Of a stretch of DNA of 64,000 bases, positions 1 to 64,000 are shown piece by piece. Position numbers and translations under genes: made by a program. Every line of letters starts with the position of its first letter. The first letter of the stretch is position 1. The DNA lies in NCBI RefSeq assembly GCF_000221185.1, contig NC_015865.1:372001-436000 (forward strand). Direction: 5' to 3'. Below the pieces are notes generated by a model. That model had not been told where the DNA came from, did not search any database, and was given only the letters and a program-made list of their open reading frames with translations. Origin of the DNA: Thermococcus sp. 4557 (lineage in GTDB: Archaea; Methanobacteriota_B; Thermococci; Thermococcales; Thermococcaceae).

Positions 1-477
1 GGTCTCTTCACCGGCGACCGCGTGGCGAAGTGCTCGCCGATAATGGAGGCAAATGGAAACATAGACGAGCTCGACAGCTTCCTGGGGGAGGCCAAGCATT
101 ATGTGCCCACGGAGATGGCCGAGATTCTCGAGAGGATACAGGTTCATCTTTACGACCTGATGGCGGAGATAGCGAGCAAGGGGAAGTACGCGAAGGTTGG
201 CAATGAGGAGGTTGAATGGCTTGAGGGACTTATTCATAAATATGAAGAGGAAGTCCAGCTCCGGGCCTTCGTTCTTCCAGGTTCAACCATTGCGAGTGCC
301 AAACTCGACGTCTGCCGGGCGGTGACCAGGAGAACCGAGAGGAGCGTTGCGAGGCTCGTTCTTGACTACGGCTTTGGCCAGAACGCTCTCGTCTACCTAA
401 ACAGGCTCAGCGATCTGCTCTTCATAATGGCGAGGACGATAGAGAAGAGGGAGGGGAAGCTGAAGGAGGTCAAGTAA
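1..477 (+). CDS. Cob(I)alamin adenosyltransferase, PduO type (5' truncated by window edge)
   Basis: The enzyme transfers the adenosyl group of ATP to cob(I)alamin in coenzyme B12 assembly or salvage. The reading frame is open from base 1, and the residues before the first GTG (22) read GLFTGDR, the family's N-terminal glycine-rich ATP-binding motif, so the true start lies left of the window. Visible family features are the VDEL-like helix NIDELDSFLGEA and the arginine-rich signature CRAVTRRTERSVARL, whose arginines and glutamate bind ATP and the corrinoid. The end overlaps the tail of the convergent MFS gene by 8 bases. Family assignment is secure; the missing part is only about 20-25 residues. 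Confidence 0.9.
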   Translation, partial: GLFTGDRVAKCSPIMEANGNIDELDSFLGEAKHYVPTEMAEILERIQVHLYDLMAEIASKGKYAKVGNEEVEWLEGLIHKYEEEVQLRAFVLPGSTIASAKLDVCRAVTRRTERSVARLVLDYGFGQNALVYLNRLSDLLFIMARTIEKREGKLKEVK

Positions 478-1714
478 CCCCTTCACTCTCCCCGTATTTC
501 TGCTCCTTGAGAAGAACCTCCCGATGTCTGGCCCAGAAATATGCGACGACGGCAGCCATGCCTGCCCATATGACCACGGTGACCTCCCAGGCGGGGAATC
601 TGTCGAGGAGCGGTCCGACGGCGATCAGGCCGAGCGGGCTTGAGAGGTGCATCAGCACGGCCATGGCAGACATAACCCTGCCCCTGAGCTCGCTCGGTAT
701 CGCGCGCTGTATTTTCGAATTGAGGGGCACGTCTATGAAGGCCTCTATGCTGCCCCACAGGATGTTTATCCCCGCGAGGAAAAAGAACGCCCCGTTTCTC
801 CCCAGGCCGGAGAAGGGGCTTATCGCCCACGTAAAGGCGAGTATCATCACCCCGTCCAGGAGGAGGGTGTGGAAAAGGTACCTCCCGGCTCTCTTCCCGA
901 ATTTAATCGCTATCAGGCCGTTTCCGATGAGCGCCCCTCCCATGAAGGCACTCTCCAGAAGACCGAACTGGTAGCTCGAGAACTTCAGCACCTCCCTGTA
1001 GGAGTACGGCATAATAACTGCCCCAAAGGGCTGGCCGAGGGCTATCATAAAGAGGGCGAAGAACATGAGGGTCGAGAGGTATCTGTTGGAGCGGAGAAAT
1101 CCGATGCCCTCTTTAAGGTCCTCGATAACCTGGGAAAAGCTCTCCAATTCCTTCGTACGCCACTCGTACTTTATCAGCATCTCAAACAGGCCAGAGCCGA
1201 AGAAGCTGACCGCATTTATGAGGATGGCCAGCTTGATACCTCCGACGGCGTAGATGAACCCTCCGAGGGCAGGACCGACGAGACGGGCGAGTATGGTGAA
1301 TGACGAGACCGTGGAATTGGCCTTCTCGAGCTCATCGGGTTCCACGAGGTCAGGGAACATCGCCCCGGTCCCGGCCGAGAAGAACGCTCCCATGACGGCC
1401 ATTATCACCTGGACGACCAGAAGCTGGTAGATGCCCAGGAGGTCGAAAGCGATGACGCCGAAGAGAAGGACTCCCCTCGCAAGATCAAAGCCGACCATCA
1501 GGTGCTTTCGGTTGTAGCGGTCGCCCACCACACCGGCGAAGGGCATGATTATGAGAACGGGTATCATCTCGGCGAGGATGAAGGCAGTCATCATCGAGCC
1601 GCTGTGGGTCTGGTCAAGGACGTAGAGGGGCAGTGCAACGTCCTGCACCGCCCAGCCGAGCTGGGAAACGAACCTCCCCACTGCGAAGAGCCAGAAGTTC
1701 CTGTTGAGGCTCAC
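470..1714 (-). CDS. MFS transporter (second of a tandem pair)
   Basis: This is a 414-residue major facilitator with about 12 hydrophobic segments and the motif A loop GVVGDRYNRKHL between segments 2 and 3. It resembles the MFS_3/enterobactin-exporter-like group, drug or metabolite efflux permeases of the cytoplasmic membrane; the substrate cannot be read from sequence. It starts with GTG at 1714, overlapping the stop of the upstream MFS gene as GTGA, with a strong GGAGGTGGT ribosome binding site, so the two are translationally coupled. The proteins are clear paralogs: both begin with the pattern NFWL..VGR..SQ.GW.VQDVA.PLYVLDQT. A tandem pair could act as two transporters or as a heterodimer; the latter is speculation. 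Confidence 0.88.
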   Translation of the reverse strand: MSLNRNFWLFAVGRFVSQLGWAVQDVALPLYVLDQTHSGSMMTAFILAEMIPVLIIMPFAGVVGDRYNRKHLMVGFDLARGVLLFGVIAFDLLGIYQLLVVQVIMAVMGAFFSAGTGAMFPDLVEPDELEKANSTVSSFTILARLVGPALGGFIYAVGGIKLAILINAVSFFGSGLFEMLIKYEWRTKELESFSQVIEDLKEGIGFLRSNRYLSTLMFFALFMIALGQPFGAVIMPYSYREVLKFSSYQFGLLESAFMGGALIGNGLIAIKFGKRAGRYLFHTLLLDGVMILAFTWAISPFSGLGRNGAFFFLAGINILWGSIEAFIDVPLNSKIQRAIPSELRGRVMSAMAVLMHLSSPLGLIAVGPLLDRFPAWEVTVVIWAGMAAVVAYFWARHREVLLKEQKYGESEGVT

Positions 1715-2958
1715 GGCACCACCTCCGCGTTTTCTGAGCCGATGTTTATAACGGTTTCCCTGAAGCGGAGGTAATAATACAGGGTTATCAGCACGCTCGG
1801 GACGGTGAGGGCGAGGATTATCACCGTTGTTCCCGCGACGTCGATGAGGGGTCCAACGAGGGCCATGCCCAGCGGGGTCGTTGCCATCATCACCGTCTCA
1901 AAAGCCGTGAAAAATCTGGAGCGGACCTCATCTGGGACTGCCTTCTGGAGCTTCGTGAAGAGCGGGATGTTGACCAGGGTGTTGAAGAGCCCTATCAGGC
2001 CGATTATCCCCAGCAGGGACGGATAGGCCAGCTCTCCAAGGATGGAGCGCGTCACGAAGGCAAGGCCCGTCAGGCAGAGGAGCTGGGCAAACAGCGCTCC
2101 AAAGAGGAAGTCCTCGGATTTCTCGCCGAGCTTCAATGCAATGAGCATGTTTCCGGCCAGCGCCCCTAGGGTCGCCGCCGTCTCGACGCTGCCGAACTTG
2201 ACGGCGGAGAGGCCCAGTTCAATCCTGGCGAGATAGGGAAGGACCACCGTGAACACCGGGTTGAGGAGGGTGTTGAGCAGTATCCCGAAGCTCACTAGCA
2301 CCATGAGGTTCTTTGAGCTCTTCATGAAGCGGAAGCCTTCGAGCATGTCGTCCCAGACCTCGTGGAGGCTTGAGAGCTCCCGCGTTTCCCTGCGGTACTC
2401 GATCAGGATTTCAAACAGTCCCGAGCCAAAGAAGCTCACAGCGTTCACCAGGAGGGCCAGTTTGATTCCGCCGAGGGCGTAGATTAGCCCGCCGAGGATG
2501 GGGCCGAGTATCCTTAGTATCTGGCCACCGCTCTGCAGTATCGAGTTCGCCCTCGCAAGCTGCTCCCTCTCCACCAGGTCGGGAAACATCCCGACTATGC
2601 CGGCCGAGAAGAACGCCCCCATAACGCTCATCGCCATCTGAACGGCCAGGAGCTGGTATATTCCCAGCAGGTTGAACCCTATGACCGCGAAGAGGAGGAC
2701 TCCCCTCGCTATGTCGAGGCCGTACATGAGCTTCTTCCTGTCGTAGCGGTCACCGATAACCCCGGCTATCGGGTTCACGAGCAACCTCGGAATTAGCTCG
2801 GCCATTATGAAGAGGCTCATCATCGCCCCGCTGCCGGTCTGGTCGAGCACATAGAGCGGAACGGCAACGTCCTGCACGACCCATCCGGCCTGTGATATCC
2901 ACCTGCCCACGGTGTAGAGCCAGAAGTTCCGGCCCATCCTCCGGAAGTCCTCGAACAT
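1711..2958 (-). CDS. MFS transporter (first of a tandem pair)
   Basis: This 415-residue major facilitator has 12 predicted membrane segments and motif A GVIGDRYDRKKL. I chose ATG 2958 (MFEDFRRMGRNFWL) because it follows a GGGGG/GGGG-rich ribosome binding site and matches the paralog's short N terminus; a GTG at 2985 in the same frame is possible. It follows the DUF4097 gene in the same direction after about 60 bases that contain a perfect inverted repeat (2985-3002), so it may belong to the ArsR-led operon or have its own promoter. The transported compound is unknown; drug-type efflux is the usual annotation. Confidence 0.87.
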   Translation of the reverse strand: MFEDFRRMGRNFWLYTVGRWISQAGWVVQDVAVPLYVLDQTGSGAMMSLFIMAELIPRLLVNPIAGVIGDRYDRKKLMYGLDIARGVLLFAVIGFNLLGIYQLLAVQMAMSVMGAFFSAGIVGMFPDLVEREQLARANSILQSGGQILRILGPILGGLIYALGGIKLALLVNAVSFFGSGLFEILIEYRRETRELSSLHEVWDDMLEGFRFMKSSKNLMVLVSFGILLNTLLNPVFTVVLPYLARIELGLSAVKFGSVETAATLGALAGNMLIALKLGEKSEDFLFGALFAQLLCLTGLAFVTRSILGELAYPSLLGIIGLIGLFNTLVNIPLFTKLQKAVPDEVRSRFFTAFETVMMATTPLGMALVGPLIDVAGTTVIILALTVPSVLITLYYYLRFRETVINIGSENAEVVP

Positions 2959-2984
2959 CCCCGCTAACCCCCATGCATCTCTCA

Positions 2985-3002
2985 CTTAATTGTCGAATTA
3001 AG
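2985..3002. repeat. Inverted repeat, 7-bp arms, between DUF4097 and MFS genes
   Basis: CTTAATT and AATTAAG are perfect complementary arms separated by GTCG. The site lies in an AT-rich stretch (2985-3021) just upstream of the MFS start. It could be an operator or a weak hairpin; no function can be assigned. Confidence 0.5.
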
Positions 3003-3021
3003 TAATTGAAGAATTAAAGAA

Positions 3022-3675
3022 TCAAATAAGCTCGACCCTCACGTCGCCGTTCACAGTGCTGGCCCGGACCTCGAACTCACCCGTCCCTATAACGGGGTCG
3101 TCCGGGTCTATGCCGACCAGTTTGACGTCTCCATTGACCCTTTTGCTGACTATCCTGGCATCGCAGAACTCGGTCAGGCGAAGCACGATGTCACCGTTGA
3201 CGCAGCTTACCTCAACGTCCCCCTCGAGCTCCTCGATGGTAAGTTCGATTTCACCGTTCACGGTGGAGGCCTTCAGGGGGCCAGCAACCGTTAGGTGAGC
3301 CCTTATCTCGCCGTTCACCGTGCTGAGCTTTTCGGCCTCGCAGTCCTTCAGGCCTATCTCGCCGTTAACCGTCGTGACTTCCTCAAAGCGCACGCCCCTG
3401 GCCTTAAGCTCGCCGTTCACGTTCTTCGCGCTCACCGGGACGCTCCGGGGAACCTTCACCTCTATCTCAGCCCAACCGTTCTCCCTGAGCAGGTTCAGGA
3501 ACTTTTTCTTCGGCTCCTCCTTGATGACGAGCCTGCTTCCCTTTTGCTCGACTTCAACGTTTACCTCGCCGTGTACGGTGTAGTTCACCTCAACGTAGTC
3601 GTTTTCCCATCCCTCGATCTCGATCTGGCCGTTGGTGGCCTTTATATCAACTTCCCGGACGTTTTCAAATATCAT
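3022..3675 (-). CDS. DUF4097-family VNGE-repeat protein (putative adhesin/beta-solenoid)
   Basis: The 217-residue protein is built of about eight short repeats centred on VNGE/VNGD (for example TTVNGEIGL, STVNGEIEL, STVNGDVRV), each about 18-22 residues. This is typical of the DUF4097/DUF4098 family, a predicted right-handed beta-helix. There is no signal peptide or membrane helix, so it probably acts in the cytoplasm or on the inner membrane face. Bacterial homologues often sit next to stress regulators and membrane proteins; the order here (ArsR, membrane protein, small peptide, DUF4097) fits that pattern. The start ATG overlaps the stop of the small upstream ORF and follows GGAGGG. Confidence 0.8.
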   Translation of the reverse strand: MIFENVREVDIKATNGQIEIEGWENDYVEVNYTVHGEVNVEVEQKGSRLVIKEEPKKKFLNLLRENGWAEIEVKVPRSVPVSAKNVNGELKARGVRFEEVTTVNGEIGLKDCEAEKLSTVNGEIRAHLTVAGPLKASTVNGEIELTIEELEGDVEVSCVNGDIVLRLTEFCDARIVSKRVNGDVKLVGIDPDDPVIGTGEFEVRASTVNGDVRVELI

Positions 3676-3809
3676 ATCAAACCCTCCAGCGGATGAAATT
3701 CAAAATCGAAAAGGGGCCTCTCGTGCCCCGTCTTCTTTTCGCAACATTCCTCCCGCCCATCGGCGATTGTGATGGTATCGGGAGCCGTTGAGATTGCCGC
3801 GGTCTCCAT
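3672..3809 (-). CDS. Small hypothetical protein, 45 aa
   Basis: This short ORF lies between the 433-aa membrane protein gene and the DUF4097 gene. Its ATG (3809) follows the upstream stop by a few bases with a GGGGTGAGCGGG ribosome binding site, and its TGA overlaps the ATG of the next gene. The sequence METAAISTAPD..., with an adjacent cysteine pair (ECCEKK), is mostly hydrophilic and has no membrane segment. Placement and coupling on both sides support real translation. No family is recognised; the alternative is an untranslated spacer that happens to be open. Confidence 0.5.
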   Translation of the reverse strand: METAAISTAPDTITIADGREECCEKKTGHERPLFDFEFHPLEGLI

Positions 3810-3814
3810 CCCGC

Positions 3815-5116
3815 TCACCCCAGGTAGGCGGTCAGCTCGTCGAGGAGCTCCTTCACGCGCCTGTTGAGCAGGGTTCTGTCTATGCCAAGTCCCTCTATCA
3901 GCTCGGCGCTCTGCTCCTCCACTATCTCCTTCGCCTTCCTGACCACCAGCCTGTAGGCGTCGCCGTTCTCTATGGTGTACGCTTTGCCCCCCGTCCTTAT
4001 GCGCACCGTGCCGTCTCTGGCGGAGATTACGACGTCCTCGATGCGTATCTTGGCCCGTCCCCTGCCGACGCTGACCGAGACGTCACCCGAGCGCAGGGAT
4101 ACCGTCTCACCAAGGCTGAGGCTCTCGCTTCCGCTCCTGTATACGACCCTCTCACCGTCGACCTCGATGGAGTACTCGTCGGTCTGGACCTTCAGCCTCT
4201 CGCCGACCTTGGTGAGCTGGAAGCCGTTGCGGAGCTCCTTGATGGTTAGCATGTCCTCAGGGGGCATCTCAGGGTTGCCCTCGCGGAACCTCATCGGGCC
4301 TATCTTGACCTCTTCACCGCTGGGCGTCTCTATGACCTCAATGAAGGGCAGCTTCACGTACTCGAAGCCCTCGCCCTCGTAGACCTTGATGAATCCCAGA
4401 TCAATCACGCTGTCCTTCTTGCCCTTCCGATAGAGCCTGTCGGGGTTCACGAGGTCGTTCACCCTTGAGACGAAGCCTGGATCCGCGGAAGTTTTCCGCC
4501 CGGCTATCTTCTCCTCGGTCCACACGATGACCGGGCTGAGGAGCCTCTTCGTCACCCTACCGAGAGGTGTATCGGCCTCGACCGTGACCTCCCCGTCCAC
4601 GACCCAGCCGACCTTCTTCCTTCCGAACTTCACGGGATAGGCCTTGCCGGTTCCCTTGAGCCTCACCCCGCCGAAATCGGCGCCTTCGAACTCGTATGCC
4701 TTGCCTTCAACTTTGATGTCGAGCCTCCTCTCATCGAACTTCGCCAGCAGAATTCCCGCTATGACGAGGACGACAGCGTAAGCGAAGGCCGTTCCCGCGT
4801 AGTCGTGGAGCGCCTCGGACATTCCCAGCCACCCTCCGAAAAACAGGAAGACGCTCGTCCAGAAGAAGCCCTTGGCTAGAGCGAAGACTATTCCGCTTAT
4901 CGTCACCCCGAACCACTTGCCAACCGAGAGCAGCTCGAAGGCGAACAGGAGCGCCACGATGGCGTAGACCAGCTGGTCGTTGTAGGCCTCAAGCCTCAGC
5001 GGCCCCTTGAACAGCCATGCGATGAGCAGTATCGCTGTGAGGGCTTTGATGTACTCCGCTATCCTGAACCTTGGGCCTTCATGAGGAACGGCCCGATACT
5101 TCCAACCAAAACTCAT
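3815..5116 (-). CDS. Hypothetical membrane protein with large beta-rich C-terminal domain
   Basis: The 433-residue protein has four or five hydrophobic segments in its first 120 residues, then about 300 polar residues rich in alternating charged and valine/isoleucine strands (for example VKIGPMRFREG, VSLRSGDVSVSVGRG, ISARDGTVRIRTGG). The C terminus is an alpha-helical tail. I do not recognise a family. The start ATG overlaps the arsR stop (5113-5116), so it is co-translated with the regulator and is probably its main target. The repetitive strand-turn pattern resembles the downstream DUF4097 protein, which suggests, as inference only, a related envelope-surveillance role. Confidence 0.7.
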   Translation of the reverse strand: MSFGWKYRAVPHEGPRFRIAEYIKALTAILLIAWLFKGPLRLEAYNDQLVYAIVALLFAFELLSVGKWFGVTISGIVFALAKGFFWTSVFLFFGGWLGMSEALHDYAGTAFAYAVVLVIAGILLAKFDERRLDIKVEGKAYEFEGADFGGVRLKGTGKAYPVKFGRKKVGWVVDGEVTVEADTPLGRVTKRLLSPVIVWTEEKIAGRKTSADPGFVSRVNDLVNPDRLYRKGKKDSVIDLGFIKVYEGEGFEYVKLPFIEVIETPSGEEVKIGPMRFREGNPEMPPEDMLTIKELRNGFQLTKVGERLKVQTDEYSIEVDGERVVYRSGSESLSLGETVSLRSGDVSVSVGRGRAKIRIEDVVISARDGTVRIRTGGKAYTIENGDAYRLVVRKAKEIVEEQSAELIEGLGIDRTLLNRRVKELLDELTAYLG

Positions 5117-5526
5117 TCTTCCACCTCCTCAAGGGCAGTTATTATCTCAAGCAAGCGCAAAAAGAGACGTCCGTCGGGCGATATTTCGTACCTTTCTCCC
5201 TTTCTCACCATCCGGGTTTTCACCAGGAGCTTCAGGTGGTGGGAAACGGTGGGGCTTTCCACCCCAAGGGCATCCTTTATCTCCTTGAAGCCCATCGGCC
5301 CCTCGGAAAGCATCTTCAGGATCCTTATCCTGTCCGGGTTGGCGAGGGCCTTGAGGGTTTTCGCAGCTCTCTCCTCGTCTATCTCGGGCAGGCTTCCGCC
5401 TTCGAGCTTTCTCCTGAGGCGGGCCTTTATCGAGAGCATGACCTCATCAACGGGGTCAATGCTTTCCTCCAGCACCTCCAGCCTCTTCTTCAGCTCTTCG
5501 AGCTGAACCTTCAGGTCGTTCTCCAT
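5113..5526 (-). CDS. ArsR-family winged-helix transcriptional regulator
   Basis: This 137-residue regulator has an N-terminal coiled-coil helix (about residues 1-45, VQLEELKKRLEVLEE) followed by an ArsR-type winged helix (about 55-125: LANPDRIRILKMLSEGPMGFKEI, then the recognition helix VESPTVSHHLKLL). There are no cysteine metal-binding pairs, so it is probably not a classic metal sensor. It starts with ATG 5526 just after GGTGGT. It heads a leftward operon, and a 31-bp palindrome lies between its TATA box and start codon, which predicts autoregulation. Confidence 0.85.
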   Translation of the reverse strand: MENDLKVQLEELKKRLEVLEESIDPVDEVMLSIKARLRRKLEGGSLPEIDEERAAKTLKALANPDRIRILKMLSEGPMGFKEIKDALGVESPTVSHHLKLLVKTRMVRKGERYEISPDGRLFLRLLEIITALEEVEE

Positions 5527-5537
5527 GGTACCACCAG

Positions 5538-5568
5538 GTACAGATTTTTGTAGTACAATTTTCTGTAC
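5538..5568. promoter_or_regulatory. Palindromic operator upstream of arsR-type gene
   Basis: The 31-bp near-palindrome is centred on base 5553: outer arms GTACAGA/TCTGTAC, inner arms TTGTA/TACAA and three mismatched pairs. It lies 12-42 bases upstream of the ArsR start and 17 bases downstream of the TATA box, where a bound repressor would block transcription start. Its assignment to this ArsR is inference. Confidence 0.65.
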
Positions 5569-5584
5569 TCAACTAGTGCGCTAG

Positions 5585-5596
5585 GTATATAAAAGT
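5585..5596 (-). promoter_or_regulatory. TATA box for the arsR-type operon
   Basis: On the minus strand the sequence reads CTTTTATATACC, a good archaeal TATA element, with predicted transcription start about 25 bases downstream, inside the palindrome. Confidence 0.6.
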
Positions 5597-5671
5597 TTAT
5601 CGGTTGGTGGCCCCACGAGATAAGTGCCGTCCTAAATATCCGGAAGAGTGGGGAAGAGAAAAGCAAGGAAA

Positions 5672-6160
5672 TCAATTCTCTGCCGAAAGTTCGGCCTCTA
5701 TGGTATTTATTTCCTCGTCCAGGATGTCGCGTATCTTCTTAAGGAGTTCCAGATACTCAATCACGGTCTCCCTGTCCATGGCCTTTTTCTCCCCCATCTC
5801 CTCAAGTTTTCTATTCAGGGCTTCGTGATAGTTGATGGAGGTGTACAGAACCCGAAGGGCCAGTTCGTTGGAAGTTTTTAAATAATCGAGACCCTTTTCA
5901 GTCAGGCGGTATTTCACACGCCTCACCCTGCCCCGGTACTCCTCGCGGGGCTCCAGGAGGCCTTCCTCGACCATCTTGTTGAGGAGTGTGTAGAGGTTGC
6001 TGTGGCTGGGCTTCCAGAGACCGATGGCCAGTTTCTCAAGCTCTTTCAGTATCTCGTAGCCATGTGCCTCTCCCTTCAGGCCAACTATGACGAGTATTAT
6101 GTCCTTCAGCGGGACCGTGAAGAGCCCCTTGATTATCCTCCTCTCTATGTCTCTTCCCAT
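5672..6160 (-). CDS. PadR-family transcriptional regulator
   Basis: The 162-residue protein has a PadR-type winged helix (about residues 10-90: LKDIILVIVGLKGEAHGYEILKEL..., LYTLLNKMVEEGLLEPREEYRGRVRRVKYRLTEKG) and a C-terminal helical dimerisation arm. PadR proteins repress divergent transporter or stress genes and are released by small ligands. ATG 6160 is preferred because it follows GGTGGTGAC; a GTG at 6169 is the in-frame alternative. It is divergent from the RND transporter, and a palindrome in the shared upstream region (6218-6238) is a likely operator. Confidence 0.85.
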   Translation of the reverse strand: MGRDIERRIIKGLFTVPLKDIILVIVGLKGEAHGYEILKELEKLAIGLWKPSHSNLYTLLNKMVEEGLLEPREEYRGRVRRVKYRLTEKGLDYLKTSNELALRVLYTSINYHEALNRKLEEMGEKKAMDRETVIEYLELLKKIRDILDEEINTIEAELSAEN

Positions 6161-6193
6161 TGTCACCACCTATAGTCAAAGGTTGAACCGTAA

Positions 6194-6238
6194 TCCTTAT
6201 AAACGCTTCTCTCAACGACATGCCAAACTTTGACATGT
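6194..6238. promoter_or_regulatory. Divergent padR/RND control region with palindrome
   Basis: A symmetric TTATAA-containing element (about 6195-6204) can serve as TATA box on either strand. The palindrome ACATG.CAAA.TTTG.CATGT at 6218-6238 (centre 6228, one mismatched pair) covers the transcription start expected for the rightward RND gene. Regulation by the adjacent PadR is inference. Confidence 0.55.
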
Positions 6239-6277
6239 TTGAATTCATCATGTTGATAAGCGACAATGGTGGTGAAG

Positions 6278-9200
6278 ATGGCTTGGAATGAATGGATAGT
6301 GAAGCACGCAAAGGCCATTGTGGCCCTCTGGATTATCGTGGTCATAGCCGCGATGCCCCTTGCAGCAGAGCTGAACGACCTCACCAACTACAGCACGGAC
6401 CAGTTCCTGCCCAAGGACGTGGAATCCGTCAAGGTGCAGGAAACACTCACGGAAGAGTTCCCGGAGTTCGCGACCAGCGACAACCAGACGTACATGATAG
6501 TGAACGGGGTGGACGTGAACGACCCCGCGACGCGGGATGCCTATGAGCGCTTTAAGGCTGAGGCAGGGCCCTACGGTTCGAATTTCACCTCCTACTACGA
6601 TGCCGTTGATATGCTCCACAACAAATCCTACGAGATAGCTCTCAACCTCACAAAAACGACCGCCAACCTGACCGGAATCTTCTACGGCTCGGCCCTCAAC
6701 GCCAGCAGCACTTACGGAACCCTTCTCATTCAGATTGAGAACCTCAGCGACCAGGTCGAGACCCTCAACGGGACCGTCCCCCAGCTTGCAGGGGCATACC
6801 TCGCGCTCGATGCCAACCTGAGCGTCCTCTACAACCAGAGTCTAGCCCTCAGGGGAGCACTCAACCAGACGGATTTGGCCTACGTTGAACTCCACGGAAA
6901 CCTCACCAGCGCAAGCGAGCAGTTGGGAACGCTGAACTCAACGATAGCGGCCCTCAACGTCGGCCTCTACAACCTGAGCGACGGTTACGCCAGAACCTAC
7001 CTCGGAGTTCTCGGAACCTACGGAGCCCTCGTTCAGGCAGGGGCTTACCAGAGCGGACTCAACGAAATGACGGCTCAAGCCATAGCCACCCAGCTAGGCG
7101 TTCCCGTTGAGTTTGTCTACGCCGTCTACAACGCCACCTACCCTGCCTACTCCGCCTATGGATCAACAGCCATAACCGACGCGCTCCTCGCCAACGTCAC
7201 GAGAGCGATGGTTCTAAGTCAGATAGATGACCCGATGCAGAAGAACCTCACGGAGGCGTACTCCGTAGCTTTCTATCAGGGCGTCGTAGCGTTCGACGAA
7301 CAGGCTGGCAGTGACTACGCCCTCATTCAGCTCGGCGAGAACGCGGTTAAACCCGTCGAGGAGATAGCGGGCAACGCCCTGAAGAACCTCCCGCTCATTA
7401 TTGAGAAGGCTGAAGGGACCTTTGAAGTTCCCGGCTTCGGCGAGGTTCCCGCGAAGACACTCGCATACACCGTCAACGTCTCCATAAGCCTCGGAGAGAA
7501 CCCAAGTGCTCCCGCCGTTGAGAACGCCACAATCGAGGTCGCGAAGGCACTCATGACTGGCAGTCCGCTCCTCGAGATGCCAAACGCCAACGAGGTACTG
7601 AGAACGCTCCTCGTCTACGGCCCGACCAGGGAGCTCGAAATTAACCTCCTCACCGGGGCGCTGGTCGAGAAGCTCCCAGCCGAGCAGAAGTCCCTGGCCA
7701 AGCCGATAGCGAAGACCGTCGTTGCCTTCGACGCCAAAGCAACAGGCGTTCTGGCGAAGAACCCCGAGACCTTGAAGAAGGCAACCGTTTCACTGCTCGC
7801 AGAGCTCATGAAGGAGAGAGGCGTTGAGCTCCCCGAGAACATAATAAGCGAGGTCTACGACTCAAACGGAAACGTCTTTCCAATTGCAAGGGAGATTCTG
7901 ATTCAAAAGACCTCCGAGGAGGTCGGAGACGAGAAAACCGCCAGAATTATCGTCGATGCGGCTCTTAAGAACCCCGAGGAACTGGCCGGTGGAGCTGGCG
8001 TTAAAGAGACCGTCAAGGAGATAATCACGAGCCTGGCCGGAGACGTCCCGATAGACCTCGGCAGGGCTGTGGACGATGTTTACGCCGGCAAGAATCCGGA
8101 GGAGATAGCCTACAGTCTGTTCAAGCAGGGCGTCGATGAGAAGCTCGCCAACGTCAGCGCGCCGGAGGACGTCAAGGGGACGCTGAAAGAGATTATGCTC
8201 GCAGTCGCGAAGAACTACCCGATGAGCGAGTCCCAGATTGAGGTCCTCGTCAAGGAGAAGACCGCAAAGCTCGTCGAGAAGTTCGTGAAGGAGATAAACC
8301 TCGGAGTCGAGCTCCACATCAACGCCACCCAGCTCGTTGATATAGCCTTCCAGTTCAGGGACGACCCGAGCAGGATAACCAGGGAAGACGTCAAGCAGAT
8401 AGAGGGGGAGATTTACCCGTCCATCTACAGCCTCGCCAAGGACTACATCGGCATGCTCAAGAGCCCGGACAACAGGACGATGCTCATCCTGTTTACCCCC
8501 AAGGGAATTGAGGGCGTCAGCGACATTGAAAAGCAGAGCAGGGTTCAGTACGAGAACTCGCTGAAGGCCAAAGAGGTCGCCCTGAAGGAGTTCGGAGCGG
8601 TCTCGCCGAAAGTTGAGGTGTACGTAACGGGAACGCCCATTCAGACATACGAGGCCATTAAATACGGCAAAGAAGACAACGACAAGACCACGAAGTTCAG
8701 CATAGCCGGGGCGCTTCTCGTGCTCCTTATCCTAATGGGCGCGGCTTTACTCGCAACGCTCCTGCCCTTCACCGGTGTCGCGACGGCAACGCTCACCGCG
8801 CTGGGAATCCTCTACCTGCTCGCGAAGGGCGACTACCTCGACGTCGGGAGCTGGGCCCAGATGCTGACCGTCACGACGGCACTTGGTCTCGGTATAGACT
8901 ACTCGACCTACTACCTCCACCGCTTCAAGGAGTACCTGGCGGAGGGCTACGACCACAACAGGGCGGCGAGTGAGGCGCTGAAGAGGGCAAAGGACGCGGT
9001 TTTAGCGAGTGCATCAACCGACATCATAGCCTTCGCGAGCTTCATCCTGGCCTGGGAGTTCCCGATATTCAAGACCATTGGCATGATAGCACCCCTGGCG
9101 GTCATCGTGGTCCTCCTCGCCAGCCTGACGTTCATTCCGGCGATAACCGTCCTCATAGGCGACAAGCCGATATTCTGGTGGCCGAGGCACATAAAGCACC

Positions 9201-10342
9201 ACATCGAGAGTGTGGACCTCCACGAGAGGAGCAGAATCGCGGAGTGGGCCGTCAGGCACGCCAAGGTAGTTGTCCTCATAGCGCTCCTCGTGGCGGTTCC
9301 CGCGGCCTACAACTTCGTCAACTTCAACGGAACCCATGACATAAAGCTCTTCATCCCCAAGGACAGCGAGACCTACAACTTCCTCCAGCTCAGCGAGAAC
9401 ACGGTCGGTGCCGGAGTTACATCCCCGACCTACATCGTAATCGACCTCGGGCACCCGGTCGGCGACGGCGACCTCAGGACCATCAACGACCTCGCGGACA
9501 GGATTTCGAAGGTCTCGGGTGCGAAGTACGTTTACACCCTTACCCGGCCCTACGGAAAGCCCGTGAACGCGAGTGTGGACGAACTGAAGAGCCTTGGCGG
9601 AAACCGCTACATCTCTGAAGACGGTACCAAAGTGCTTATCCAGGTCACCGGAGAGTACGGGGCCACCGACGACCGCTCCAAGGACATGGTGAGGACGATA
9701 AGGGAGGTAGTGAAGGACGAGGAGGAGTCGGGAGCGATAAAGTCGGGAATGGTCGGCGGAAGCACCGCACTGGCGCTCGACCTCAGCGACCTCATCAACG
9801 ACGTCTTCTGGCACAGACTCTTCCCGGTGGCGCTCCTGCTCATGTTCCTCTCACTGATACCGACGCTCAAGGGACTGCCCGCGGTAATAACCACCATAGG
9901 TACCATAGGCACCGGCGTGCTCCTCAGCATAACCGTCTCCAGCTGGCTCTTTGAGCGGGTCTTTGGCCAGCAGGTCATGTGGTTCCTGCCGATGCTCGTC
10001 TTCATAGTGCTCCTGGGAGTCGGCATTGACTACAACAGCTTCTACCTCGTCAAGGCCAGGGACGAGTTCGAGCGCAGGAGCGCGAAGGATGCACTGGTGG
10101 TCGCCGCGGGAACGATGGACACGCTGGTCGTCGGGCTTGCAGCGGTGCTCGCCGCCACATACGGCTCGCTGATGACGGGTGCAACGTGGGGAATAAGGGA
10201 GATAGGCTTTGCACTGGCAGTCGGAGTGTTGCTGACTGCCACGGCGGCGGTCTATCTGATAGGTCCGGCCACGATGGCCCTCTTCGGCGAGAAGGCCTGG
10301 TGGCCACTGCACAAGGGCGGAAAGAAGGACGAGAGGAAGTGA
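6278..10342 (+). CDS. RND-superfamily (MMPL-type) transporter with very large ectodomain
   Basis: This 1354-residue protein has RND topology: one N-terminal membrane helix (about 10-30), a first extracellular domain of roughly 780 residues, a cluster of five helices (about 810-985), a helix near 1005, a second smaller ectodomain, and five C-terminal helices (about 1170-1335). Both clusters carry the proton-relay motif G(L/V)GIDY. The first ectodomain is rich in N-x-S/T sequons in its first 300 residues, then charged and helical, several times longer than a typical MMPL loop. ATG 6278 follows GGTGGTGAAG; an upstream in-frame ATG (6266) would lie inside that ribosome binding site. The substrate is unknown, perhaps lipids or hydrophobic toxins. 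It is divergent from padR. Confidence 0.88.
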   Translation: MAWNEWIVKHAKAIVALWIIVVIAAMPLAAELNDLTNYSTDQFLPKDVESVKVQETLTEEFPEFATSDNQTYMIVNGVDVNDPATRDAYERFKAEAGPYGSNFTSYYDAVDMLHNKSYEIALNLTKTTANLTGIFYGSALNASSTYGTLLIQIENLSDQVETLNGTVPQLAGAYLALDANLSVLYNQSLALRGALNQTDLAYVELHGNLTSASEQLGTLNSTIAALNVGLYNLSDGYARTYLGVLGTYGALVQAGAYQSGLNEMTAQAIATQLGVPVEFVYAVYNATYPAYSAYGSTAITDALLANVTRAMVLSQIDDPMQKNLTEAYSVAFYQGVVAFDEQAGSDYALIQLGENAVKPVEEIAGNALKNLPLIIEKAEGTFEVPGFGEVPAKTLAYTVNVSISLGENPSAPAVENATIEVAKALMTGSPLLEMPNANEVLRTLLVYGPTRELEINLLTGALVEKLPAEQKSLAKPIAKTVVAFDAKATGVLAKNPETLKKATVSLLAELMKERGVELPENIISEVYDSNGNVFPIAREILIQKTSEEVGDEKTARIIVDAALKNPEELAGGAGVKETVKEIITSLAGDVPIDLGRAVDDVYAGKNPEEIAYSLFKQGVDEKLANVSAPEDVKGTLKEIMLAVAKNYPMSESQIEVLVKEKTAKLVEKFVKEINLGVELHINATQLVDIAFQFRDDPSRITREDVKQIEGEIYPSIYSLAKDYIGMLKSPDNRTMLILFTPKGIEGVSDIEKQSRVQYENSLKAKEVALKEFGAVSPKVEVYVTGTPIQTYEAIKYGKEDNDKTTKFSIAGALLVLLILMGAALLATLLPFTGVATATLTALGILYLLAKGDYLDVGSWAQMLTVTTALGLGIDYSTYYLHRFKEYLAEGYDHNRAASEALKRAKDAVLASASTDIIAFASFILAWEFPIFKTIGMIAPLAVIVVLLASLTFIPAITVLIGDKPIFWWPRHIKHHIESVDLHERSRIAEWAVRHAKVVVLIALLVAVPAAYNFVNFNGTHDIKLFIPKDSETYNFLQLSENTVGAGVTSPTYIVIDLGHPVGDGDLRTINDLADRISKVSGAKYVYTLTRPYGKPVNASVDELKSLGGNRYISEDGTKVLIQVTGEYGATDDRSKDMVRTIREVVKDEEESGAIKSGMVGGSTALALDLSDLINDVFWHRLFPVALLLMFLSLIPTLKGLPAVITTIGTIGTGVLLSITVSSWLFERVFGQQVMWFLPMLVFIVLLGVGIDYNSFYLVKARDEFERRSAKDALVVAAGTMDTLVVGLAAVLAATYGSLMTGATWGIREIGFALAVGVLLTATAAVYLIGPATMALFGEKAWWPLHKGGKKDERK

Positions 10343-10355
10343 AGCCCCAACCCCC

Positions 10356-10369
10356 TTCTTTTTTCTTTC
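10356..10369 (+). terminator. T-rich terminator after the RND gene
   Basis: The stretch cttcttttttcttt follows the RND stop by 13 bases, typical of intrinsic archaeal termination at oligo-T. Confidence 0.55.
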
Positions 10370-10409
10370 CATTCGGCAGACTTTTAAACGCTAAGCCAGA
10401 GCTTTTATC

Positions 10410-11291
10410 ATGAACATCGCCGAGATGCTCGCCCTCATAGCGGTCGGCTACGTCCTCAAGAGGCTGGTTAAATCGGAGAGGCCCTTTGACTACCTCCGAA
10501 TTATTGTGAACGACTTTCTCCTTGCGCTTTTCATCTTTGGGAACGTTGCGAGTAAGGATTTGAACTATCTGCTGGGCATCAAAACAGTCTTTCTCTACGT
10601 TTTTATCATCGTGGGACTAAGTCTCTCGACCTCCTACCTTTACGGGCGCTTTAAGCTCAAAAACGACCCCTGGGCCGGCGCGCTGATGGTTCTCTCGGTC
10701 TACCCCAACACGGCAGCGCTTGGTTTTCCCATAGCGAGCCTCTTCCTCGACGATATAACACCCGCGATACTATACTCCACGACCAACTCGATGATAGTCA
10801 TCCCAATCGTCACCTTCATAGCGGCCCACTACTCCAGCGGCGGCGCGAGCGTTAAGGACAGCTTCATCAAGGCCCTCAAGTTCCCGCCGACGGTGGCGAA
10901 CCTCTTCGCCCTTGCACTCGTCATAGGCGGCGTTCATCTTCCTGCCCAAATCCTTGAGCCGGTAAAAACCGTCGGCTGGCTCAGCATACCCCTGCTCATC
11001 ATCTACTTCGGCTCCCGGATAACGCTGAGGAGTTTCGACTGGCGCAAGCTCGCTGAAGTTGGGGCCTTCAGGATAGCGATTCCATTCACCTTTGTTTTCC
11101 TCACCCTCCGGTGGGCGAGACCCGAGGTCTTCTACTCGATCCTCGTCGAGGCCTCGATGCCGCCGGCGATAGCGGCCAACGCGATTCTGGCCCAGTACCG
11201 CCTGAAGGCCGAGGAAGCGATAAGCGTCACCTTCGTGCTGACCCTGCTCGTCATAGGGCTCTTCATGGTTCTCAGCGCGCTGACGGGCTGA
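10410..11291 (+). CDS. AEC-family (auxin efflux carrier-like) permease
   Basis: The 293-residue membrane protein has about 10 hydrophobic segments and the family's central break region (LSVYPNTAALGFPIASLFL, family pattern N.G..G.P). AEC members export or exchange organic anions such as malate or malonate; the archaeal substrate is unknown. A TATA-like element (cttttaaacg, about 10380) lies about 30 bases before the ATG, so the transcript may have almost no leader. There is no obvious partner gene; an M42 peptidase follows in the same direction after 49 bases. Confidence 0.8.
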   Translation: MNIAEMLALIAVGYVLKRLVKSERPFDYLRIIVNDFLLALFIFGNVASKDLNYLLGIKTVFLYVFIIVGLSLSTSYLYGRFKLKNDPWAGALMVLSVYPNTAALGFPIASLFLDDITPAILYSTTNSMIVIPIVTFIAAHYSSGGASVKDSFIKALKFPPTVANLFALALVIGGVHLPAQILEPVKTVGWLSIPLLIIYFGSRITLRSFDWRKLAEVGAFRIAIPFTFVFLTLRWARPEVFYSILVEASMPPAIAANAILAQYRLKAEEAISVTFVLTLLVIGLFMVLSALTG

Positions 11292-11340
11292 GACCGATGC
11301 CCTTTTTAACCCTTCGACCTTTCTTTTAACGGTGGTCACG

Positions 11341-12360
11341 ATGGAAAGGATGATTGAGATTCTCAGGGAAATTTTAGAGATACCGTCCCCGACGGGCTAC
11401 ACTAAGGAAGTTCTCGCACACATCGAGAAGAAACTGAACGAGGCAGGGATAAAGACCCGCTACACCAATAAGGGAGCTCTTTTAGCCTACAACCATCCGG
11501 AGCCGGAGCTCGTCATAGCGGCCCACGTTGACACCCTCGGCGCGATGGTTACGGGAATCCTGCCGAACGGGCACCTGAGCTTCACGAGGGTAGGCGGCCT
11601 CCACCTTCCGGCCTTCGAGGGCGAGTACTGCACGATAATCACCCGCTCGGGGAAGAAGTACCGTGGAACGCTTCTCCTCAAGAACCCCAGCGTCCACGTC
11701 AACAAGGAGGCCGGAAAGAAGGAGCGCAAGGAGGAGAACATGTACATCCGCCTGGACGAGCTCGTCGAGAAGAAGGAAGATACAGAGAAGCTCGGCATAA
11801 GGCCCGGCGACTTCATAGCCTTCGATCCGAAGTTCGAGTACGTCAACGGCTTCGTTAAAGCTCACTTCCTCGACGACAAGGCGAGCGTCGCAGTGATGAT
11901 CGACCTGATGCTTGATTTAGGTGCCAAGACCCTCGAAAAGCTCCCTGTGGCGTTCTTCTTCTCGCCCTACGAGGAGGTCGGGCACGGCGGTTCGGCAGGC
12001 TATCCAGGGAGCATAAAGGAGCTCCTCGTCGTTGACATGGGCGTCGTTGGAGAGGGCGTCGCGGGGAAGGAAACCGCGGTATCGATAGCGGCCAAGGACT
12101 CGAGCGGTCCGTACGACTACGAGATGACGACGAAACTCATCGAGCTGGCCGAGAAGCATGAGATTCCCCACGTCGTTGACGTATTCCCCTACTACGGCTC
12201 TGACGGTTCCGCCGCCCTCAGAGCCGGCTGGGACGTTAAGGTCGCCCTCATCGGCCAGGGAGTGCACGCGAGCCACGGCATGGAGAGAACGCACGTCAAG
12301 GGCATGCTCGCGACGAAGGACCTCATCAGGGTCTACATTGAGGAGAAGTGGAGGGTCTGA
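11341..12360 (+). CDS. M42-family metallo-aminopeptidase (TET/deblocking-type)
   Basis: This 339-residue dinuclear zinc exopeptidase shows the family ligands and catalytic residues in order: H in AAHVDTLG (about residue 64), D in LDDKASVAV, the glutamate pair EEVGHGG, D in VDMGVVGEG, and H in HASHGMERTH. M42 enzymes form dodecameric TET particles that trim peptides released by the proteasome. Some databases mislabel them endoglucanase. ATG 11341 is preferred, with GGTGGT just upstream; GTG 11332 lies inside that site. It converges on the binding-protein gene at 12409. Confidence 0.9.
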   Translation: MERMIEILREILEIPSPTGYTKEVLAHIEKKLNEAGIKTRYTNKGALLAYNHPEPELVIAAHVDTLGAMVTGILPNGHLSFTRVGGLHLPAFEGEYCTIITRSGKKYRGTLLLKNPSVHVNKEAGKKERKEENMYIRLDELVEKKEDTEKLGIRPGDFIAFDPKFEYVNGFVKAHFLDDKASVAVMIDLMLDLGAKTLEKLPVAFFFSPYEEVGHGGSAGYPGSIKELLVVDMGVVGEGVAGKETAVSIAAKDSSGPYDYEMTTKLIELAEKHEIPHVVDVFPYYGSDGSAALRAGWDVKVALIGQGVHASHGMERTHVKGMLATKDLIRVYIEEKWRV

Positions 12361-12361
12361 T

Positions 12362-12400
12362 GCTTTCCCCATATTTTTAAACTCAGGGAAATGGGAAAGC
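12362..12400. terminator. Inverted repeat between convergent genes
   Basis: GCTTTCCC (12362-12369) and GGGAAAGC (12393-12400) are perfect 8-bp complementary arms around a 23-base AT-rich interval. They lie between the stop codons of the M42 peptidase and the convergent binding-protein gene. A bidirectional terminator is plausible but unproved. Confidence 0.35.
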
Positions 12401-12408
12401 CAACGGCT

Positions 12409-14751
12409 TCATCTTTTCCATCTCATCAGGATCATCAGTACCAGTATCAAAAGGCCCGCCAGGCCAATTGCATGTATGAGCGAGGTGTTGGTGGCCGTTT
12501 GGTGTCCTTCCGGCCCGCCGGTTGGTTCCTGGGTAGATGGCGTTGGAACCGATGCCGGGGAGGGAATCGAAGATACTCCTCCAAATGCCCTCAGCTCCAG
12601 GTACAGGTTCCTCGGCTCGCACTTCTCGATGTAAAACGGCCCGTTGCTTATGAAGGCGTGGCCCCTTTCCCCAATCCACGCCACCGCCCGCTCGTAGCCC
12701 TCCGTCGGGTCGTCCACGTCCCCTGCTATTGCACTAGGAACTTCTTTCCTCCCCTCCAGAAGCTCGAGTACCCTCTTCAGATCCATCGCGTGCTCCCTCT
12801 CCAGGAGGTTGAGGCACAGGGGCCCTCTGCTGAACGAGTAATCCCTGACTATCCCGTACTCGCCCGGCCTGGCAACAAGCTCTCCCATGGCGTGGTACAG
12901 TTCCCAGGGGAACGTGGGGTAGTGGAGGTAGTGCCTGGCCGTTACGTCATCGGCAAAGGGGTGGGCGTAGGTACCGTAGACCACGTAACCGTTGCCGGTG
13001 AACTCGAAGCTCAGGACATCTGAGAGCGATTCGGCCGTGTCTTCCAGGTTCTCGTCGTAGTAGGGGTCGTCCGGACCGTCCCTGTAGGCCCAGGTGTAGA
13101 GGAACGCCAGGTAGTACTTGAAATCCGCACCTCTAAGCTCCACACCGTCGTGCCACATCACCGGGCGGCAGGTAAAGGTCACCCTGACGACGGCCGTCTC
13201 CCCGGCGTGGGGACTCACCCAGCCCAGGGTCTGGTTGTAGACGACGGCATCTTCCGGAACCGTGAAGTTGCCCCTCTCGACCGTCCAGTTGCACCCGTAG
13301 GGTTCATAGAGTCCGCCACTTCCAACACGGCCGCCGGGGGCATGGACGAAGCCCCAGAGGCTGACCGGGACGATGGGGCTGTCAAAACCATCGACGGGAT
13401 TGAAGGCGCCGCAGAGTCCGCAGGTGGGGACGAAGTACGCCACCCTGAGCACTCCGTCCGGGGTACTCGCCCCCAGCAGGCTCCAGCGGTTGAGGATTCC
13501 GGTGGTCGAATCGGGGGCTACGCCCCTAACCCGCTCCCTGTTCACGGGCGAGAGTTCCCACTCCTCGACGAGGAAAACCCTGGCGCTTTCCATTATTCCG
13601 ATGCCAACCGCCAGCTTCTGCAGGTCCCAGTACTGGCCGGCGCTGGTTATCGCGTAGCTCTCGCCGTTCACCTCGGCGCTGAGGTTATAGAGAAGCCTTG
13701 TCAGCTCCTCCTCCGTCCAGTTGAGCATCTCCCCTAGCTCCGAGGCCCTGCCGTAGTACTCGGCACCGATTGCCTCCAGCCCCCTGTCAGGGTTGCCGTT
13801 GCCGACTTCCCTGAGGAAATCCAGGACCGTGACGGTGTTCCTGTGCTCCGGCCCAACTCTTCCGGGAAGGTAACTGTACCATGCCGAGTAGAACCAGGCG
13901 GCGTAGTCGTCCATCCAGAGGCCGGAGCTTTTATCGGCGAACCAGCGGCCGGTGTAAACGTTCCACTCGTAGTCGCTCGGAGGCTCGTTGAATATGACCT
14001 TGCTGGCCTTTTGCCTGTCGAGGTAAACCATCTCCACGGCGAAGCCGGCTTTTCTGAGCTGTTCGGCGATGTATACGCCCAGTTTTGCCCTCTCGTCCTC
14101 GGTGCGGACGGCGAGCTTGACGGTTACCGGCCGGCCATCGAAGTGCCAGGTGCCGTTTACCTTTTCCAGCCTGTGGCCGTACCTGGCGATCTCCCCCGCG
14201 GCTTCCTTCATCGCAGTCTCAATCACCTGGAGGGCGAGTTCCTCGTTCCCCCCGGCCGTGAAGTTCATGGCGGCGTAGACGGGCTCGATGTACCCGCTGG
14301 CCGGGTGGCTGGGCCTCACACAGCCGAACATCGGTGCAGCATTGCCTCCGTAAATCTCCCCGGCGACGTGCTCCCTGCTCACGAGGTAGTTCATCGCAAA
14401 CCTGACTTCCCGGATGGCGAAGGGATTAAGGTAGGTCTCGTCCCCCCGGGTGACGATTGGGGCCTCCTTGTCGGGGTCGTGATAGGTGTTGAAGGTCAGG
14501 TCCACGTACGAGACGACGGTCTTGTAAAGCTCGAGGTTTTCGAGGAGGTCCTTACTCAGACCGAGGTAATCCCCGGCCGGAAGGGAGAAGAGTCCGACGT
14601 CGTATTCACCGCTGGCCACCTGTTGAAGGGCAGTCTCGCGGGTCTGAATCCCCTGGAATTCGATTACCTCCACGGGGACCCACTCCCCGGCCTCCGCTAA
14701 CGGTGCCAGAAGAACGAGGACGAGCAGGGAAAGGACGATTGTTGACCGCAT
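12409..14751 (-). CDS. Family 5-like ABC substrate-binding protein, membrane-anchored
   Basis: This 780-residue secreted protein has an N-terminal signal peptide (about residues 1-21, ending LAEAG), a two-lobed SBP_bac_5-like binding region, a Ser/Thr/Pro/Gly-rich linker (about 725-755) and a C-terminal membrane helix (IGLAGLLILVLMILM) ending in RWKR. That architecture is usual for thermococcal oligopeptide or sugar receptors. Phrases such as FAIREVRFAMNYLVSREHVA and VTFTCRPVMWHDGVELRGADFKYYLAFL are typical of the family. No permease or ATPase gene is adjacent, so it is an orphan receptor or works with a distant transporter. The ATG follows GGTGGTAGATT; a TATA box (TTTATATAG) lies near 14813. 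Confidence 0.82.
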   Translation of the reverse strand: MRSTIVLSLLVLVLLAPLAEAGEWVPVEVIEFQGIQTRETALQQVASGEYDVGLFSLPAGDYLGLSKDLLENLELYKTVVSYVDLTFNTYHDPDKEAPIVTRGDETYLNPFAIREVRFAMNYLVSREHVAGEIYGGNAAPMFGCVRPSHPASGYIEPVYAAMNFTAGGNEELALQVIETAMKEAAGEIARYGHRLEKVNGTWHFDGRPVTVKLAVRTEDERAKLGVYIAEQLRKAGFAVEMVYLDRQKASKVIFNEPPSDYEWNVYTGRWFADKSSGLWMDDYAAWFYSAWYSYLPGRVGPEHRNTVTVLDFLREVGNGNPDRGLEAIGAEYYGRASELGEMLNWTEEELTRLLYNLSAEVNGESYAITSAGQYWDLQKLAVGIGIMESARVFLVEEWELSPVNRERVRGVAPDSTTGILNRWSLLGASTPDGVLRVAYFVPTCGLCGAFNPVDGFDSPIVPVSLWGFVHAPGGRVGSGGLYEPYGCNWTVERGNFTVPEDAVVYNQTLGWVSPHAGETAVVRVTFTCRPVMWHDGVELRGADFKYYLAFLYTWAYRDGPDDPYYDENLEDTAESLSDVLSFEFTGNGYVVYGTYAHPFADDVTARHYLHYPTFPWELYHAMGELVARPGEYGIVRDYSFSRGPLCLNLLEREHAMDLKRVLELLEGRKEVPSAIAGDVDDPTEGYERAVAWIGERGHAFISNGPFYIEKCEPRNLYLELRAFGGVSSIPSPASVPTPSTQEPTGGPEGHQTATNTSLIHAIGLAGLLILVLMILMRWKR

Positions 14752-14835
14752 AATCTACCACCGCAACGTTACCATGTGATGTAAAGCCGACAGAACAATG
14801 TATCCTCTGGAACTATATAAATCTTACCACTTCAA

Positions 14836-14850
14836 GGAAAAAAGAAAAAG
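14836..14850 (-). terminator. T-rich terminator of the zinc-ribbon/SPFH operon
   Basis: On the minus strand CCCTTTTTCTTTTTTCC follows the last gene of the operon within 20 bases of its stop. Confidence 0.55.
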
Positions 14851-14855
14851 GGAAC

Positions 14856-15857
14856 TCACTCAACCTTAGCACCGCAGACGGGGCAGAACTTCGCCCCTTC
14901 CGGAACTATGTGTCCGTTGGGACAGCGCTTTATCTCATGGCCGCAGTAGGGGCAGAACCTCGCCCCCGGAGGGATGGGCTTACCGCAATAAGGACATATC
15001 TCCTGTTGCTGCGCCGCAGGAGCAGCTGGCTGGGCCGGTTGCTGGTAGCCCGCCGGGGGAACGCCCCCACCGGCGTAGGGCTGAGCCGGCTGAGCTGGTT
15101 GGGCGGGCTGCTGGAGGAGCTGGGGCATTATAACCATACCTGTGCCCATCGCAGCCCCCTCGCTCTTTCCAAGCTCGGCTGCAACCTGCTTCGCCGTGTC
15201 CATCTGCATGACGGCCTGAGCGTTGCCGGTCTGCATTATCCAGAAGAGCCTCTGGCGCCACTCGTCGGTGGTGTTGACGCCCTCAATCTTGACATCGACC
15301 AGCTCGAGACCGAGCCTGCGGAAATCCTCGATGAGCTTGACCTTGACCTGCGTGCTGACCATGTCGAGGTTCTGGAAGAGGTCGACTATCGAGTAAGCGC
15401 TGAGGTGTTTCATCATGCCCTCGTTGAAGTATGCCCTGATGAACTTGGTGACGTCGCTCGTGTCGTAGAGGCTCTGGCCGCCGACAACCTCGGTGATGAA
15501 GAGAACCGGGTCCGCGACCTTGAACCAGTAAACCCCGTAGTACTTGACCGGTGCCAGCTCCCTCGTCTGCGTCTCCCCACCGTAGCGTCCCTGGAACTGC
15601 TTCATGCTGACGAAGATTACGGTGGCTTTAAATGGACTGTTTGAACCGCCAACGAGCTTGTAGAGGAGCGGTAAGTTCTGCGTAGTCAGCGTGTGCCGTC
15701 CGGGCCCGAGAACGTCGTAGATTTTGCCGTCGCGCATAAACACAGCGACTTCGTACTCGTGGACTATCAGCTGGGCACCCCACTTTATGACCTCGTTGGG
15801 GTAGCGCCAGATTATTTCGTCTTCTCCGGGGTTAACCCACTCGATTACCTGAACCAT
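14856..15857 (-). CDS. SPFH/YdjI-like protein with C-terminal zinc ribbons
   Basis: The 333-residue protein has an N-terminal SPFH (Band 7-like) region of the YdjI or 'virion core protein' type (about residues 1-230: IIWRYPNEVIKWGAQLIVHEYEVAVFMRDGK..., LGPGRHTLTT), a Pro/Ala/Gln-rich linker, and a C terminus with about three CxxC/CPNG zinc-ribbon units (CPYCGKPIPPGARFCPYCG, then CPNG...CPVCG). Bacterial relatives scaffold membrane domains under stress. ATG 15857 follows GGGTGAGTGAG one base after the upstream stop. It is the last gene of a four-gene operon; its function is unknown but probably involves assembly at the membrane with the other three products. Confidence 0.78.
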   Translation of the reverse strand: MVQVIEWVNPGEDEIIWRYPNEVIKWGAQLIVHEYEVAVFMRDGKIYDVLGPGRHTLTTQNLPLLYKLVGGSNSPFKATVIFVSMKQFQGRYGGETQTRELAPVKYYGVYWFKVADPVLFITEVVGGQSLYDTSDVTKFIRAYFNEGMMKHLSAYSIVDLFQNLDMVSTQVKVKLIEDFRRLGLELVDVKIEGVNTTDEWRQRLFWIMQTGNAQAVMQMDTAKQVAAELGKSEGAAMGTGMVIMPQLLQQPAQPAQPAQPYAGGGVPPAGYQQPAQPAAPAAQQQEICPYCGKPIPPGARFCPYCGHEIKRCPNGHIVPEGAKFCPVCGAKVE

Positions 15858-15858
15858 C

Positions 15859-16353
15859 TCACTCACCCGCCGCAAAGCTCATCCTCTTGCCGAGGACTTC
15901 CTCAAAGTTTATCAGCTTGTCATCAAGGTTCAGAACCGCCATGCCGAGGGCCTGTGGGTCCGCTATCTGGCCGTTCAGGGCCTTGACCTCGTTGAGTATC
16001 TCCTCCGCCAGCTCTATCATCCTGGCGTCGTACTCTAGGAGCCTGTTTAGCTCCTCCTCCTTGAACTTCACCCTGTCGAAGTAGCCGCGGTAACCGGCTT
16101 CCGCGTGCCTTACCCTGCTCTCAAGGGCCATGAGCTTCTTCCTCATCGTGTCCAGCGCCATCAGCTGAGCGCAGTTCACCATGGCGCACCTCTGGATTGC
16201 CCTCTCCATCTCGCGCCTGGCCTGGGCGAGTATGTCGGCAACCTTTCCGCGGACGAGCCTGTCGTCCTCCCTAATCATCTCCTTCTTCTTGTAGCCGTGG
16301 AAGCCGGGTATCACAAGCTCAAGCTTCTCAACTATCGAAGTTTCCTTCCCCAT
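15859..16353 (-). CDS. Hypothetical helical protein of the SPFH operon
   Basis: The 164-residue protein is almost wholly alpha-helical and charged, with long amphipathic stretches (KVADILAQARREMERAIQ, LMALDTMRKKLMALESRVRHAE, EEELNRLLEYDARMIELAEEILNEVKAL) that predict a coiled coil. There is no membrane segment or zinc motif. ATG 16353 follows GAGGTGTT, and the gene ends one base before the SPFH start. It may be an adaptor between the membrane proteins and the SPFH protein, by context only. No family recognised. Confidence 0.65.
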   Translation of the reverse strand: MGKETSIVEKLELVIPGFHGYKKKEMIREDDRLVRGKVADILAQARREMERAIQRCAMVNCAQLMALDTMRKKLMALESRVRHAEAGYRGYFDRVKFKEEELNRLLEYDARMIELAEEILNEVKALNGQIADPQALGMAVLNLDDKLINFEEVLGKRMSFAAGE

Positions 16354-16363
16354 AAGCAACACC

Positions 16364-17257
16364 TCACATAGGCTTGAAATACAGGTTGCCCTTGTTGAGC
16401 CTCATAACCTCGCTGACCTTTCTCTTCTTAACGGCGCCTTTCCGGAATATGCCGAAGGCCCCGGCACCTCCGGGGATGAGCCCGCCTATGAGCCCCCAGG
16501 CGCTTCCGTATGCACCTGCCGCGGCTATTCCGATTATCAAGCCGGCCGCCAGAACACCGACACCCAGGAAGGTGGCCTTCTTTCTGGCACCGCTCATGAG
16601 CGGGTACTCCGCCTGGACAACCCTTCCATCGGTTCCATCAACGTATCCCGCGAAGCTCTGCCCCCCGTATTCGTAGTGAACCTCCCAGAGGGGGTAGTGC
16701 ACCAGCCCCTGGTACTTCACCTCTATCTCAACGCCGCCGAGGGACTTGTCCTCCTGGCTCGCCTCGCTTCTGAGGGCGCTCTCCATGATGCTCCTTGCCA
16801 TTGCTTCGGCTTCCTCCTTGGACATTTTGGGCTCGTAGTATTTGCCCTTTCCGACAACTGCCTCATCGAAGAAGCGCTTGCCCCTTATCGGGAACGGGTA
16901 ATCCTTGAGCATCCCCTGGAAGGGTGAGCCTGCAGGGATTCCGACGAAGCGAACCTCCTCTATCGTTGACCAGCGTGTGCTCCTACCGTGGAGATAGAAG
17001 AAGTAAACCGGCACCCAGTAGAGCTCCTTTTTCGCTATCTTCGCCCCGGTTATGTCCGCCGGAGCGCCATACTGCCTGGAGAGAAACTTGAGCAGAACCC
17101 CCCCGGCGTCCTTCCTCATCGGCGGGAAGAAGAAGTGTTCGCCTACTTCCTCCCTCGTTTCGAGCTTGAAGGTCGTTCCGCAGTAGGGGCACGTTGCCAC
17201 GCTCACGGTGTCTGGAACCTTAAACTTGGCCGAGCAGGTTGGACATTGAACCTCCAT
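16364..17257 (-). CDS. Zinc-ribbon membrane protein (paralog of the upstream gene)
   Basis: The 297-residue protein opens with a CxxC...CxxC zinc ribbon (residues 5-27: CPTCSAKF...CPYCG), then a soluble domain, and ends with two glycine-rich membrane helices (FLGVGVLAAGLIIGIAAAGAYG and a second segment) before a basic tail KKRKVSEV. The 338-aa protein encoded just upstream has the same plan: N-terminal ribbon, a middle domain with a 'FAGYVDGTDGRVVQAEYP'-like strand near its end, and two C-terminal helices. ATG 17257 follows GAGGTGATCGCC. Function unknown; inferred membrane partner of the SPFH protein. Confidence 0.7.
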   Translation of the reverse strand: MEVQCPTCSAKFKVPDTVSVATCPYCGTTFKLETREEVGEHFFFPPMRKDAGGVLLKFLSRQYGAPADITGAKIAKKELYWVPVYFFYLHGRSTRWSTIEEVRFVGIPAGSPFQGMLKDYPFPIRGKRFFDEAVVGKGKYYEPKMSKEEAEAMARSIMESALRSEASQEDKSLGGVEIEVKYQGLVHYPLWEVHYEYGGQSFAGYVDGTDGRVVQAEYPLMSGARKKATFLGVGVLAAGLIIGIAAAGAYGSAWGLIGGLIPGGAGAFGIFRKGAVKKRKVSEVMRLNKGNLYFKPM

Positions 17258-17262
17258 GGCGA

Positions 17263-18279
17263 TCACCTCTTAAACGCCCCCGTGAAGTGCCCCATGATGC
17301 CGGTGCTCCTCTCGGTTCTCTGTCCCTCCAGAACCAGCGACCCGAAGTAGCCGCTGGTGCCAGCTCCAAGTATCAGAGAGAGCACCGAAACCAGAGCTGA
17401 GCCGTTTGCACCGCCGTAGGCGGCTCCAGCAGCGCCTATGATGACTCCGAGGACGACGCCGGCCATGTACTGGGCGCGCCTCCAGATGGGCATGGGCTCT
17501 GTGGCGGCAACGTCCCTTCCGTCCCAGCCGGCGAAGACGGCATGGAATATCGAGTTCTCATGCTTGTAATAGACGGTCCACATCGGCAGGAGAATCAGAG
17601 AAACGTTCTGAGGCTCATCGGCGGTTATATCAAAGCGCTCTATTCTGTCTGCCTTGGCGGAGTAGCGGTCCCTTATGACGTCTATCGCATCCTCGCGCAT
17701 TATCATCTTCGCTTGAGTCTCGTCTATTTCAGTATTGAGTATCTCCAGCTTTATCTTTCCCCACTGATCCTCGTCCAGCTCAAGGAGCTTTTTCCCCTCG
17801 GGCTTTGCCCTCGAGTAGTGGACGATAATGTCATCAACGCCGAAGCTCTTGACCTGCCTCCTTGCTGAGCCGATGAGGCTCAAAACCTCGTCAACGTAGT
17901 CGTGGTAGTGTCTCTCGACGGTGTGGCAGTGGGTTTCGCCCTCCGAGTCCGTGTGGCACTCCTCCTCGCGCACCATGTACTCGACGTCACCCTCAACGTG
18001 AACGTTGCCCACCCAGTACGGGGCGTAGTGACCTTCGATGTCAACTATCTCAATCTGCTCCTTCATGCGCTTGAGGTCGAAGTCCCTGCTGACGCGGTCC
18101 CAGAAGGCCTTGGCTATGGCGTTTTTATCAATGGTCGGGACGATGTAGATGTTCTCCGTCTTCAGGTTTCCGCTTACGTGGTTAGGAAAACCGCAGTATG
18201 GACAGATTGCGACTATGGTTTCCGGGGATACTTCGAGGGGCGCACCGCACCTCTCACATTTAAATCCAACGGCCTCCAT
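17263..18279 (-). CDS. Zinc-ribbon membrane protein with His/Cys cluster
   Basis: The 338-residue protein begins with a zinc ribbon (CERCGAPL...CPYCGFPN), contains a His/Cys-rich segment around residues 110-130 (CHTDSEGETHCHTVERHYH) that looks metal-binding, and ends with two glycine-rich membrane helices (about 265-315). It is first in the leftward four-gene operon; ATG 18279 follows GTGGTGATTC, and a TATA-like CTTAAATAC lies near 18320. It shares its layout with the next gene, so the two probably arose by duplication. No family with known function is recognised; metal sensing or transfer at the membrane is speculative. Confidence 0.7.
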   Translation of the reverse strand: MEAVGFKCERCGAPLEVSPETIVAICPYCGFPNHVSGNLKTENIYIVPTIDKNAIAKAFWDRVSRDFDLKRMKEQIEIVDIEGHYAPYWVGNVHVEGDVEYMVREEECHTDSEGETHCHTVERHYHDYVDEVLSLIGSARRQVKSFGVDDIIVHYSRAKPEGKKLLELDEDQWGKIKLEILNTEIDETQAKMIMREDAIDVIRDRYSAKADRIERFDITADEPQNVSLILLPMWTVYYKHENSIFHAVFAGWDGRDVAATEPMPIWRRAQYMAGVVLGVIIGAAGAAYGGANGSALVSVLSLILGAGTSGYFGSLVLEGQRTERSTGIMGHFTGAFKR

Positions 18280-18360
18280 GAATCACCACAGTGCACATAA
18301 CTACCTTGGAGTATTTAAGAGTGCCGGAGATTTTTATGAACCGTGGTAATATTGGAGGGC

Positions 18361-19014
18361 CTACAGCATTTCTCTTACCAGTTCCACTAGCTCCCAGAGG
18401 CTTTCCACGTAGTAGTCGGCACCCTCGATTTTCCCGAAGCGAGTTACGTTAACCACCTTCATGCCGGCGCGCTTTCCTGCGAGCACATCGTGACGGCTGT
18501 CGCCAACCATCAGCGCTTCCTCCGGCTCCAGACCCAGGGTGTCAAGGGCTTTTTCAACGAGGTATGGGCTTGGCTTGACACCGTCCAGGTTTGAATAGTC
18601 CTTTCCGTAAACAACCTCGAAGTATCTCCTCAAATCGAAGAGGTTCAAAACGAACTCCGTGCACTCCTGGGAGGCGTTGCTCACTGCGGCGAGCTTCAGG
18701 CCCATCGCCTTCAGCTCTCCAAGAGCATCAACGTCTGAGAAGGGCCGTATCTTTCCCCGCTCGGCCATCCACCGGCGGTACTGGAGGTTCACACTGTCGA
18801 CGATTCTCCAGAACTCCACGTGGTCTATGCCAAAGCTCTCAATGTAACTCCTCGGAAGCTCGCCGGTTACGGTCTTTCTGTATGTCTCGTAATCCAGCTC
18901 GATGCCTCGCTCTCGAAGGGCGGGCATAACCCACTTCTCGTACCATTCCCTGTGGTCGTAGCCCTCGTAGTAAACCAGGGTTTCATCAACGTCGAATATC
19001 AATCCTTTGAGCAT
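18361..19014 (-). CDS. HAD-superfamily hydrolase (phosphatase)
   Basis: The 217-residue protein has the HAD motifs in order: DVDETLV (residues 7-13, nucleophile aspartate), a serine in AAVSNAS (motif II, about 120), a lysine before the last motif (GVKPSPYLVEKAL), and VGDSRHDVLAGK (motif IV acidic pair). The helical cap between motifs I and II is of subclass C1. Such enzymes hydrolyse small phosphate esters; the substrate is not evident. ATG 19014 is chosen because it follows GGAGGCCGAGGC; an in-frame ATG at 19041 lacks such a site. Confidence 0.85.
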   Translation of the reverse strand: MLKGLIFDVDETLVYYEGYDHREWYEKWVMPALRERGIELDYETYRKTVTGELPRSYIESFGIDHVEFWRIVDSVNLQYRRWMAERGKIRPFSDVDALGELKAMGLKLAAVSNASQECTEFVLNLFDLRRYFEVVYGKDYSNLDGVKPSPYLVEKALDTLGLEPEEALMVGDSRHDVLAGKRAGMKVVNVTRFGKIEGADYYVESLWELVELVREML

Positions 19015-19102
19015 GCCTCGGCCTCCTGGACTGGTCATCATCCTTCAGCCGGTTGATCCTTCGTCATCGGCGTAGAAAGTAGGAAAAGGGAGTTAAAAAC
19101 CT

Positions 19103-19831
19103 TCAGAACAGCTCCTCAAGCTTGACGTCGATCTTGTCCGGGTTGAAGGGTAGGACGTGCCTGGTGGTCTTCGGAGAGTAGACCTCACCGCGCTTGACGA
19201 GCTCCATGACCTCTTCTTTGCTCGGGGCCTTCCTGATGAAGACGTAGTCGATCTCGCCCTTGCCCATGTCCTCCCTCGCGTCCTCCTTGAGGCCGTAGTA
19301 GATGAGCTCGATTTTACCCTCGACGCTCATCTCGTCGAGGACCTTGCTGACCTTCTTCTGCTCATCAAGCCCGCCCGGAACGGCGAAGACCTTCTCACCA
19401 ACGATGGCGAAGGCAATCTCGCCTCTCTCGGCCTTCTCCTCGGCCTCTGGATCTTCTATGACCTCGAGCCCCTCGGCCTTGAGCCTCTCGAGAACTTCCT
19501 CAAGGTTCCCCTTGAAGGCCGGGTACCAGGTGTAGACCTTGACGTCGTCGCTGAAGTAGTCGAGGATGACTGACGGAGCCTTCTTGGCGCCGAGCTTCTG
19601 GAGGCCGGCCCAGCGGTGGTGACCGTCGACGATGAGGTACATGTCTTCACCGGGAACCTTGGCGAGGAGCATGGGCTTCCAGAAGAGGCCGGAACCGGTG
19701 ACGCTCTCGATGAAGGCCTCGAGCTCCTTCTGGACGAGCTGCTCGTGGGGCTTCATCTTGTCGAGCTCGATAAAAACGTAGTCAACCTTAACGGTCGGGA
19801 TGTCGTACTTCGGAACCTTTTCAACTCCCAT
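19103..19831 (-). CDS. serK: ADP-dependent free L-serine kinase SerK (ParB-like fold)
   Basis: SerK phosphorylates free L-serine with ADP, giving O-phosphoserine for cysteine and serine metabolism. The 242-residue sequence closely matches my memory of the characterised Thermococcus kodakarensis enzyme. It starts MGVEKVPKYDIPT and contains the ParB/sulfiredoxin-like motif VDGHHRWAG (about residues 67-75), with acidic residues in the N-terminal part. ATG 19831 follows GGAGGTTGTGAAA and matches the known N terminus; an upstream in-frame ATG (19903) would add 24 residues. A TATA-like element lies near 19885. Confidence 0.9.
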   Translation of the reverse strand: MGVEKVPKYDIPTVKVDYVFIELDKMKPHEQLVQKELEAFIESVTGSGLFWKPMLLAKVPGEDMYLIVDGHHRWAGLQKLGAKKAPSVILDYFSDDVKVYTWYPAFKGNLEEVLERLKAEGLEVIEDPEAEEKAERGEIAFAIVGEKVFAVPGGLDEQKKVSKVLDEMSVEGKIELIYYGLKEDAREDMGKGEIDYVFIRKAPSKEEVMELVKRGEVYSPKTTRHVLPFNPDKIDVKLEELF

Positions 19832-20001
19832 TTTCACAACCTCCGTGAGATTGAATCCGCGGCCTAAAATCGGAGGCAGGGAATAAAAAGGCTTCCCTTT
19901 CATATGAATATGGACTTCCGGTTATCCTCCGGCAGGTTGAACCAAAAAGTGAGGATTTTGAGGGACAACGATTAAAACACCAAAAGACCTAAACAACTCA
20001 G

Positions 20002-21147
20002 ATGAGAAACATAGCGGATTTGCCCCTCCACGGCGGCCACGTTCCGGCGTGGCTGGCCCGGAGAATGAGGAAGCTCACCCGGTTAGTGTTAATTCTGGCG
20101 GTCGAGGAGTACGGAACGAAGGGTCTCCTCGAGAGGCTCTCCGACCCGGTCTGGTTTCAGGCCTTCAACAACGTCATCGGGATGGACTGGGACTCCTCGG
20201 GCTCAACCACCGTGACGGCTGGCATGATAAAGGACGCCCTCTGGAGGGAGGAGCTGGGGGTTAAAGCTGCCGGGGGCAAGGGAAAGAAGAGCCGGGCAAC
20301 ACCGGAGGAGCTGAAAACCATAGCAGAACTCTACGAACTCGACCCCGAGCCCTACGTAAGAACTTCACGGCTGGTCGCCAAGGTTGACACGGTTGCGCTC
20401 CAGACCGGCTACCAGCTCTACCACCACGTCTTCTTCCTCGATGAGGAGGGCCACTGGGCGGTGATACAGCAGGGTATGAACGAGAGGGAGAGGATGGCGA
20501 GGCGCTTCCACTGGTTCGACGCCGAGACCTTCACCCTCGACCCCCACAAGGCCATCTCCGGGCTCAGGAGGGAGTTCGCCCTCAACACTGTCTCGAAGGA
20601 GTCGAGGGAGTATCAGAAGACGCTCCTCGATGTGGTTCAAGAGAACCCGGTTAAGATAGAGCGCGAGCTGGAGAGCCTGAAAGCTATAGCCAAGGGCTAC
20701 CGTCCGCTCGTTTACTACAAGCCCCGCGACCTCGATGAGGTTTCCATCCTGAGGCGCTACGAGAGCCTCGGAAGGTTTGAGCTGAACAAGAGGGCTCTGG
20801 AGTTTGCCCGGGAGCTGAGCGTGAATAACTACGAGGAGTTCCTCCTTCTGAAGGGCCTCGGGCCGAGCACGCTTAGGGCCCTGTCGCTCGTTCTGGAGCT
20901 CGTCTACGACGTCCACCCGAGCTGGAAGGATCCAGTAACTCACCCGCCCGACCCCTTCAAGTTCACATACGCCGTCGGAGGCAAGGACCGCGTTCCCTTC
21001 CCGATAGACAAGCCCGCCTACGATGAACTCATCTCCTTCCTCGAGGAGCTCGTCTCAAGGCATCCAGAGGAGAAAGCCCTCGTGAGGAACGTGACGAAGA
21101 TAACCAAAAACTGGAAGTTCCCGGAGGGGGAGAAGAGGGCGACGTAA
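20002..21147 (+). CDS. DUF763 family protein
   Basis: The 381-residue protein begins with the family hallmark LPLHGGHVPAWLARRMRKL and contains the conserved core around LKGLGPSTLRALSLVLELVYDV (about residues 285-310), which resembles a helix-hairpin-helix. DUF763 proteins occur in many hyperthermophiles, often near DNA repair genes, but have no settled function; DNA binding is inferred from that motif. It stands alone, transcribed rightward, and is the last GC-rich gene before the AT-rich island. No clear ribosome binding site is visible, so the transcript may be nearly leaderless. Confidence 0.85.
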   Translation: MRNIADLPLHGGHVPAWLARRMRKLTRLVLILAVEEYGTKGLLERLSDPVWFQAFNNVIGMDWDSSGSTTVTAGMIKDALWREELGVKAAGGKGKKSRATPEELKTIAELYELDPEPYVRTSRLVAKVDTVALQTGYQLYHHVFFLDEEGHWAVIQQGMNERERMARRFHWFDAETFTLDPHKAISGLRREFALNTVSKESREYQKTLLDVVQENPVKIERELESLKAIAKGYRPLVYYKPRDLDEVSILRRYESLGRFELNKRALEFARELSVNNYEEFLLLKGLGPSTLRALSLVLELVYDVHPSWKDPVTHPPDPFKFTYAVGGKDRVPFPIDKPAYDELISFLEELVSRHPEEKALVRNVTKITKNWKFPEGEKRAT

Positions 21148-21765
21148 GGAACGTTTTGGAATCTCAGTCATATTGGACTTGGCATTGGGCATTGTTAGAC
21201 GGATTAAATTTGGCTGTTGCATTGTTATTGTAAGTTACTGAAATAGTGTCAACCGTTATGATTTTAGGGGATTATACATTATCAAAATTCTTATGATAGT
21301 TACTCAGAATGAAAGGTTTCTAGGCATCTACATTGAAAAATTGCCAAATCAAGACAGAGCAGAAGTTACAAAGTCACCATCAAGAAAAAAGTTAAGAAAA
21401 AAGCTTTTTGAAAGTTCGCCGAAAAAACATAAGGGGGTACCGCATGAAGGCTTGCCGCCGTTCTCATGCGTTGTATGAGGACACTTGGGGTATCAAAGCG
21501 TGTAAAATGAAGAGCGGATTTACCCACCATGGATTCTGGGGCTTAGTGTAGGACAGAGGGGCATGTAATACGGAGATTCGGAGGACAAAATTCTGTCAAC
21601 ATTAGTGTTTGAGAAGACACAACCATTAATGTTCTTTTGGGAAGATTAGTACGGGCTAATGGTATAGAGTTATGAAATTTGTTTGGGAATGGATACTAGA
21701 CTATACTTTGGAATGTGTTATTATGAAAATGTGTCTAGAAACATCATAATGTTATAGAAACGCAA
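21148..21765. other. Intergenic AT-rich stretch without a convincing gene
   Basis: About 620 bases at the left edge of the island. A 61-codon ORF (21293-21478) has no ribosome binding site and low-complexity Lys/Ser content, and I do not accept it. One structured spot is a stem-loop at 21438-21475. Nothing resembling the tRNA-Val 3' half was found here. Confidence 0.6.
21438..21475. repeat. Bulged stem-loop in the AT-rich island
   Basis: TAC-CGCATGA (21438-21447) pairs with TCATGCG-(tt)-GTA (21464-21475): a 7-bp perfect stem with a 16-base loop, extended by 3 bp beyond a two-base bulge. It could be part of a small RNA or of a degraded gene; no known class fits clearly. Confidence 0.4.
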
Positions 21766-21777
21766 TACTTATATATG
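21766..21777 (+). promoter_or_regulatory. TATA box for the 280-aa membrane protein gene
   Basis: The sequence tacttatatatg lies about 60 bases before ATG 21831, predicting a leader of about 30 bases that contains the GGGGGTGG ribosome binding site. Confidence 0.6.
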
Positions 21778-21830
21778 CTCGGAAGAATACAAATGAGGAG
21801 TACCGATCCCACTGGATAGGGGGTGGAAGA

Positions 21831-22673
21831 ATGTCCCTTGCAGAGGCAGTTGTGGGTTCTTTTATCGGAGTTGGATTAGGTTTTCTTTTTGGAATTGTCG
21901 TGTTGGTATATGGTGCAGCAAAGAAGCAACTTGGTAGGGGTCTCGTGGGCTTCCTACTGAGTATTGTTGGTGGTTTGTTTTTGGGCATGGCACATGTTGT
22001 TCTGGCCATTTTTGGACCAATAGTGATTACAGCAATGCTGATTCGGTGGATTGCCGGAAAATCTGAAGGATCAGAACCTGGGAGTTCCGAAACTGGAACA
22101 GAGGGCAAAAGGAAGTCCAAGTATCTCAAGTATATAGCCGGCGCTGTTGGGGTGTTGATAATATTAATGCTATTAGTTGGTAGCGGTGCGAATAGTAATT
22201 CTGGTGCTAAGTACCACTACACATGCCCTGCAGATAAGTACCTGCTTGCCAACGAGGACTTCGATGAAAGTGGCTGGAAGGTCAGGGATGTAAGTGAAAG
22301 TGACGTAGACGTGTATCTTTCCAAGTATGGAGAACTGAACAACTATGAGTGTAGGGCTACAGGAAGGGTCTTTGATTTGAGTATTAGTTTTGCACCAGCC
22401 ACATACAACTATGGTATTTATGTATTTAACAACGAAGAACAAGCACAAATGGAGTTTAATAACCTGAAACAGATGTATCTCAAAGAGGGTTCAATAGATA
22501 CCTGCTCACTAGGTGATAATTGCTTTAGTTATACGCTAATGTCTGGTGGATGGATATGGATACAAGAAAACAACGTAATTGTGGGTATATTTGGAGCAGG
22601 CCTTGGATCTGATGAGTCCAGTACCTTGGACTTTGGTAAGAGAGTTTTGGACAAGATGCACAGAATAGGGTGA
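21831..22673 (+). CDS. Hypothetical membrane protein of the AT-rich island
   Basis: The 280-residue protein has two or three membrane segments in the first 75 residues, a short charged linker (KSEGSEPGSSETGTEGKRKSK), another membrane helix (about 103-120), and a C-terminal domain of about 160 residues with several cysteines (YHYTCPADK, NYECRA, SIDTCSLGDNCF) that may form disulfides outside the cell. ATG 21831 follows GGGGGTGGAAGA with its own TATA box. Codon use is AT-rich, like the rest of the island. I do not recognise the family; a host-surface role of an integrated element is inference. Confidence 0.75.
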   Translation: MSLAEAVVGSFIGVGLGFLFGIVVLVYGAAKKQLGRGLVGFLLSIVGGLFLGMAHVVLAIFGPIVITAMLIRWIAGKSEGSEPGSSETGTEGKRKSKYLKYIAGAVGVLIILMLLVGSGANSNSGAKYHYTCPADKYLLANEDFDESGWKVRDVSESDVDVYLSKYGELNNYECRATGRVFDLSISFAPATYNYGIYVFNNEEQAQMEFNNLKQMYLKEGSIDTCSLGDNCFSYTLMSGGWIWIQENNVIVGIFGAGLGSDESSTLDFGKRVLDKMHRIG

Positions 22674-22723
22674 TATTTTGATTTCGTTCTCTTTCAATAT
22701 TTAACGCCAAGTGGGGGATTATA

Positions 22724-23292
22724 ATGCCGGAAATGGCATGGGCAATAGTAGGATTTTTGGTTGTCTTATTATTTATATTGTGGCTCAGGCTAGGAAAAAT
22801 ATCAAGACAGTACTATGAATTGAAGGCCCAGATGGAGAGTAGAGCACAAGAACTTTTTGAAAAGTGAAGGAGTGAAGAATTGGAAACTCAAAAACGGGTT
22901 CTGGAAGAGGCAATTAGGAAAAATATGAGGCAGAGTTCCAAAGATGGAGACAAGAAGAGGAAAAGAAAATCAGGCAAGATGCCGTAAGTAAGAGTAGGGC
23001 TGTGATAATGGGGCAAGTTGCCGAACACTTTATTCCGTACCTTCCAGGTTTCCGATATAATCCCAAAGACGCCAAGTTTCTTGGAAAACCTATAGATTTT
23101 ATTGTATTCGATGGTATGAGTGAGGGAAATCTCAGGAAAATCGTCTTTATTGAGGTGAAAACAGGAAGATATAGCAAGTTATCACAAACAGAAAAACAGG
23201 TTAAAAAAATTGTAGAACAAAAAGAGATCTATTGGGAGGAAGTGCGTTATATACCTGATGATGAGGTGAATATAGGAAACTTAAATGATTAA
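22724..23292 (+). pseudogene. Endonuclease related to archaeal Holliday junction resolvase (Endonuc_Holl-like), disrupted
   Basis: The intact first 47 codons (22724-22867) encode a membrane helix plus the start of a coiled coil, MPEMAWAIVGFLVVLLFILW... They stop at TGA 22865, where relatives have Trp. Reading on gives RSEELETQKRVLEEAIRK, then a one-base loss in an A run (about 22918-22923) moves the frame to KYEAEFQRWRQEEEKKIRQ and on to the nuclease core: RYNPKDAKFLGKPIDFIVFDG and VFIEVKTGRYSKLSQTEKQV, with the D...ExK catalytic pattern. The joined product of about 190 residues matches the family in order and length. With two lesions it is best called a pseudogene, though the C-terminal part (from about 23008) could still be made alone. 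Confidence 0.75.
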
Positions 23293-23374
23293 TGGATTTG
23301 AAGTATATACCAGCAAAAAATGATAAATGAAGGTTTTCGAGAAAGTTATATTGGCAAAAGGGCAGGTGGTTATT

Positions 23375-24042
23375 ATGGTTGACCCAGTGAGCATTTTTCA
23401 GAGTATTGGAGCAATAGCAGGTGTCGTCTCTTTAGGATTGCATTGGAAAAAACTGAAAAAAGAAGAACCAAACATTGAGGTTCATGTAGTCAGAGGTTCA
23501 TTCAAGGTAGAAGAAAAGACTGAACATGGAAAATACAATATCTCCGTTGAAATGGACGTTCTATTCAGGAATATGGGGAATGCACGTGGATCTGTTACTG
23601 ACTTGATTGCGATGATAAGGTACTCTACGCAGGCATTTAAGTTGTACCCGTGGATCTAGGGACAATAAAAAGGCCTGTGATGAGTTCTCGCCCTGAGAAT
23701 TATTCAGAAATATTTCCCATTGAGATATCTCCATATGGTGCAAAGAAGGTTCATCTCCTGGTGAAATTTGAGGGGGTATATTTAGACTTCTTAGATAGAT
23801 GCTGGGTTTCCATAAATCCATTAAACCCTAAGAAGTGGGAGTGGCAGGATTTGCCTATTGTAGTTAACTTAGCAATAGATACAACAAATAAGAGACTTGA
23901 TGAGAACACTGTGTGCATATTTAGAGAAGATTTGGAAGAAAGTAATGAAATAGTAGGCACATATGGACTTCTTGGGGAATTTGAGGCTATCCAAAAGTTC
24001 TCGCCTAAAATTGACTTCGAAAAGCTATTGGAGGGGAAATAA
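23375..24042 (+). pseudogene. Hypothetical island protein, split by a frameshift
   Basis: ATG 23375 follows GGTGGT and opens a reading frame with one membrane-like helix (SIFQSIGAIAGVVSLGLHW) and a polar domain, ending at TAG about 23656. The next frame picks up without a gap as VDLGTIKRPVMSSRPENYSEIFP and runs to 24042. Restoring one C in the CCC run near 23647-23649 joins them into a protein of about 222 residues whose second half looks like a continuation (beta-rich, PIEISPYGAKKVHLLVKF). The TAA at the end overlaps the ATG of the integrase fragment. Family unknown. A sequence error cannot be excluded. Confidence 0.6.
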
Positions 24043-24422
24043 TGAGTCAGCTGGGAGTAAAACGAAAGATGAGTAGTAGCAAAAGCAAAAATGGAGTTAA
24101 GTACCCTGTTTTGAGACTGCCCAGAGAATATGAGTGGCTAGTTGGAATGGAAGTCGAAATTGAATTTAGAGTTGTCGATGGTCGAAAAGCACTTGTGCTT
24201 TATGTGGATGACAATACCCAAGTTGTACAACAGGTTGTACAACTCAATAATGACTCGAATGATATTGAAAGGAGGATACGAGAGCTTGAGGATAGGATAA
24301 TGTCGTTGGAGGCTATTCTGAAAAAAGGGGACCGTTTTGAGTGGTTTCGGCTGTTGTGGTGGGCCCGCGGGGATTCGAACCCCGGACCTCCACCTTGTAA
24401 GGGTGGCGTCATAACCATCTAG
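24042..24422 (+). pseudogene. N-terminal fragment of SSV-type (suicidal) integrase, int(N), overlapping tRNA-Val
   Basis: The 126-residue ORF has an AbrB-like basic/strand region (YPVLRLPREYEWLVGMEVEIEF), a coiled coil (IERRIRELEDRIMSLEAILKK), then reads antisense into the tRNA gene (WWARGDSNPGPPPCKGGVITI) and stops inside it. In thermococcal integrated plasmids the attachment site lies in the integrase gene and copies the tRNA 3' half, so integration leaves exactly this fragment abutting the tRNA. The tyrosine recombinase domain is absent. It is translationally coupled to the upstream gene (TAATG). Assignment rests on structure and position, not on a catalytic motif. Confidence 0.7.
24221..24244. 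repeat. Double palindrome: two GTTGTACAAC copies in int(N)
   Basis: The 10-bp palindrome GTTGTACAAC occurs twice (24222-24231 and 24234-24243), separated by two bases, and the 24-base unit is itself symmetric apart from the two-base spacer. It encodes QVVQQVVQ. It may be a protein-binding site kept from the mobile element. Confidence 0.6.
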
Positions 24423-24433
24423 ACCACGGGCCC
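24357..24433 (-). tRNA. tRNA-Val (anticodon TAC), CCA encoded
   Basis: On the minus strand the 77-base gene folds as a standard cloverleaf: acceptor GGGCCCG/CGGGCCC, D arm GTC...GAC, anticodon stem CCACC/GGTGG around CTTACAA (anticodon TAC, reading GUA and related valine codons), T arm CGGGG-TTCGAAT-CCCCG, then discriminator A and encoded CCA. No intron. Its 3' half overlaps the integrase fragment read on the other strand and is the presumed attachment site. Confidence 0.97.
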
Positions 24434-24458
24434 GCCCGAAATAGGAGAAGGAGGGAGG

Positions 24459-24470
24459 GTTATAAAATTT
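24459..24470 (-). promoter_or_regulatory. TATA box for tRNA-Val
   Basis: Minus-strand AAATTTTATAAC lies about 26-30 bases upstream of the mature 5' end of the tRNA, the usual archaeal spacing. Confidence 0.65.
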
Positions 24471-24471
24471 T

Positions 24472-26214
24472 CTACTTCTCGACGCCCCTGCGAACCTTCA
24501 CAGCCAGTCCGCTCTGGAAGACCTTCAGTTCCTCACCGCTCAGGAGCGTCTGTCCGGTGGCCAAAAGCTCGTCCCTCTCGTTCACGATCAGAACCTCGTC
24601 GTAAGGCCGTATAGCCGGGTCGGCATCGACCACGAACTTGGCGAAGACGTTCTTGCCCTTCCTCGCGAAGGGCTCCGCGTCCTCATTGACCACAACGCGC
24701 ATCCTTGGGAACGGCAGAACCTCGTGGAGCCTCTTTGCACCTTCAATGCCGAGAGTCAGAAGGCCGTCCTCGGCCCTGAAGGTCGCGAGGTGTTTACCTT
24801 TGGCCTTTATCTGCCTCGGCATGCCGGTCTTTCTTGAAAGTTCGACGAAGGCATCCCTGAACGCTTCCCCGGCACCTTCACCGAACTGGTACTCCGCTAT
24901 GGCCATGATGTAGCTCCTCGCCTCTCCCTTGGCGGGCTTGGTTATGGTGAAGTCCTCCTCTCCCTCGCTCTGGGCGAAGGGATAGCTGAGGCTGAGGTAC
25001 TTTGGAATCTCTCCGAAGATTGGGTGGTTTACTCTCTCCGGGAACTTCTTGGCGACCCTTTCAGCCCTCTCCTTCGCGCGCTGGACGATCGGCCAGCTCA
25101 TCGCTTCCTCGCTCACCTTGAAGAAGGCACTCGCCTTGGTCACCGGCTCGTTCCTCTCAAGGTAGTCCCTGTACTCCAGCAGTCTCTTGTAGGCGGCGAA
25201 CATCTTGGGGTGGGAGCGGGCACGCTCATCGACGAGCTCCCAGAGGGTTCCCTCCTTTATCGCCTGCTTGACCCGGTTGAGCTCCTCGCGGATTACCCAG
25301 AGGTTGTGAAGAGCCAGGAGCCTCGTCCTCTCTTCCTTAGGCATCTCGCGGAGCTCCTGCGGAGTGTAGCGGGAGCACACCGGGCAGGAGCAGGGGAAGT
25401 ATTCCAGCTCTTCAAGCCTCTTGGTGCCCTCGGGCGTCAGGTAGCGGTCGTCCTTCGCGTAGAGAGCATAGCTTGCCGAATCGAAGAGGTCGATTCCCAT
25501 CGCGACCGCTAAAGCAAAAATCATCGGGTGACCTGCGCCGAAGAGGTGAACCGGTCTGTCGGGCCTTAAACCGAGCTTTGAGGCTATTACCACATCAACA
25601 AGGTCCTTGTAGCGGTAGCTCTCCATCAGGGGGACGACCGCCCCTACCGGGTGAATCTCGAAGTTCATCTTGCTAAGCTCCCTCGCGGCGTGAGTTCTCA
25701 GGTCCGGGTACGTTGAACCCTGAACGGCGGCGTTCATCGCGATGTTCTTGACCTCTTCGGCTTCCTTCGCCCTTTCGAGAGTTATCCTGAGGTCTTCCTC
25801 TGCTTTTTCCCTCGGAGCATCGGGCGGTGTCGGAATGTCGAGGAAGGTGCCGATGTCAACACCTATCCTCTCCTGGAACTCGATTATCTCCCTGTTCGTA
25901 ACGTCCACGCCGCCGTAGCGCATGAGCTGGAAGGAGCCGGAGTCAACCTCGATAATGCCGTCGTAGTCGAGGAGCCTGTGGATGCCCACATCGAGGGCCT
26001 TCTCCCTGAGCTCGGGCGTCTTGTAGATGATGTACGAGTTGGTGATCACCATTCCAAAGCCCATCTCCTTGAGTTCCCTCGGCGTCACTATCAGCTGCTT
26101 CGGGTTGATGACCGGCATTATCGCCGGTGTCTCTATCGTTTTTCCGTTAACGGTCAGCTTTCCTATCCTTCCAGCGGCGTCTCTCGCCTTGACCTCGAAC
26201 TTAAACTCGACCAT
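24472..26214 (-). CDS. tgtA: Archaeal tRNA-guanine transglycosylase (arcTGT)
   Basis: ArcTGT exchanges guanine-15 of tRNA for preQ0, the first tRNA step to archaeosine. The 580-residue length fits: a catalytic TIM barrel (about 1-345) with the nucleophile region DSGSFQLM and DIPTPPDAP, a zinc site CSCPVC...LHN (about 270-310), then C1/C2 domains and a C-terminal PUA domain (about 505-580: RMRVVVNEDAEPFARKGKNVFAKFV...PYDEVLIVNERDELLATGQ). The stop codon lies 1-2 bases beyond the tRNA-Val TATA box. The pathway partner RaSEA is encoded at 57242 in this window. Confidence 0.95.
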   Translation of the reverse strand: MVEFKFEVKARDAAGRIGKLTVNGKTIETPAIMPVINPKQLIVTPRELKEMGFGMVITNSYIIYKTPELREKALDVGIHRLLDYDGIIEVDSGSFQLMRYGGVDVTNREIIEFQERIGVDIGTFLDIPTPPDAPREKAEEDLRITLERAKEAEEVKNIAMNAAVQGSTYPDLRTHAARELSKMNFEIHPVGAVVPLMESYRYKDLVDVVIASKLGLRPDRPVHLFGAGHPMIFALAVAMGIDLFDSASYALYAKDDRYLTPEGTKRLEELEYFPCSCPVCSRYTPQELREMPKEERTRLLALHNLWVIREELNRVKQAIKEGTLWELVDERARSHPKMFAAYKRLLEYRDYLERNEPVTKASAFFKVSEEAMSWPIVQRAKERAERVAKKFPERVNHPIFGEIPKYLSLSYPFAQSEGEEDFTITKPAKGEARSYIMAIAEYQFGEGAGEAFRDAFVELSRKTGMPRQIKAKGKHLATFRAEDGLLTLGIEGAKRLHEVLPFPRMRVVVNEDAEPFARKGKNVFAKFVVDADPAIRPYDEVLIVNERDELLATGQTLLSGEELKVFQSGLAVKVRRGVEK

Positions 26215-26255
26215 CTCTCAACACCGCTAAGCCCTTCGGTGGGGGGTTTAAAAGC

Positions 26256-27170
26256 CTAAGCCAGAAACGTTATGAGAACGTAGGATATCGCACCCGCGAA
26301 AACCGGCGCTATTACCCAGCCCTTCACGATTCCCACGAGGAGTTTGAGGTTCACGTGCTCGCCCTTGTAAAGGCCCAGGCCGCTTATGGCCCCAACTATG
26401 GCCTGACCCGAGCTGACGGGCAGACCTATCAGGTTGGCCGAGCTGACGGCCAGAGATGCCCCGAACTGGCTCGAAAAGGCCGAGGTTGGCCCGAGAGGCG
26501 AGATGTCCCTCCCGACCGTCATCATCACGTCGTAACTGAAGGTCAGCGCTCCCAGGGTTAGGGTGAGCGCCAGGAGGAGCTTAAACGGACCGTCTATTCC
26601 GAGGCCTTCCATCAGCCCGGCGACGTTGGAGAGCTCGTTGGCGCCGAGGTTGAAGGCCGAAAATGCCGCCGCGGTGAAGACGAGCCACTTTTGGGTCAGC
26701 TCGAGGTTCCGCAGACACTTTATCCTTCTCAGCAGGGGCTTATAGAGCCTGTAGACAGCCACCGCGAAGAGAGCGGCGACGATCGGTGAGAGAACCCACG
26801 CCGATGCTATTCTGCCGACCGTTCCCCAGTCAACCGGCAGTCCGAGTGCGAGGGAAGCCCCGACGAGACCGCCTATTATTGACTGGGTCGTTGAGATTGG
26901 CCTTCCCCAGAGGCTCGCTACGGTTACGGCAGAGGCGGCGCTGAAGAGGACGAGCCCGACCTCGTCCGCGGACATGCCCTTGGCTAGCCCGGAGACCGTT
27001 CCGGAAACGCCAGAACCTCCAAGAAGAACGCCCAGAGTGGTGAATATCCCTATGAGCAGCACCGCCCTCTTGAAGCCCAGTACGCCTGAACCAACGGCCG
27101 TTCCAACGGCCTTTGCGCTGTCGTTTGCACCTATCGCCCACGCCATGAAGAGCGCCGTTATCATCGTCAT
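26256..27170 (-). CDS. Inorganic phosphate transporter, PiT family
   Basis: The 304-residue membrane protein has about 10 helices and the duplicated PHO4 signature GANDSAKAVGTAVGSG (about residues 15-30) and GANELSNVAGLMEG in the second half. PiT proteins import phosphate with a cation. The usual thermococcal partner, a PhoU-like DUF47 protein, is not adjacent. The start is uncertain (GTG 27173, ATG 27170 or ATG 27161); no ribosome binding site is visible, and a TATA-like CTATATAG lies about 30 bases upstream, so a leaderless transcript is likely. Two identical 10-bp repeats flank this promoter. Confidence 0.88.
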   Translation of the reverse strand: MTMITALFMAWAIGANDSAKAVGTAVGSGVLGFKRAVLLIGIFTTLGVLLGGSGVSGTVSGLAKGMSADEVGLVLFSAASAVTVASLWGRPISTTQSIIGGLVGASLALGLPVDWGTVGRIASAWVLSPIVAALFAVAVYRLYKPLLRRIKCLRNLELTQKWLVFTAAAFSAFNLGANELSNVAGLMEGLGIDGPFKLLLALTLTLGALTFSYDVMMTVGRDISPLGPTSAFSSQFGASLAVSSANLIGLPVSSGQAIVGAISGLGLYKGEHVNLKLLVGIVKGWVIAPVFAGAISYVLITFLA

Positions 27171-27173
27171 CAC

Positions 27174-27211
27174 TATAGTCTATTTGTTGCACCATAATCT
27201 ATATAGTCTAT
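27174..27211. promoter_or_regulatory. Direct repeats TATAGTCTAT at the pit promoter
   Basis: TATAGTCTAT occurs at 27174-27183 and again at 27202-27211. The second overlaps the TATA box (CTATATAG), the first abuts the start codon. This spacing (28 bases, about three helical turns) suggests an operator, perhaps for phosphate control; the regulator is unknown. Confidence 0.5.
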
Positions 27212-27255
27212 GTAGTACGGAAGTGAGCACTTAAAAGGGTTTCGCCCGGTATCCC

Positions 27256-28305
27256 TCATACCTTCCCGAGGAGCACCGAGAGATAGCCGTAGACGTGGAG
27301 AGTGAGGTAAAAGGCCGCCCAGAACCAGACTATAACCGGGAACAGGAGGGCGTTTATCAGCCTTCCGCCCTCGAAGAGGGTCGGCAAAAGCATCGTGAAG
27401 GTCTCGAAGAACCACCAGAGGGCAAAGAGCTCGAACTGGCCTGTGAGCAGGAGAAGCGGGGGAACAATCACATCTAAAAGCGCCACAACGTCGGAGAGGA
27501 GCAGAAAGGTCAAATCCTTCGTGAAGCCTCCCCCGAGGTTTTTCAAATCTCCCAAAAACCAGCGCTTCCTCTGGCGCCAGAGGACGGCAAGGCTCTTGGG
27601 CATCTTCGTCCATACCCTCGCGCGGGGGGCGTAGACAACTTTTCCAAACTCCTTAACGGCCTTTGTGGTTGCGTAGTCCTCGACGATATCCTCGACGAAG
27701 CCGCCGATCCTCTCAAGGGCCTCCCTGCGGAAGGCCGCTATCGGGCCCGGGGCGAGGCTCAGGTCGTCCAGCTCCTTCGCCCTGCGGAACATGGCTATCC
27801 GAAGATGCTCCGCGTCCTGCGCCATCTCAAGGAAAGAGCCTCCGGAGACGCGAACCTGGCCGCCAACGCCGAGGACTTCATCCGAGTAGAAGCGCCTCAC
27901 GAGCTCCTTAACCGCATCGGGTTCGAGACGGCTGTCTGCGTCGGTCGTCACTACAACCTCGCCGGAAGCCTTTGAGAGGCCGAAGTTCAAAGCCCTCGCC
28001 TTTCCACCGTGCTCCACCCTGTAAACCTTCAACCTGGCGTTTTTGAGGGATGAAGCGGCCCCAAAGGTCTCATCCTCGCTCCCGTCGTCGACAACTATGA
28101 CCTCGAAGTCAGGGTAATCCTGGGCAAGGGCGGATTCTATGGCGTTAAGAACCCTCCTCCCCTCGTTGTATGCGGGGATTATTATGGAGACCCTGGGCTT
28201 CCATTCCCGAATTCTGTAATTCCTGAAAAGGCTAATTATGTAATTAAAGAAAAAGTAGCCATCCCAGAGGAAGATGACGACGAGACCGAGGAGGAGCGGG
28301 TTCAT
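27256..28305 (-). CDS. Membrane glycosyltransferase, family 2
   Basis: The product is about 349 residues from ATG 28305. It has an N-terminal membrane helix (LLLGLVVIFLWDGYFFF), a GT-A catalytic domain (VSIIIPAYNEGRRV, then VVDDGSEDET and TTDADSRLE as the metal/nucleotide-binding aspartates, and WRQRKRW as the processive-type QxxRW motif), and three or four C-terminal helices. Such enzymes make cell-surface or exopolysaccharides or glycolipids. In-frame starts also exist at 28338 (ATG) and 28386 (TTG); none has a clear ribosome binding site, and ATTAAAAAG near 28333 could be the TATA box for a leaderless start at 28305. Confidence 0.83.
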   Translation of the reverse strand: MNPLLLGLVVIFLWDGYFFFNYIISLFRNYRIREWKPRVSIIIPAYNEGRRVLNAIESALAQDYPDFEVIVVDDGSEDETFGAASSLKNARLKVYRVEHGGKARALNFGLSKASGEVVVTTDADSRLEPDAVKELVRRFYSDEVLGVGGQVRVSGGSFLEMAQDAEHLRIAMFRRAKELDDLSLAPGPIAAFRREALERIGGFVEDIVEDYATTKAVKEFGKVVYAPRARVWTKMPKSLAVLWRQRKRWFLGDLKNLGGGFTKDLTFLLLSDVVALLDVIVPPLLLLTGQFELFALWWFFETFTMLLPTLFEGGRLINALLFPVIVWFWAAFYLTLHVYGYLSVLLGKV

Positions 28306-28403
28306 GGGGGTAAATCTGAGATGGAACTTTTTAATCATGTCGGCTTCAATCCATCTGCCAAAAGGACTAAATAGGATGTTTCCCAAAGTCCAATGGGAGA
28401 ACC

Positions 28404-28985
28404 ATGGGCATCGAGATTAAAGGAGACGAAATAGTAATCAACCGCGAGCTCAGTGAGCTTGACAGGTTTGTGCTCGACGTTATAGATGTAGTTGAGAAGC
28501 ATGCCCGTTACGTCATAGTCAGCGGATACGTTACGATCCTTTTCGGCCGTTCCCGAGGTACCGAAGATGTGGACTTCGTTATTGAGTGCATCCCCAAGGA
28601 GAGATTCCTGCGTATGTGTGGAGAAGCCCAGAAAGCAGGCTTTGAGTTTCTGAATCCAGAGGACTGTGGAGGACTCTACGAAATGCTGGCCGAGAGGCTC
28701 GGGATAAGGATGGTCAGAAAAGGCGAGATAATCCCGAACGCTGAGATAAAGTTCCCCAAGGATGATTTCCACAGAGAGGCACTTGAAAACAGTATCCCCG
28801 TCCGGTTTAACGATCGCCTGATTTATATATCGCCGATAGAACTCCAGATAGCCTACAAGCTCTATCTTGGAACAGACAAGGATGTGGAAGATGCGTTTTT
28901 CCTCTATGAGCTTTTCAAGGAAAGGATAGATGGGAGGGCACTAAATGACTACGCGAAAAGGCTCGGCGTTGAGGTTCCGTTCTAA
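28404..28985 (+). CDS. Nucleotidyltransferase-fold protein
   Basis: The 193-residue protein carries a minimal nucleotidyltransferase motif: a glycine loop VSGYVTILFGRSRGTEDVDFVI with the metal-binding aspartate pair DVD (about residues 51-53), and a later acidic strand (AEIKF). Proteins of this group act in toxin-antitoxin or abortive-infection modules or have unknown substrates. ATG 28404 follows GGGAGAACC. A small gene overlaps its end by 41 bases, suggesting a two-gene module. The loop reads SGY rather than the classic GS, so activity is uncertain. Confidence 0.7.
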   Translation: MGIEIKGDEIVINRELSELDRFVLDVIDVVEKHARYVIVSGYVTILFGRSRGTEDVDFVIECIPKERFLRMCGEAQKAGFEFLNPEDCGGLYEMLAERLGIRMVRKGEIIPNAEIKFPKDDFHREALENSIPVRFNDRLIYISPIELQIAYKLYLGTDKDVEDAFFLYELFKERIDGRALNDYAKRLGVEVPF

Positions 28986-29169
28986 TCGTGACATGGAAGA
29001 GAGGCTCGCCTTCATCAAGCTCTACGTCAAAAGGCTGAAGGAGAACCCGGACGAGGTCTTTAGGCAACAGGTAAAGCTCGTGAACTCATTCCTCGCCTCG
29101 GCAAGAGACTTTCCGCTGAGCAGGAAGGATTACCTGAGGATGAAGGGGGAACTAAGGGAAGGGAATTAA
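28945..29169 (+). CDS. Small hypothetical protein paired with the nucleotidyltransferase
   Basis: This 74-residue basic, helical protein (EERLAFIKLYVKRLKENPDEVFRQQVKLVNSFLASARDF...DYLRMKGEL) has no membrane segment. ATG 28945 lies 8 bases after GGGAGGG inside the end of the upstream gene; a shorter start at ATG 28993 would give 58 residues and no overlap. Pairing with a nucleotidyltransferase suggests a toxin-antitoxin-like unit, by context only. Confidence 0.65.
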   Translation: MTTRKGSALRFRSNRDMEERLAFIKLYVKRLKENPDEVFRQQVKLVNSFLASARDFPLSRKDYLRMKGELREGN

Positions 29170-29208
29170 ACAGAAGCCCTGCAGTCTTTTATCGTTCTAA
29201 CCATTCCC

Positions 29209-29529
29209 CTATTCGGAGAGTTTTATCCCACGCAGCTTGGATTTCCCGATCCTGTACCTCACCACATATCTGCCGTGCTCGAACTCGTCTTCCTCGGCCT
29301 CCAAAACCTCCACGGGCTCAATTTCCAGGCCGAAGTCCATGGCCTCCCATTTGATGTCGTCGAAGTAGTCGTAGAGCCCGCACGTGGCGCAGAAGGAGCC
29401 GGAGAACTCGATGCTGATCTCGTCCCCCCGAACCTCCAGCACCCTAGCCGTGGCCTCGCTTCCGTGGAGTTTGTTGAACTCATCTATGGCTCTCTCCAGC
29501 GCCCCAATATAATCCCGCACGCTTATCAC
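29209..29529 (-). CDS. Hypothetical protein, 106 aa, with one CxxC
   Basis: The acidic 106-residue protein has an alpha-beta pattern: an N-terminal helix (VRDYIGALERAIDEFNKLH), strands (ARVLEVRGDEISIEFSG), a single CATC pair, and a C-terminal strand region. No family is recognised. It stands alone between the nucleotidyltransferase pair and the KaiC-like gene. Confidence 0.65.
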   Translation of the reverse strand: MISVRDYIGALERAIDEFNKLHGSEATARVLEVRGDEISIEFSGSFCATCGLYDYFDDIKWEAMDFGLEIEPVEVLEAEEDEFEHGRYVVRYRIGKSKLRGIKLSE

Positions 29530-29590
29530 CAGAAAGGGCTTTCGGAATGATTACAGCGGATGTTTTAATCGGGGACGTGGCTTTTAATGC

Positions 29591-30294
29591 TCACGGCAGG
29601 GATACCATACGGTCGTGATACACGACCATACCGTGGTCGGTTATCTCGTACTGCCGGATTGCGTCGTCGAAACCACTACCTCTGAGCTTGGTTATCCGTA
29701 TTCCCCTCGAGAGCCTGCCGCCCACTTCAAACACTTTAAGCTCGATAACCCCGTTCACAAGGTACTCCTCTATATCCGTCCTTTCCAGTTCGGAAGTGAG
29801 CAGAACTGTGGTTTTTAACCGTATCATGCTTTTAACGAAGCTCAGGAACGCCTTGCGGTAGTCCACCTCTTTCGTTGCGGTCATCTTGAGCATTGTGATG
29901 GGGTCTATGACTATTCTGGTATAACGTCTCTCCTGGAACTGGCGTTTGATGGCGTCCGCCATTTTCTCGATGTTCGCCGCGAACTCCTCAAAGAAGTCGC
30001 TTATCAGCACGTAGCGCTCTGCCGTGGGAGTTGCATCGATGAGGGTAAACCGCGGATCGCGGAGGTTGAAGCCCATACGGGTCATATCCACCTTCAGGTT
30101 CTCGGCGGGCTCCTCCAGGGTAACGTAGAGGACGTTTTCACCATTGGCAACGCCCGCCATTGCAAAGTGCATGGCTAGGGTGGTTTTACCGGTTCCGGGG
30201 GCCCCTTTGACAAGATAGACCCTGCCGGGTATAAGCCCCCCTGAAGCATGGAGTCCAGTCCAGGGATTCCCGTTGAGATTTTTGATATGTCCAT
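29591..30294 (-). pseudogene. KaiC/RadA-like ATPase, frameshifted near its N terminus
   Basis: From ATG 30294 the frame reads MDISKISTGIPGLDSMLQG, the classic KaiC-like N terminus, up to a run of six G (minus strand, 30236-30241). From there the conserved continuation GLIPGRVYLVKGAPGTGKTTLAMHF (Walker A) is in another frame; a seventh G would restore it. The rest is an intact RecA-fold ATPase with Walker B-like RIVIDPITML and a length typical of single-domain archaeal KaiC proteins (about 234 residues). A TATA box (TTCTTATATC) lies about 50 bases upstream of ATG 30294. The alternatives are a true null allele, a slippage-controlled gene, or a one-base sequence error. Confidence 0.75.
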
Positions 30295-30403
30295 GGTTTA
30301 CCCCAAACGTTGTTATCCTCCCCAGATATAAGAACTTTTCGAGGCATGGTCCCATGAAGAACGAAGTTCAGCGGACATTTTTTAGTGGAAAATAAAAAAG
30401 ATG

Positions 30404-32257
30404 TTAGAGACCCAGGGTCTTAATCACAAAAGCCGCCAGATCCGTCAGCTCCCTCGCCCTCGTTTCGGGTGATGCACCCATGTGGCCGCTCTTCGTCTCG
30501 ACGCGGAGGTAAACGGGCGCACCTATCTCCCTCAGCTTCATGAAGAACTTGAGGGCGTGTGCGGGATGCACGCGGTCGTCGTGGAGGCCCGTGTAGATGA
30601 GCGTCGGGGGATAGCTCTTCTCGGGGTCAACGTTGTGGTAAGGGCTGTACTTCAGCAGAAACTCCCTGTCCTTCGGGTCGTCGGGGTTTCCGTACTCAGG
30701 GATCCAAACGCTGCCGATGTAGAGCTTGTGGAAGCGCATCATGTCTATGACAGGATAGCCTATCAGCGCCGCGTCCATAACGTCCGGCCGCTGGGTGAGT
30801 GTGGCAGAAACCAAAAGCCCGCCGTTGCTCCTGCCCCAGGCGGCAACCCTGTAGCCCTCGGCCTTGAGCTTGCCGAGAACGGCTATGAAGTCGTCGAAGA
30901 CGTTCCCCTTGTTCTCCCTCATTCCGGCGCGATGCCACTCCTCGCCGTACTCAGAACCCCCGCGCAGATTGGCCATCACGAAGGTCCCGCCGCGCTTTAT
31001 GAACGGAATCACCTGCGGGAAGAAGCGGGGCGTCAGTGAAATGTTGAAGCCACCGTAGCCGAAGACCCAGGCCTTCTTTTCGTCCCTCTCGCCTTTGACC
31101 ATGAAGTAATGAACCTTCGTGCCGTCCTTTGAGGCGGCGAAGTCTTCACTTATCGTGAACTCACCCCCGACTTCATTTCCGTCGAGGAGGTTAAGCCCGC
31201 CGTCGAACTCGTAGAGCCTGTACGGAACCGTGAAGCTCTCGTACCTTATGAGCACTTTCTTTCCATCGGCGTCCGTCGGGTAGGCGCTTCCCAGACGGTC
31301 AAAGGTTATCTCCTCAAGCTTTTCACCGTCCAGGGAGTAGACCTCAAGGCGGTAGCTCGCGTGGACGAGCCTGCCGGCGAGGATTTTGCCGTCAGCGATA
31401 ACTGCCCATTCAAGGGGGAACTCATCCTCTGGAATGACCTCAGTGACGTTCTCGCCCTCTACTGCAATCACCTTTCCACGGCCGGTTCCTTCCCTGGTGA
31501 GAACGTAGAGCCTGCCGTTGATGATGTCTATGGGCTCGACCGGCACTTCGGCGGAGTAGACTTTCTGCCATCTTTCTGGCTCTTCAATGGGGCCGATGTA
31601 GATATCCGCCCTGTTCCAGCCGAAGGTCACCGTAACCATCGCCCACTTCCCGTCGGTGTTCTTCCTCAGCCCGATGAAGTAGCCGGAGCCGAGGCCCTCG
31701 CCGAAGACCATCCTTTCCCCGTTCGCATCCTTCCGGAAGAGCCTCACCGCCGGAGCCTTAACGCCGTCGGGTGTTTCACCGTGCCGGTAGAAGCGGGAGA
31801 AGTAGTATCCGTCCTCAAGGAATGTAACGTTCCAGACAGAAGGCTTCATCTCATCGATGAGTTCTCCGGTTTCAAGGTCTATGATTCTCGTTATCCCCTC
31901 GTCGGCGCCTCCGATGGAGAAGCTGTAGGCTAGGAACCTTCCCTTTCCGTCGGCTGTGAAGCCCTGTAGCAGAACCTCGTCGTTGAGCTCCTCCTCAAGC
32001 CTCTTTGAATCAACTATGGCCTCCCCATCGAGCCATCTGATGAGCTGTCTCTCCCTCTCCTTGTACAGTGCTATGATGCCCTTCTCGGTGAGCTTCGCAC
32101 CGTAGAGCGTCGGCATCGAGTAGTACTCCCAGACCTCCGGAAACAGTTCGTCGCTCAGCTCTCCAATGAACTCCCTAAAGCGCTTGTTCTCCTCATCGAC
32201 CACCTTTAAAACGCGCTCATCTTCGAGGTTTTCCATCCAGATGTACGGGTCTCCCAT
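30404..32257 (-). CDS. Prolyl oligopeptidase (S9A family)
   Basis: The 617-residue cytoplasmic serine peptidase cleaves after proline in short peptides. It closely matches the Pyrococcus furiosus enzyme: start MGDPYIWMENLEDERVLK, a beta-propeller of about 340 residues, then the alpha/beta-hydrolase domain with the nucleophile in WGRSNGG, the aspartate in LHDDRVHP and the histidine in KSGHMGAS. I place the start at ATG 32257, which follows GGTGATTCTC and matches the relative; an in-frame ATG at 32386 would add 43 residues that read like intergenic DNA. A TATA-like CTTATTAGC lies near 32295. Confidence 0.93.
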   Translation of the reverse strand: MGDPYIWMENLEDERVLKVVDEENKRFREFIGELSDELFPEVWEYYSMPTLYGAKLTEKGIIALYKERERQLIRWLDGEAIVDSKRLEEELNDEVLLQGFTADGKGRFLAYSFSIGGADEGITRIIDLETGELIDEMKPSVWNVTFLEDGYYFSRFYRHGETPDGVKAPAVRLFRKDANGERMVFGEGLGSGYFIGLRKNTDGKWAMVTVTFGWNRADIYIGPIEEPERWQKVYSAEVPVEPIDIINGRLYVLTREGTGRGKVIAVEGENVTEVIPEDEFPLEWAVIADGKILAGRLVHASYRLEVYSLDGEKLEEITFDRLGSAYPTDADGKKVLIRYESFTVPYRLYEFDGGLNLLDGNEVGGEFTISEDFAASKDGTKVHYFMVKGERDEKKAWVFGYGGFNISLTPRFFPQVIPFIKRGGTFVMANLRGGSEYGEEWHRAGMRENKGNVFDDFIAVLGKLKAEGYRVAAWGRSNGGLLVSATLTQRPDVMDAALIGYPVIDMMRFHKLYIGSVWIPEYGNPDDPKDREFLLKYSPYHNVDPEKSYPPTLIYTGLHDDRVHPAHALKFFMKLREIGAPVYLRVETKSGHMGASPETRARELTDLAAFVIKTLGL

Positions 32258-32443
32258 GAGAATCACCATTAAGATGGTGGCCTTAGCGCTAATAAGGATA
32301 TCGGTGAAGCCCGAAAAGCGGTGTGTCAGAACGACAGAAATGGGCGGGGGTAAGTTGTCCATTTTGCCGTTGTTACAGGATTTCATGGAAAAAAGTTATA
32401 TTGAGCCGCGGTCTTTCTTGACTGTCGCATTGAGGTGTCAAAA

Positions 32444-33896
32444 ATGGACGCGATATGGACGACAATAGCGATCTACATGGGAGCGATGCTAGCGATATCA
32501 GCGTACGCGCGGAAGTATATCAAAACCTCGGCCGACTTCCTGCTTGCCGGAAGGAGGCTGGGACTGGGACTCAGCGTAGGAACCCTTGCAGCCACTCACT
32601 ATGGTGGTGGCTTTCATCCTGGGCGGAGCTAGCTGGGGAGCAACGTATGGGTTAGGTGGAATTTGGTACGGCTTCGCCTGCGGCCTGGGGCTTCTGGTTC
32701 TCGGTCTGACCCTTGCGAGGCCCATGCGCGCGCTGGCACTTTACACCGTGCCGGACGTTCTGGAGATGCGCTATAGGAGCAAGACCATCCGTTTACTCGC
32801 CGCCCTGCTGTCGCTCCTGGCGCTCGTCGGAATACTGGGAGCGCAGGTCTGGGCAGCCTCTGCGATCTTCGAGGCGATTGGACTGCCCAGCACGGCTGGG
32901 GCGGTGCTTGCGACGCTGGTCTTCATAGTCTACACTGCCTTTTCAGGACTGTGGGCGGTGGCGCTTACGGATTTCGTTCAGGTAATCATTGGAAGCGTTG
33001 GAATCTTCGTGGCCGTGGTTCTCGGCCTCATAAAGGTGGGGGGAATAAACGGTCTGAGGGGTGCACTGGAGGGCATCCAGGGCCTTCCCCAGCCGGCCTC
33101 AAGCTACTTCAGCCTCACCTCGCTGGGAGCATCTCTCCTGGCCCTGACGCTCCTGGCCACGGTGATGTACACCCTCATTGGCCAGGACTTTTATCAGAGG
33201 CTGTTCGCAGCGAAGGACGAGAAGACGGCAAGGAGAGGCGCGATATACGCCGGCGCTCTGCTCATGGCACTCTCGTTCCTGCCGGCGCTTGCGGGAATGC
33301 TCGCCATAGCCATCTCAGGCAACCCGGAGTCAATAATAAACTCACCGAAGACCGCCGTGCCCGCGCTGGTCATCACGGTCTTCGGGAGTGGTGTGGGAGC
33401 AATATTCGTGGCGGCCGTTCTGGCCGCGGTGATGAGCACCGCCGATTCCCTCCTATCCGCGGCAACATCCCACGTGGTGAGGGACCTCTACGCCAGCTTC
33501 ATCAATCCCAACGCCGATGAAAAGAAGCTGCTGAACCTTTCGGTGATAACCACCGTCGCCATCGGCCTGCTGTCCCTGGCGGCGGCGCTCACCATCCAGG
33601 GAATCGTGGAGCTGCTGATATACTCTTACGATGTGTACACCTCGGGCGTCTTCATACCCCTCGTGCTCGGCATTTACTGGAGACGGGCCACGAAGGAGGG
33701 CGCTTTGGCGGGTATGGCAGCAGGTTCCCTGACCGCGGTGCTCGGAATAACCGGTGTCGTGTCCTTCCAGTACTGGGAGTACATCTACGTCAGCGGGGCG
33801 CTGGTGTCTGCCGTGGTTATGGTGCTCGTGAGCCTCGCCACCAGGGCAGAGCCGCTTGAAGAAGAGTTAGAAAAAGTCTTTTCGGTCAGGGGCTGA
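32444..33896 (+). pseudogene. Sodium:solute symporter (SSS family), frameshifted near its N terminus
   Basis: From ATG 32444 (after GAGGTG) the frame reads MDAIWTTIAIYMGAM...LSVGTLAATHYGGGF and then ends at TAG 32632. The expected continuation ILGGASWGATYGLGGIWYG is one base ahead, so a T run (TTT, 32612-32614) carries one base too many, splitting the gene about 57 codons in. The remaining part has about 12 membrane helices and runs to the stop at 33894-33896. SSS proteins import sugars, amino acids or acetate with Na+. The largest surviving ORF begins at ATG 32586, but without the first helix it is unlikely to work. A TATA box lies near 32395. Confidence 0.78.
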
Positions 33897-34473
33897 CGGC
33901 CAGTCCCCAACCGTTTTCTTTTCTCAGTATTCCTATTGCGAGCACCTTGTTTCCAAATGGGAGCTCCATAACTTTGTACGCAAGCTCCTGGGCGGTAGTG
34001 AACTGTGGGAACTCTATCTCCGCGAAGCCAAGATTGTACGTCGCTGTGACGAAGGCCTTCCCTTCCCTCAGAGTTAGTTCTTTTACCCAGAACTCGTCCC
34101 TTCCAGCGAAGCCGAGCCACCCTCTGCCGTTTCTCCCCACGATGCCCGCTATCCTCGGCGTGCTGTAGGAGTCTCTCTCGTAGTCGAGGGCATCAAGAAC
34201 GTGGATTAGGGCCTTTTTCGGGCTTTCCCATTCGAGGGCCTGGGCAATGAAGTCCGTCTGGAGGCCGTTCGTGACGACGGCGTATTCGCTGAGGAGCCTC
34301 ATGACCGGGTAGCTGACGTAGGGGTTGTCGGTCTCCGTGAGGTTCTCGATGTAGACGGCGTTTTCCCTCACGATTGCCCTCCTCCTTGGGAAGGAGCGGG
34401 AGCAGAGGAGGTAGAAGGCGAAGGGCCTGCCGTTCATCAGTCCGACCCCGAGGGTTCTGCCCGTGTAGGTCAT
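33886..34473 (-). CDS. purO: Archaeal IMP cyclohydrolase
   Basis: PurO closes FAICAR to IMP, the last step of de novo purine synthesis; the archaeal enzyme is unrelated to bacterial PurH. The 195-residue size and sequence (MTYTGRTLGVGLM..., NPYVSYPVMRLLSEYAVVTNGLQTDFI) fit the family. Its start overlaps the purP stop by 4 bases, and its stop overlaps the end of the convergent symporter by 11 bases. It is the last gene of the thiC-purC-purP-purO unit. Confidence 0.92.
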   Translation of the reverse strand: MTYTGRTLGVGLMNGRPFAFYLLCSRSFPRRRAIVRENAVYIENLTETDNPYVSYPVMRLLSEYAVVTNGLQTDFIAQALEWESPKKALIHVLDALDYERDSYSTPRIAGIVGRNGRGWLGFAGRDEFWVKELTLREGKAFVTATYNLGFAEIEFPQFTTAQELAYKVMELPFGNKVLAIGILRKENGWGLAVSP

Positions 34474-35402
34474 GTTACCACCTCCTCAAGCCGGTCTTCA
34501 TCGAGGGCGAGCTTAATCTCGCGCGCTATCCTCTCGCCCATAAACATCGGCCTCTCCCAGTAGAGGGCCGGGTACCAGTGTCCGGCATTGCTACCGCCGT
34601 CTATGCGCGAGGCGAAGCCTATGCAGCGGAATTCACCATCGTAGGCGAAGTGGAGGGCGAAGGGACCTATGATGCCGGGAGGTTCAAGCTCCTCCATGGC
34701 CTCGACGAATGCCAAGCCGTAGCTGTACAGCTCGGGCAGGAGCGACTCCCTCAGCGCTACGGCCTTGTTTCCCGCTATGGTGTAGGGAAGGGTCCTGAAG
34801 GGCCGCCTCTTGTTTGCGTCCGCGATGACCAGGCGCTCATCAACGCCAAAGAGCTCCAGACGGTTTAAAATCGGCGAATAGAAGAAGTGGACGTAGAGGT
34901 AAACGCCGTCTGTGAAGCGTTCAATCCTGTAGGGTTCGCCCAGGCCTTTGATCTTCTCCTCCAGTTCATAACCGTAAGCCAAGAAGTGCCCACTTCCGCC
35001 CCTCGGTCCCTCAAGGCGGACAAAGTAAAGCTCGTCTGGCTTGGCCTCTTCGGGCTCGATGACTTCAACCGCCGGAATGCCGGCCTTTTCAAGGGCCCTA
35101 TCCTGGAGCTCAAAGCTGGTTTCCCACTTGAGGAAACGCCTGTTGCCGAAGAACTTAGTCTCTGCTTTCTCGATGGCCTCTATGCCGAGGTATGCCACGA
35201 AAGAGCCGTGGGGTACGACGATGCCGTCATCACCGAGTACTTCCCTCATGTTTTCCGTTACGACGATTTCATCGACGAGCGGGATGGAGGAGTAGAAGGC
35301 CTTTCTATTCGGTTTGACGTAGAGCCTCGTTCTGAAGCCCTCTTTCTTTGCCCCCAGGAGTATCTGAAGGGAGGAATGGGAAGCTATGGTGGAGATTATC
35401 AT
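34470..35402 (-). CDS. purP: FAICAR synthetase (5-formaminoimidazole-4-carboxamide ribotide synthetase)
   Basis: PurP makes FAICAR from AICAR, formate and ATP, the archaeal replacement for folate-dependent formylation. The 310-residue sequence shows the ATP-grasp layout: an N-terminal domain SHSSLQILLGAKKEGFRT, the glycine loop GPRGGSGHFLAYG, and a C-terminal grasp domain ending MFMGERIAREIKLALDEDRLEEV. Start and stop overlap both neighbours by 4 bases (purC upstream, purO downstream), so the three are translationally coupled. Confidence 0.92.
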   Translation of the reverse strand: MIISTIASHSSLQILLGAKKEGFRTRLYVKPNRKAFYSSIPLVDEIVVTENMREVLGDDGIVVPHGSFVAYLGIEAIEKAETKFFGNRRFLKWETSFELQDRALEKAGIPAVEVIEPEEAKPDELYFVRLEGPRGGSGHFLAYGYELEEKIKGLGEPYRIERFTDGVYLYVHFFYSPILNRLELFGVDERLVIADANKRRPFRTLPYTIAGNKAVALRESLLPELYSYGLAFVEAMEELEPPGIIGPFALHFAYDGEFRCIGFASRIDGGSNAGHWYPALYWERPMFMGERIAREIKLALDEDRLEEVVT

Positions 35403-36058
35403 TCTACCACCTCCAGGAGCTCTTCCTGGCTCAAAAGCCTTCCACCTTTCATAACGCGCATCGTGTCGCCGCTGAGCTCGTCTATCACCAGGAGCTCCCC
35501 ATTCAGCCTGCCAAACTCCAGCTTGAAGTCTATCAGCTCAAGCCCCTTTGCGGAGAAGAACCCCGCCAGGATTTCGGCGACCCGTTTTGTTACCTCCTTC
35601 ATCTCCTCCAGCTCGCCTTCGCTCGCTATACCGAGCCGTAATATTGCTTCTTCGGTTATGAGAGGGTCGCCGAGCGAGTCGTCCTTGAGGGTGAACTCAA
35701 CTATTCCCAGCTCTTGGAGGGACTCCACCCATCCGCTGTATCTCCTGAGGAAGCTTCCGTAAGCCTTGAGGCGGTATATAGTCTCCAGCGGAATCCTCTC
35801 TGCCTTCAGAAAGCGCGCCCTCCTCTCGTCAATCCGCTCGACGAAGTGGGTCTTTACGCCGTTTCTCTCAAGGAGGCGGAAGAAGAACTCCGTCTGCTTG
35901 AGAACTGCACTCCCCTTGCCAGGTCTCTCGCCTATCACCTCGTTGCCACCCGTGTCCTCTCTGCCGTCTTCGCCCAGCAGGGAGTCCTTGAAGTAAAAGA
36001 CCAGATACGGGCCGTCCTCGTAGACGTCCTTCGTCTTGCCGGAATAGATGAGCCTCAA
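35399..36058 (-). CDS. purC: SAICAR synthetase
   Basis: PurC ligates aspartate to CAIR with ATP. The 219-residue protein has the family signature near its N terminus, IYSGKTKDVYEDG, followed by VLKQTEFFFRLLERNGVKTHFVER and the substrate-binding stretch ELIDFKLEFGRLNGELLVIDELSGDTMR. It starts 4 bases after the thiC stop, so purC is in the same transcript as thiC. This is unusual, because the two enzymes draw on neighbouring intermediates (CAIR and AIR). Confidence 0.95.
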   Translation of the reverse strand: MRLIYSGKTKDVYEDGPYLVFYFKDSLLGEDGREDTGGNEVIGERPGKGSAVLKQTEFFFRLLERNGVKTHFVERIDERRARFLKAERIPLETIYRLKAYGSFLRRYSGWVESLQELGIVEFTLKDDSLGDPLITEEAILRLGIASEGELEEMKEVTKRVAEILAGFFSAKGLELIDFKLEFGRLNGELLVIDELSGDTMRVMKGGRLLSQEELLEVVE

Positions 36059-36062
36059 GCTC

Positions 36063-37343
36063 TCACCCCTTCCTCAGCATGTCGTTGATGAGCTTTATCG
36101 CGCAGAGGTCACCGCACATGGAGCAGGCCTCTGTTTTAGTCGGCCTTTCTTTCCTTATCTCGATGAACCTGTCCTTGTCCTGGCTCAGTTCGAACTGCTT
36201 CGCCCAATTCAGTCTTCCCCTTGCCAGGCTCATGAGGTAATCCTTCTTAAAATCGGCCTCGAAGCGCGTTAGATTGACTGCGTGAGCGGCTATCCTGGCA
36301 GCTATAACCCCCTCCCTCACGTGCTCGGGGGTTGGGAGGCCGAGGTGCTCCGCTGGGGTGACGTAGCAGAGGAAGTCAGCCCCGTTTAGAGCGGCTATTG
36401 CTCCGCCTATGGCCGCCGTGATGTGGTCGTAGCCTGGGAAGACGTCGGTAACTATCGGACCCAACACATAGAAAGGAGCGTTATCCGTGGCGATCTTGGC
36501 CAGCTTCACCTGGGCTGCTATCTGATCTATCGGAACGTGGCCGGGCCCTTCGCCCATGGTCTGACCCCCTGCCTCTCTGGCTCTCCTAACGAGCCTTCCG
36601 AGGGTGTAAAGCTCGGCTATCTGCAGTTCGTCGCCGGCATCGGGCAGTCCGCCGGGCCTCAGCCCGTCGCCGAGGCTTAGGACGACGTCATACTCCCCGG
36701 CGAGCTCAAGGAGGTAGTCGTAGTCTCTGTAGAACGGGTTCTCCTCGCCCCAGTGGAGTATCCACGCCGCGAGGAAGGTTCCTCCGCGCGAGACCATGCC
36801 GACGACGCGCTTAACGCGCTTCATTTTCTCGACGACTTCCTTGGTCACTCCAACGTGAATGGTAGTATAGTCAACGCCGTCCCTGAAGTGCTTCTCGACG
36901 GCTTTCCACATGTCGTCCTCGCCCATCTCGATGATGGCCTTTCCCTTAGCCAGCATCTCCTCTGCAGCCTGGTATATTGGAACGGTTCCGATGGGCACGT
37001 CAACGGCGTGCATGATGGCCTTCCTTATCGAATCGAGGTCGCCACCAGTTGAGAGGTCCATTATCGTGTCGGCACCGTATTTGACGGCAACCTTCGCCTT
37101 CTCTATCTCCGCTTTGACGTCAACGATGTCGCGGGATGTTCCAATGTTGGCGTTGACCTTAACACGGACGACGTCGCCGACCGCGACGGGCTTAACCCAG
37201 TCGTGGCGGACGTTGCGGAAGATGACGGTGTGGCCCTTGGCCACGCTTCTCCTGAGCTTTTCAGGCTCTATTCCCTCCCCCTCGGCGATGAACTTCATCT
37301 CCTCCGTGATTATCCCGCGTTTGGCCTCCTCAAGCTGGGTCAT
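36063..37343 (-). CDS. thiC: Phosphomethylpyrimidine synthase ThiC
   Basis: ThiC is a radical SAM enzyme that rearranges AIR to HMP phosphate, the pyrimidine half of thiamine. The 426-residue sequence is of the shorter type and ends with the cluster-binding motif CSMCGDLCAIK (CxxCxxxxC); the family phrases GTSRDIVDVKAEIEKAKVAVKYGADTIMDLSTGGDL and GPGHVPIDQI are clear. ATG 37343 follows GGTGATGGGA; GTG 37352 and ATG 37349 lie inside that site. It is divergent from thi4, with palindromes in the shared region, and is followed 4 bases later by purC. Confidence 0.95.
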   Translation of the reverse strand: MTQLEEAKRGIITEEMKFIAEGEGIEPEKLRRSVAKGHTVIFRNVRHDWVKPVAVGDVVRVKVNANIGTSRDIVDVKAEIEKAKVAVKYGADTIMDLSTGGDLDSIRKAIMHAVDVPIGTVPIYQAAEEMLAKGKAIIEMGEDDMWKAVEKHFRDGVDYTTIHVGVTKEVVEKMKRVKRVVGMVSRGGTFLAAWILHWGEENPFYRDYDYLLELAGEYDVVLSLGDGLRPGGLPDAGDELQIAELYTLGRLVRRAREAGGQTMGEGPGHVPIDQIAAQVKLAKIATDNAPFYVLGPIVTDVFPGYDHITAAIGGAIAALNGADFLCYVTPAEHLGLPTPEHVREGVIAARIAAHAVNLTRFEADFKKDYLMSLARGRLNWAKQFELSQDKDRFIEIRKERPTKTEACSMCGDLCAIKLINDMLRKG

Positions 37344-37354
37344 TCCCATCACCC

Positions 37355-37406
37355 GGTTTTAAAACCCGTTTATAACAAAGTTTTTAAATTCCAAAACTTA
37401 GTTTTG
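37355..37406. promoter_or_regulatory. Divergent thiC/thi4 control region with two palindromes
   Basis: The 94-base gap between the divergent thiamine genes holds a perfect 12-bp palindrome GGTTTTAAAACC (37355-37366) and an inverted repeat CAAAAC-TTA-GTTTTG (37392-37406). TATA-like runs (TTTATAAC, TTTTTAAATT) lie between them. A thiamine-responsive repressor (thermococcal ThiR-type) is the likely reader; this is inference. Confidence 0.5.
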
Positions 37407-37437
37407 AGCGGGACTTAAAAGGTTTTGGGTGGTGGAG

Positions 37438-38190
37438 ATGCTAAGGGAGATTGAGATAAGCAGGGCGATAATAGAGGCTTACACTGCCGAGCTTCTCGAA
37501 AGCCTGAGCCTCGATGTCGCCATAGTAGGTGCCGGCCCCTCCGGAATGGTTGCCGGCTACTACTTGGTCAAGAACGGTGCGAAAGTGGCAATCTTCGAGA
37601 AGAAGCTCTCAATCGGGGGCGGAATCTGGGGCGGTGCGATGGGGTTCAATAAAGTCGTCGTTCAGGAGGAGGCGAGAGAAATCCTCGACGAGTTCGGGAT
37701 AGATTACAGGCCCTTTAAAAACGGCCTCTACGTCGCTGACGCAATCGAGACGGCAACGACGATAGCGAGCAGAGCCGTAAATGCCGGCGTGAGGTTCTTC
37801 AACATGATTGAGGTGGAGGATTTGGTTCTCAAGGACAACCGCGTCGCTGGGATCGTTATTAACTGGACGCCGGTCATGATGACGGGCCTTCACGTTGACC
37901 CGCTCACAGTTGAGGCCAGGTTCGTGGTTGACTCGACCGGCCACGGGGCGCAGGTGAGCCAACACCTTGTGAGGCGCGGCCTCCTCCAGGTTCCGGGCGA
38001 GGGTCCGATGTGGGCGGAGAAGGGTGAGGAGCTGACGGTGAAGCACACGAGGGAGGTCTTTCCTGGACTCTACGTCACCGGCATGGCGGCAAACGCGCTG
38101 GCAGGAGCGCCGAGGATGGGGCCGATATTCGGCGGAATGTTCCTGAGCGGGAGGAAAGCGGCCCTCGAAATCCTTGAGAAGCTGGGGTGA
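37438..38190 (+). CDS. thi4: Thiazole synthase Thi4 (sulfide-dependent archaeal type)
   Basis: Thi4 makes the thiazole half of thiamine. The 250-residue flavoenzyme-like fold has a GxGxxG dinucleotide loop VAIVGAGPSGMVAGYYL (about residues 29-45), EKKLSIGGGIWGGAM, and at the position where yeast Thi4 carries its suicidal cysteine a histidine (GLHVDPL, about residue 161). This is the archaeal form that uses free sulfide catalytically. ATG 37438 follows GGTGGTGGAG. The next gene, thiDN, starts 5 bases after its stop. Confidence 0.92.
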   Translation: MLREIEISRAIIEAYTAELLESLSLDVAIVGAGPSGMVAGYYLVKNGAKVAIFEKKLSIGGGIWGGAMGFNKVVVQEEAREILDEFGIDYRPFKNGLYVADAIETATTIASRAVNAGVRFFNMIEVEDLVLKDNRVAGIVINWTPVMMTGLHVDPLTVEARFVVDSTGHGAQVSQHLVRRGLLQVPGEGPMWAEKGEELTVKHTREVFPGLYVTGMAANALAGAPRMGPIFGGMFLSGRKAALEILEKLG

Positions 38191-38194
38191 TGGA

Positions 38195-39490
38195 ATGGCC
38201 GTCCTGATTGTAGCGGGCCTCGACACGGGTGGCGGGGCCGGTTTAAAGGCCGACATCGAGACGGTCTCCGCTCTGGGCGAGCATCCGCTCCCGGTTCTGA
38301 CGGCGGTGACCTACCAGAACCCCTCGGAGGTGGGGGGCTACCACACCCTTCCGCCCGAAGTCGTGAGGGAGGGGATACGGGCCGTTAAGGACGGCTTTGA
38401 GGTTAAAGCGGTCAAAATCGGGATGCTCGGGAGCGGTGAGGTTGCCCGGGTCGTGAGGGAAGAGACTGAAGGCCTAACCCGGGTTTTCGACCCCGTGATT
38501 GCCTCAAGCACCGGAAGAAAGCTCATTGACGACGTCAAAGTGCTCAAAGCTCTCATTCCCGGCTCGATAGTCACGCCAAACGTCCACGAGGCCGAAGCGC
38601 TGACCGGCATCGAAATCCGCTCGGCTGAAGATATGGGAAAAGCCGCAAAGGTTCTCGTGGAGAACCTTGGCGCCGAGGGCGCGGTCGTAACGGGGGGACA
38701 CCTAAACTTTACCGACGTCCTCTACTGGAGAGGGAAGCTCTACGAGTTTCCGGGAGAAAAGGCCGAGGGCTTCACCCACGGAACCGGTTGTGCCTTCTCC
38801 TCCGCCCTGGCAACGTTTTTGGCCAAGGGGTTTGAGCTTCCGAAAGCCGTCGAGATGGCGAAGCGCTTCGTTGAAAACTCCATCAGGTTTTCGAAGGCGG
38901 AATCCAGGGCCGTAAACCCCCTCTGGGTGCTGGAGAGAAACTCTTATCGCTGGAGGGCCAGGGGAGAGCTTGAAAAAGCGGTTAAAGAGCTGGTGGCCTT
39001 TGGAGAGAGGCTCAACCCGCACGTTCCCGAGGTGGGAACGAACTTCGCCCTCGCGACGCCCTTTGGAGAAGTCTTTGCCGTCAAGGGCAGAATCGTCCGC
39101 TACGGGAAGACCGTAAAGCCCGTCGGCCCCGTTGAGCTCAACGCCAGCGACCACCTGAAGAGAGCCCTCCTCAAGATGCGCGACTTCTATCCAGAGCTTA
39201 AGGCGGTTCTGAACCTCCGCTACTCGGAGGAGCTGATAGAGAAGGCGGAGGAACTCGGCCTCGTCGTTTCGTTCTACGACAGACGGGAGGAGCCGGAGGA
39301 TGTAAAGAGAGCCGAGAGGGGAACTATGGAATGGGGTATCGAGACCGCCGTGAAGAGGGCGGGAAGAAGGCCCGATTTGATCTACCACCTCGGCGACTGG
39401 GGCAAGGAGCCGATGACCCTAATCTTTGGAAGGGATGCGCGGGAGGTGGTGGAGAGGGTTAAGGCTATTCTTTCCCCCTCTCCTCGATGA
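38195..39490 (+). CDS. thiDN: HMP-P kinase / thiamine phosphate synthase fusion (ThiD-ThiN)
   Basis: The 431-residue fusion phosphorylates HMP-P (ThiD, about residues 1-255: VLIVAGLDTGGGAGLKADIETVSALG, TPNVHEAEALTG, FTHGTGCAFSSALATFLAKG with the anion-hole GTGC) and couples HMP-PP to thiazole phosphate (ThiN, about 262-430: VPEVGTNFALATPF...LNASDHLKRALLKM...NLRYSEELIEKAEELG). ThiN replaces ThiE in archaea. ATG 38195 follows GGGGTGATGG, which overlaps the thi4 stop. The end overlaps the convergent hypothetical gene by 26 bases. Confidence 0.93.
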   Translation: MAVLIVAGLDTGGGAGLKADIETVSALGEHPLPVLTAVTYQNPSEVGGYHTLPPEVVREGIRAVKDGFEVKAVKIGMLGSGEVARVVREETEGLTRVFDPVIASSTGRKLIDDVKVLKALIPGSIVTPNVHEAEALTGIEIRSAEDMGKAAKVLVENLGAEGAVVTGGHLNFTDVLYWRGKLYEFPGEKAEGFTHGTGCAFSSALATFLAKGFELPKAVEMAKRFVENSIRFSKAESRAVNPLWVLERNSYRWRARGELEKAVKELVAFGERLNPHVPEVGTNFALATPFGEVFAVKGRIVRYGKTVKPVGPVELNASDHLKRALLKMRDFYPELKAVLNLRYSEELIEKAEELGLVVSFYDRREEPEDVKRAERGTMEWGIETAVKRAGRRPDLIYHLGDWGKEPMTLIFGRDAREVVERVKAILSPSPR

Positions 39491-40595
39491 AGACCCTCAC
39501 GTGCTCCGGCGCCTTCTCCTTTATTTCCTCGGCCAGCTCCGGCCGCTCGAAATAGATTTTGAGGAGAACCTCACCCCTGCGCCACCGGTTTTCGATATTC
39601 TCGGCCATCTTTAGCGCGGCCTCGTGCAGTCCCGAGTTGATGAGTGCCACGGCGGCGGAGTGATACGCTTCATAGCTCCCTAGCTCCCTGGCCAGTTCCA
39701 GTCCGCTGTCGTAGAGTCCTCCCCAGGTAATCCTGTAAACCAGATGGGCCATTGCCTTCTCCCGGTATTCGTCTGGAAGACGGCGGTAAAATTCCTCCAC
39801 CACATTGAATGGCACTTCGGAGCCTATCTCAAGGACCGCCGTGAGGAAGTGGTTTGGATTCCTGAGGGTCGAGATTACCTCCAGCGCGCCATCAACGTTG
39901 TCCCTGGTCAGAAGCATGGAGGTGAGCCGGGAGATTTCTTCCACCTCCCACGGGGCGTAAGCGGGAGGTAAGGCGTCGACGTCGAGGGGATAAGCGTCGA
40001 GCAGGAGGCGCAGTAGAGCTTTGGCCCTGCCGAGGGTTCGGGGGTAGTTTGAGTAGCCGAAGCGGAGGAGGGTTTCCATCATCGCCTCCATGTCCCTGAC
40101 TGACATCGCGATGAATCTAACCGTGCCGTCGAGCCACTCATCAACCGGAACCTCATCGTACACCCACTGGTGCGGGCCGTACCATTCCAGCGAGAGGACG
40201 TGGATTCTCTCGCCGTCTGGGACGAGGTGGAGGTCTATGAAGGGGTCGTAAGATCCAAGGCCAAGCACGGGATGCTCGTCGAAAAACGGCTCGAGGTTTC
40301 CTCCTGTGAGGGCGCGGAGGTAGGGTGAATCATCAACGCGCCCCGTCCGGAGTTCGACCGGCTTGACGGGTCCCCTGATTCCAAGTATGGAGAAATTAAA
40401 CGCCGCCAGCTCCTCAATGGCCCTGAGAATACCGCAGTCTGCCGAGAAGAGTGGGACTTCTCTGCTAATCAGGAGGTAATCCCTATCCTGCAAAATCGAT
40501 GAGCGGTAATATTCAATGTCTCCACTCTCCAGGAGTTCCTTAAGATTATAAAGGAGTGTCCCCCTGTCAATCCCAAACTTCCAGTTTACTTTCAT
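39465..40595 (-). CDS. Hypothetical protein with C-terminal helical repeats
   Basis: The 376-residue cytoplasmic protein has an N-terminal alpha-beta region of about 200 residues and a C-terminal array of helical pairs (LDAYPLDVDALPP..., ALEVISTLRNPNHFLTAVLEIGSEVP, EYREKAMAHLVYRITWGGLYDSGLELARELGSYEAYHSAAVALINSGLHEAALKMAENI) that resembles TPR-like repeats. I recognise no family. Its start lies 29 bases inside the end of the upstream 208-aa gene, so the two are probably a unit. Confidence 0.7.
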   Translation of the reverse strand: MKVNWKFGIDRGTLLYNLKELLESGDIEYYRSSILQDRDYLLISREVPLFSADCGILRAIEELAAFNFSILGIRGPVKPVELRTGRVDDSPYLRALTGGNLEPFFDEHPVLGLGSYDPFIDLHLVPDGERIHVLSLEWYGPHQWVYDEVPVDEWLDGTVRFIAMSVRDMEAMMETLLRFGYSNYPRTLGRAKALLRLLLDAYPLDVDALPPAYAPWEVEEISRLTSMLLTRDNVDGALEVISTLRNPNHFLTAVLEIGSEVPFNVVEEFYRRLPDEYREKAMAHLVYRITWGGLYDSGLELARELGSYEAYHSAAVALINSGLHEAALKMAENIENRWRRGEVLLKIYFERPELAEEIKEKAPEHVRVFIEERGKE

Positions 40596-41193
40596 AGCCG
40601 ACCACCTTGAGGAGAAGCCTGACCGGGGCTGTATTGCGCAGGAACCCCCGCTCCAGTCCTGGTGGGGAGTATCTCTCCCACAGCTCCCGCATATTCCACG
40701 GGAACGGTCCGAGGAGGAAGTCCTCTATTTCCCCCCGTACCTCGCTGGCCGGGATCTCCCTTCTGTCGCCGTCCCCAACCGCAACGAGAACACCGTCCTT
40801 GACCTCAAAGGCCGTCCCGTCTCCAGTACCGAACTCGTGAACGAGCCTTCCTCCTCTGACTCTGCCGGAGAGCTTTACACCTGTGATGTTGGCTATCTCC
40901 TGCGCGTCTCTGAACCTCCCGTCAATCCACGCGAGGAGGCAGAGCAGGCCCTCAACGAAGCCGAGGTAATCGGCCCGGCCCTTCACCACGACCCACCTAC
41001 CGAGGGAGAACTCGACCTCCGCCTTCGGCCTGGCACATTCCCTGAGCCTATAATTCAATCCCGGTGAGAAGAGCTTTCCCACGAAGTCGCTCTCGTCCCT
41101 CGTCGCCTCGTCCACGAGGGCCTCCAGTGCGGCCTTCTTTATGCACTCTTCAAGATTGTCATCGATTAGAGACGCTCTAATTTCCACATCCAT
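40567..41193 (-). CDS. Hypothetical protein, 208 aa
   Basis: The 208-residue product begins MDVEIRASLIDDNLEECIKKAALEAL and is alpha-beta with no membrane segment or clear motif. A reading frame continues upstream to 41445, but that part is basic, Pro/Arg-rich and antisense to the next gene; ATG 41193 comes about 25 bases after a TATA box (CTTTAAAAAG, about 41217-41226), so the transcript begins near it. The end overlaps the next hypothetical gene. No family recognised. Confidence 0.7.
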   Translation of the reverse strand: MDVEIRASLIDDNLEECIKKAALEALVDEATRDESDFVGKLFSPGLNYRLRECARPKAEVEFSLGRWVVVKGRADYLGFVEGLLCLLAWIDGRFRDAQEIANITGVKLSGRVRGGRLVHEFGTGDGTAFEVKDGVLVAVGDGDRREIPASEVRGEIEDFLLGPFPWNMRELWERYSPPGLERGFLRNTAPVRLLLKVVGYESKLEVWD

Positions 41194-41231
41194 ACGATTT
41201 GGGGTTGGAATGAACTTTTTAAAGATTGCGG

Positions 41232-41984
41232 TTACAGGGGAATCCCTGGCAGTGGGCCGTGGACGAGCCTCAGTAGCCCCACGAGCACCGGCTGGGGGAG
41301 GGGGGAAATAACCAGCGTGTGCCTGCCCGCGAAGGTTATAAAGTGGACCACGGGGCTCTGCGGCAGGGAAAGATGCATTTTTCTTGTTCCTCCGGGATAG
41401 AAAACGCTCCCCGCGACCATTCCCATGAGGTACACTCCAAACCATGGAAAAATCGGGAAGTAATCAGGGGCGAAGTAGTTCTCGGGCGTGATGCCCAGGG
41501 GAAGGAGCCAGAGGCCGTCGTGGAGGCCGTTCACCAGGAGATGGCCAAAGAGGAAAAAGAAGACCCAAAAGACGTTCTTCCTACCAAAGCGATAGAAAGG
41601 AACCGCCAGCAAGGTGGCCACGCCGAGGAAGTGGAGGATTCCAAAGTGAATCGTCATTTCGCCCGGGAGAAGGAAGGTGACGAGGGTTATGAGCATACCG
41701 AGGCCGAAGAGCTTGAGAAAGCGCCGGAAATACTTCCTGTACGGTCGGGGGTTTCTCTTTACCGTTCGGGAATAGCTTATCCAGAATGAGAGCCCCGATG
41801 TGAAGACGAATATCGAGGCGGTGGCAACCGCGAAGGAGAACCAGAATGTACGGTGTTCGGCATAGCCCAGGAAGAGCCAGAGGTCCGTGACGAAGTTTGA
41901 GACCACCATCATCGTTATTCCGATACCGCGCAGGAGGTCAACCTCCCAGTACCGGCCCTTCAGGTACACTTCGGCGCCGAGCAT
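41232..41984 (-). CDS. DUF1624 (HGSNAT catalytic-like) membrane protein
   Basis: The 250-residue protein has about 7 membrane helices and matches the DUF1624/heparan-alpha-glucosaminide N-acetyltransferase catalytic family: RYWEVDLLRGIGITMMVVSNFVTDLWLF at the N terminus, then TSGLSFWISYSR, HFGILHFLGVATLLAVPF and FPWFGVYLMGMVAG. These acyltransferase-like proteins probably move acyl groups across the membrane. Near the C terminus the usual (I/V)YLLHQPV-type segment reads VISPLPQPV, coded by a C-rich run, and may be altered. Confidence 0.78.
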   Translation of the reverse strand: MLGAEVYLKGRYWEVDLLRGIGITMMVVSNFVTDLWLFLGYAEHRTFWFSFAVATASIFVFTSGLSFWISYSRTVKRNPRPYRKYFRRFLKLFGLGMLITLVTFLLPGEMTIHFGILHFLGVATLLAVPFYRFGRKNVFWVFFFLFGHLLVNGLHDGLWLLPLGITPENYFAPDYFPIFPWFGVYLMGMVAGSVFYPGGTRKMHLSLPQSPVVHFITFAGRHTLVISPLPQPVLVGLLRLVHGPLPGIPL

Positions 41985-42029
41985 AAGGTCTCTTGGGGTC
42001 CATCCCTAATAGCAGTTTCGCCCTCCGGC

Positions 42030-42632
42030 CTACAGGAGGACACACAGGACGTCGAAGAGCACCGAACCGAGCCAGTGGAGGAGAAAGCTGGGAAGGAAGC
42101 TCCCGGCCCGAAGGTCGAGCTTGGCGAAGACTATCCCCGCCACGAACGAATAGGGAACCTCTATGCCAGGCTTTCCAATGTGGACGAGGGCGTAGGGAAC
42201 GTCCTGCGCCAGAATCCCGAGCCACTCGTTCCTCTTTGCGAGGGGGAAGAGTATTATTCCCCTGTAAAACGCCTCGTGGGCGAACATTATGGCCCCAACG
42301 GCCAGCTCCTTGACGATGAAATCAAGCGGTCCCGAGTATTCGAATATCGGATAGTACTCCTTCATCGATGGAATCGTCGTGCCGTAGAGGCTCAGCGGAA
42401 TGGTGGCAATGAAAAGGAAGAGGGCCCACCGATACTCGGAAAGCCTGCCCGCCTGAACCCCCAGCTCCCTCCGCTCGAAACCGAGGGCATACGCTAGGAC
42501 CAGGGGAAGGACAAAGTAAAACAGGACGTTGTAGCCCGCCCAGAGGAAGAGCCCGCCGCCGCTGTAGCGGACCGCGATGATAAATGGTAGGGAGAGTGCA
42601 TAGAGAACGTACGGGTTGCGTCTGAATTTCAT
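42030..42632 (-). CDS. CPBP-family intramembrane metalloprotease
   Basis: The 200-residue protein has about 5-6 membrane helices and the three CPBP (Abi/CAAX) motifs: HEAFYRG (family EExxxR, here with His in place of the first Glu), VPYALVHIG, and LLHWLGSVLFD. Members cleave prenylated or other membrane proteins, and in prokaryotes are linked to bacteriocin immunity. The His for Glu change may alter metal binding. No partner gene is evident; the DUF1624 gene follows in the same direction. Confidence 0.8.
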   Translation of the reverse strand: MKFRRNPYVLYALSLPFIIAVRYSGGGLFLWAGYNVLFYFVLPLVLAYALGFERRELGVQAGRLSEYRWALFLFIATIPLSLYGTTIPSMKEYYPIFEYSGPLDFIVKELAVGAIMFAHEAFYRGIILFPLAKRNEWLGILAQDVPYALVHIGKPGIEVPYSFVAGIVFAKLDLRAGSFLPSFLLHWLGSVLFDVLCVLL

Positions 42633-42665
42633 GGAGAAAAGTTGGGGGAGGAGAATAAAAGCTTT

Positions 42666-43730
42666 TCACTCCTCCTTGGACTCGCCCTTCTTCTCCTCGG
42701 CCGCCTTAGTCTTCTTCTTGCTGGTGGTCTTCTTGGTCGTCGTTCTCCTGGTCTTCCTGCCCTTGGTGCTCTTTCTGGAGGTGCTCTTCCTGGTGGTCTT
42801 CTTTCTGGTCTTCTTCTCGGTCTCTTCCTTCTTCTCGGCCGTCTCGGCTTCCTCAGCAGGAGCCTCTTCGGCCTTTTCACTGGCGGGCTCCTCGGCTTCC
42901 TTTACCTCTTCCTTCTCCTTTTCCTCGACCTTGGTCTCGCTCTCCTCGGTCTTCTCAACGAGGGGCTCGCTGACCTCTTCCTCGAGCTCTACGACCTCAG
43001 TTTCCTCCTCTGAGGTCTCCTCTGGCGGCTTGAGGAGCTCGTCAACACCAGGCTTGAAGTTGACCTCCTCGTAGCCGATGAACTTGAGGTCGCTCTCGAG
43101 GAGTATCTCTCCGAGGACAAGGGTGTTCTTGTCAAGTCCGGCGTTGCTGAAGTCCACGGTAACGTCCTTCTCGCCGACCTCGATGATGACCTTCTCGGTA
43201 TCCACTCTCGGCATGCGGAGCTCCATCAGGGCTTTGACCTTCTCTATCGGATCATCTATCTTCTCGACGACCTCGACCTCGTAGATGAGGTGCTTGCCTG
43301 CGTAGGGGTGGTTGAAATCAACCCTGACACGGCCGCCGCTGACGGTGAGGACGCGGCCCTTGAGCTTCCTGCCGCCCTCGGTCTCGATCTCAATGGGCAT
43401 TCCCGGGAACGGGTAGATGCCCTGCCTCCTGAACTGGCCGAGGGTGAAGGTCTTTATGAGCTTGGGGTCGCGCTTTCCAAAGCCCTTCTCGGGCGGGACG
43501 ATTATCTCGTACTTCTTCCCGACCTCGAGGCCCTCGAGCTGCTCGTCGAGGCCGCCGAGGACGTGACCGGCGCCGACGGCTATCGGAACCGGGCCGTAGA
43601 TACCGTTCTCGTTGTAGATTCCGGCTTCCTTGGCAACCTCCTCGTAGGTGGTGTCAAAGACCTCGCCGGTCTCCTTGACCTTTCCGGTGTAGTGAAGCCT
43701 TATGACGTCTCCCTTCTGAACCTTCATCAT
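42666..43730 (-). CDS. FKBP-type peptidyl-prolyl isomerase with Lys/Thr/Arg-rich tail
   Basis: The 354-residue protein starts with an FKBP domain plus the archaeal insert-in-flap domain (about 1-155: VIRLHYTGKVKETGEVFDTTYEEVAKEAG, GAGHVLGGLDEQLEGLEVGKKYEIIVPPEKGFG, VDFNHPYAGKHLIYEVEVVE), then a middle domain, then a long low-complexity tail: acidic (about 235-305) followed by about 45 residues of Lys, Thr, Arg and Ser (KKTTRKSTSRKSTKGRK...). Long archaeal FKBPs act as chaperone-isomerases; the tail is unusual and looks histone-tail-like, so nucleic acid or ribosome binding is conceivable. A TATA-like CTTAAAAAGC lies near 43775. Confidence 0.88.
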   Translation of the reverse strand: MMKVQKGDVIRLHYTGKVKETGEVFDTTYEEVAKEAGIYNENGIYGPVPIAVGAGHVLGGLDEQLEGLEVGKKYEIIVPPEKGFGKRDPKLIKTFTLGQFRRQGIYPFPGMPIEIETEGGRKLKGRVLTVSGGRVRVDFNHPYAGKHLIYEVEVVEKIDDPIEKVKALMELRMPRVDTEKVIIEVGEKDVTVDFSNAGLDKNTLVLGEILLESDLKFIGYEEVNFKPGVDELLKPPEETSEEETEVVELEEEVSEPLVEKTEESETKVEEKEKEEVKEAEEPASEKAEEAPAEEAETAEKKEETEKKTRKKTTRKSTSRKSTKGRKTRRTTTKKTTSKKKTKAAEEKKGESKEE

Positions 43731-43912
43731 CGTAACCTCCTTTCTCCTGCTCTACCCCGGATTGAGAGGGTTGCTTTTTAAGCTTTTGCCGGCGGCCCTG
43801 CACACACACTCCCAGACTTTCAAAAAAGAGCGGGCCGCGTACACAAATCTGGCCATAATGAAGGCGATAACCTAATAAAAGGGCTTTACAAAGTTCCCCC
43901 GGTGGTGAGAAG

Positions 43913-45343
43913 ATGGCCATAAGAGTGTACAACACCCTGACGAAGCAGAAGGAAGAGTTCAGGCCTTTGAGAGACGGGGAGGTCAGGATGTACGTCTGTG
44001 GGCCAACGGTTTACGATTATACTCACCTCGGCCACGCCAGAACCTACGTGGCCTTCGACGTTATCCGGAGATACCTTGAGCACCGCGGCTACAGCGTTCT
44101 CATGGTTATGAACTTCACCGACATCGACGATAAAATCATCCGCAGGGCGAATGAAACCGGTGAAGACCCCAAGGAGCTCGCCGAGAGGTTCCTCCGCCTC
44201 TTCCTTGAGGACATGGAGGCCCTGAAGGTCAAGCCCGCAGATGTCTATCCGCGCGTCACCGAGCACATGGACGACATTATAGAGTTCGTGAGGAAGCTCC
44301 AGGAGAAGGGCTACGCCTACGAGGGAAGCGACGGCGTTTACTTTGAGGTTCAGAGGTTTAAGGACTACGGAAAGCTCAGCGGAATAAAGCTCGAGGAGCT
44401 CAGGAAGGGCGCTCGCGTTGAGCCCGGTGAGGGCAAGAAGAACCCGGAAGACTTCGCCCTCTGGAAGAAGGCCAAGCCGGGGGAGCCCAAATGGGAAAGC
44501 CCCTGGGGCGAGGGAAGACCGGGCTGGCACATAGAGTGCTCCACGATGAGCACCAAGTACCTCGGCGAGAGCTTCGACATCCACGGCGGTGGCAACGACC
44601 TGATATTCCCTCACCACGAGAACGAGATAGCCCAGACCGAAGCCTGCACAGGACACGAATGGGTTCACTACTGGCTCCACACCGGCTTCCTGATGGTGAA
44701 CGGGGAAAAGATGAGCAAGAGCCTCGGCAACTTCGTGACTATCAGAGAAATGCTGGAGCGCTACAACCCAGAGGTTATAAGGCTCTTCATCCTCCAGAGG
44801 CACTACCGCTCGCCGCTTGACTACACTGAGGAAGGTATGGAGCACGCCAAGAACAACCTCGAGAGGCTCTACAACACCCTCGAGAACATCCGTGTGGCCA
44901 TGGAGAGGGCCGATATAGCATTCAAATGGGGTCCGGAAGAGTTCGAGGCCTACGAGGCGATAAGAAACGCAAGGGAGAAGTTCCACGAGGCGATGGACGA
45001 CGACTTCAACACCGCCGAAGCGTTAAAGGCCGTGTTCGAGGCGAGCAACGCGGTCAACAGGTACCTCACCGTGGTTGAGAAGCCGAAGGAGAGCATCCTC
45101 CGCAAGGCGCTGGAGTTCTTCAGGATGGTCAGCGAGGTCTTCGGCATCTTCGAGGACTACTTCAGGGAGCAGAGGGCCGGCGAGGAGGAGGCCCTTATTC
45201 AGCTCCTCATTGACGTCCGCGCCCAGCTCAGGAAGGAGAAGAACTTCGCCCTGGCGGACAAGATAAGGGCCGAGCTCAGGGAGATGGGTATTCAGCTCGA
45301 GGACACCCCGCAGGGAACGGTTTGGAAGAGAGTTAAGGTCTGA
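43913..45343 (+). CDS. cysS: Cysteinyl-tRNA synthetase
   Basis: The 476-residue class I synthetase charges tRNA-Cys. The N-terminal catalytic domain shows YVCGPTVYDYTHLGHARTY (zinc-ligand Cys and HIGH-like THLGHAR), the zinc ligands again at HIECSTMS and FPHHENEIAQ, and GEKMSKSLGN (KMSKS). The helical C-terminal domain is complete. ATG 43913 follows GGTGGTGAGA; a TATA-like element (cctaataaaagg) lies near 43874. An oligo-T follows at 45352. Confidence 0.96.
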   Translation: MAIRVYNTLTKQKEEFRPLRDGEVRMYVCGPTVYDYTHLGHARTYVAFDVIRRYLEHRGYSVLMVMNFTDIDDKIIRRANETGEDPKELAERFLRLFLEDMEALKVKPADVYPRVTEHMDDIIEFVRKLQEKGYAYEGSDGVYFEVQRFKDYGKLSGIKLEELRKGARVEPGEGKKNPEDFALWKKAKPGEPKWESPWGEGRPGWHIECSTMSTKYLGESFDIHGGGNDLIFPHHENEIAQTEACTGHEWVHYWLHTGFLMVNGEKMSKSLGNFVTIREMLERYNPEVIRLFILQRHYRSPLDYTEEGMEHAKNNLERLYNTLENIRVAMERADIAFKWGPEEFEAYEAIRNAREKFHEAMDDDFNTAEALKAVFEASNAVNRYLTVVEKPKESILRKALEFFRMVSEVFGIFEDYFREQRAGEEEALIQLLIDVRAQLRKEKNFALADKIRAELREMGIQLEDTPQGTVWKRVKV

Positions 45344-45348
45344 TTTCG

Positions 45349-45362
45349 ACCTTTTTTATCAT
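45349..45362 (+). terminator. T-rich terminator after cysS
   Basis: gaccttttttatc lies 6-19 bases after the stop codon. Confidence 0.5.
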
Positions 45363-45431
45363 CTCCCAATCAAGGCCAGGGAGCAAAACACTTAAATACA
45401 CCCTTCCCTCCGCTCAATTAAGGGAAATCCA

Positions 45432-46079
45432 ATGAAGAAGTTTCCAGCTTATCTCGCTTCTTGGGACGACATAGAAAGATGGGCAAAGGAAGGTGCCTGG
45501 AAGATTCTCGAAGACGGCTGGAAGCCCGATGTCGTGGTCGGGCTCGCCAGAGGAGGCTGGGTTGCAGCGAGGCTCTACTGCGACTACCTCGGCATCAAGG
45601 ACCTGGTCAGCCTCAAAGTCGAACACTGGGGCGTCACAGCAACTCCGGACGGGAAGGCAAAGCTCAAGTACGGCACCAGCTACGACCTGAGCGGCAAGAA
45701 GGTTCTCATCGTCGACGACATCAGCGACACCGGTGAGAGCCTGACGCTCGCCAAGAACTACATCGAGGGCAAGGGGCCGGCAGAGATAAGGGTCGCCACG
45801 CTCCTCACCATCAGGGGTTCGCGCTTTAAGCCCGACTACTACGGCGAGGAGATCGATTGGGCGTGGATAGTCTTCCCGTGGAACTTCGTTGAGGACATGA
45901 TAAACCTCGTTGGCAACCTCTTTGAGGAGAAGGAAGCCCTAACCACCGACGAAATCATCGACCTGTTCAGGGAGCTCCACGGGATGGAAGTCCCGAAGGG
46001 CAAGCTTGAGGAAGCCCTCAGAATGGCGGAGCGCAGGAAGGTTTTTAAGTTCCGCGAGGGAGCCTGGCGCAAAGCCTGA
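45432..46079 (+). CDS. Phosphoribosyltransferase (purine-type)
   Basis: The 215-residue protein has a type I phosphoribosyltransferase fold with the PRPP-binding motif VLIVDDISDTGESL (about residues 94-107) and a C-terminal wing (EALTTDEIIDLFRELHGMEVPKGKLEEALRMAERRKVF) that looks like a winged helix. Related archaeal proteins salvage xanthine/guanine or hypoxanthine. A TATA-like acttaaataca lies near 45395, about 30 bases upstream of the ATG, suggesting a short leader. A small gene follows after 12 bases. Confidence 0.85.
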   Translation: MKKFPAYLASWDDIERWAKEGAWKILEDGWKPDVVVGLARGGWVAARLYCDYLGIKDLVSLKVEHWGVTATPDGKAKLKYGTSYDLSGKKVLIVDDISDTGESLTLAKNYIEGKGPAEIRVATLLTIRGSRFKPDYYGEEIDWAWIVFPWNFVEDMINLVGNLFEEKEALTTDEIIDLFRELHGMEVPKGKLEEALRMAERRKVFKFREGAWRKA

Positions 46080-46091
46080 GGGTGTGATAGC

Positions 46092-46412
46092 TTGGACCGG
46101 GAAAAGAGGGTTCAGGAAATCAGAAACCACAGTGTTTACGCCAGGGAAATCTATGAAATGCACAGCGAGAGCATAGACGAGGTGCTCGAGAACTACGACG
46201 GTCTCAAGGAGGACTACCTCAACGACCACTCCAGGGCGAGAATCGTGAGGATCGTCTTCAACGAGGACAACGGTCTTCCGCTGGCGATTGAGTTCAACAG
46301 GAAGGACGACAGCTTCAAGGGCTTCACCATAGCCATCGGCAAACCCCACATCAAGAGCAACGGAAACGGAAAGGAAGGGGAGAAATCCCCTCAGGAAGAC
46401 GCCAGCGGCTGA
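46092..46412 (+). CDS. Hypothetical protein, 106 aa, TTG start
   Basis: The 106-residue acidic protein begins with TTG 46092 after GAGGGTGTGATAGC and shows helix-strand patterns (EIRNHSVYAREIYEMHSESIDEVLENYDGLKEDYLNDH, then RIVRIVFNEDNGLPLAIEF). Its last 20 residues are low-complexity (NGNGKEGEKSPQEDASG). It is 12 bases from the phosphoribosyltransferase and probably in its operon. The stop overlaps the end of the convergent DUF4932 gene by 22 bases. Family unknown. Confidence 0.65.
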   Translation: MDREKRVQEIRNHSVYAREIYEMHSESIDEVLENYDGLKEDYLNDHSRARIVRIVFNEDNGLPLAIEFNRKDDSFKGFTIAIGKPHIKSNGNGKEGEKSPQEDASG

Positions 46413-48184
46413 ACGTAGAAGCCCATCTCTATTCCCTTTTCACTCCATATTTCGTAGCTGCTCAGGTAGTAGGTCGGGTTCTGGAAGAGGGCCGTCAGGT
46501 TCCTGTTCTCCCCCGCCACCCAGACGATGTAGTTCCCCGGGTTGTATGGGTTCCTCACGGCCATTATTACGGCAGTTCCTGTGATGTTCCCAAGCTCCCC
46601 CGTGATAACGGGGTCTTCATCGTTCTCCGTTAGAACGTAGGAGTAAACCTCTCGGTCAGGGTTCTTCTCGAGGACCCAGTGGCCGTCTCCCACGGGCACG
46701 AAGCGGAGCGGAAAGTTATCGTCCAGCTCATCGACGAGCGAGTTTGAGTAGGGTCCTCCGACCAGCACCAGGTTCGATTCCATGTCCCCGTCGGTGACGT
46801 TCACGTCCGCCTTGATCGAAACCTCCACCGTCCCGTTCCACTGGGAGTAAAAGACCCTGAGATTCTCTGCTATGGCCTCGGCCGTCTCCCTGTCCCTCTC
46901 GACACCCGCGGGGTCGGGGTTCTGGGTTCCGTAAACTACCACCACCCTACCTTCCACCGCACCCCTGTCGAAGGCCCTCAGCGGGGTTACGGGCACGCGC
47001 TCGCTGTAGAGCTTCCTGGCCTCCTCCTGCGGAACCATCTCCCTCAGGTCAACGAGCATCTCGTCCACGTAGTCGTCAAGGGGAACGGAGTTCTGGACGC
47101 TCATTGCGGTGTACTTGCCGTAGAGCTGGAGCACCTCGTCTATCCAGAACTCGCCCCAGGCCCTCTGGAGCCACACCGCCAGGGCCGCGTAGTCGGGGTC
47201 CACGCTGGAGAGCGCGAAGTCCAGCCAGCCGTCGGCGAAGCCCTCGTATATCATTCCCGTCCTGTCCCAGAAGTGAATGTCGTAGCGGGCGAGGTAGGGC
47301 ATGTCCTCCTCTATGGTGTCCTCCAGGTAGGCCAGCGAATAGGTGTCGCCGTAGTTGGCGTAGAGGCCCGGCAGGGTGATGTCGTGGCCCAGCTCGTGGT
47401 AGACGAAGCCCAGGTAGACAAGCTCGTCGAGGCCGGTGTTGTTCACGTAGTCCCCGTTGAGGGGCAGGCCGAACATAGTGTCCCTCGCCGTCCTGTAGCT
47501 CCAGACCGTCCTCTGGGGGTCGCGCCTCACGAGCGGCACCATTCCACCGGCACCGTACACCTGGACGCCGTCCCTGACGGGGTTGAAGCTGTGGCCGTGT
47601 ATTGCCACCAGGAACGGGTGCTGGAACTCGAAGCGGACGCTGGAAACGTCAGTGTAGCGCCCCATGAACCCGTCCGGCGGGAGGAGCGAGAGGGCGTTCT
47701 CGTATATCCCGAGATCCTCCAGGTAGTAATCCCGGTGGGTTCTGTAAAAGGTCGTGAAGTCGCTCTCCCTCGCGAAGTCCCTGAGGGCCTCGACGAATTC
47801 GAGGGTCCAGGGGTCGTCGATGTTCCCCCAGGGCTGTAGTTCTGGGGGTTCCGTGCAGAGGAGGAGGTAGTACTCGATGTAGAACAGCCTCATATCCCTC
47901 TCCGAGATGGAAGCGGCCTTTTCAAGGTGCTCCCGCAGCATCTGAACCGCGCGGTGGTTCCTGTAGGGGACGAAGTACGAATCAACCTCATCGAGGTAGC
48001 CGCCGCGGTCTATGACGAAGGGGTCGCCCCGTCCAAAGGCGAGGTAGTAAACGACGCTCAGCAGCTCGGAGTTGGGGCTTATCTCGACGCTCACCCGTTC
48101 GGTCACATCGTAGCCGGTCGCCTGCGGCGCGGCCGCTCCGATGAAGAGCGTAAGGATTATTAAAACCCACAGTCGCCTCATCAC
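46391..48184 (-). CDS. DUF4932-type secreted metalloprotease-like protein
   Basis: The 597-residue protein has a signal peptide (residues 1-24, MMRRLWVLIILTLFIGAAAP) and a zinc-metalloprotease signature VYHELGHDITL (HExxH, about residue 265) with a downstream Glu in IYEGFADGWLD as third ligand candidate. It matches DUF4932, a gluzincin-like family without known substrate. The C-terminal 200 residues (VYGTQNPDPAGVERDRETAEAIA, VLVGGPYSNSLVDEL, GTAVIMAVRNPYNPGNYIVWVAG) form a second domain. It presumably acts outside the cell. A TATA-like CTTTAAATATCC lies near 48215, opposite the znuA-like gene's promoter. Confidence 0.83.
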   Translation of the reverse strand: MMRRLWVLIILTLFIGAAAPQATGYDVTERVSVEISPNSELLSVVYYLAFGRGDPFVIDRGGYLDEVDSYFVPYRNHRAVQMLREHLEKAASISERDMRLFYIEYYLLLCTEPPELQPWGNIDDPWTLEFVEALRDFARESDFTTFYRTHRDYYLEDLGIYENALSLLPPDGFMGRYTDVSSVRFEFQHPFLVAIHGHSFNPVRDGVQVYGAGGMVPLVRRDPQRTVWSYRTARDTMFGLPLNGDYVNNTGLDELVYLGFVYHELGHDITLPGLYANYGDTYSLAYLEDTIEEDMPYLARYDIHFWDRTGMIYEGFADGWLDFALSSVDPDYAALAVWLQRAWGEFWIDEVLQLYGKYTAMSVQNSVPLDDYVDEMLVDLREMVPQEEARKLYSERVPVTPLRAFDRGAVEGRVVVVYGTQNPDPAGVERDRETAEAIAENLRVFYSQWNGTVEVSIKADVNVTDGDMESNLVLVGGPYSNSLVDELDDNFPLRFVPVGDGHWVLEKNPDREVYSYVLTENDEDPVITGELGNITGTAVIMAVRNPYNPGNYIVWVAGENRNLTALFQNPTYYLSSYEIWSEKGIEMGFYVQPLASS

Positions 48185-48272
48185 GACACCCGGTGGTATT
48201 TCGGCGGGGGATATTTAAAGCTTCCGAGGGCTTTTTAAATCGATTTCAGAAAAAGAGTTCGGGTGACCGAAA

Positions 48273-49265
48273 ATGAGGGCGAGAGGATTGATTATCACAC
48301 TCATCTTACTAACTGCGGCCGCAGGGCTCATCCCCTTCGCCGGAGCCTCCCCAGAGAAACTCCTGGTAGTGGCCACCATAGCCCCGATTGCCTCAATAGT
48401 TCAGGACGCCTTCGGGGACTCCGTGGATGTGGTTTACATAATTCCCCCCGGCGCGGATCCCCACGAGTACCAGCTGACCGCGAGCCAGATCGAACTCCTG
48501 AGGAAAGCCGACGTGATAGTAACCACCGGCGGCCACCTGCCCGTGGAGAAGAAGATAGCCGAGCTGAAGGAGGAGGGGACGATAACGGGGGAGGCACTTT
48601 TCCTCGACGACTACAAGCGCGAGGGCTTCCGCTATCTCCCCGAATACTGGTACAACGACAAGGACAACCCCCACGGCGTCTGGCTGGACCCGACCAACGC
48701 CCTGGCCATAGCGAGGGCTACCGAGAAGGCGCTCGAGAGGACCAACCCCGCGGAGGCCGGGCTTTACAGAGCGAGGTACAGGGACTTCGAGAGCAGGGTT
48801 GGGGCGATAGTGGAGGCATACAGGGCGCTGGTTGAGGGCAACAAAACCGCCGTCATCCAGATGCCGCCCGACGAGTACGCCATCGAGTGGCTTGGAATAA
48901 AGGCAATCGCCGCCATAAAGCCCGAGGAGGAAGTTCCCGCCATAGGCATCGACGAGCTCCTCGGAACCGCCGAAGGAACCGACCTCGTGGTCTACGCCCT
49001 CGACAGCCCCGACCAGATGAAGGACGCGGCGAAGGAGCTCGCCGCCAAGAGCGGGAAGCCGCTCGCCGAGATAACGGTCTTCTGGAGCGACAGGCCTTAC
49101 ACAGAGGTTCTAATCGAGAACAGCGCGGCCATTCTCAAGGCGCTGGGCGGAGAAAAGCCCAAAACCGAACCGGTTCAGAGGGACGACGTGGGGAGGTACG
49201 TGGCAATCTCTCTGGTTGTCGGCATCGTCCTTGGCGTCGCCCTCGGGGTCATACTCAAGAAATGA
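48273..49265 (+). CDS. ZnuA-like metal ABC substrate-binding protein, membrane-anchored
   Basis: The 330-residue protein has a signal peptide (about 1-26), a cluster A-I binding domain (APIASIVQDAFGDSVDVVYIIPPGADPHEYQLTASQIELLRKADVIV, metal ligands at H in DPHEY and H in NPHGVWLDPTN), and a C-terminal membrane helix (AISLVVGIVLGVALGVILKK). Such proteins capture Zn or Mn. No ATPase or permease adjoins it, so the transporter must be elsewhere. ATG 48273 follows GGGTGACC; a TATA-like gctttttaaatc lies near 48232. T-rich DNA follows the stop (49270-49283). Confidence 0.85.
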   Translation: MRARGLIITLILLTAAAGLIPFAGASPEKLLVVATIAPIASIVQDAFGDSVDVVYIIPPGADPHEYQLTASQIELLRKADVIVTTGGHLPVEKKIAELKEEGTITGEALFLDDYKREGFRYLPEYWYNDKDNPHGVWLDPTNALAIARATEKALERTNPAEAGLYRARYRDFESRVGAIVEAYRALVEGNKTAVIQMPPDEYAIEWLGIKAIAAIKPEEEVPAIGIDELLGTAEGTDLVVYALDSPDQMKDAAKELAAKSGKPLAEITVFWSDRPYTEVLIENSAAILKALGGEKPKTEPVQRDDVGRYVAISLVVGIVLGVALGVILKK

Positions 49266-49269
49266 TTCG

Positions 49270-49283
49270 CTCTTCTTTTTCCA
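49270..49283 (+). terminator. T-rich terminator after the ZnuA-like gene
   Basis: gctcttctttttcc follows the stop codon by 4 bases. Confidence 0.45.
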
Positions 49284-49333
49284 TTAGACCTATTTTGCCA
49301 TCTGAGTGGATAAAAAGCAGAGAAAAGAAATGG

Positions 49334-50227
49334 TCACTCCCTCTTGTATGGCCTTCCGTCCCACTTCGGCGGCCTTGCCTTGCCTATGATGCCCGCCACG
49401 ATGATGAGGGTCATTATGTAGGGCAGCATCAGGATGAACTGCCCGGGGATTATGTGCTTCGGGGCGAGCCAGGCGGCGAGGGCGTCAAAGAATCCGAAGA
49501 GCCAGCCGCCGATGAGGGAGACGAGCGGGTTCCAGCCGCTGAAGACCATGTTGGCGAGGGCTATGAAACCCCTGCCTCCTGACATGGTCTTGTGCACGAG
49601 GCCGAGCCAGTCAACGCTCATGAAGGCGCCGCCGAGGCCGGCCAGGGCGTGCCCGTAAACCGCTGACCAGAACCTGTACTTCTCGACGTTTATGCCCAAT
49701 GCATCGGCCGCCTCAGGGTTCTCACCGACGGAGCGCACGCGGAGGCCGAGCGGGGTCTTGAAGAGCACCCACCAGGTGACCAGCGCGATGAGGATGGTCA
49801 CCGGAACCATTGGGCTGAGCTCGCCGTAGGGCGTCCTCCAGTGCCACATCTGGGCATCGTGCGGGAGCTGGTGCTGGCCGGCGGTTCCCCAGTAGGCGAG
49901 GATGCCGAAGGGAACGACACCCATGGCGAGCAGGTTGATGCCTATACCGGGGATAACGTGGTCTCCCTTGAGGTAGACGGTGAGGGCACCGTGCAGCATG
50001 CCCAGGAGTATTCCAATGAAAACGCCACCAAGCAGTCCCACAACCGCGTTGCTGGTCAGTTCGGCGAATATCGCACCGAAGAAGGCGCTCATCAGGAGGA
50101 CACCCTCGTAGCCGATGCTGACCACACCGGCGCGCTCGCTCCACGCGGCACCAACGCTCGTGAGCACTATGGGCACCATGGCCATTAGGGAGGTTATCAG
50201 GATGGAGAGCACGGATCCAACGTCCAT
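49334..50227 (-). CDS. ABC transporter permease (BMP/nucleoside-type), subunit 2
   Basis: The 297-residue membrane protein of about 8-9 helices belongs to the BPD_transp_2 group (YufQ/NupQ-like), shown by EGVLLMSAFFGAIFAELTSN, TPLGLRVRSVGENPEAADALGINVEKYRF, and GLGGAFMSVDWLGLVHKTMSGGRGFIALA. It pairs with the next gene as the transmembrane part of a nucleoside (or simple sugar) importer. Its ATG overlaps the preceding gene's stop by one base, and it is last in the operon. Confidence 0.88.
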   Translation of the reverse strand: MDVGSVLSILITSLMAMVPIVLTSVGAAWSERAGVVSIGYEGVLLMSAFFGAIFAELTSNAVVGLLGGVFIGILLGMLHGALTVYLKGDHVIPGIGINLLAMGVVPFGILAYWGTAGQHQLPHDAQMWHWRTPYGELSPMVPVTILIALVTWWVLFKTPLGLRVRSVGENPEAADALGINVEKYRFWSAVYGHALAGLGGAFMSVDWLGLVHKTMSGGRGFIALANMVFSGWNPLVSLIGGWLFGFFDALAAWLAPKHIIPGQFILMLPYIMTLIIVAGIIGKARPPKWDGRPYKRE

Positions 50228-51276
50228 CAGGCAGCCCCCCTGTGGATTGCTTTCTTAACCAGGTCGTACAGGCTCGGGATGGCGACGGTTATGACGATGA
50301 TTCCCTGGATGACCTTGATGATCTCCAGCGGGACGTGGGCCTGAGCCTGCATCAGGGCGGTTCCAGCGCGGAGCATTCCGAAGAATATTGCCGACAGGAT
50401 TATGCCCAGCGGGTGGTTCCTTCCGACGAGGGCAACGCCTATTCCGTCGAAACCGAAGCCGTAGATGTTCGCACCGCCCTGGCTGATGGCGTAGCCCGGT
50501 CCCTCTCCCATGATCTTCATGGCACCGCCGAGGCCGCTGAGGAGACCACCGATGAGGAAAGACCACATGACCGCCATCTTTGGATTCATTCCGGCGTAGC
50601 GTGCGGCTTTCTGGTTTATTCCGCTGGCGCGCATGCCGAATCCCATCGTGGTGTGCCAGAGCAGGAAGTACGTCAGCAGCGCGGCAATGACCGCGATGAT
50701 TATCGCTATCGAAAGTCCGTAGCCGATGATGGGAAGCCTCGCATCAACGGGTATCCTGATGGTCTTGTTGGGGTCGTTGGGGTTGGCGTAGGGGCCGACT
50801 ATGAGCCAGAGAACGAAGAACCAGCCAATCCAGTTGAGCATGATTGTCGAGATGACCTCGTGGACGCCGCGGTAGACCTTGAGCACCGCCGCTGGGAGGG
50901 CCCAGAGGGCGCCGAAGAGCATGCCCATGGCGAGGCCGAACCACATGTTGTCCCAGATGTTGGTGAATATCACCGCGGCTATGGCGCCGAAGTAGAAGGA
51001 GCTTTCGGCACCGATGTTGAAGATTCCGGTCCTCGTGCCGATTGCGAACGTGAGCGCCGTGAGCATTATTGGTGTCGCGTACTTGAGCGTGGACGCTATT
51101 CCGTACGTGGATCCAAGGGCGCCCTGGAAGAGCCAGTAGTACGCGGACCACGGGTTGTAGCCGAAGGCCAGGAGGACTATCGCACCGATGATGAAACCCA
51201 CGAGTATGGCTATGAGGCTCTCAACGAAGGGGCGGAGGTTTATTGACTTCAGGGACTCACTTCCTGATTTCTTCAT
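50227..51276 (-). CDS. ABC transporter permease (BMP/nucleoside-type), subunit 1
   Basis: The 349-residue YufP/NupP-like permease has about 9-10 helices; conserved phrases include FGYNPWSAYYWLFQGALGS, TALTFAIGTRTGIFNIGAES, GMRASGINQKAARYAGMNPK, and GGLLSGLGGAMKIMGE. Its start lies 20 bases inside the end of the ATPase gene, and its end touches the second permease. The longer N terminus than the second subunit matches the usual pair. Confidence 0.88.
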   Translation of the reverse strand: MKKSGSESLKSINLRPFVESLIAILVGFIIGAIVLLAFGYNPWSAYYWLFQGALGSTYGIASTLKYATPIMLTALTFAIGTRTGIFNIGAESSFYFGAIAAVIFTNIWDNMWFGLAMGMLFGALWALPAAVLKVYRGVHEVISTIMLNWIGWFFVLWLIVGPYANPNDPNKTIRIPVDARLPIIGYGLSIAIIIAVIAALLTYFLLWHTTMGFGMRASGINQKAARYAGMNPKMAVMWSFLIGGLLSGLGGAMKIMGEGPGYAISQGGANIYGFGFDGIGVALVGRNHPLGIILSAIFFGMLRAGTALMQAQAHVPLEIIKVIQGIIVITVAIPSLYDLVKKAIHRGAA

Positions 51277-52795
51277 AGCGGATACCTCCCATCATCATTC
51301 CTATCTCTTCCGTGTTCACTTCCTCGGGCTTCACAACGCCCATGAACTCGCCCTCGTAGATGATTCCCATCCTGTCGCTGAGCTGAAGAACCTCGTCCAG
51401 ATCGGCCGAGACCAGAAGGACGGCCTTCCCCTCGTTTCTGAGCTTGACGAGGTAGTTCCTAATGTACTCCGTCGAGGCGACATCGACACCGCGCGTCGGC
51501 TGGGCCGCGATGATGAATATGGGCTCCTTGCTGACCTCCCTTGCAACGATGAGCTTCTGCTGGTTTCCGCCGCTGAGGGACTTAACCGGTGCCTCAGTGC
51601 CCGGGGCGGAGATGTCAAACTGCTCTATGAGCGACCTGGCGTGTTCTCTGGCCTTGCTCCAGTTTATAACGCCCTTGAAGCGCTGGAACTTGGGATGCCA
51701 GTGGAGGCCTAGGACGGAGTTTTCGGTCACAGTCATGTCCAGGATGAGCCCCATGTGGGTTCTGTCCTCCGGCACGTGGGCCATTCCGAGGTCGTAGAGC
51801 TCCCTCGGCCCCTTGCCCGTGATGTCCTTGCCCTGAAGATATATCCTGCCGCTCTCCACTTTCCGGAGACCGGAAATTGCCTCAATCAGCTCAGTCTGGC
51901 CGTTGCCCTCGACGCCCGCTATTCCAAATATCTCACCGGCGCGGACATCGAACGAGAGGCCGTTGACGGCAACCTCGCCACGGTCGCCCATAACCTTGAG
52001 GTTCTCAACGCGGAGAATCGGCTCGCCGGGCTCCTTTGGCGGCTTCTCTATCTTCAGGACAACGTCCCTGCCAACCATCATCTTGGCAAGGAGCTGGGGC
52101 GTTGCCTCGCTCGTGTTGACCGTTCCGATGACCTCTCCCTTCCTGATGACTGTGACGCGGTCGGTGAGGTCCATGACCTCGTTGAGCTTGTGGCTGATGA
52201 AGATGATGGTCTTGCCCTCCGCCTTGAGCTGCCTCAGGACGCGGAAGAGCTCCTCGACCTCTATGGGCGTGAGAACCGCAGTGGGCTCATCGAGGATGAG
52301 GACATCGACGTCGCGGTAGAGCATCTTGAGGATCTCTATCCTCTGCTGAACACCAACGGGGAGGTCCTCGACGGGAATTTCGAGGGGCACCTGGAAGTTC
52401 AGGTCGTCCATGAGCTTCTGGAGCCTTTCCCTTGCCCTGTCAACGTCTATCTTAGAAAACGCCCCGTGGCCCTCCATTCCGAGTATTATGTTGTGAAGGG
52501 CATCAAAAACTTCAACGAGCGTGAAGTGCTGGTGAACCATACCGATGCCGTGGGCGATGGCATCGGAGGGGCTCTTAAAGCGAACCTCTTCGCCCCTGAT
52601 GAGAATTTTACCCGATGTGGGATGGAGCATCCCGAAGAGGATCTTCATGAGGGTGGTCTTTCCTGCACCGTTCTCACCGAGGAGACCCAAAATCTCGCCT
52701 TTATTAACCGTGAGATCAACACCTTTGAGGGCCTTCGTGCCGTCCGGATAAACCTTGACGATTCCCTTCATCTCGATTATTGGCCTTCTCTCCAT
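51257..52795 (-). CDS. ABC transporter ATP-binding protein, double cassette (BMP/nucleoside-type)
   Basis: The 512-residue protein has two ABC domains. The first is canonical: Walker A GENGAGKTT (about residue 39), signature LPVGVQQRIEIL and Walker B LILDEPTAVLTP. The second has a degenerate Walker A (GVEGNGQTE) but a good signature LSGGNQQKLIVARE, as in RbsA/YufO-type proteins with one hydrolytic site. It powers the two permeases downstream, with which it overlaps. It lies 43 bases after the binding-protein gene. Confidence 0.92.
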   Translation of the reverse strand: MERRPIIEMKGIVKVYPDGTKALKGVDLTVNKGEILGLLGENGAGKTTLMKILFGMLHPTSGKILIRGEEVRFKSPSDAIAHGIGMVHQHFTLVEVFDALHNIILGMEGHGAFSKIDVDRARERLQKLMDDLNFQVPLEIPVEDLPVGVQQRIEILKMLYRDVDVLILDEPTAVLTPIEVEELFRVLRQLKAEGKTIIFISHKLNEVMDLTDRVTVIRKGEVIGTVNTSEATPQLLAKMMVGRDVVLKIEKPPKEPGEPILRVENLKVMGDRGEVAVNGLSFDVRAGEIFGIAGVEGNGQTELIEAISGLRKVESGRIYLQGKDITGKGPRELYDLGMAHVPEDRTHMGLILDMTVTENSVLGLHWHPKFQRFKGVINWSKAREHARSLIEQFDISAPGTEAPVKSLSGGNQQKLIVAREVSKEPIFIIAAQPTRGVDVASTEYIRNYLVKLRNEGKAVLLVSADLDEVLQLSDRMGIIYEGEFMGVVKPEEVNTEEIGMMMGGIRYEEIRK

Positions 52796-52838
52796 TGCCG
52801 CACCCCCCTTTGAAAGTAGAGAAAAGAAAATTAAAGGG

Positions 52839-54068
52839 TCACTTGGCGAGTTCCATCATTTCCTGCCAGGTCTTGGCGTTCCTGACTTCTGTGATTCCGT
52901 CCTTGTCCATGGGAGCCGGAACCTTGATCACGCCGGTGGTGATCTTGCCCTGAAGCTCCTTGATGGCGTCCCAGACCCAGTCGGGAACCTGCTTCCTGGT
53001 GTCCTCGAGGTACTGCTTCAGCTCGTCCCTGCTGTTGAAGCCGAGGTCCTTGAGCTTCTGCTGCTGGGTGTCCTCCGGAAGGGAGTCGAACATGGCCATA
53101 ACGTCGTCAACGGTGCTGAGGCCAACACCGTCCTCCTTGAGGCCAAGCTCGACAACTCCACCCTTGAAGTTGCCGTTAACTGCATCCTCAACAGCCTTGT
53201 AAACACCGACGTCAACGCGCTTCATCATGCTGGCGATTATGACGCCCGGCTTGATCCAGTCCTGGGCCGAGTCAACACCGATGGCGAACGGCGGACCCAT
53301 CTTCTTGCCCTGGGAGTCGAGGACCTCTCCAACCGCGTCAAAGACACCGAGTCCGGTTCCGCCGGCGACCTGGTAGATGACCCAGGCACCCTGGGCGAGC
53401 TGGGCCCTGGCCGCGGCCTTACCCTTGGCGGCGTCGCCGAAGCTTCCTGTGTACTGGTAGAGGACGTCTATGGTAACGTCCTTGCCCTCCTTCTGCTTGT
53501 AGTAGTCCTCGGCCCACTTAACACCGAAGCGGTAGCCGGCTTCGAACTTGTAGAGAACCGGTATCTCCATTCCGAGAACGATGCCGACCTTGTCCTTGCC
53601 GTCGTTGGCCGCTATGAGGCCAGCGAGTGCACCGGCAAGGGCCGAGCCCTCGTTCTCCTTGAAGAGGATGCTCATGACGTTGTCCTTGTCAGGGATGTAA
53701 CCGTCAATGATGGCGAACTTCTGGTCGGGATACTCGTCCGCGACCTGCTTAACGGCGTCGGTCATCATGAAGCCGACGGCTATGATAACGAGGTACTTCT
53801 TCTGGGCGGCAAGGGTCTCGAGGTTCTTGACGTAGTCGTCCTCGCTGTTGCTCTGGAGCTCAACGAGGTCGAGGTTGAAGTCCTTCGCCGCCTTGCTGGC
53901 ACCGAGGTACGCCATGTCGTTGAAGCTCAGGTCACCCCTTCCGCCGACATCATAGACGATGGCAATGGTGCCTTTAGTGGATTCCTCTCCACCTGAGGAT
54001 ATACAGCCACTGGCCACGACGCTGAGGGCCATAATGCCTATTAAAAACAGGCTTAACCATTTCTTCAT
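52839..54068 (-). CDS. BMP-family substrate-binding lipoprotein
   Basis: The 409-residue protein has a signal peptide with lipobox (LSVVASGCISSGGE, cysteine about residue 22) and the Bmp domain of PnrA/TmpC-type nucleoside receptors: IAIVYDVGGRGDLSFNDMAYLGASKA, LQSNSEDDYVKNLETLAAQKKYLVIIAVGFMMTDAV, KFAIIDGYIP. The last 100 residues form an extension beyond the usual domain (EDAVNGNFKGGVVELGL... and a helical tail). It heads the operon with its own TATA box (AAACTATATATTCC, about 54110-54122). Nucleosides are the likely cargo, by family. Confidence 0.9.
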   Translation of the reverse strand: MKKWLSLFLIGIMALSVVASGCISSGGEESTKGTIAIVYDVGGRGDLSFNDMAYLGASKAAKDFNLDLVELQSNSEDDYVKNLETLAAQKKYLVIIAVGFMMTDAVKQVADEYPDQKFAIIDGYIPDKDNVMSILFKENEGSALAGALAGLIAANDGKDKVGIVLGMEIPVLYKFEAGYRFGVKWAEDYYKQKEGKDVTIDVLYQYTGSFGDAAKGKAAARAQLAQGAWVIYQVAGGTGLGVFDAVGEVLDSQGKKMGPPFAIGVDSAQDWIKPGVIIASMMKRVDVGVYKAVEDAVNGNFKGGVVELGLKEDGVGLSTVDDVMAMFDSLPEDTQQQKLKDLGFNSRDELKQYLEDTRKQVPDWVWDAIKELQGKITTGVIKVPAPMDKDGITEVRNAKTWQEMMELAK

Positions 54069-54190
54069 GTTAACACCCCGCGAGTTTTCAAAGGTATAAC
54101 TCCGGACGGAATATATAGTTTGCGGTCACAGAAAGACCGAAAATTTGGGAAAGAATTTTAACCACCGGGTAAAAGTTTTTTGTGATGACC

Positions 54191-54640
54191 ATGCTGAAGA
54201 AAATAGCCGAACTTAACGCGGGAGCGGTTTTAATAACGGGAGACGGGAAGAGACTTGCGAAAATATACATCAATGCCTGGAGCAAGGACGGCAGGCGCGT
54301 GCTTGCTGAATACATTCCATTCCAGGTGAACGGTGACGTCTACATCGGCCCACCGTTTGAGAGCGACGACTTCGATGTGTACCTGATAGTGAACCCCCTC
54401 TCGCGCTCCAAGGCGGAGAGGGAAAAGCTCCGGGAGTGGCTGGGGGAACACAGAGACAAGCTCATTCTGCTGTACGAGCACAAGTACGTGAAGGATTCGA
54501 TAACGCGCTACAGAATCAGGGAATTCATTGACTACCTAATCGCATACAAGAGGGAGACCGTCGGTTTCGAGAGGGTCGATGTGATGCGTCTGGAGAACGG
54601 ACGAATAGTCGAGAGCAAAACCTACGTCAGGAGGTACTGA
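54191..54640 (+). CDS. Hypothetical protein, about 149 aa
   Basis: The alpha-beta protein begins MLKKIAELNAGAVLITGDGKRLAKIYINAWSKDGRRVLAEYIPF and ends in a basic segment (ESKTYVRRY). Candidate starts are GTG 54182, ATG 54185 and ATG 54191, all close together, with no strong ribosome binding site; the AT-rich AAAAGTTTTTT just upstream suggests a leaderless start. No motif or family is recognised. The C/D sRNA and ftsY follow. Confidence 0.65.
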   Translation: MLKKIAELNAGAVLITGDGKRLAKIYINAWSKDGRRVLAEYIPFQVNGDVYIGPPFESDDFDVYLIVNPLSRSKAEREKLREWLGEHRDKLILLYEHKYVKDSITRYRIREFIDYLIAYKRETVGFERVDVMRLENGRIVESKTYVRRY

Positions 54641-54652
54641 AGGGGCACGTGC

Positions 54653-54664
54653 GGTTTATAAACC
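54653..54664 (+). promoter_or_regulatory. TATA box of the C/D box sRNA
   Basis: The sequence ggtttataaacc is centred about 26 bases before the predicted 5' end of the sRNA at 54684. Confidence 0.6.
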
Positions 54665-54683
54665 CTGGGGATGAGACACTCCC

Positions 54684-54741
54684 GCCCGATGACGAGTGGC
54701 TTCGGGTCTGAGGTGTGATGACACCAGCTATCGCCGAGGGC
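54684..54741 (+). ncRNA. C/D box guide sRNA
   Basis: The 58-base unit shows all parts in order: 5' stem GCCC (54684-54687), C box GATGA (54688-54692), D' box CTGA (54708-54711), a 3-base spacer GGT, C' box GTGATGA (54715-54721), 12 bases, D box CCGA (54734-54737, noncanonical), 3' stem GGGC (54738-54741). A TATA box lies 26 bases upstream. The 12-base D guide CACCAGCTATCG is complementary, over GATAGCTGGT, to what I recall of a conserved 23S rRNA domain II segment, predicting ribose methylation of the second A in that match. The D' guide target is less clear. Confidence 0.65.
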
Positions 54742-54750
54742 GTTCATAAC

Positions 54751-54760
54751 TATTATATAG
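54751..54760 (+). promoter_or_regulatory. TATA box for ftsY
   Basis: tattatatag lies about 36 bases before ATG 54792, giving a short leader with the GGTGGTGGAG ribosome binding site. Confidence 0.6.
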
Positions 54761-54791
54761 GAAATAGCCTCCCGCTAATCAGGTGGTGGAG

Positions 54792-55775
54792 ATGTTTGGG
54801 AAGCTCAGGGAAAAGCTCAAGAAGTTCACAAAGACCGTTGAGGAGAAGATAGAAGAGGAAGAGAAAGCCCTCGAAAAGGAGGCCCCCGAAGAAAAGAAGG
54901 GGTTCATTGAAAAGCTCCTCCAGGTGGAGATAAAGGAGAAGGATGTTGAAGAGGCTTTGGACGAGCTGGAGATTGAGCTTCTTGAGGCAGACGTGGCTTT
55001 GGAGACTGTGGAGGCCCTTCGTGAAAAAATCAAGGAAAAGCTCGTCGGTAAGAAGGTCCGCATAGGCACGAACAAGGGCAGACTCATAGAGGAAGCGCTC
55101 CGTGAGGCCGTTCTTGATGTCCTGACACCCGAGAAGAAGATAGACCTCCTCGAACTGATAAAGTCCAAGGAGGAAAAGCCCTTCGTCATAGCCTTTGTGG
55201 GCTTCAACGGCTCCGGAAAGACAACGACCATAGCCAAGCTGGCCAACTGGCTCAAGAAGAACGGTCTCGGCGTCGTCATAGCCGCGAGCGACACCTTCAG
55301 GGCTGGAGCGATAGAGCAGGTCGAGGAGCACGCAAAGCGCGTCGGCGTCAAGGTCATCAAGCACTCCTACGGTGCCGATCCGGCTGCGGTTGCCTACGAC
55401 GCGATCCAGCACGCCAAGGCCAGGGGACTGGATGTCGTCCTCATAGACACCGCCGGAAGGAACGAGCTGAACAGGAACCTCATGGACGAGATGAAGAAGA
55501 TAGCGCGCGTAACCAAGCCCGACCTGGTGATATTCGTCGGCGATTCCCTCGGAGGAAACTCCGTCGTCGAGCAGGCGAAGCAGTTCAACGAGGCGGTGAA
55601 GATCGACGGCGTAATCCTCACCAAGCTGGACGCGGACGCCCGTGGCGGTGCCGCTTTGAGCATAAGCCACGCCATCGGGGCGCCGATACTCTTCGTCGGC
55701 GTTGGACAGGGCTACGACGACCTCAGGCCCTTCGATGAGAAGTGGTTCGTGGACAGGATTTTCGGGGAGGGGTGA
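54792..55775 (+). CDS. ftsY: Signal recognition particle receptor FtsY
   Basis: FtsY docks the SRP-ribosome complex at the membrane and hydrolyses GTP with Ffh. The 327-residue protein has a charged helical N domain (about 1-120), then the G domain: G1 [16 protein letters not shown] (about residue 133), [10 protein letters not shown] (G2/I-box), [11 protein letters not shown] (G3), [13 protein letters not shown] (G4), and the closing [14 protein letters not shown] 54792 follows GGTGGTGGAG. It ends 7 bases from the stop of the convergent membrane protein gene. Confidence 0.95.
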
Positions 55776-55781
55776 AACGTT

Positions 55782-56252
55782 TCATACCGAGACGGATGTT
55801 CCACCCCAGGCCATAATGCAGAGGATAAACGAGACTATGAGTGACGTGGCTATCCATACCAGCCTTTCCGCTCTTTTTATAGGGCCGTCCAGTCTTATAC
55901 ATGGGAGGCTATACAGAACCACCGAGACTGTTGCAGGCACGAAAAAAGAAATCCATGACTTTTCGAAGAGGTACAGGAGAAGAAGCGTTACCAAGACAAC
56001 AGCGAGCGAAGGGATCCCAAATGCTACGAGTTCACTCCATTCCTTCCAGAGGCCAAGGATAATTGAGATTAAGAACGGTGCCGTCACGAGGAGGACAAAA
56101 GTTGCAGATGGGCTGAAGTAAAAGCCGCAGATTGGGTATGGGCGAATCTGAAGGCAGGAAGCCCCTACATAGTAGTCTGACGGGAGCAGAATCATTAGCA
56201 GGAACTCCCATGCAGGGAAGAGGAAAAGATAGGAGAGCGAGCGAAGCCTCAC
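55782..56252 (-). CDS. Hypothetical small membrane protein, 156 aa
   Basis: The very hydrophobic protein has five predicted helices (for example LFLFPAWEFLLMILL, FVLLVTAPFLISIILGLW, VAFGIPSLAVVLVTLLLLYLF, FFVPATVSVVLYSLPCI, IATSLIVSFILCIMAW) and a loop with cysteines (GASCLQIRPYPICGF). Family unknown. A TATA-like AATATATCC lies near 56302, and the start follows GGGGAGGTGAATCC. Confidence 0.7.
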   Translation of the reverse strand: MRLRSLSYLFLFPAWEFLLMILLPSDYYVGASCLQIRPYPICGFYFSPSATFVLLVTAPFLISIILGLWKEWSELVAFGIPSLAVVLVTLLLLYLFEKSWISFFVPATVSVVLYSLPCIRLDGPIKRAERLVWIATSLIVSFILCIMAWGGTSVSV

Positions 56253-56401
56253 GGATTCACCTCCCCTAAGACAATCTTAACTCGCCCTCTTGGATATATT
56301 CCCCAATTCCCAAAGAACCTTTCGTTTAACGGAGATGTTTAAAAAATCCATAAACACTCAATCTGAGTACCCATAACACAATGGACCATCAAAGGGCGAA
56401 T

Positions 56402-57181
56402 TTAGGGACCCAAAAGTTCGCGGAGCCCCTCAAAATCCACCCTCGCCGTCATGTCTATGTTTATCGGGGTCACACTGACTTTTCTCCCCACCTTCAGGGC
56501 GTAGGCATCTGTTCCGGGCTCGAACTCCCTGCATTTCCTGCCGACTATCCAGTAGTACGGGTTGCCCTTGGGGTCTATGCGCTCCTCGACCGTCGGCCGG
56601 TACATCCTGTGGGCAAGCCTCGTGACCGCTATTCTGGTTTCCTCGGTGGCATCGTCCGGAACGTTCACGTTGAGCATGTCGACGCCTTCGGGAAGGCCGC
56701 CCCTCAGAACGGCCCGCGCCACCCTCCTCAGGAAGTGAGAGGCTGTGGAGAAGTCAACCTCGCTTCCCTCGCCGAATTTGTACTTCTCCCTCCTGACCTC
56801 AAGGCTTATCGCTATGCTCGGAATCCCGTTCGTCGCCGCCTCTATGGCCGCGGAAGCAGTTCCCGAAACGGTTATCTCGGTGCTCAGGTTCTCACCGAGG
56901 TTTATCCCGCTTATAGCGAGGTCGAAGTCTGTGAAGCGCGCGAGGGCAAAGATCACGCAGTCCGTCGGCATTCCGTCTATGCCGTAGGCTATCTTCGCCC
57001 CGGGGACGTCAACAAGCTTGGCCCTGAGGGGACGGTGAAGGGTCATGGCCCTTCCGCTGGCACTCCTCTGAAAGAGCGGCGCGACCACGTAAACCTCACC
57101 AAGGTCTTTCACGGCCTCGACAGCGGCCCGCAGCCCTTTGGAATAAATCCCGTCATCGTTAGTGATGAGTATCCTTGGCAT
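56402..57181 (-). CDS. surE: 5'-nucleotidase / exopolyphosphatase SurE
   Basis: SurE dephosphorylates nucleoside 5'- and 3'-monophosphates and related phosphates. The 259-residue sequence begins with the metal-binding motif RILITNDDGIYSKGL and shows VVAPLFQRSASGRAMTLH, GTPADCV-like GMPTDCVIFAL, SGINLGENLSTEITVSGTASAAIEA; all family ligands (D, D, S, N) are present. The start ATG 57181 has no obvious ribosome binding site, and a CTTTAAAAACC TATA-like element lies about 25-30 bases upstream (opposite strand reading), suggesting a leaderless mRNA. It is divergent from the archaeosine gene. Confidence 0.93.
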   Translation of the reverse strand: MPRILITNDDGIYSKGLRAAVEAVKDLGEVYVVAPLFQRSASGRAMTLHRPLRAKLVDVPGAKIAYGIDGMPTDCVIFALARFTDFDLAISGINLGENLSTEITVSGTASAAIEAATNGIPSIAISLEVRREKYKFGEGSEVDFSTASHFLRRVARAVLRGGLPEGVDMLNVNVPDDATEETRIAVTRLAHRMYRPTVEERIDPKGNPYYWIVGRKCREFEPGTDAYALKVGRKVSVTPINIDMTARVDFEGLRELLGP

Positions 57182-57241
57182 GGTTCTGGTTAATCCCTCA
57201 CCTTTAAAAACCCTAACTCCCAGCGAGGCTTAGGTGAGAGA

Positions 57242-58216
57242 ATGACATACTGGACGAGCGAGGACAACGTCGCCGGGAAGCCCGGAACGGCACTTTTCAT
57301 AATCCTGCCCACGATAGGCTGCTACCGCTTCAGGATCAACCAGGCCTGCTACATGTGCGCCTACCCAACGGCCGCGCCAAAGGTGAAGTGGAGCCAGGAC
57401 GCCATAGTGGACTACGTCAAAGAGGCCCTCAAGAAAATCGAGGGTAAAAAGGGGCCCTTCGCGGTCAGAATGTTCACCTCGGGCTCTTTCCTTGACAACG
57501 GAGAGCTTAAGCCCGAGACGAGGAGGAGAATCTTTGAGATTCTGGCCGCTCTGGAGGAGGTCAGGGAGATAGTCATCGAGAGCAGGAGCGAGCTGGTTCG
57601 CTATGATGCAGTGAAGGAGCTGGCCGAGATAGTCCCTGACAAGCACTTCGAGGTTGCCATAGGCCTTGAAACGGCCAACGACGATATAGCCGATGTTTCA
57701 ATCAACAAGGGCAACACCTTTGAGGACTTCGTTAGGGCCGCGGAGACAACTCACAAAGCCGGGGCGAAGGTCAAGACCTACCTCCTGCTGAAGCCGATTT
57801 TCCTGGGCGAACGCGACGGCATAGAGGACGCCAAGGAGAGCATAATAAAGGCCGAGCCATACACCGACACCTTCTCGATAAACATCACCGACATCCAGAA
57901 GGGAACGCTCTACGAGCGGCTGTGGGAGAAGAAGGAGTACCGCCCACCGTGGCTCTGGAGCGCGGTTGAGGTCCTCATCTGGGCGAAGAAGCGCTTCCCG
58001 GATAAGAGAATCCTGAGCGACCCGGTTGGGGCCGGCTCGAAGCGCGGACCGCACAACTGCCTCACGGACTACGACAGAACCATAGGAAGGGCGATAAAGA
58101 AGTTCTCGGCGACCCAGGATTTAAGCCACATCGAGAACCTCAAGCCGGAGTGCCGCGAGAGGTGGGGGTACATAGTTGAGAACGGCCTCCTCGACTGGCA
58201 GCTGCTGACGTGGTGA
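57242..58216 (+). CDS. Archaeosine biosynthesis radical SAM protein RaSEA
   Basis: RaSEA completes archaeosine at tRNA position 15, cleaving the lysine adduct made by ArcS. The 324-residue sequence matches the family in my memory: it opens MTYWTSEDNVAGKPGTAL and has the unusual cluster motif CYRFRINQACYMCAYP (C-x7-C-x2-C, about residues 27-38), then FTSGSFLDNGEL, EVAIGLETANDDIADVSINKG, KTYLLLKPIFLGE. ATG 57242 follows AGGTGAGAGA. TgtA, the first enzyme of the same pathway, is encoded about 33 kb away in this window. T-rich sequence follows the stop. Confidence 0.87.
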   Translation: MTYWTSEDNVAGKPGTALFIILPTIGCYRFRINQACYMCAYPTAAPKVKWSQDAIVDYVKEALKKIEGKKGPFAVRMFTSGSFLDNGELKPETRRRIFEILAALEEVREIVIESRSELVRYDAVKELAEIVPDKHFEVAIGLETANDDIADVSINKGNTFEDFVRAAETTHKAGAKVKTYLLLKPIFLGERDGIEDAKESIIKAEPYTDTFSINITDIQKGTLYERLWEKKEYRPPWLWSAVEVLIWAKKRFPDKRILSDPVGAGSKRGPHNCLTDYDRTIGRAIKKFSATQDLSHIENLKPECRERWGYIVENGLLDWQLLTW

Positions 58217-58289
58217 AGTTATTTCGTTTTTGAAATGATTTTCATACCTCCTTTTCGTTCTCCTTATAACGCCCCTCGTGATTCTTTGA

Positions 58290-58323
58290 TGCCCATTTAT
58301 GGGCACCCACGAAAGCTTTAAAT
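58290..58323 (+). promoter_or_regulatory. kor operon promoter with upstream palindrome
   Basis: The palindrome TGCCCAT-TT-ATGGGCA (58290-58305) sits about 10 bases before a TATA box AGCTTTAAAT (58314-58323). The predicted start, about 58346, lies inside the reading frame upstream of ATG 58367 and so supports that later start codon. Its reader is unknown. Confidence 0.5.
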
Positions 58324-58366
58324 GTTGACAAACGTAAACGGGGTTAGCAAATCGCGGGTGATGATT

Positions 58367-58639
58367 ATGGCAGATGTCGAAGGGAAAACCGTTGTCGTGA
58401 AGGAGAACTACCTCGTTACCGGCAAGGCCGAAGGCGTCGTTGAAATCGACGTCGACACTTTTCTCTGCAAGGGCTGCGGCGTTTGCGTCGAAATGTGCCC
58501 AAGAAAGGTCTTTGAATGGAGCGAGGAGCTCAGCGAAAAGGGTGTCCACTACCCGGTTCCTGTTAACGCCGAGAAGTGCGTCAAGTGCAAGCTCTGCGAG
58601 CTTCTCTGCCCGGACTTTGCCATCGCGGTTAGGTGGTGA
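58367..58639 (+). CDS. korD: 2-oxoacid:ferredoxin oxidoreductase delta subunit (KGOR, ferredoxin-like)
   Basis: The 90-residue subunit carries two [4Fe-4S] clusters: CKGCGVCVEMCP and CVKCKLCELLCP (CxxCxxCxxxCP twice). It passes electrons from the catalytic subunits to ferredoxin. ATG 58367 (MADVEGKTVVV) follows GGGTGATG and lies after the predicted transcription start; an upstream in-frame ATG at 58322 would precede it. It leads the operon and is probably shared by the two alpha-beta-gamma sets, since no second delta gene is present. Confidence 0.9.
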   Translation: MADVEGKTVVVKENYLVTGKAEGVVEIDVDTFLCKGCGVCVEMCPRKVFEWSEELSEKGVHYPVPVNAEKCVKCKLCELLCPDFAIAVRW

Positions 58640-58641
58640 CC

Positions 58642-59832
58642 ATGATTATTCGTGGAAACGAGCCTGAACAGCTCAGGCTCCTTAGAAAGCTCTACAAACC
58701 GGGCAACTACTTCATGCAGGGCAACGAGGCGGTAGCCTACGGCGCCCTCTTCGCCGGGTGCCGCTTCTACGCGGGTTATCCGATAACCCCCTCCAGCGAG
58801 ATAGCGGAGACGATGGCTCGCGAACTGCCGAAGCTCGGCGGCTACTACCTCCAGATGGAGGACGAGATAGGGAGCATAGCCGCGATGGTCGGCGCCTCAT
58901 GGACCGGGTTCAAGGTTATGACCGCTACTGCCGGACCCGGGTTCAGCCTCATGCAGGAGAACCTAGGCTACGCCGTGATGACCGAGACCCCGCTCGTTCT
59001 GGTCGACGTCCAGAGGAGCGGCCCCTCAACGGGACAGGCCACGAAGGGAGCGCAGGGCGACTTCTTCCAGGCCAGGTGGGGAACGCACGGAGACCATCCG
59101 ATCGTTGCCGTTTCTCCGACGAGCGGGCAGGACGCCTTCTGGGAGACTATAAGGGCCTTTAACATTGCCGAAAAGCTGAGAACCCCCGTTGTGGTGCTCT
59201 TCGATGGAGTGCTCGCCCACACTAGGGAGCAGATAAAGATTCCGGACGTTTCGGAAGTCGAGATAACCTACCGCAAGCTTCCGGAGAATGAGGAGGAGGC
59301 GAGGCTTCCCTTCGGCGACCCCCACGGGGACGGCGTTCCGCCGATGCCGCTCTTCGGTCACGGCTACTTTACCCACGTCACCGGTTCGACTCACAAGGAG
59401 ACCGGCCTGAGGGACGTTTACACCCCTGAGGTTCACGATAGGCTCGTGAGGAGAATACACCGCAAGATCGAGAAGAACCGCGAAGTTTACGAGAAGTACG
59501 AGGAGCACTTCACGGACGACGCCGAGATACTCGTCGTCAGCTGGGGCGTTACCGCGAGACCGGCCCTCGGAGCGGTTCTCCGGGCTAGGGAGGAGGGGAT
59601 AAAGGCCGGCCTCTTCGTGCCGAAGACCGTCCACCCGTTCCCGGCCGAGAGAATGAGGGAGCTTGGAAAGCGCGCTAGAGCGATACTCGTCGCAGAGATG
59701 AACCTCGGCCAGATGATAATAGAGGTCGAGCGCTACGTTAACGACGACGTCCTCCTCAAGGGCGTGAACAAAATCGGCGGAGTGCCTCTGACCGTTGAGG
59801 AGATCCTCCGCGAGATAAGGGGTGTTGCCTGA
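58642..59832 (+). CDS. korA: 2-oxoacid:ferredoxin oxidoreductase alpha subunit, set 1 (KGOR)
   Basis: The 396-residue alpha subunit of the probable 2-oxoglutarate:ferredoxin oxidoreductase, which decarboxylates 2-oxoglutarate to succinyl-CoA. It shows GCRFYAGYPITPSSEIAETMA, MEDEIGSIAAMVGASW, TATAGPGFSLMQENLGYAVMTE and VQRSGPSTGQATKGAQGD. ATG 58642 lies 2 bases after the korD stop, with GGTGGTGACC. Set assignment (KGOR first, XOR second) follows the known Pyrococcus gene order. An 80-base stretch (59270-59349) is almost identical to the set 2 alpha gene. Confidence 0.9.
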   Translation: MIIRGNEPEQLRLLRKLYKPGNYFMQGNEAVAYGALFAGCRFYAGYPITPSSEIAETMARELPKLGGYYLQMEDEIGSIAAMVGASWTGFKVMTATAGPGFSLMQENLGYAVMTETPLVLVDVQRSGPSTGQATKGAQGDFFQARWGTHGDHPIVAVSPTSGQDAFWETIRAFNIAEKLRTPVVVLFDGVLAHTREQIKIPDVSEVEITYRKLPENEEEARLPFGDPHGDGVPPMPLFGHGYFTHVTGSTHKETGLRDVYTPEVHDRLVRRIHRKIEKNREVYEKYEEHFTDDAEILVVSWGVTARPALGAVLRAREEGIKAGLFVPKTVHPFPAERMRELGKRARAILVAEMNLGQMIIEVERYVNDDVLLKGVNKIGGVPLTVEEILREIRGVA

Positions 59833-60686
59833 TGGCGAAGAAGATATACTCCACCTACCCGATGGTTAAGTACCTCCGCAAGGAGGCATTACCCACAGCC
59901 CTCTGCCCCGGCTGCGGCGGCGGAACCGTCCTCAACGCCTTCGCGAACGCGATCGACGGCCTCAAGATAGACCCGAAGGACCTCGTGGTCGTCAGCGGTA
60001 TAGGCTGCTCCGCCTGGATAGCCTCACCGTACTTCCTCGCGGACACACTCCACACGACCCACGGGAGGGCGATAGCCTTCGCCACCGGCGTCAAGGTGGG
60101 CCTTCCCGACAAGAAGGTCGTCGTCATAAGCGGTGACGGTGATCTGGCGAGCATAGGCGGCAACCATCTGCTCCACGCCGCGAGGAGGAACATAGACATA
60201 ACCGTAATCCTCGTCAACAACTTCATCTACGGAATGACCGGCGGCCAGGTCGCCCCCACGACGCCCTTCGGCGCTAAAACTACCACCAGCCCGTACAGGA
60301 ACATAGAGCACCCGCTTAAGATTTCCGAGACTGTTGCCGCCGCCGGAGCGAGCTACGTTGCCAGGTGGACCACCGCCCACGTCTACCAGCTCATCGAGAG
60401 CATAAAGAAAGCCCTTCAGGTTAAGGGCTTCTCGCTCGTCGAGGTCATCTCCCAGTGCCCGGTCCAGTTCGGAAGACGGAACAAGATGAAGGAACCGGCC
60501 GAGATGCTCAGGTGGTTCCTCAAGAACTCGGTCCCGATCAGCAGGGCGAGAAACATGAGCCCGGAGGAGCTTGAGGGCAAGTTCGTCATAGGGGAGTTCG
60601 TAAACAGAGAGAGGCCGGAGTTCACCACGGAGCTTAACAAGCTCATAGACGAGGTTCAGGAGCATTTCGGCCTCAAGGAGGAGTGA
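59832..60686 (+). CDS. korB: 2-oxoacid:ferredoxin oxidoreductase beta subunit, set 1 (KGOR)
   Basis: The 284-residue beta subunit binds thiamine diphosphate and a [4Fe-4S] cluster: CPGCGGGT (cluster cysteines), GIGCSAW, GDGDLASIGGNHLLHAARRNIDITVILVNNFIYGMTGGQ (TPP motif GDG...NN), and a distal Cys in EVISQCPVQFGR. Its ATG overlaps the alpha stop as TGATG. It forms the active site with the alpha subunit. Confidence 0.92.
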   Translation: MAKKIYSTYPMVKYLRKEALPTALCPGCGGGTVLNAFANAIDGLKIDPKDLVVVSGIGCSAWIASPYFLADTLHTTHGRAIAFATGVKVGLPDKKVVVISGDGDLASIGGNHLLHAARRNIDITVILVNNFIYGMTGGQVAPTTPFGAKTTTSPYRNIEHPLKISETVAAAGASYVARWTTAHVYQLIESIKKALQVKGFSLVEVISQCPVQFGRRNKMKEPAEMLRWFLKNSVPISRARNMSPEELEGKFVIGEFVNRERPEFTTELNKLIDEVQEHFGLKEE

Positions 60687-60691
60687 GAGCC

Positions 60692-61204
60692 ATGCAGGTT
60701 AGGTTCGCAGGCATAGGAGGCCAGGGTGTTGTCCTGGCCGGTGTCATACTCGGCGAGGCCGCCGCCATAGAGGGGCTGAACGTCGTCCAGACCCAGGACT
60801 ACAGCTCCGCGAGCAGGGGCGGCCACTCCATAGCGGACGTGATAATATCCAAGGAGCCGATTTACGACGTCATAGTCACCGAGGCGGACGTTCTCGTCGC
60901 ACTCGCCCAGCTCGGCTACGACACCGTCAAGGACGAGCTGAGGGAGGATGGGCTGTTGATCATAGACACCGACCTGGTTAAGCCCGATAGGGACTACATT
61001 GGTGCCCCATTCACGCGCCTGGCTGAGGAGAGCACCGGTCTGGCGCTCACCGTTAACATGGTCGCCCTCGGCTACCTCGTGGCGAAAACCGGTGTTGTGA
61101 AGAAGGAAAACGTCGAGGAGGCCATAAGGAGGAGGGTTCCCAAGGGAACCGAGGATATAAACATCAAAGCCTTCAGGGTCGGTTACGAGGAGGGATGCAG
61201 ATGA
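60692..61204 (+). CDS. korG: 2-oxoacid:ferredoxin oxidoreductase gamma subunit, set 1 (KGOR)
   Basis: The 170-residue gamma subunit starts MQVRFAGIGGQGVVLAGVILGEAA and contains QTQDYSSASRGGHSIADVIIS and VPKGTEDINIKAF, all typical. ATG 60692 follows GGAGTGAGAGCC; GTG 60683 is an in-frame alternative. Its stop overlaps the start of the second alpha gene (ATGA). Confidence 0.9.
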   Translation: MQVRFAGIGGQGVVLAGVILGEAAAIEGLNVVQTQDYSSASRGGHSIADVIISKEPIYDVIVTEADVLVALAQLGYDTVKDELREDGLLIIDTDLVKPDRDYIGAPFTRLAEESTGLALTVNMVALGYLVAKTGVVKKENVEEAIRRRVPKGTEDINIKAFRVGYEEGCR

Positions 61205-62349
61205 GATACCCTTTTCCGGTCGGTAAGAGCGATTTCATTCAGGGTGATGAGGCGATAGCAAGGGCGGCGATCCTCGGGGGATGCCGCTTCTACGCGGGCT
61301 ATCCAATCACGCCCGCGAGCGAGATATTCGAGGCCATGGCCCTCTACATGCCGCTGGTGGACGGTGTAAGTATACAGATGGAAGACGAGCTGGCGAGCAT
61401 GGCGGCGATAATAGGGGCTTCATGGGCCGGGGCCAAGGCCATGACCGCAACGAGCGGCCCGGGATTCAGCCTCATGCAGGAGAACCTAGGCTATGCAGTC
61501 ATGACGGAAACCCCTGTCGTTGTCGTGGACGTCCAGCGCGGCGGTCCATCAACGGGTCAGCCGACCCTCGCGGCCCAGGGCGACATAATGCAGGCCATCT
61601 GGGGAACCCACGGCGACCATTCACTCATAGTCCTCAGCCCCTCGACCGTCCAGGAGGCCTTTGACTTCACCATAAGGGCCTTCAACCTGGCCGAGAAGTA
61701 CAGGACGCCGGTGGTTCTTCTCACCGACGCGGAAATAGCCCACATGCGCGAGCGCGTTTACATCCCCAATCCGGGAGAGGTCGAGATAATCGACCGCAAG
61801 CTTCCGGAGAACGAGGAGGAGGCGAGGCTTCCCTTCGGCGACCCCCACGGGGACGGCGTTCCGCCGATGCCGATATTCGGCAGGGGGTACAGAACATACG
61901 TCACCGGCCTCACCCACGACGAGAGGGGACGGCCCAAGACTGTGGACGCCGAGGTTCACGAGAAGCTCATACGGAGAATAATCGAGAAGCTGGAGCGCAA
62001 CAGGGAGGACATAATCTCCTACGACGCCTTTGAGCTCGACGACGCTGAAGTAGCGATAGTGAGCACTGGCATAGTCTCCCGCTCGGCGGTAAGGGCCGTT
62101 AAGATACTCCGCGAGAAGGGCGTTAAGGCTGGCCTTCTCAAGCTCAACACGATATGGCCCTTCGACTTCGACATGATCGAGGAGCTCGCCGGGCAGGTGA
62201 ATAAGATATACGTCCCGGAGATGAACCTCGGACAGCTCTACCACCTCGTCAAAGAGGGTGCCAACGGAAAGGCGGAGGTCGAGCTCATAGCAAAGATAGG
62301 CGGCGAGGTTCACACTCCGATGGAGATAGTCGAGAGGGTGGTGGGCTGA
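61201..62349 (+). CDS. 2-oxoacid:ferredoxin oxidoreductase alpha subunit, set 2 (XOR)
   Basis: The 382-residue paralog of korA carries GGCRFYAGYPITPASEIFEAMA, MEDELASMAAIIGASW and SGPGFSLMQENLGYAVMTETPVVVVDVQRGGPSTGQPT. In Pyrococcus the corresponding set is called XOR, whose substrate was long undefined. ATG 61201 overlaps the korG stop and follows GGAGGGATGCAG; ATG 61195 is an alternative. The tract 61793-61872 is nearly identical in DNA to the set 1 gene. Confidence 0.9.
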   Translation: MRYPFPVGKSDFIQGDEAIARAAILGGCRFYAGYPITPASEIFEAMALYMPLVDGVSIQMEDELASMAAIIGASWAGAKAMTATSGPGFSLMQENLGYAVMTETPVVVVDVQRGGPSTGQPTLAAQGDIMQAIWGTHGDHSLIVLSPSTVQEAFDFTIRAFNLAEKYRTPVVLLTDAEIAHMRERVYIPNPGEVEIIDRKLPENEEEARLPFGDPHGDGVPPMPIFGRGYRTYVTGLTHDERGRPKTVDAEVHEKLIRRIIEKLERNREDIISYDAFELDDAEVAIVSTGIVSRSAVRAVKILREKGVKAGLLKLNTIWPFDFDMIEELAGQVNKIYVPEMNLGQLYHLVKEGANGKAEVELIAKIGGEVHTPMEIVERVVG

Positions 62350-63195
62350 ATGTACCTGAAATCCGCTTACGAGATTCGCGACAAGTACCTGAGAAAGGAC
62401 ATGCTCCCGACGATATTCTGTCCGGGCTGTGGAATAGGCTCGGCGCTCCAGTACACGCTCCGCGCGATAGACGACCTCGGCCTCAACCAAGACGAGATAG
62501 TCTGGGTCAGCGGAATAGGCTGTTCCTCCCGTGTTCCGGGCTTCGTCAACTTCGACGGCCTCCACACGACCCACGGAAGGGCATTAGCCTTTGCCACCGG
62601 CATAAAGCTCGCCAATCCGGACCTCAAGATAATCGCCTTCATGGGCGACGGAGATGCCGCGGCCATAGGAGGAAACCACCTCATCCACGCCATCAGGAGG
62701 AACCTCGACATAACTGTGATACTCATCAACAACTTCACCTACGGAATGACCGGCGGACAGGTCGCGCCGACCGCCCTGAAGGGCCTGCGCGGAACTACCG
62801 CTCCCTACGGCCAGTTCGAGAACCCCTTCGATATAGCCGACCTCGCGGTCTCGGCAGGGGCCAACTACGTGGCCAGGTGGAGCGTCTTCAACTACCTCCA
62901 GGGAATCAACAGCATCAAGAAGGCCCTCAGCAAGGAAGGCTTTACCCTCGTCGAGTTCCTCTCGCCGTGCCCGATAAGCTTCGGAAGGAGGAACAGGATG
63001 AAGACCGCTCCGGAACTGCTCCGCTGGTATCAGAAGATAACCGTCCCGCTCGCGAAGGCCAAGAAGATGCCGCCGGAGGAGCTCGAGGGCAAGATAGTCA
63101 TCGGAGAGTTTGCCGACAGGGACAGGCCGGGTCTCGTGAGGGAGTACGAGGCGTACAAGAAGCGCGCCAAGAAGATGATGGGGTGGGAGGAATGA
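62350..63195 (+). CDS. 2-oxoacid:ferredoxin oxidoreductase beta subunit, set 2 (XOR)
   Basis: The 281-residue TPP-binding beta subunit has CPGCGIGSALQY, GIGCSSRVPGF, FMGDGDAAAIGGNHLIHAIRRNLDITVILINNFTYGMTGGQ and the distal Cys in FLSPCPISFGR. It begins directly at the base after the alpha stop. Residues near the substrate pocket differ from set 1 (for example NFDGLHTTHGRALA), consistent with a different 2-oxoacid. Confidence 0.92.
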   Translation: MYLKSAYEIRDKYLRKDMLPTIFCPGCGIGSALQYTLRAIDDLGLNQDEIVWVSGIGCSSRVPGFVNFDGLHTTHGRALAFATGIKLANPDLKIIAFMGDGDAAAIGGNHLIHAIRRNLDITVILINNFTYGMTGGQVAPTALKGLRGTTAPYGQFENPFDIADLAVSAGANYVARWSVFNYLQGINSIKKALSKEGFTLVEFLSPCPISFGRRNRMKTAPELLRWYQKITVPLAKAKKMPPEELEGKIVIGEFADRDRPGLVREYEAYKKRAKKMMGWEE

Positions 63196-63752
63196 GAAAG
63201 GAAGTCCTCTTCAGCGGCTTCGGCGGCCAGGGAGTCATCCTGGCGAGCGTCATCCTCGGGAGGGCCGCGGCGGTCTACGAGGGACTCTACGCCGTTCAGA
63301 CACAGGCCTACGGGCCGGAGTCTAGAGGTGGAGCGAGCAAGGCGGAGGTGGTCATAAGCGACGAGCCCATAGACTACCCCAAGACCCTCAATCCCGACTG
63401 TGCCGTCTTCTTCTCCCAGGAGGCATACAACAAGTACCTCCACACCGTCAGGAAGGGTGCCCGCATAATAGTCGAGGAGGAGCTCGTTCCGCACAGGGAC
63501 ACCGAGTTCGAGAAGGGGCTTGAGGTAGTCTCGCTGCCGCTCACGGAGATAGCCGAGGAAACCACCGGACTGAGCCTCACCATGAACATCCTCACCCTCG
63601 GAATCCTGACGGCGTGGACTGGAGTCGTGAGCAGGGAGGCCATAGAGAAGGCCGTTCTGGATGCGGTTCCCAAGGGCACCGAGGAGATAAACCTCAAGGC
63701 GCTTCACAAGGGTTTCGAGCTCGGGGAGAAGGCAAAGGCCGGAGACCTCTAA
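63192..63752 (+). CDS. 2-oxoacid:ferredoxin oxidoreductase gamma subunit, set 2 (XOR)
   Basis: The 186-residue gamma subunit begins [28 protein letters not shown] and contains [25 protein letters not shown] and [16 protein letters not shown] 63192 overlaps the beta stop (ATGA) and follows GGGTGGGAGG. The same frame is open much further upstream inside the beta gene, but that part is not the protein. A T-rich terminator region follows at 63754-63768. It is the last gene of the seven-gene operon. Confidence 0.9.
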
Positions 63753-63801
63753 TTCCCTTTCTTTCCCAAAACCTTATCAACTTGCATTTCTATTTCTTAC
63801 C

Positions 63802-64000
63802 ATGCTCGTCAACGAGACCAAGGAGCGAACGTGGCACGGGCCTGTGAAGGTAGCGGACAGCTTCTTTAAGCGCTTCAGGGGATTAATGCTGGTTAGAAAT
63901 ATCAACTATGCCCTGGTCTTCATTCTTCCGGCGGAAACCAAGGCCAACGCGTCAATCCACACCTTCTTCATGCTGAGCGATATAGACGTAATCTGGCTGG
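63802..64000 (+). CDS. DUF192 family protein (3' end beyond the window)
   Basis: From ATG 63802 the frame stays open to the window edge (66 codons): [43 protein letters not shown]...[16 protein letters not shown]. The order 'kRfrGLM...ALVFILP...SIHTFFM..DIDVIWL' is the DUF192 signature. Function unknown. A TATA-like accttatcaa lies about 30 bases upstream, suggesting a short leader. Confidence 0.85.

Follow-up and report, generated by a model that had tools for sequence, protein, structure and literature searches.

The question raised by this locus is whether a short element of Thermococcus sp. 4557, with the boxes of a C/D sRNA and a D box that reads CCGA instead of CTGA, is a working guide RNA, and what its unusual D box means. 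The element lies in a window of 64,000 nucleotides, the whole stretch of DNA that was analysed (positions 372001-436000 of the 2.01-Mb single-contig genome); unless otherwise stated, coordinates are those of the window. A preliminary description, made from the sequence, had taken it for a C/D box sRNA with a guide directed to 23S rRNA. This was essentially right: Rfam identifies the locus as RF01136 (sR28, C/D box) with 56.8 bits against a gathering cut-off of 39 (E = 5.9e-12), and the 23S rRNA of the organism itself has a match for each guide. The locus almost certainly encodes the orthologue of sR28 in Thermococcus, a C/D box sRNA with two guides and predicted 23S rRNA methylation.

Architecture and family of the sRNA

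The element and its probable promoter are made up as follows.

54684-54741 (+): C/D box sRNA, sR28 (RF01136), a 58-nt core with two guides; the Rfam match spans 54685-54739
54684-54687 (+): 5' strand of the terminal stem, GCCC, the C-helix of the kink-turn, with C54687 as −1b; complementary to 54738-54741
54689-54695 (+): C box, ATGACGA (consensus RUGAUGA, U5 changed to C)
54696-54707 (+): D' guide, GTGGCTTCGGGT, pairing with own 23S rRNA 788-798, target G792
54708-54711 (+): D' box, CTGA
54712-54714 (+): D'-C' spacer, 3 nt
54715-54721 (+): C' box, GTGATGA
54722-54733 (+): D guide, CACCAGCTATCG, pairing with own 23S rRNA 920-930, target A924
54734-54737 (+): D box, CCGA (U2 of the consensus CUGA is C here), a change paired with that at position 5 of the C box
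54738-54741 (+): 3' strand of the terminal stem, GGGC
54655-54663 (+): TATA-like element, TTTATAAAC, probably the sRNA promoter, centred about 25 nt upstream of 54684

The boxes, the terminal stem, the 12-nt distance from C' to D and the 3-nt D'-C' spacer all lie where the preliminary description had placed them, its reading of the D box as CCGA and not CTGA agrees with the sequence, and the TATA box that it had put 26 nt upstream corresponds to TTTATAAAC. The Rfam match runs over the full length of the 55-position model and takes in the four boxes and the two guides; it differs from the model, which has AUGAUGA/CUGA, in the C box ATGACGA and the D box CCGA. All four boxes are therefore present, with the C and D boxes each carrying one U to C change, at facing positions. 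A strict four-box pattern was found at two sites in the window (54684-54741 and, on the minus strand, 19015-19071) and at none in 60 Markov-1 shuffles, which, together with the Rfam E value of 5.9e-12, argues that the site is not a chance occurrence. The second site, on the minus strand, holds another C/D box sRNA, which resembles sR14, with 33.1 bits against a cut-off of 38 that it does not reach, and which shares the ATGACGA/CCGA combination; all 12 bases of its D' guide AGGATCAACCGG are complementary to nucleotides 4-15 in the organism's own 16S rRNA.

In the kink-turn of sR28 a 3-nt bulge (G54688-A54689-U54690) is followed by the pairs G54691.A54737, A54692.G54736, C54693.C54735 and G54694-C54734, a register that is identical in all parsed orthologues. 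An alternative C-box register, CCGATGA at 54686-54692, was rejected, as it loses the terminal stem beside the 3-nt bulge and makes the guide region 15 nt long. The fold of the RNA alone is not unusually stable (z = −0.90), which is nothing out of the ordinary where a C/D RNA folds on L7Ae.

The sR28 model scores above the Rfam cut-off in 33 of 37 Thermococcus genomes; a search of 24 more distant archaeal genomes gave no such match. The boxes are conserved across the orthologues, and guides of 12 + 12 nt with a 3-nt spacer are found in all 36 that were fully parsed. The TATA-like element is common to the closest relatives (loci L021, L024, L025, L027, L028 and L032) and is not kept genus-wide, so that some orthologues may come from processing of longer transcripts. 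With a genome pattern search 11 loci matched the sR28 pattern; locus L035, in an Acidobacteria MAG, is without the other boxes and was set aside as a chance match. In the control genome of Sulfolobus acidocaldarius the sR28 model also scores over the cut-off, which suggests that the same guide pair may occur well outside the Thermococcales. The sRNA is thus well formed, conserved and already catalogued.

Guide complementarity to 23S rRNA

The 23S rRNA of Thermococcus sp. 4557, which is encoded by one gene, contains a target for each guide. Two of the three conditions named in the preliminary description as able to refute it, loss of the boxes in relatives and lack of a match in this 23S rRNA, were examined on sequence and did not refute it. 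The D guide, previously credited with a duplex of 10 bp, forms 11 bp with CGATAGCTGGT at 920-930, where A924 (E. coli A804), a predicted Am, lies opposite the fifth guide base counted from the D box. The target of the D' guide, given earlier as ACCCGAAGCCAC, was located at 788-798, on the opposite strand of the helix that holds the D target; the organism's own 23S rRNA reads ACCCGAAGCCGG, and the duplex with ACCCGAAGCCG comprises 10 Watson-Crick base pairs and one G.U pair. In this duplex the fifth-base rule, counted from the D' box, points to G792 (E. coli G674) as a predicted Gm. A weaker second D' site lies at 702-716 of this rRNA. The chance level was estimated with 5000 random 12-mers drawn from the window and searched for exact matches to the same 23S rRNA. 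Of the 5000 draws, 8 gave matches of at least 11 bases and 48 matches of at least 10 bases; two matches in one molecule, both in the fifth-base register, are therefore not expected by chance.

The D' target AGACCCGAAGCCGGTCGA is identical in all relatives whose 23S rRNA was compared. Orthologues with the guide GCGGTTTCGGGT have one G.U pair exchanged for another G.U, the 23S sequence being unchanged in the relatives compared; the guide drifts and the pairing strength stays the same. The archaeal LSU model of Rfam places the target segments on opposite strands of one long-range helix in domain II; G792 pairs with the C that lies two bases beyond A924, and A924 itself falls in an internal loop, so that the two predicted sites, 132 nt apart in sequence, face each other across that loop. 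With the locus correctly annotated, a conserved 23S rRNA helix of Thermococcus sp. 4557 gains two predicted sites of methylation.

Yeast snR60 is likewise a C/D guide with two large-subunit targets, which lie in rRNA segments that we take to be equivalent to those targeted by sR28. Its sites are 25S Am817 and Gm908 (PMC2806949); it differs in being a eukaryotic snoRNA, the methylated nucleotides are probably neighbours rather than the same ones, and no Rfam match at E ≤ 10 links the locus to the snR60 family by covariance model. Guides that address both strands of a single rRNA helix, with a proposed chaperone role, have also been described for Nanoarchaeum equitans sR17 and sR15, the targets of which are, in contrast, helices 28 and 30 of 16S rRNA (PMC4644070).

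We infer the following course of RNP assembly, methylation and chaperone action by sR28. The C/D kink-turn and the C'/D' kink-loop would bind L7Ae, Nop5 and fibrillarin, and the D and D' guides would then pair with the two segments of domain II of 23S rRNA, placing fibrillarin on the riboses opposite the fifth guide base, at A924 (E. coli A804) and G792 (E. coli G674). Since both strands of a single long-range helix are targeted, the sRNP probably holds the segments together, keeping both strands open and close to each other until assembly.

Co-variation of the C and D boxes

In a kink-turn, position 5 of the C box (3b) faces position 2 of the D box (3n), with U:U as the consensus. Among the 36 parsed sR28 orthologues the 3b:3n pair is C:C in 27, U:U in 7 and A:U in 2, with neither U:C nor C:U, and the D box is CCGA in all 27 orthologues with the C box ATGACGA. 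Since such counts reflect related sequences, other C/D sRNAs with the same spacing were searched in the genus, and a sample of 62 ATGACGA and 39 ATGATGA sRNAs from 13 Thermococcus genomes was sorted by guide into 20 families. Every one of the 39 ATGATGA sRNAs has CTGA, whereas ATGACGA is accompanied by CCGA in 47 of 62 cases and by CTGA in 15, 12 of which belong to a single family. The 3b:3n totals for the 20 families are thus C:C 47, U:U 39, C:U 15 and U:C 0; counted by family, C:C occurs in 11, U:U in 14, C:U in four and U:C in none. The ATGACGA/CCGA combination is present in ten families besides sR28, and several families, sR28 among them, hold both C:C and U:U members, which indicates that the paired change happened more than once. 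Counting of the switches between U:U and C:C within sR28 on an FtsY tree was abandoned because the tree is too poorly resolved, and the independent families were used instead.

The C'/D' pair behaves similarly, with U:U, G:U, G:C, C:C and A:U along with one U:C and one C:U. The GTGA C-box pattern gave four matches, all GTGATGA with CTGA, and the ATGARGA patterns a mixture of G:C, G:U and A:U with a few A:C; a reversed-pattern control for the ATGACGA and ATGATGA searches gave no matches. Most likely, the CCGA D box is functional, being compensated by the C-box change that converts the pair following the two sheared G.A pairs from U:U to C:C.

McPhee et al. (2014) found that C at 3b lets a kink-turn fold in Mg2+ alone (PMC4382518), and Ashraf et al. 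(2017) that archaeal box C/D kink-turns are biased to U:U, with the one measured being L7Ae-dependent (PMC5689011). By the published kink-turn rules, the Thermococcus C:C forms with −1b:−1n = C:G are predicted to fold more readily in ions. Our tentative proposal, which we regard as possible but somewhat doubtful, is that the Thermococcus 3b:3n pair switches repeatedly as a unit (U:U and C:C; also A:U, G:C and G:U) while U:C is avoided, and that L7Ae may be dispensable for folding of the C:C forms with −1b:−1n = C:G, in contrast to the archaeal C/D kink-turn examined to date. The departures of Thermococcus from the CUGA D box are one half of a co-varying pair and not noise; the co-variation would help sRNA finders that require exact boxes, and these sRNAs provide a natural series of kink-turn variants for testing how the dependence of folding on ions or on L7Ae is adjusted. 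No published report of 3b:3n co-variation was found in a brief and partial literature search; the co-variation is the sole fresh point of this analysis, the sRNA itself being ordinary.

Expression, gene neighbourhood and alternative readings

The T. kodakarensis orthologue of sR28 (558825-558876 of genome G011) lies inside the published circular RNA sR20 of that organism (558818-558879), to which it was tied by coordinates. That G011 is T. kodakarensis follows from several further C/D matches that fall inside published circular-RNA coordinates (832372-832420, 1226846-1226894, 316136-316184, 1371733-1371781 and 2070063-2070111; PMC9014305). Tko-sR20 is 62 nt long, with a start site at 558914, 1,622 small-RNA reads and 21 circular reads (PMC9014305, Table 1), none being circular in an RNA-ligase knockout (PMC9014305). 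Transcription and partial circularisation are thus known for the T. kodakarensis orthologue from published work (PMC9014305), and 54 C/D snoRNAs have been verified as transcripts in that species (PMC4247193). The two loci are orthologous, but T. kodakarensis has a U:U C/D kink-turn (GTGATGA/CTGA), and its D'/C' kink-loop carries CCGA/GTGAGGA. The 'sR28' of the T. kodakarensis table (PMC9014305) was considered and rejected as the counterpart of the locus, as numbering there follows genome position and 832364-832425 matches a different sRNA. Genes for fibrillarin (PF01269, 338 bits) and for a protein with a Nop domain (PF01798, 253 bits) lie side by side in the genome of Thermococcus sp. 4557.

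The sRNA is flanked as follows.

54182-54640 (+): uncharacterised ORF of 152 aa, the upstream neighbour, for which a Pfam search gave no family
54752-54759: TATA-like element of ftsY itself, ATTATATA, between the sRNA and ftsY
54792-55775 (+): ftsY (SRP receptor GTPase; PF00448 SRP54, 267 bits), the downstream neighbour

By tblastn synteny the 152-aa ORF is upstream of the sRNA in 30 of 30 loci from the genome search and ftsY is downstream of sR28 in most loci, so that the order uncharacterised ORF, sRNA, ftsY is kept among Thermococcus loci.

The position just upstream of ftsY in nearly all genomes, together with the suggestion that some predicted 5'-UTR snoRNAs may be cis-elements (PMC4247193), could be taken to mean that the element is a kink-turn in the ftsY leader, bound by L7Ae and regulating ftsY translation, with a likeness to C/D sRNAs confined to the boxes. 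Such a regulator would need no pair of 12-nt guides, however, and here both guides are conserved and match 23S rRNA; a TATA-like element (54752-54759) separates the sRNA from ftsY, and the T. kodakarensis orthologue is a free circular RNA of 62 nt (PMC9014305), which leaves a leader element very improbable. That the locus is a degenerate copy, with guide sequence retained, the D box decayed to CCGA and assembly lost, would account for the departure from the CUGA consensus, but it is hardly credible given that CCGA occurs in 27 of the 36 parsed orthologues, always with ATGACGA and with guides and spacing fixed, and that the same C/D combination recurs in ten further sRNA families.

A different balance of functions may also be envisaged, in which sR28 serves mainly to chaperone rRNA folding, with little or no methylation at one of its two sites. 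The guides do span both strands of one long-range 23S rRNA helix, and such a role has been proposed for C/D sRNAs with opposite-strand guides by Dennis et al. (2015) (PMC4644070). The fifth-base geometry is, however, intact at both sites and the guide lengths are ordinary, and we consider this emphasis unlikely by comparison with a dual guide for methylation of A924 and G792.

On the other side of the 152-aa ORF, on the minus strand, are found a gene for a PnrA-like (Bmp) substrate-binding protein (52839-54068) and one that from its sequence reads as a two-domain ABC ATPase (51257-52795), likely components of a nucleoside uptake system adjoining the sRNA locus. A tRNA gene (Rfam, 70.4 bits) is present at 24360-24433, also on the minus strand.
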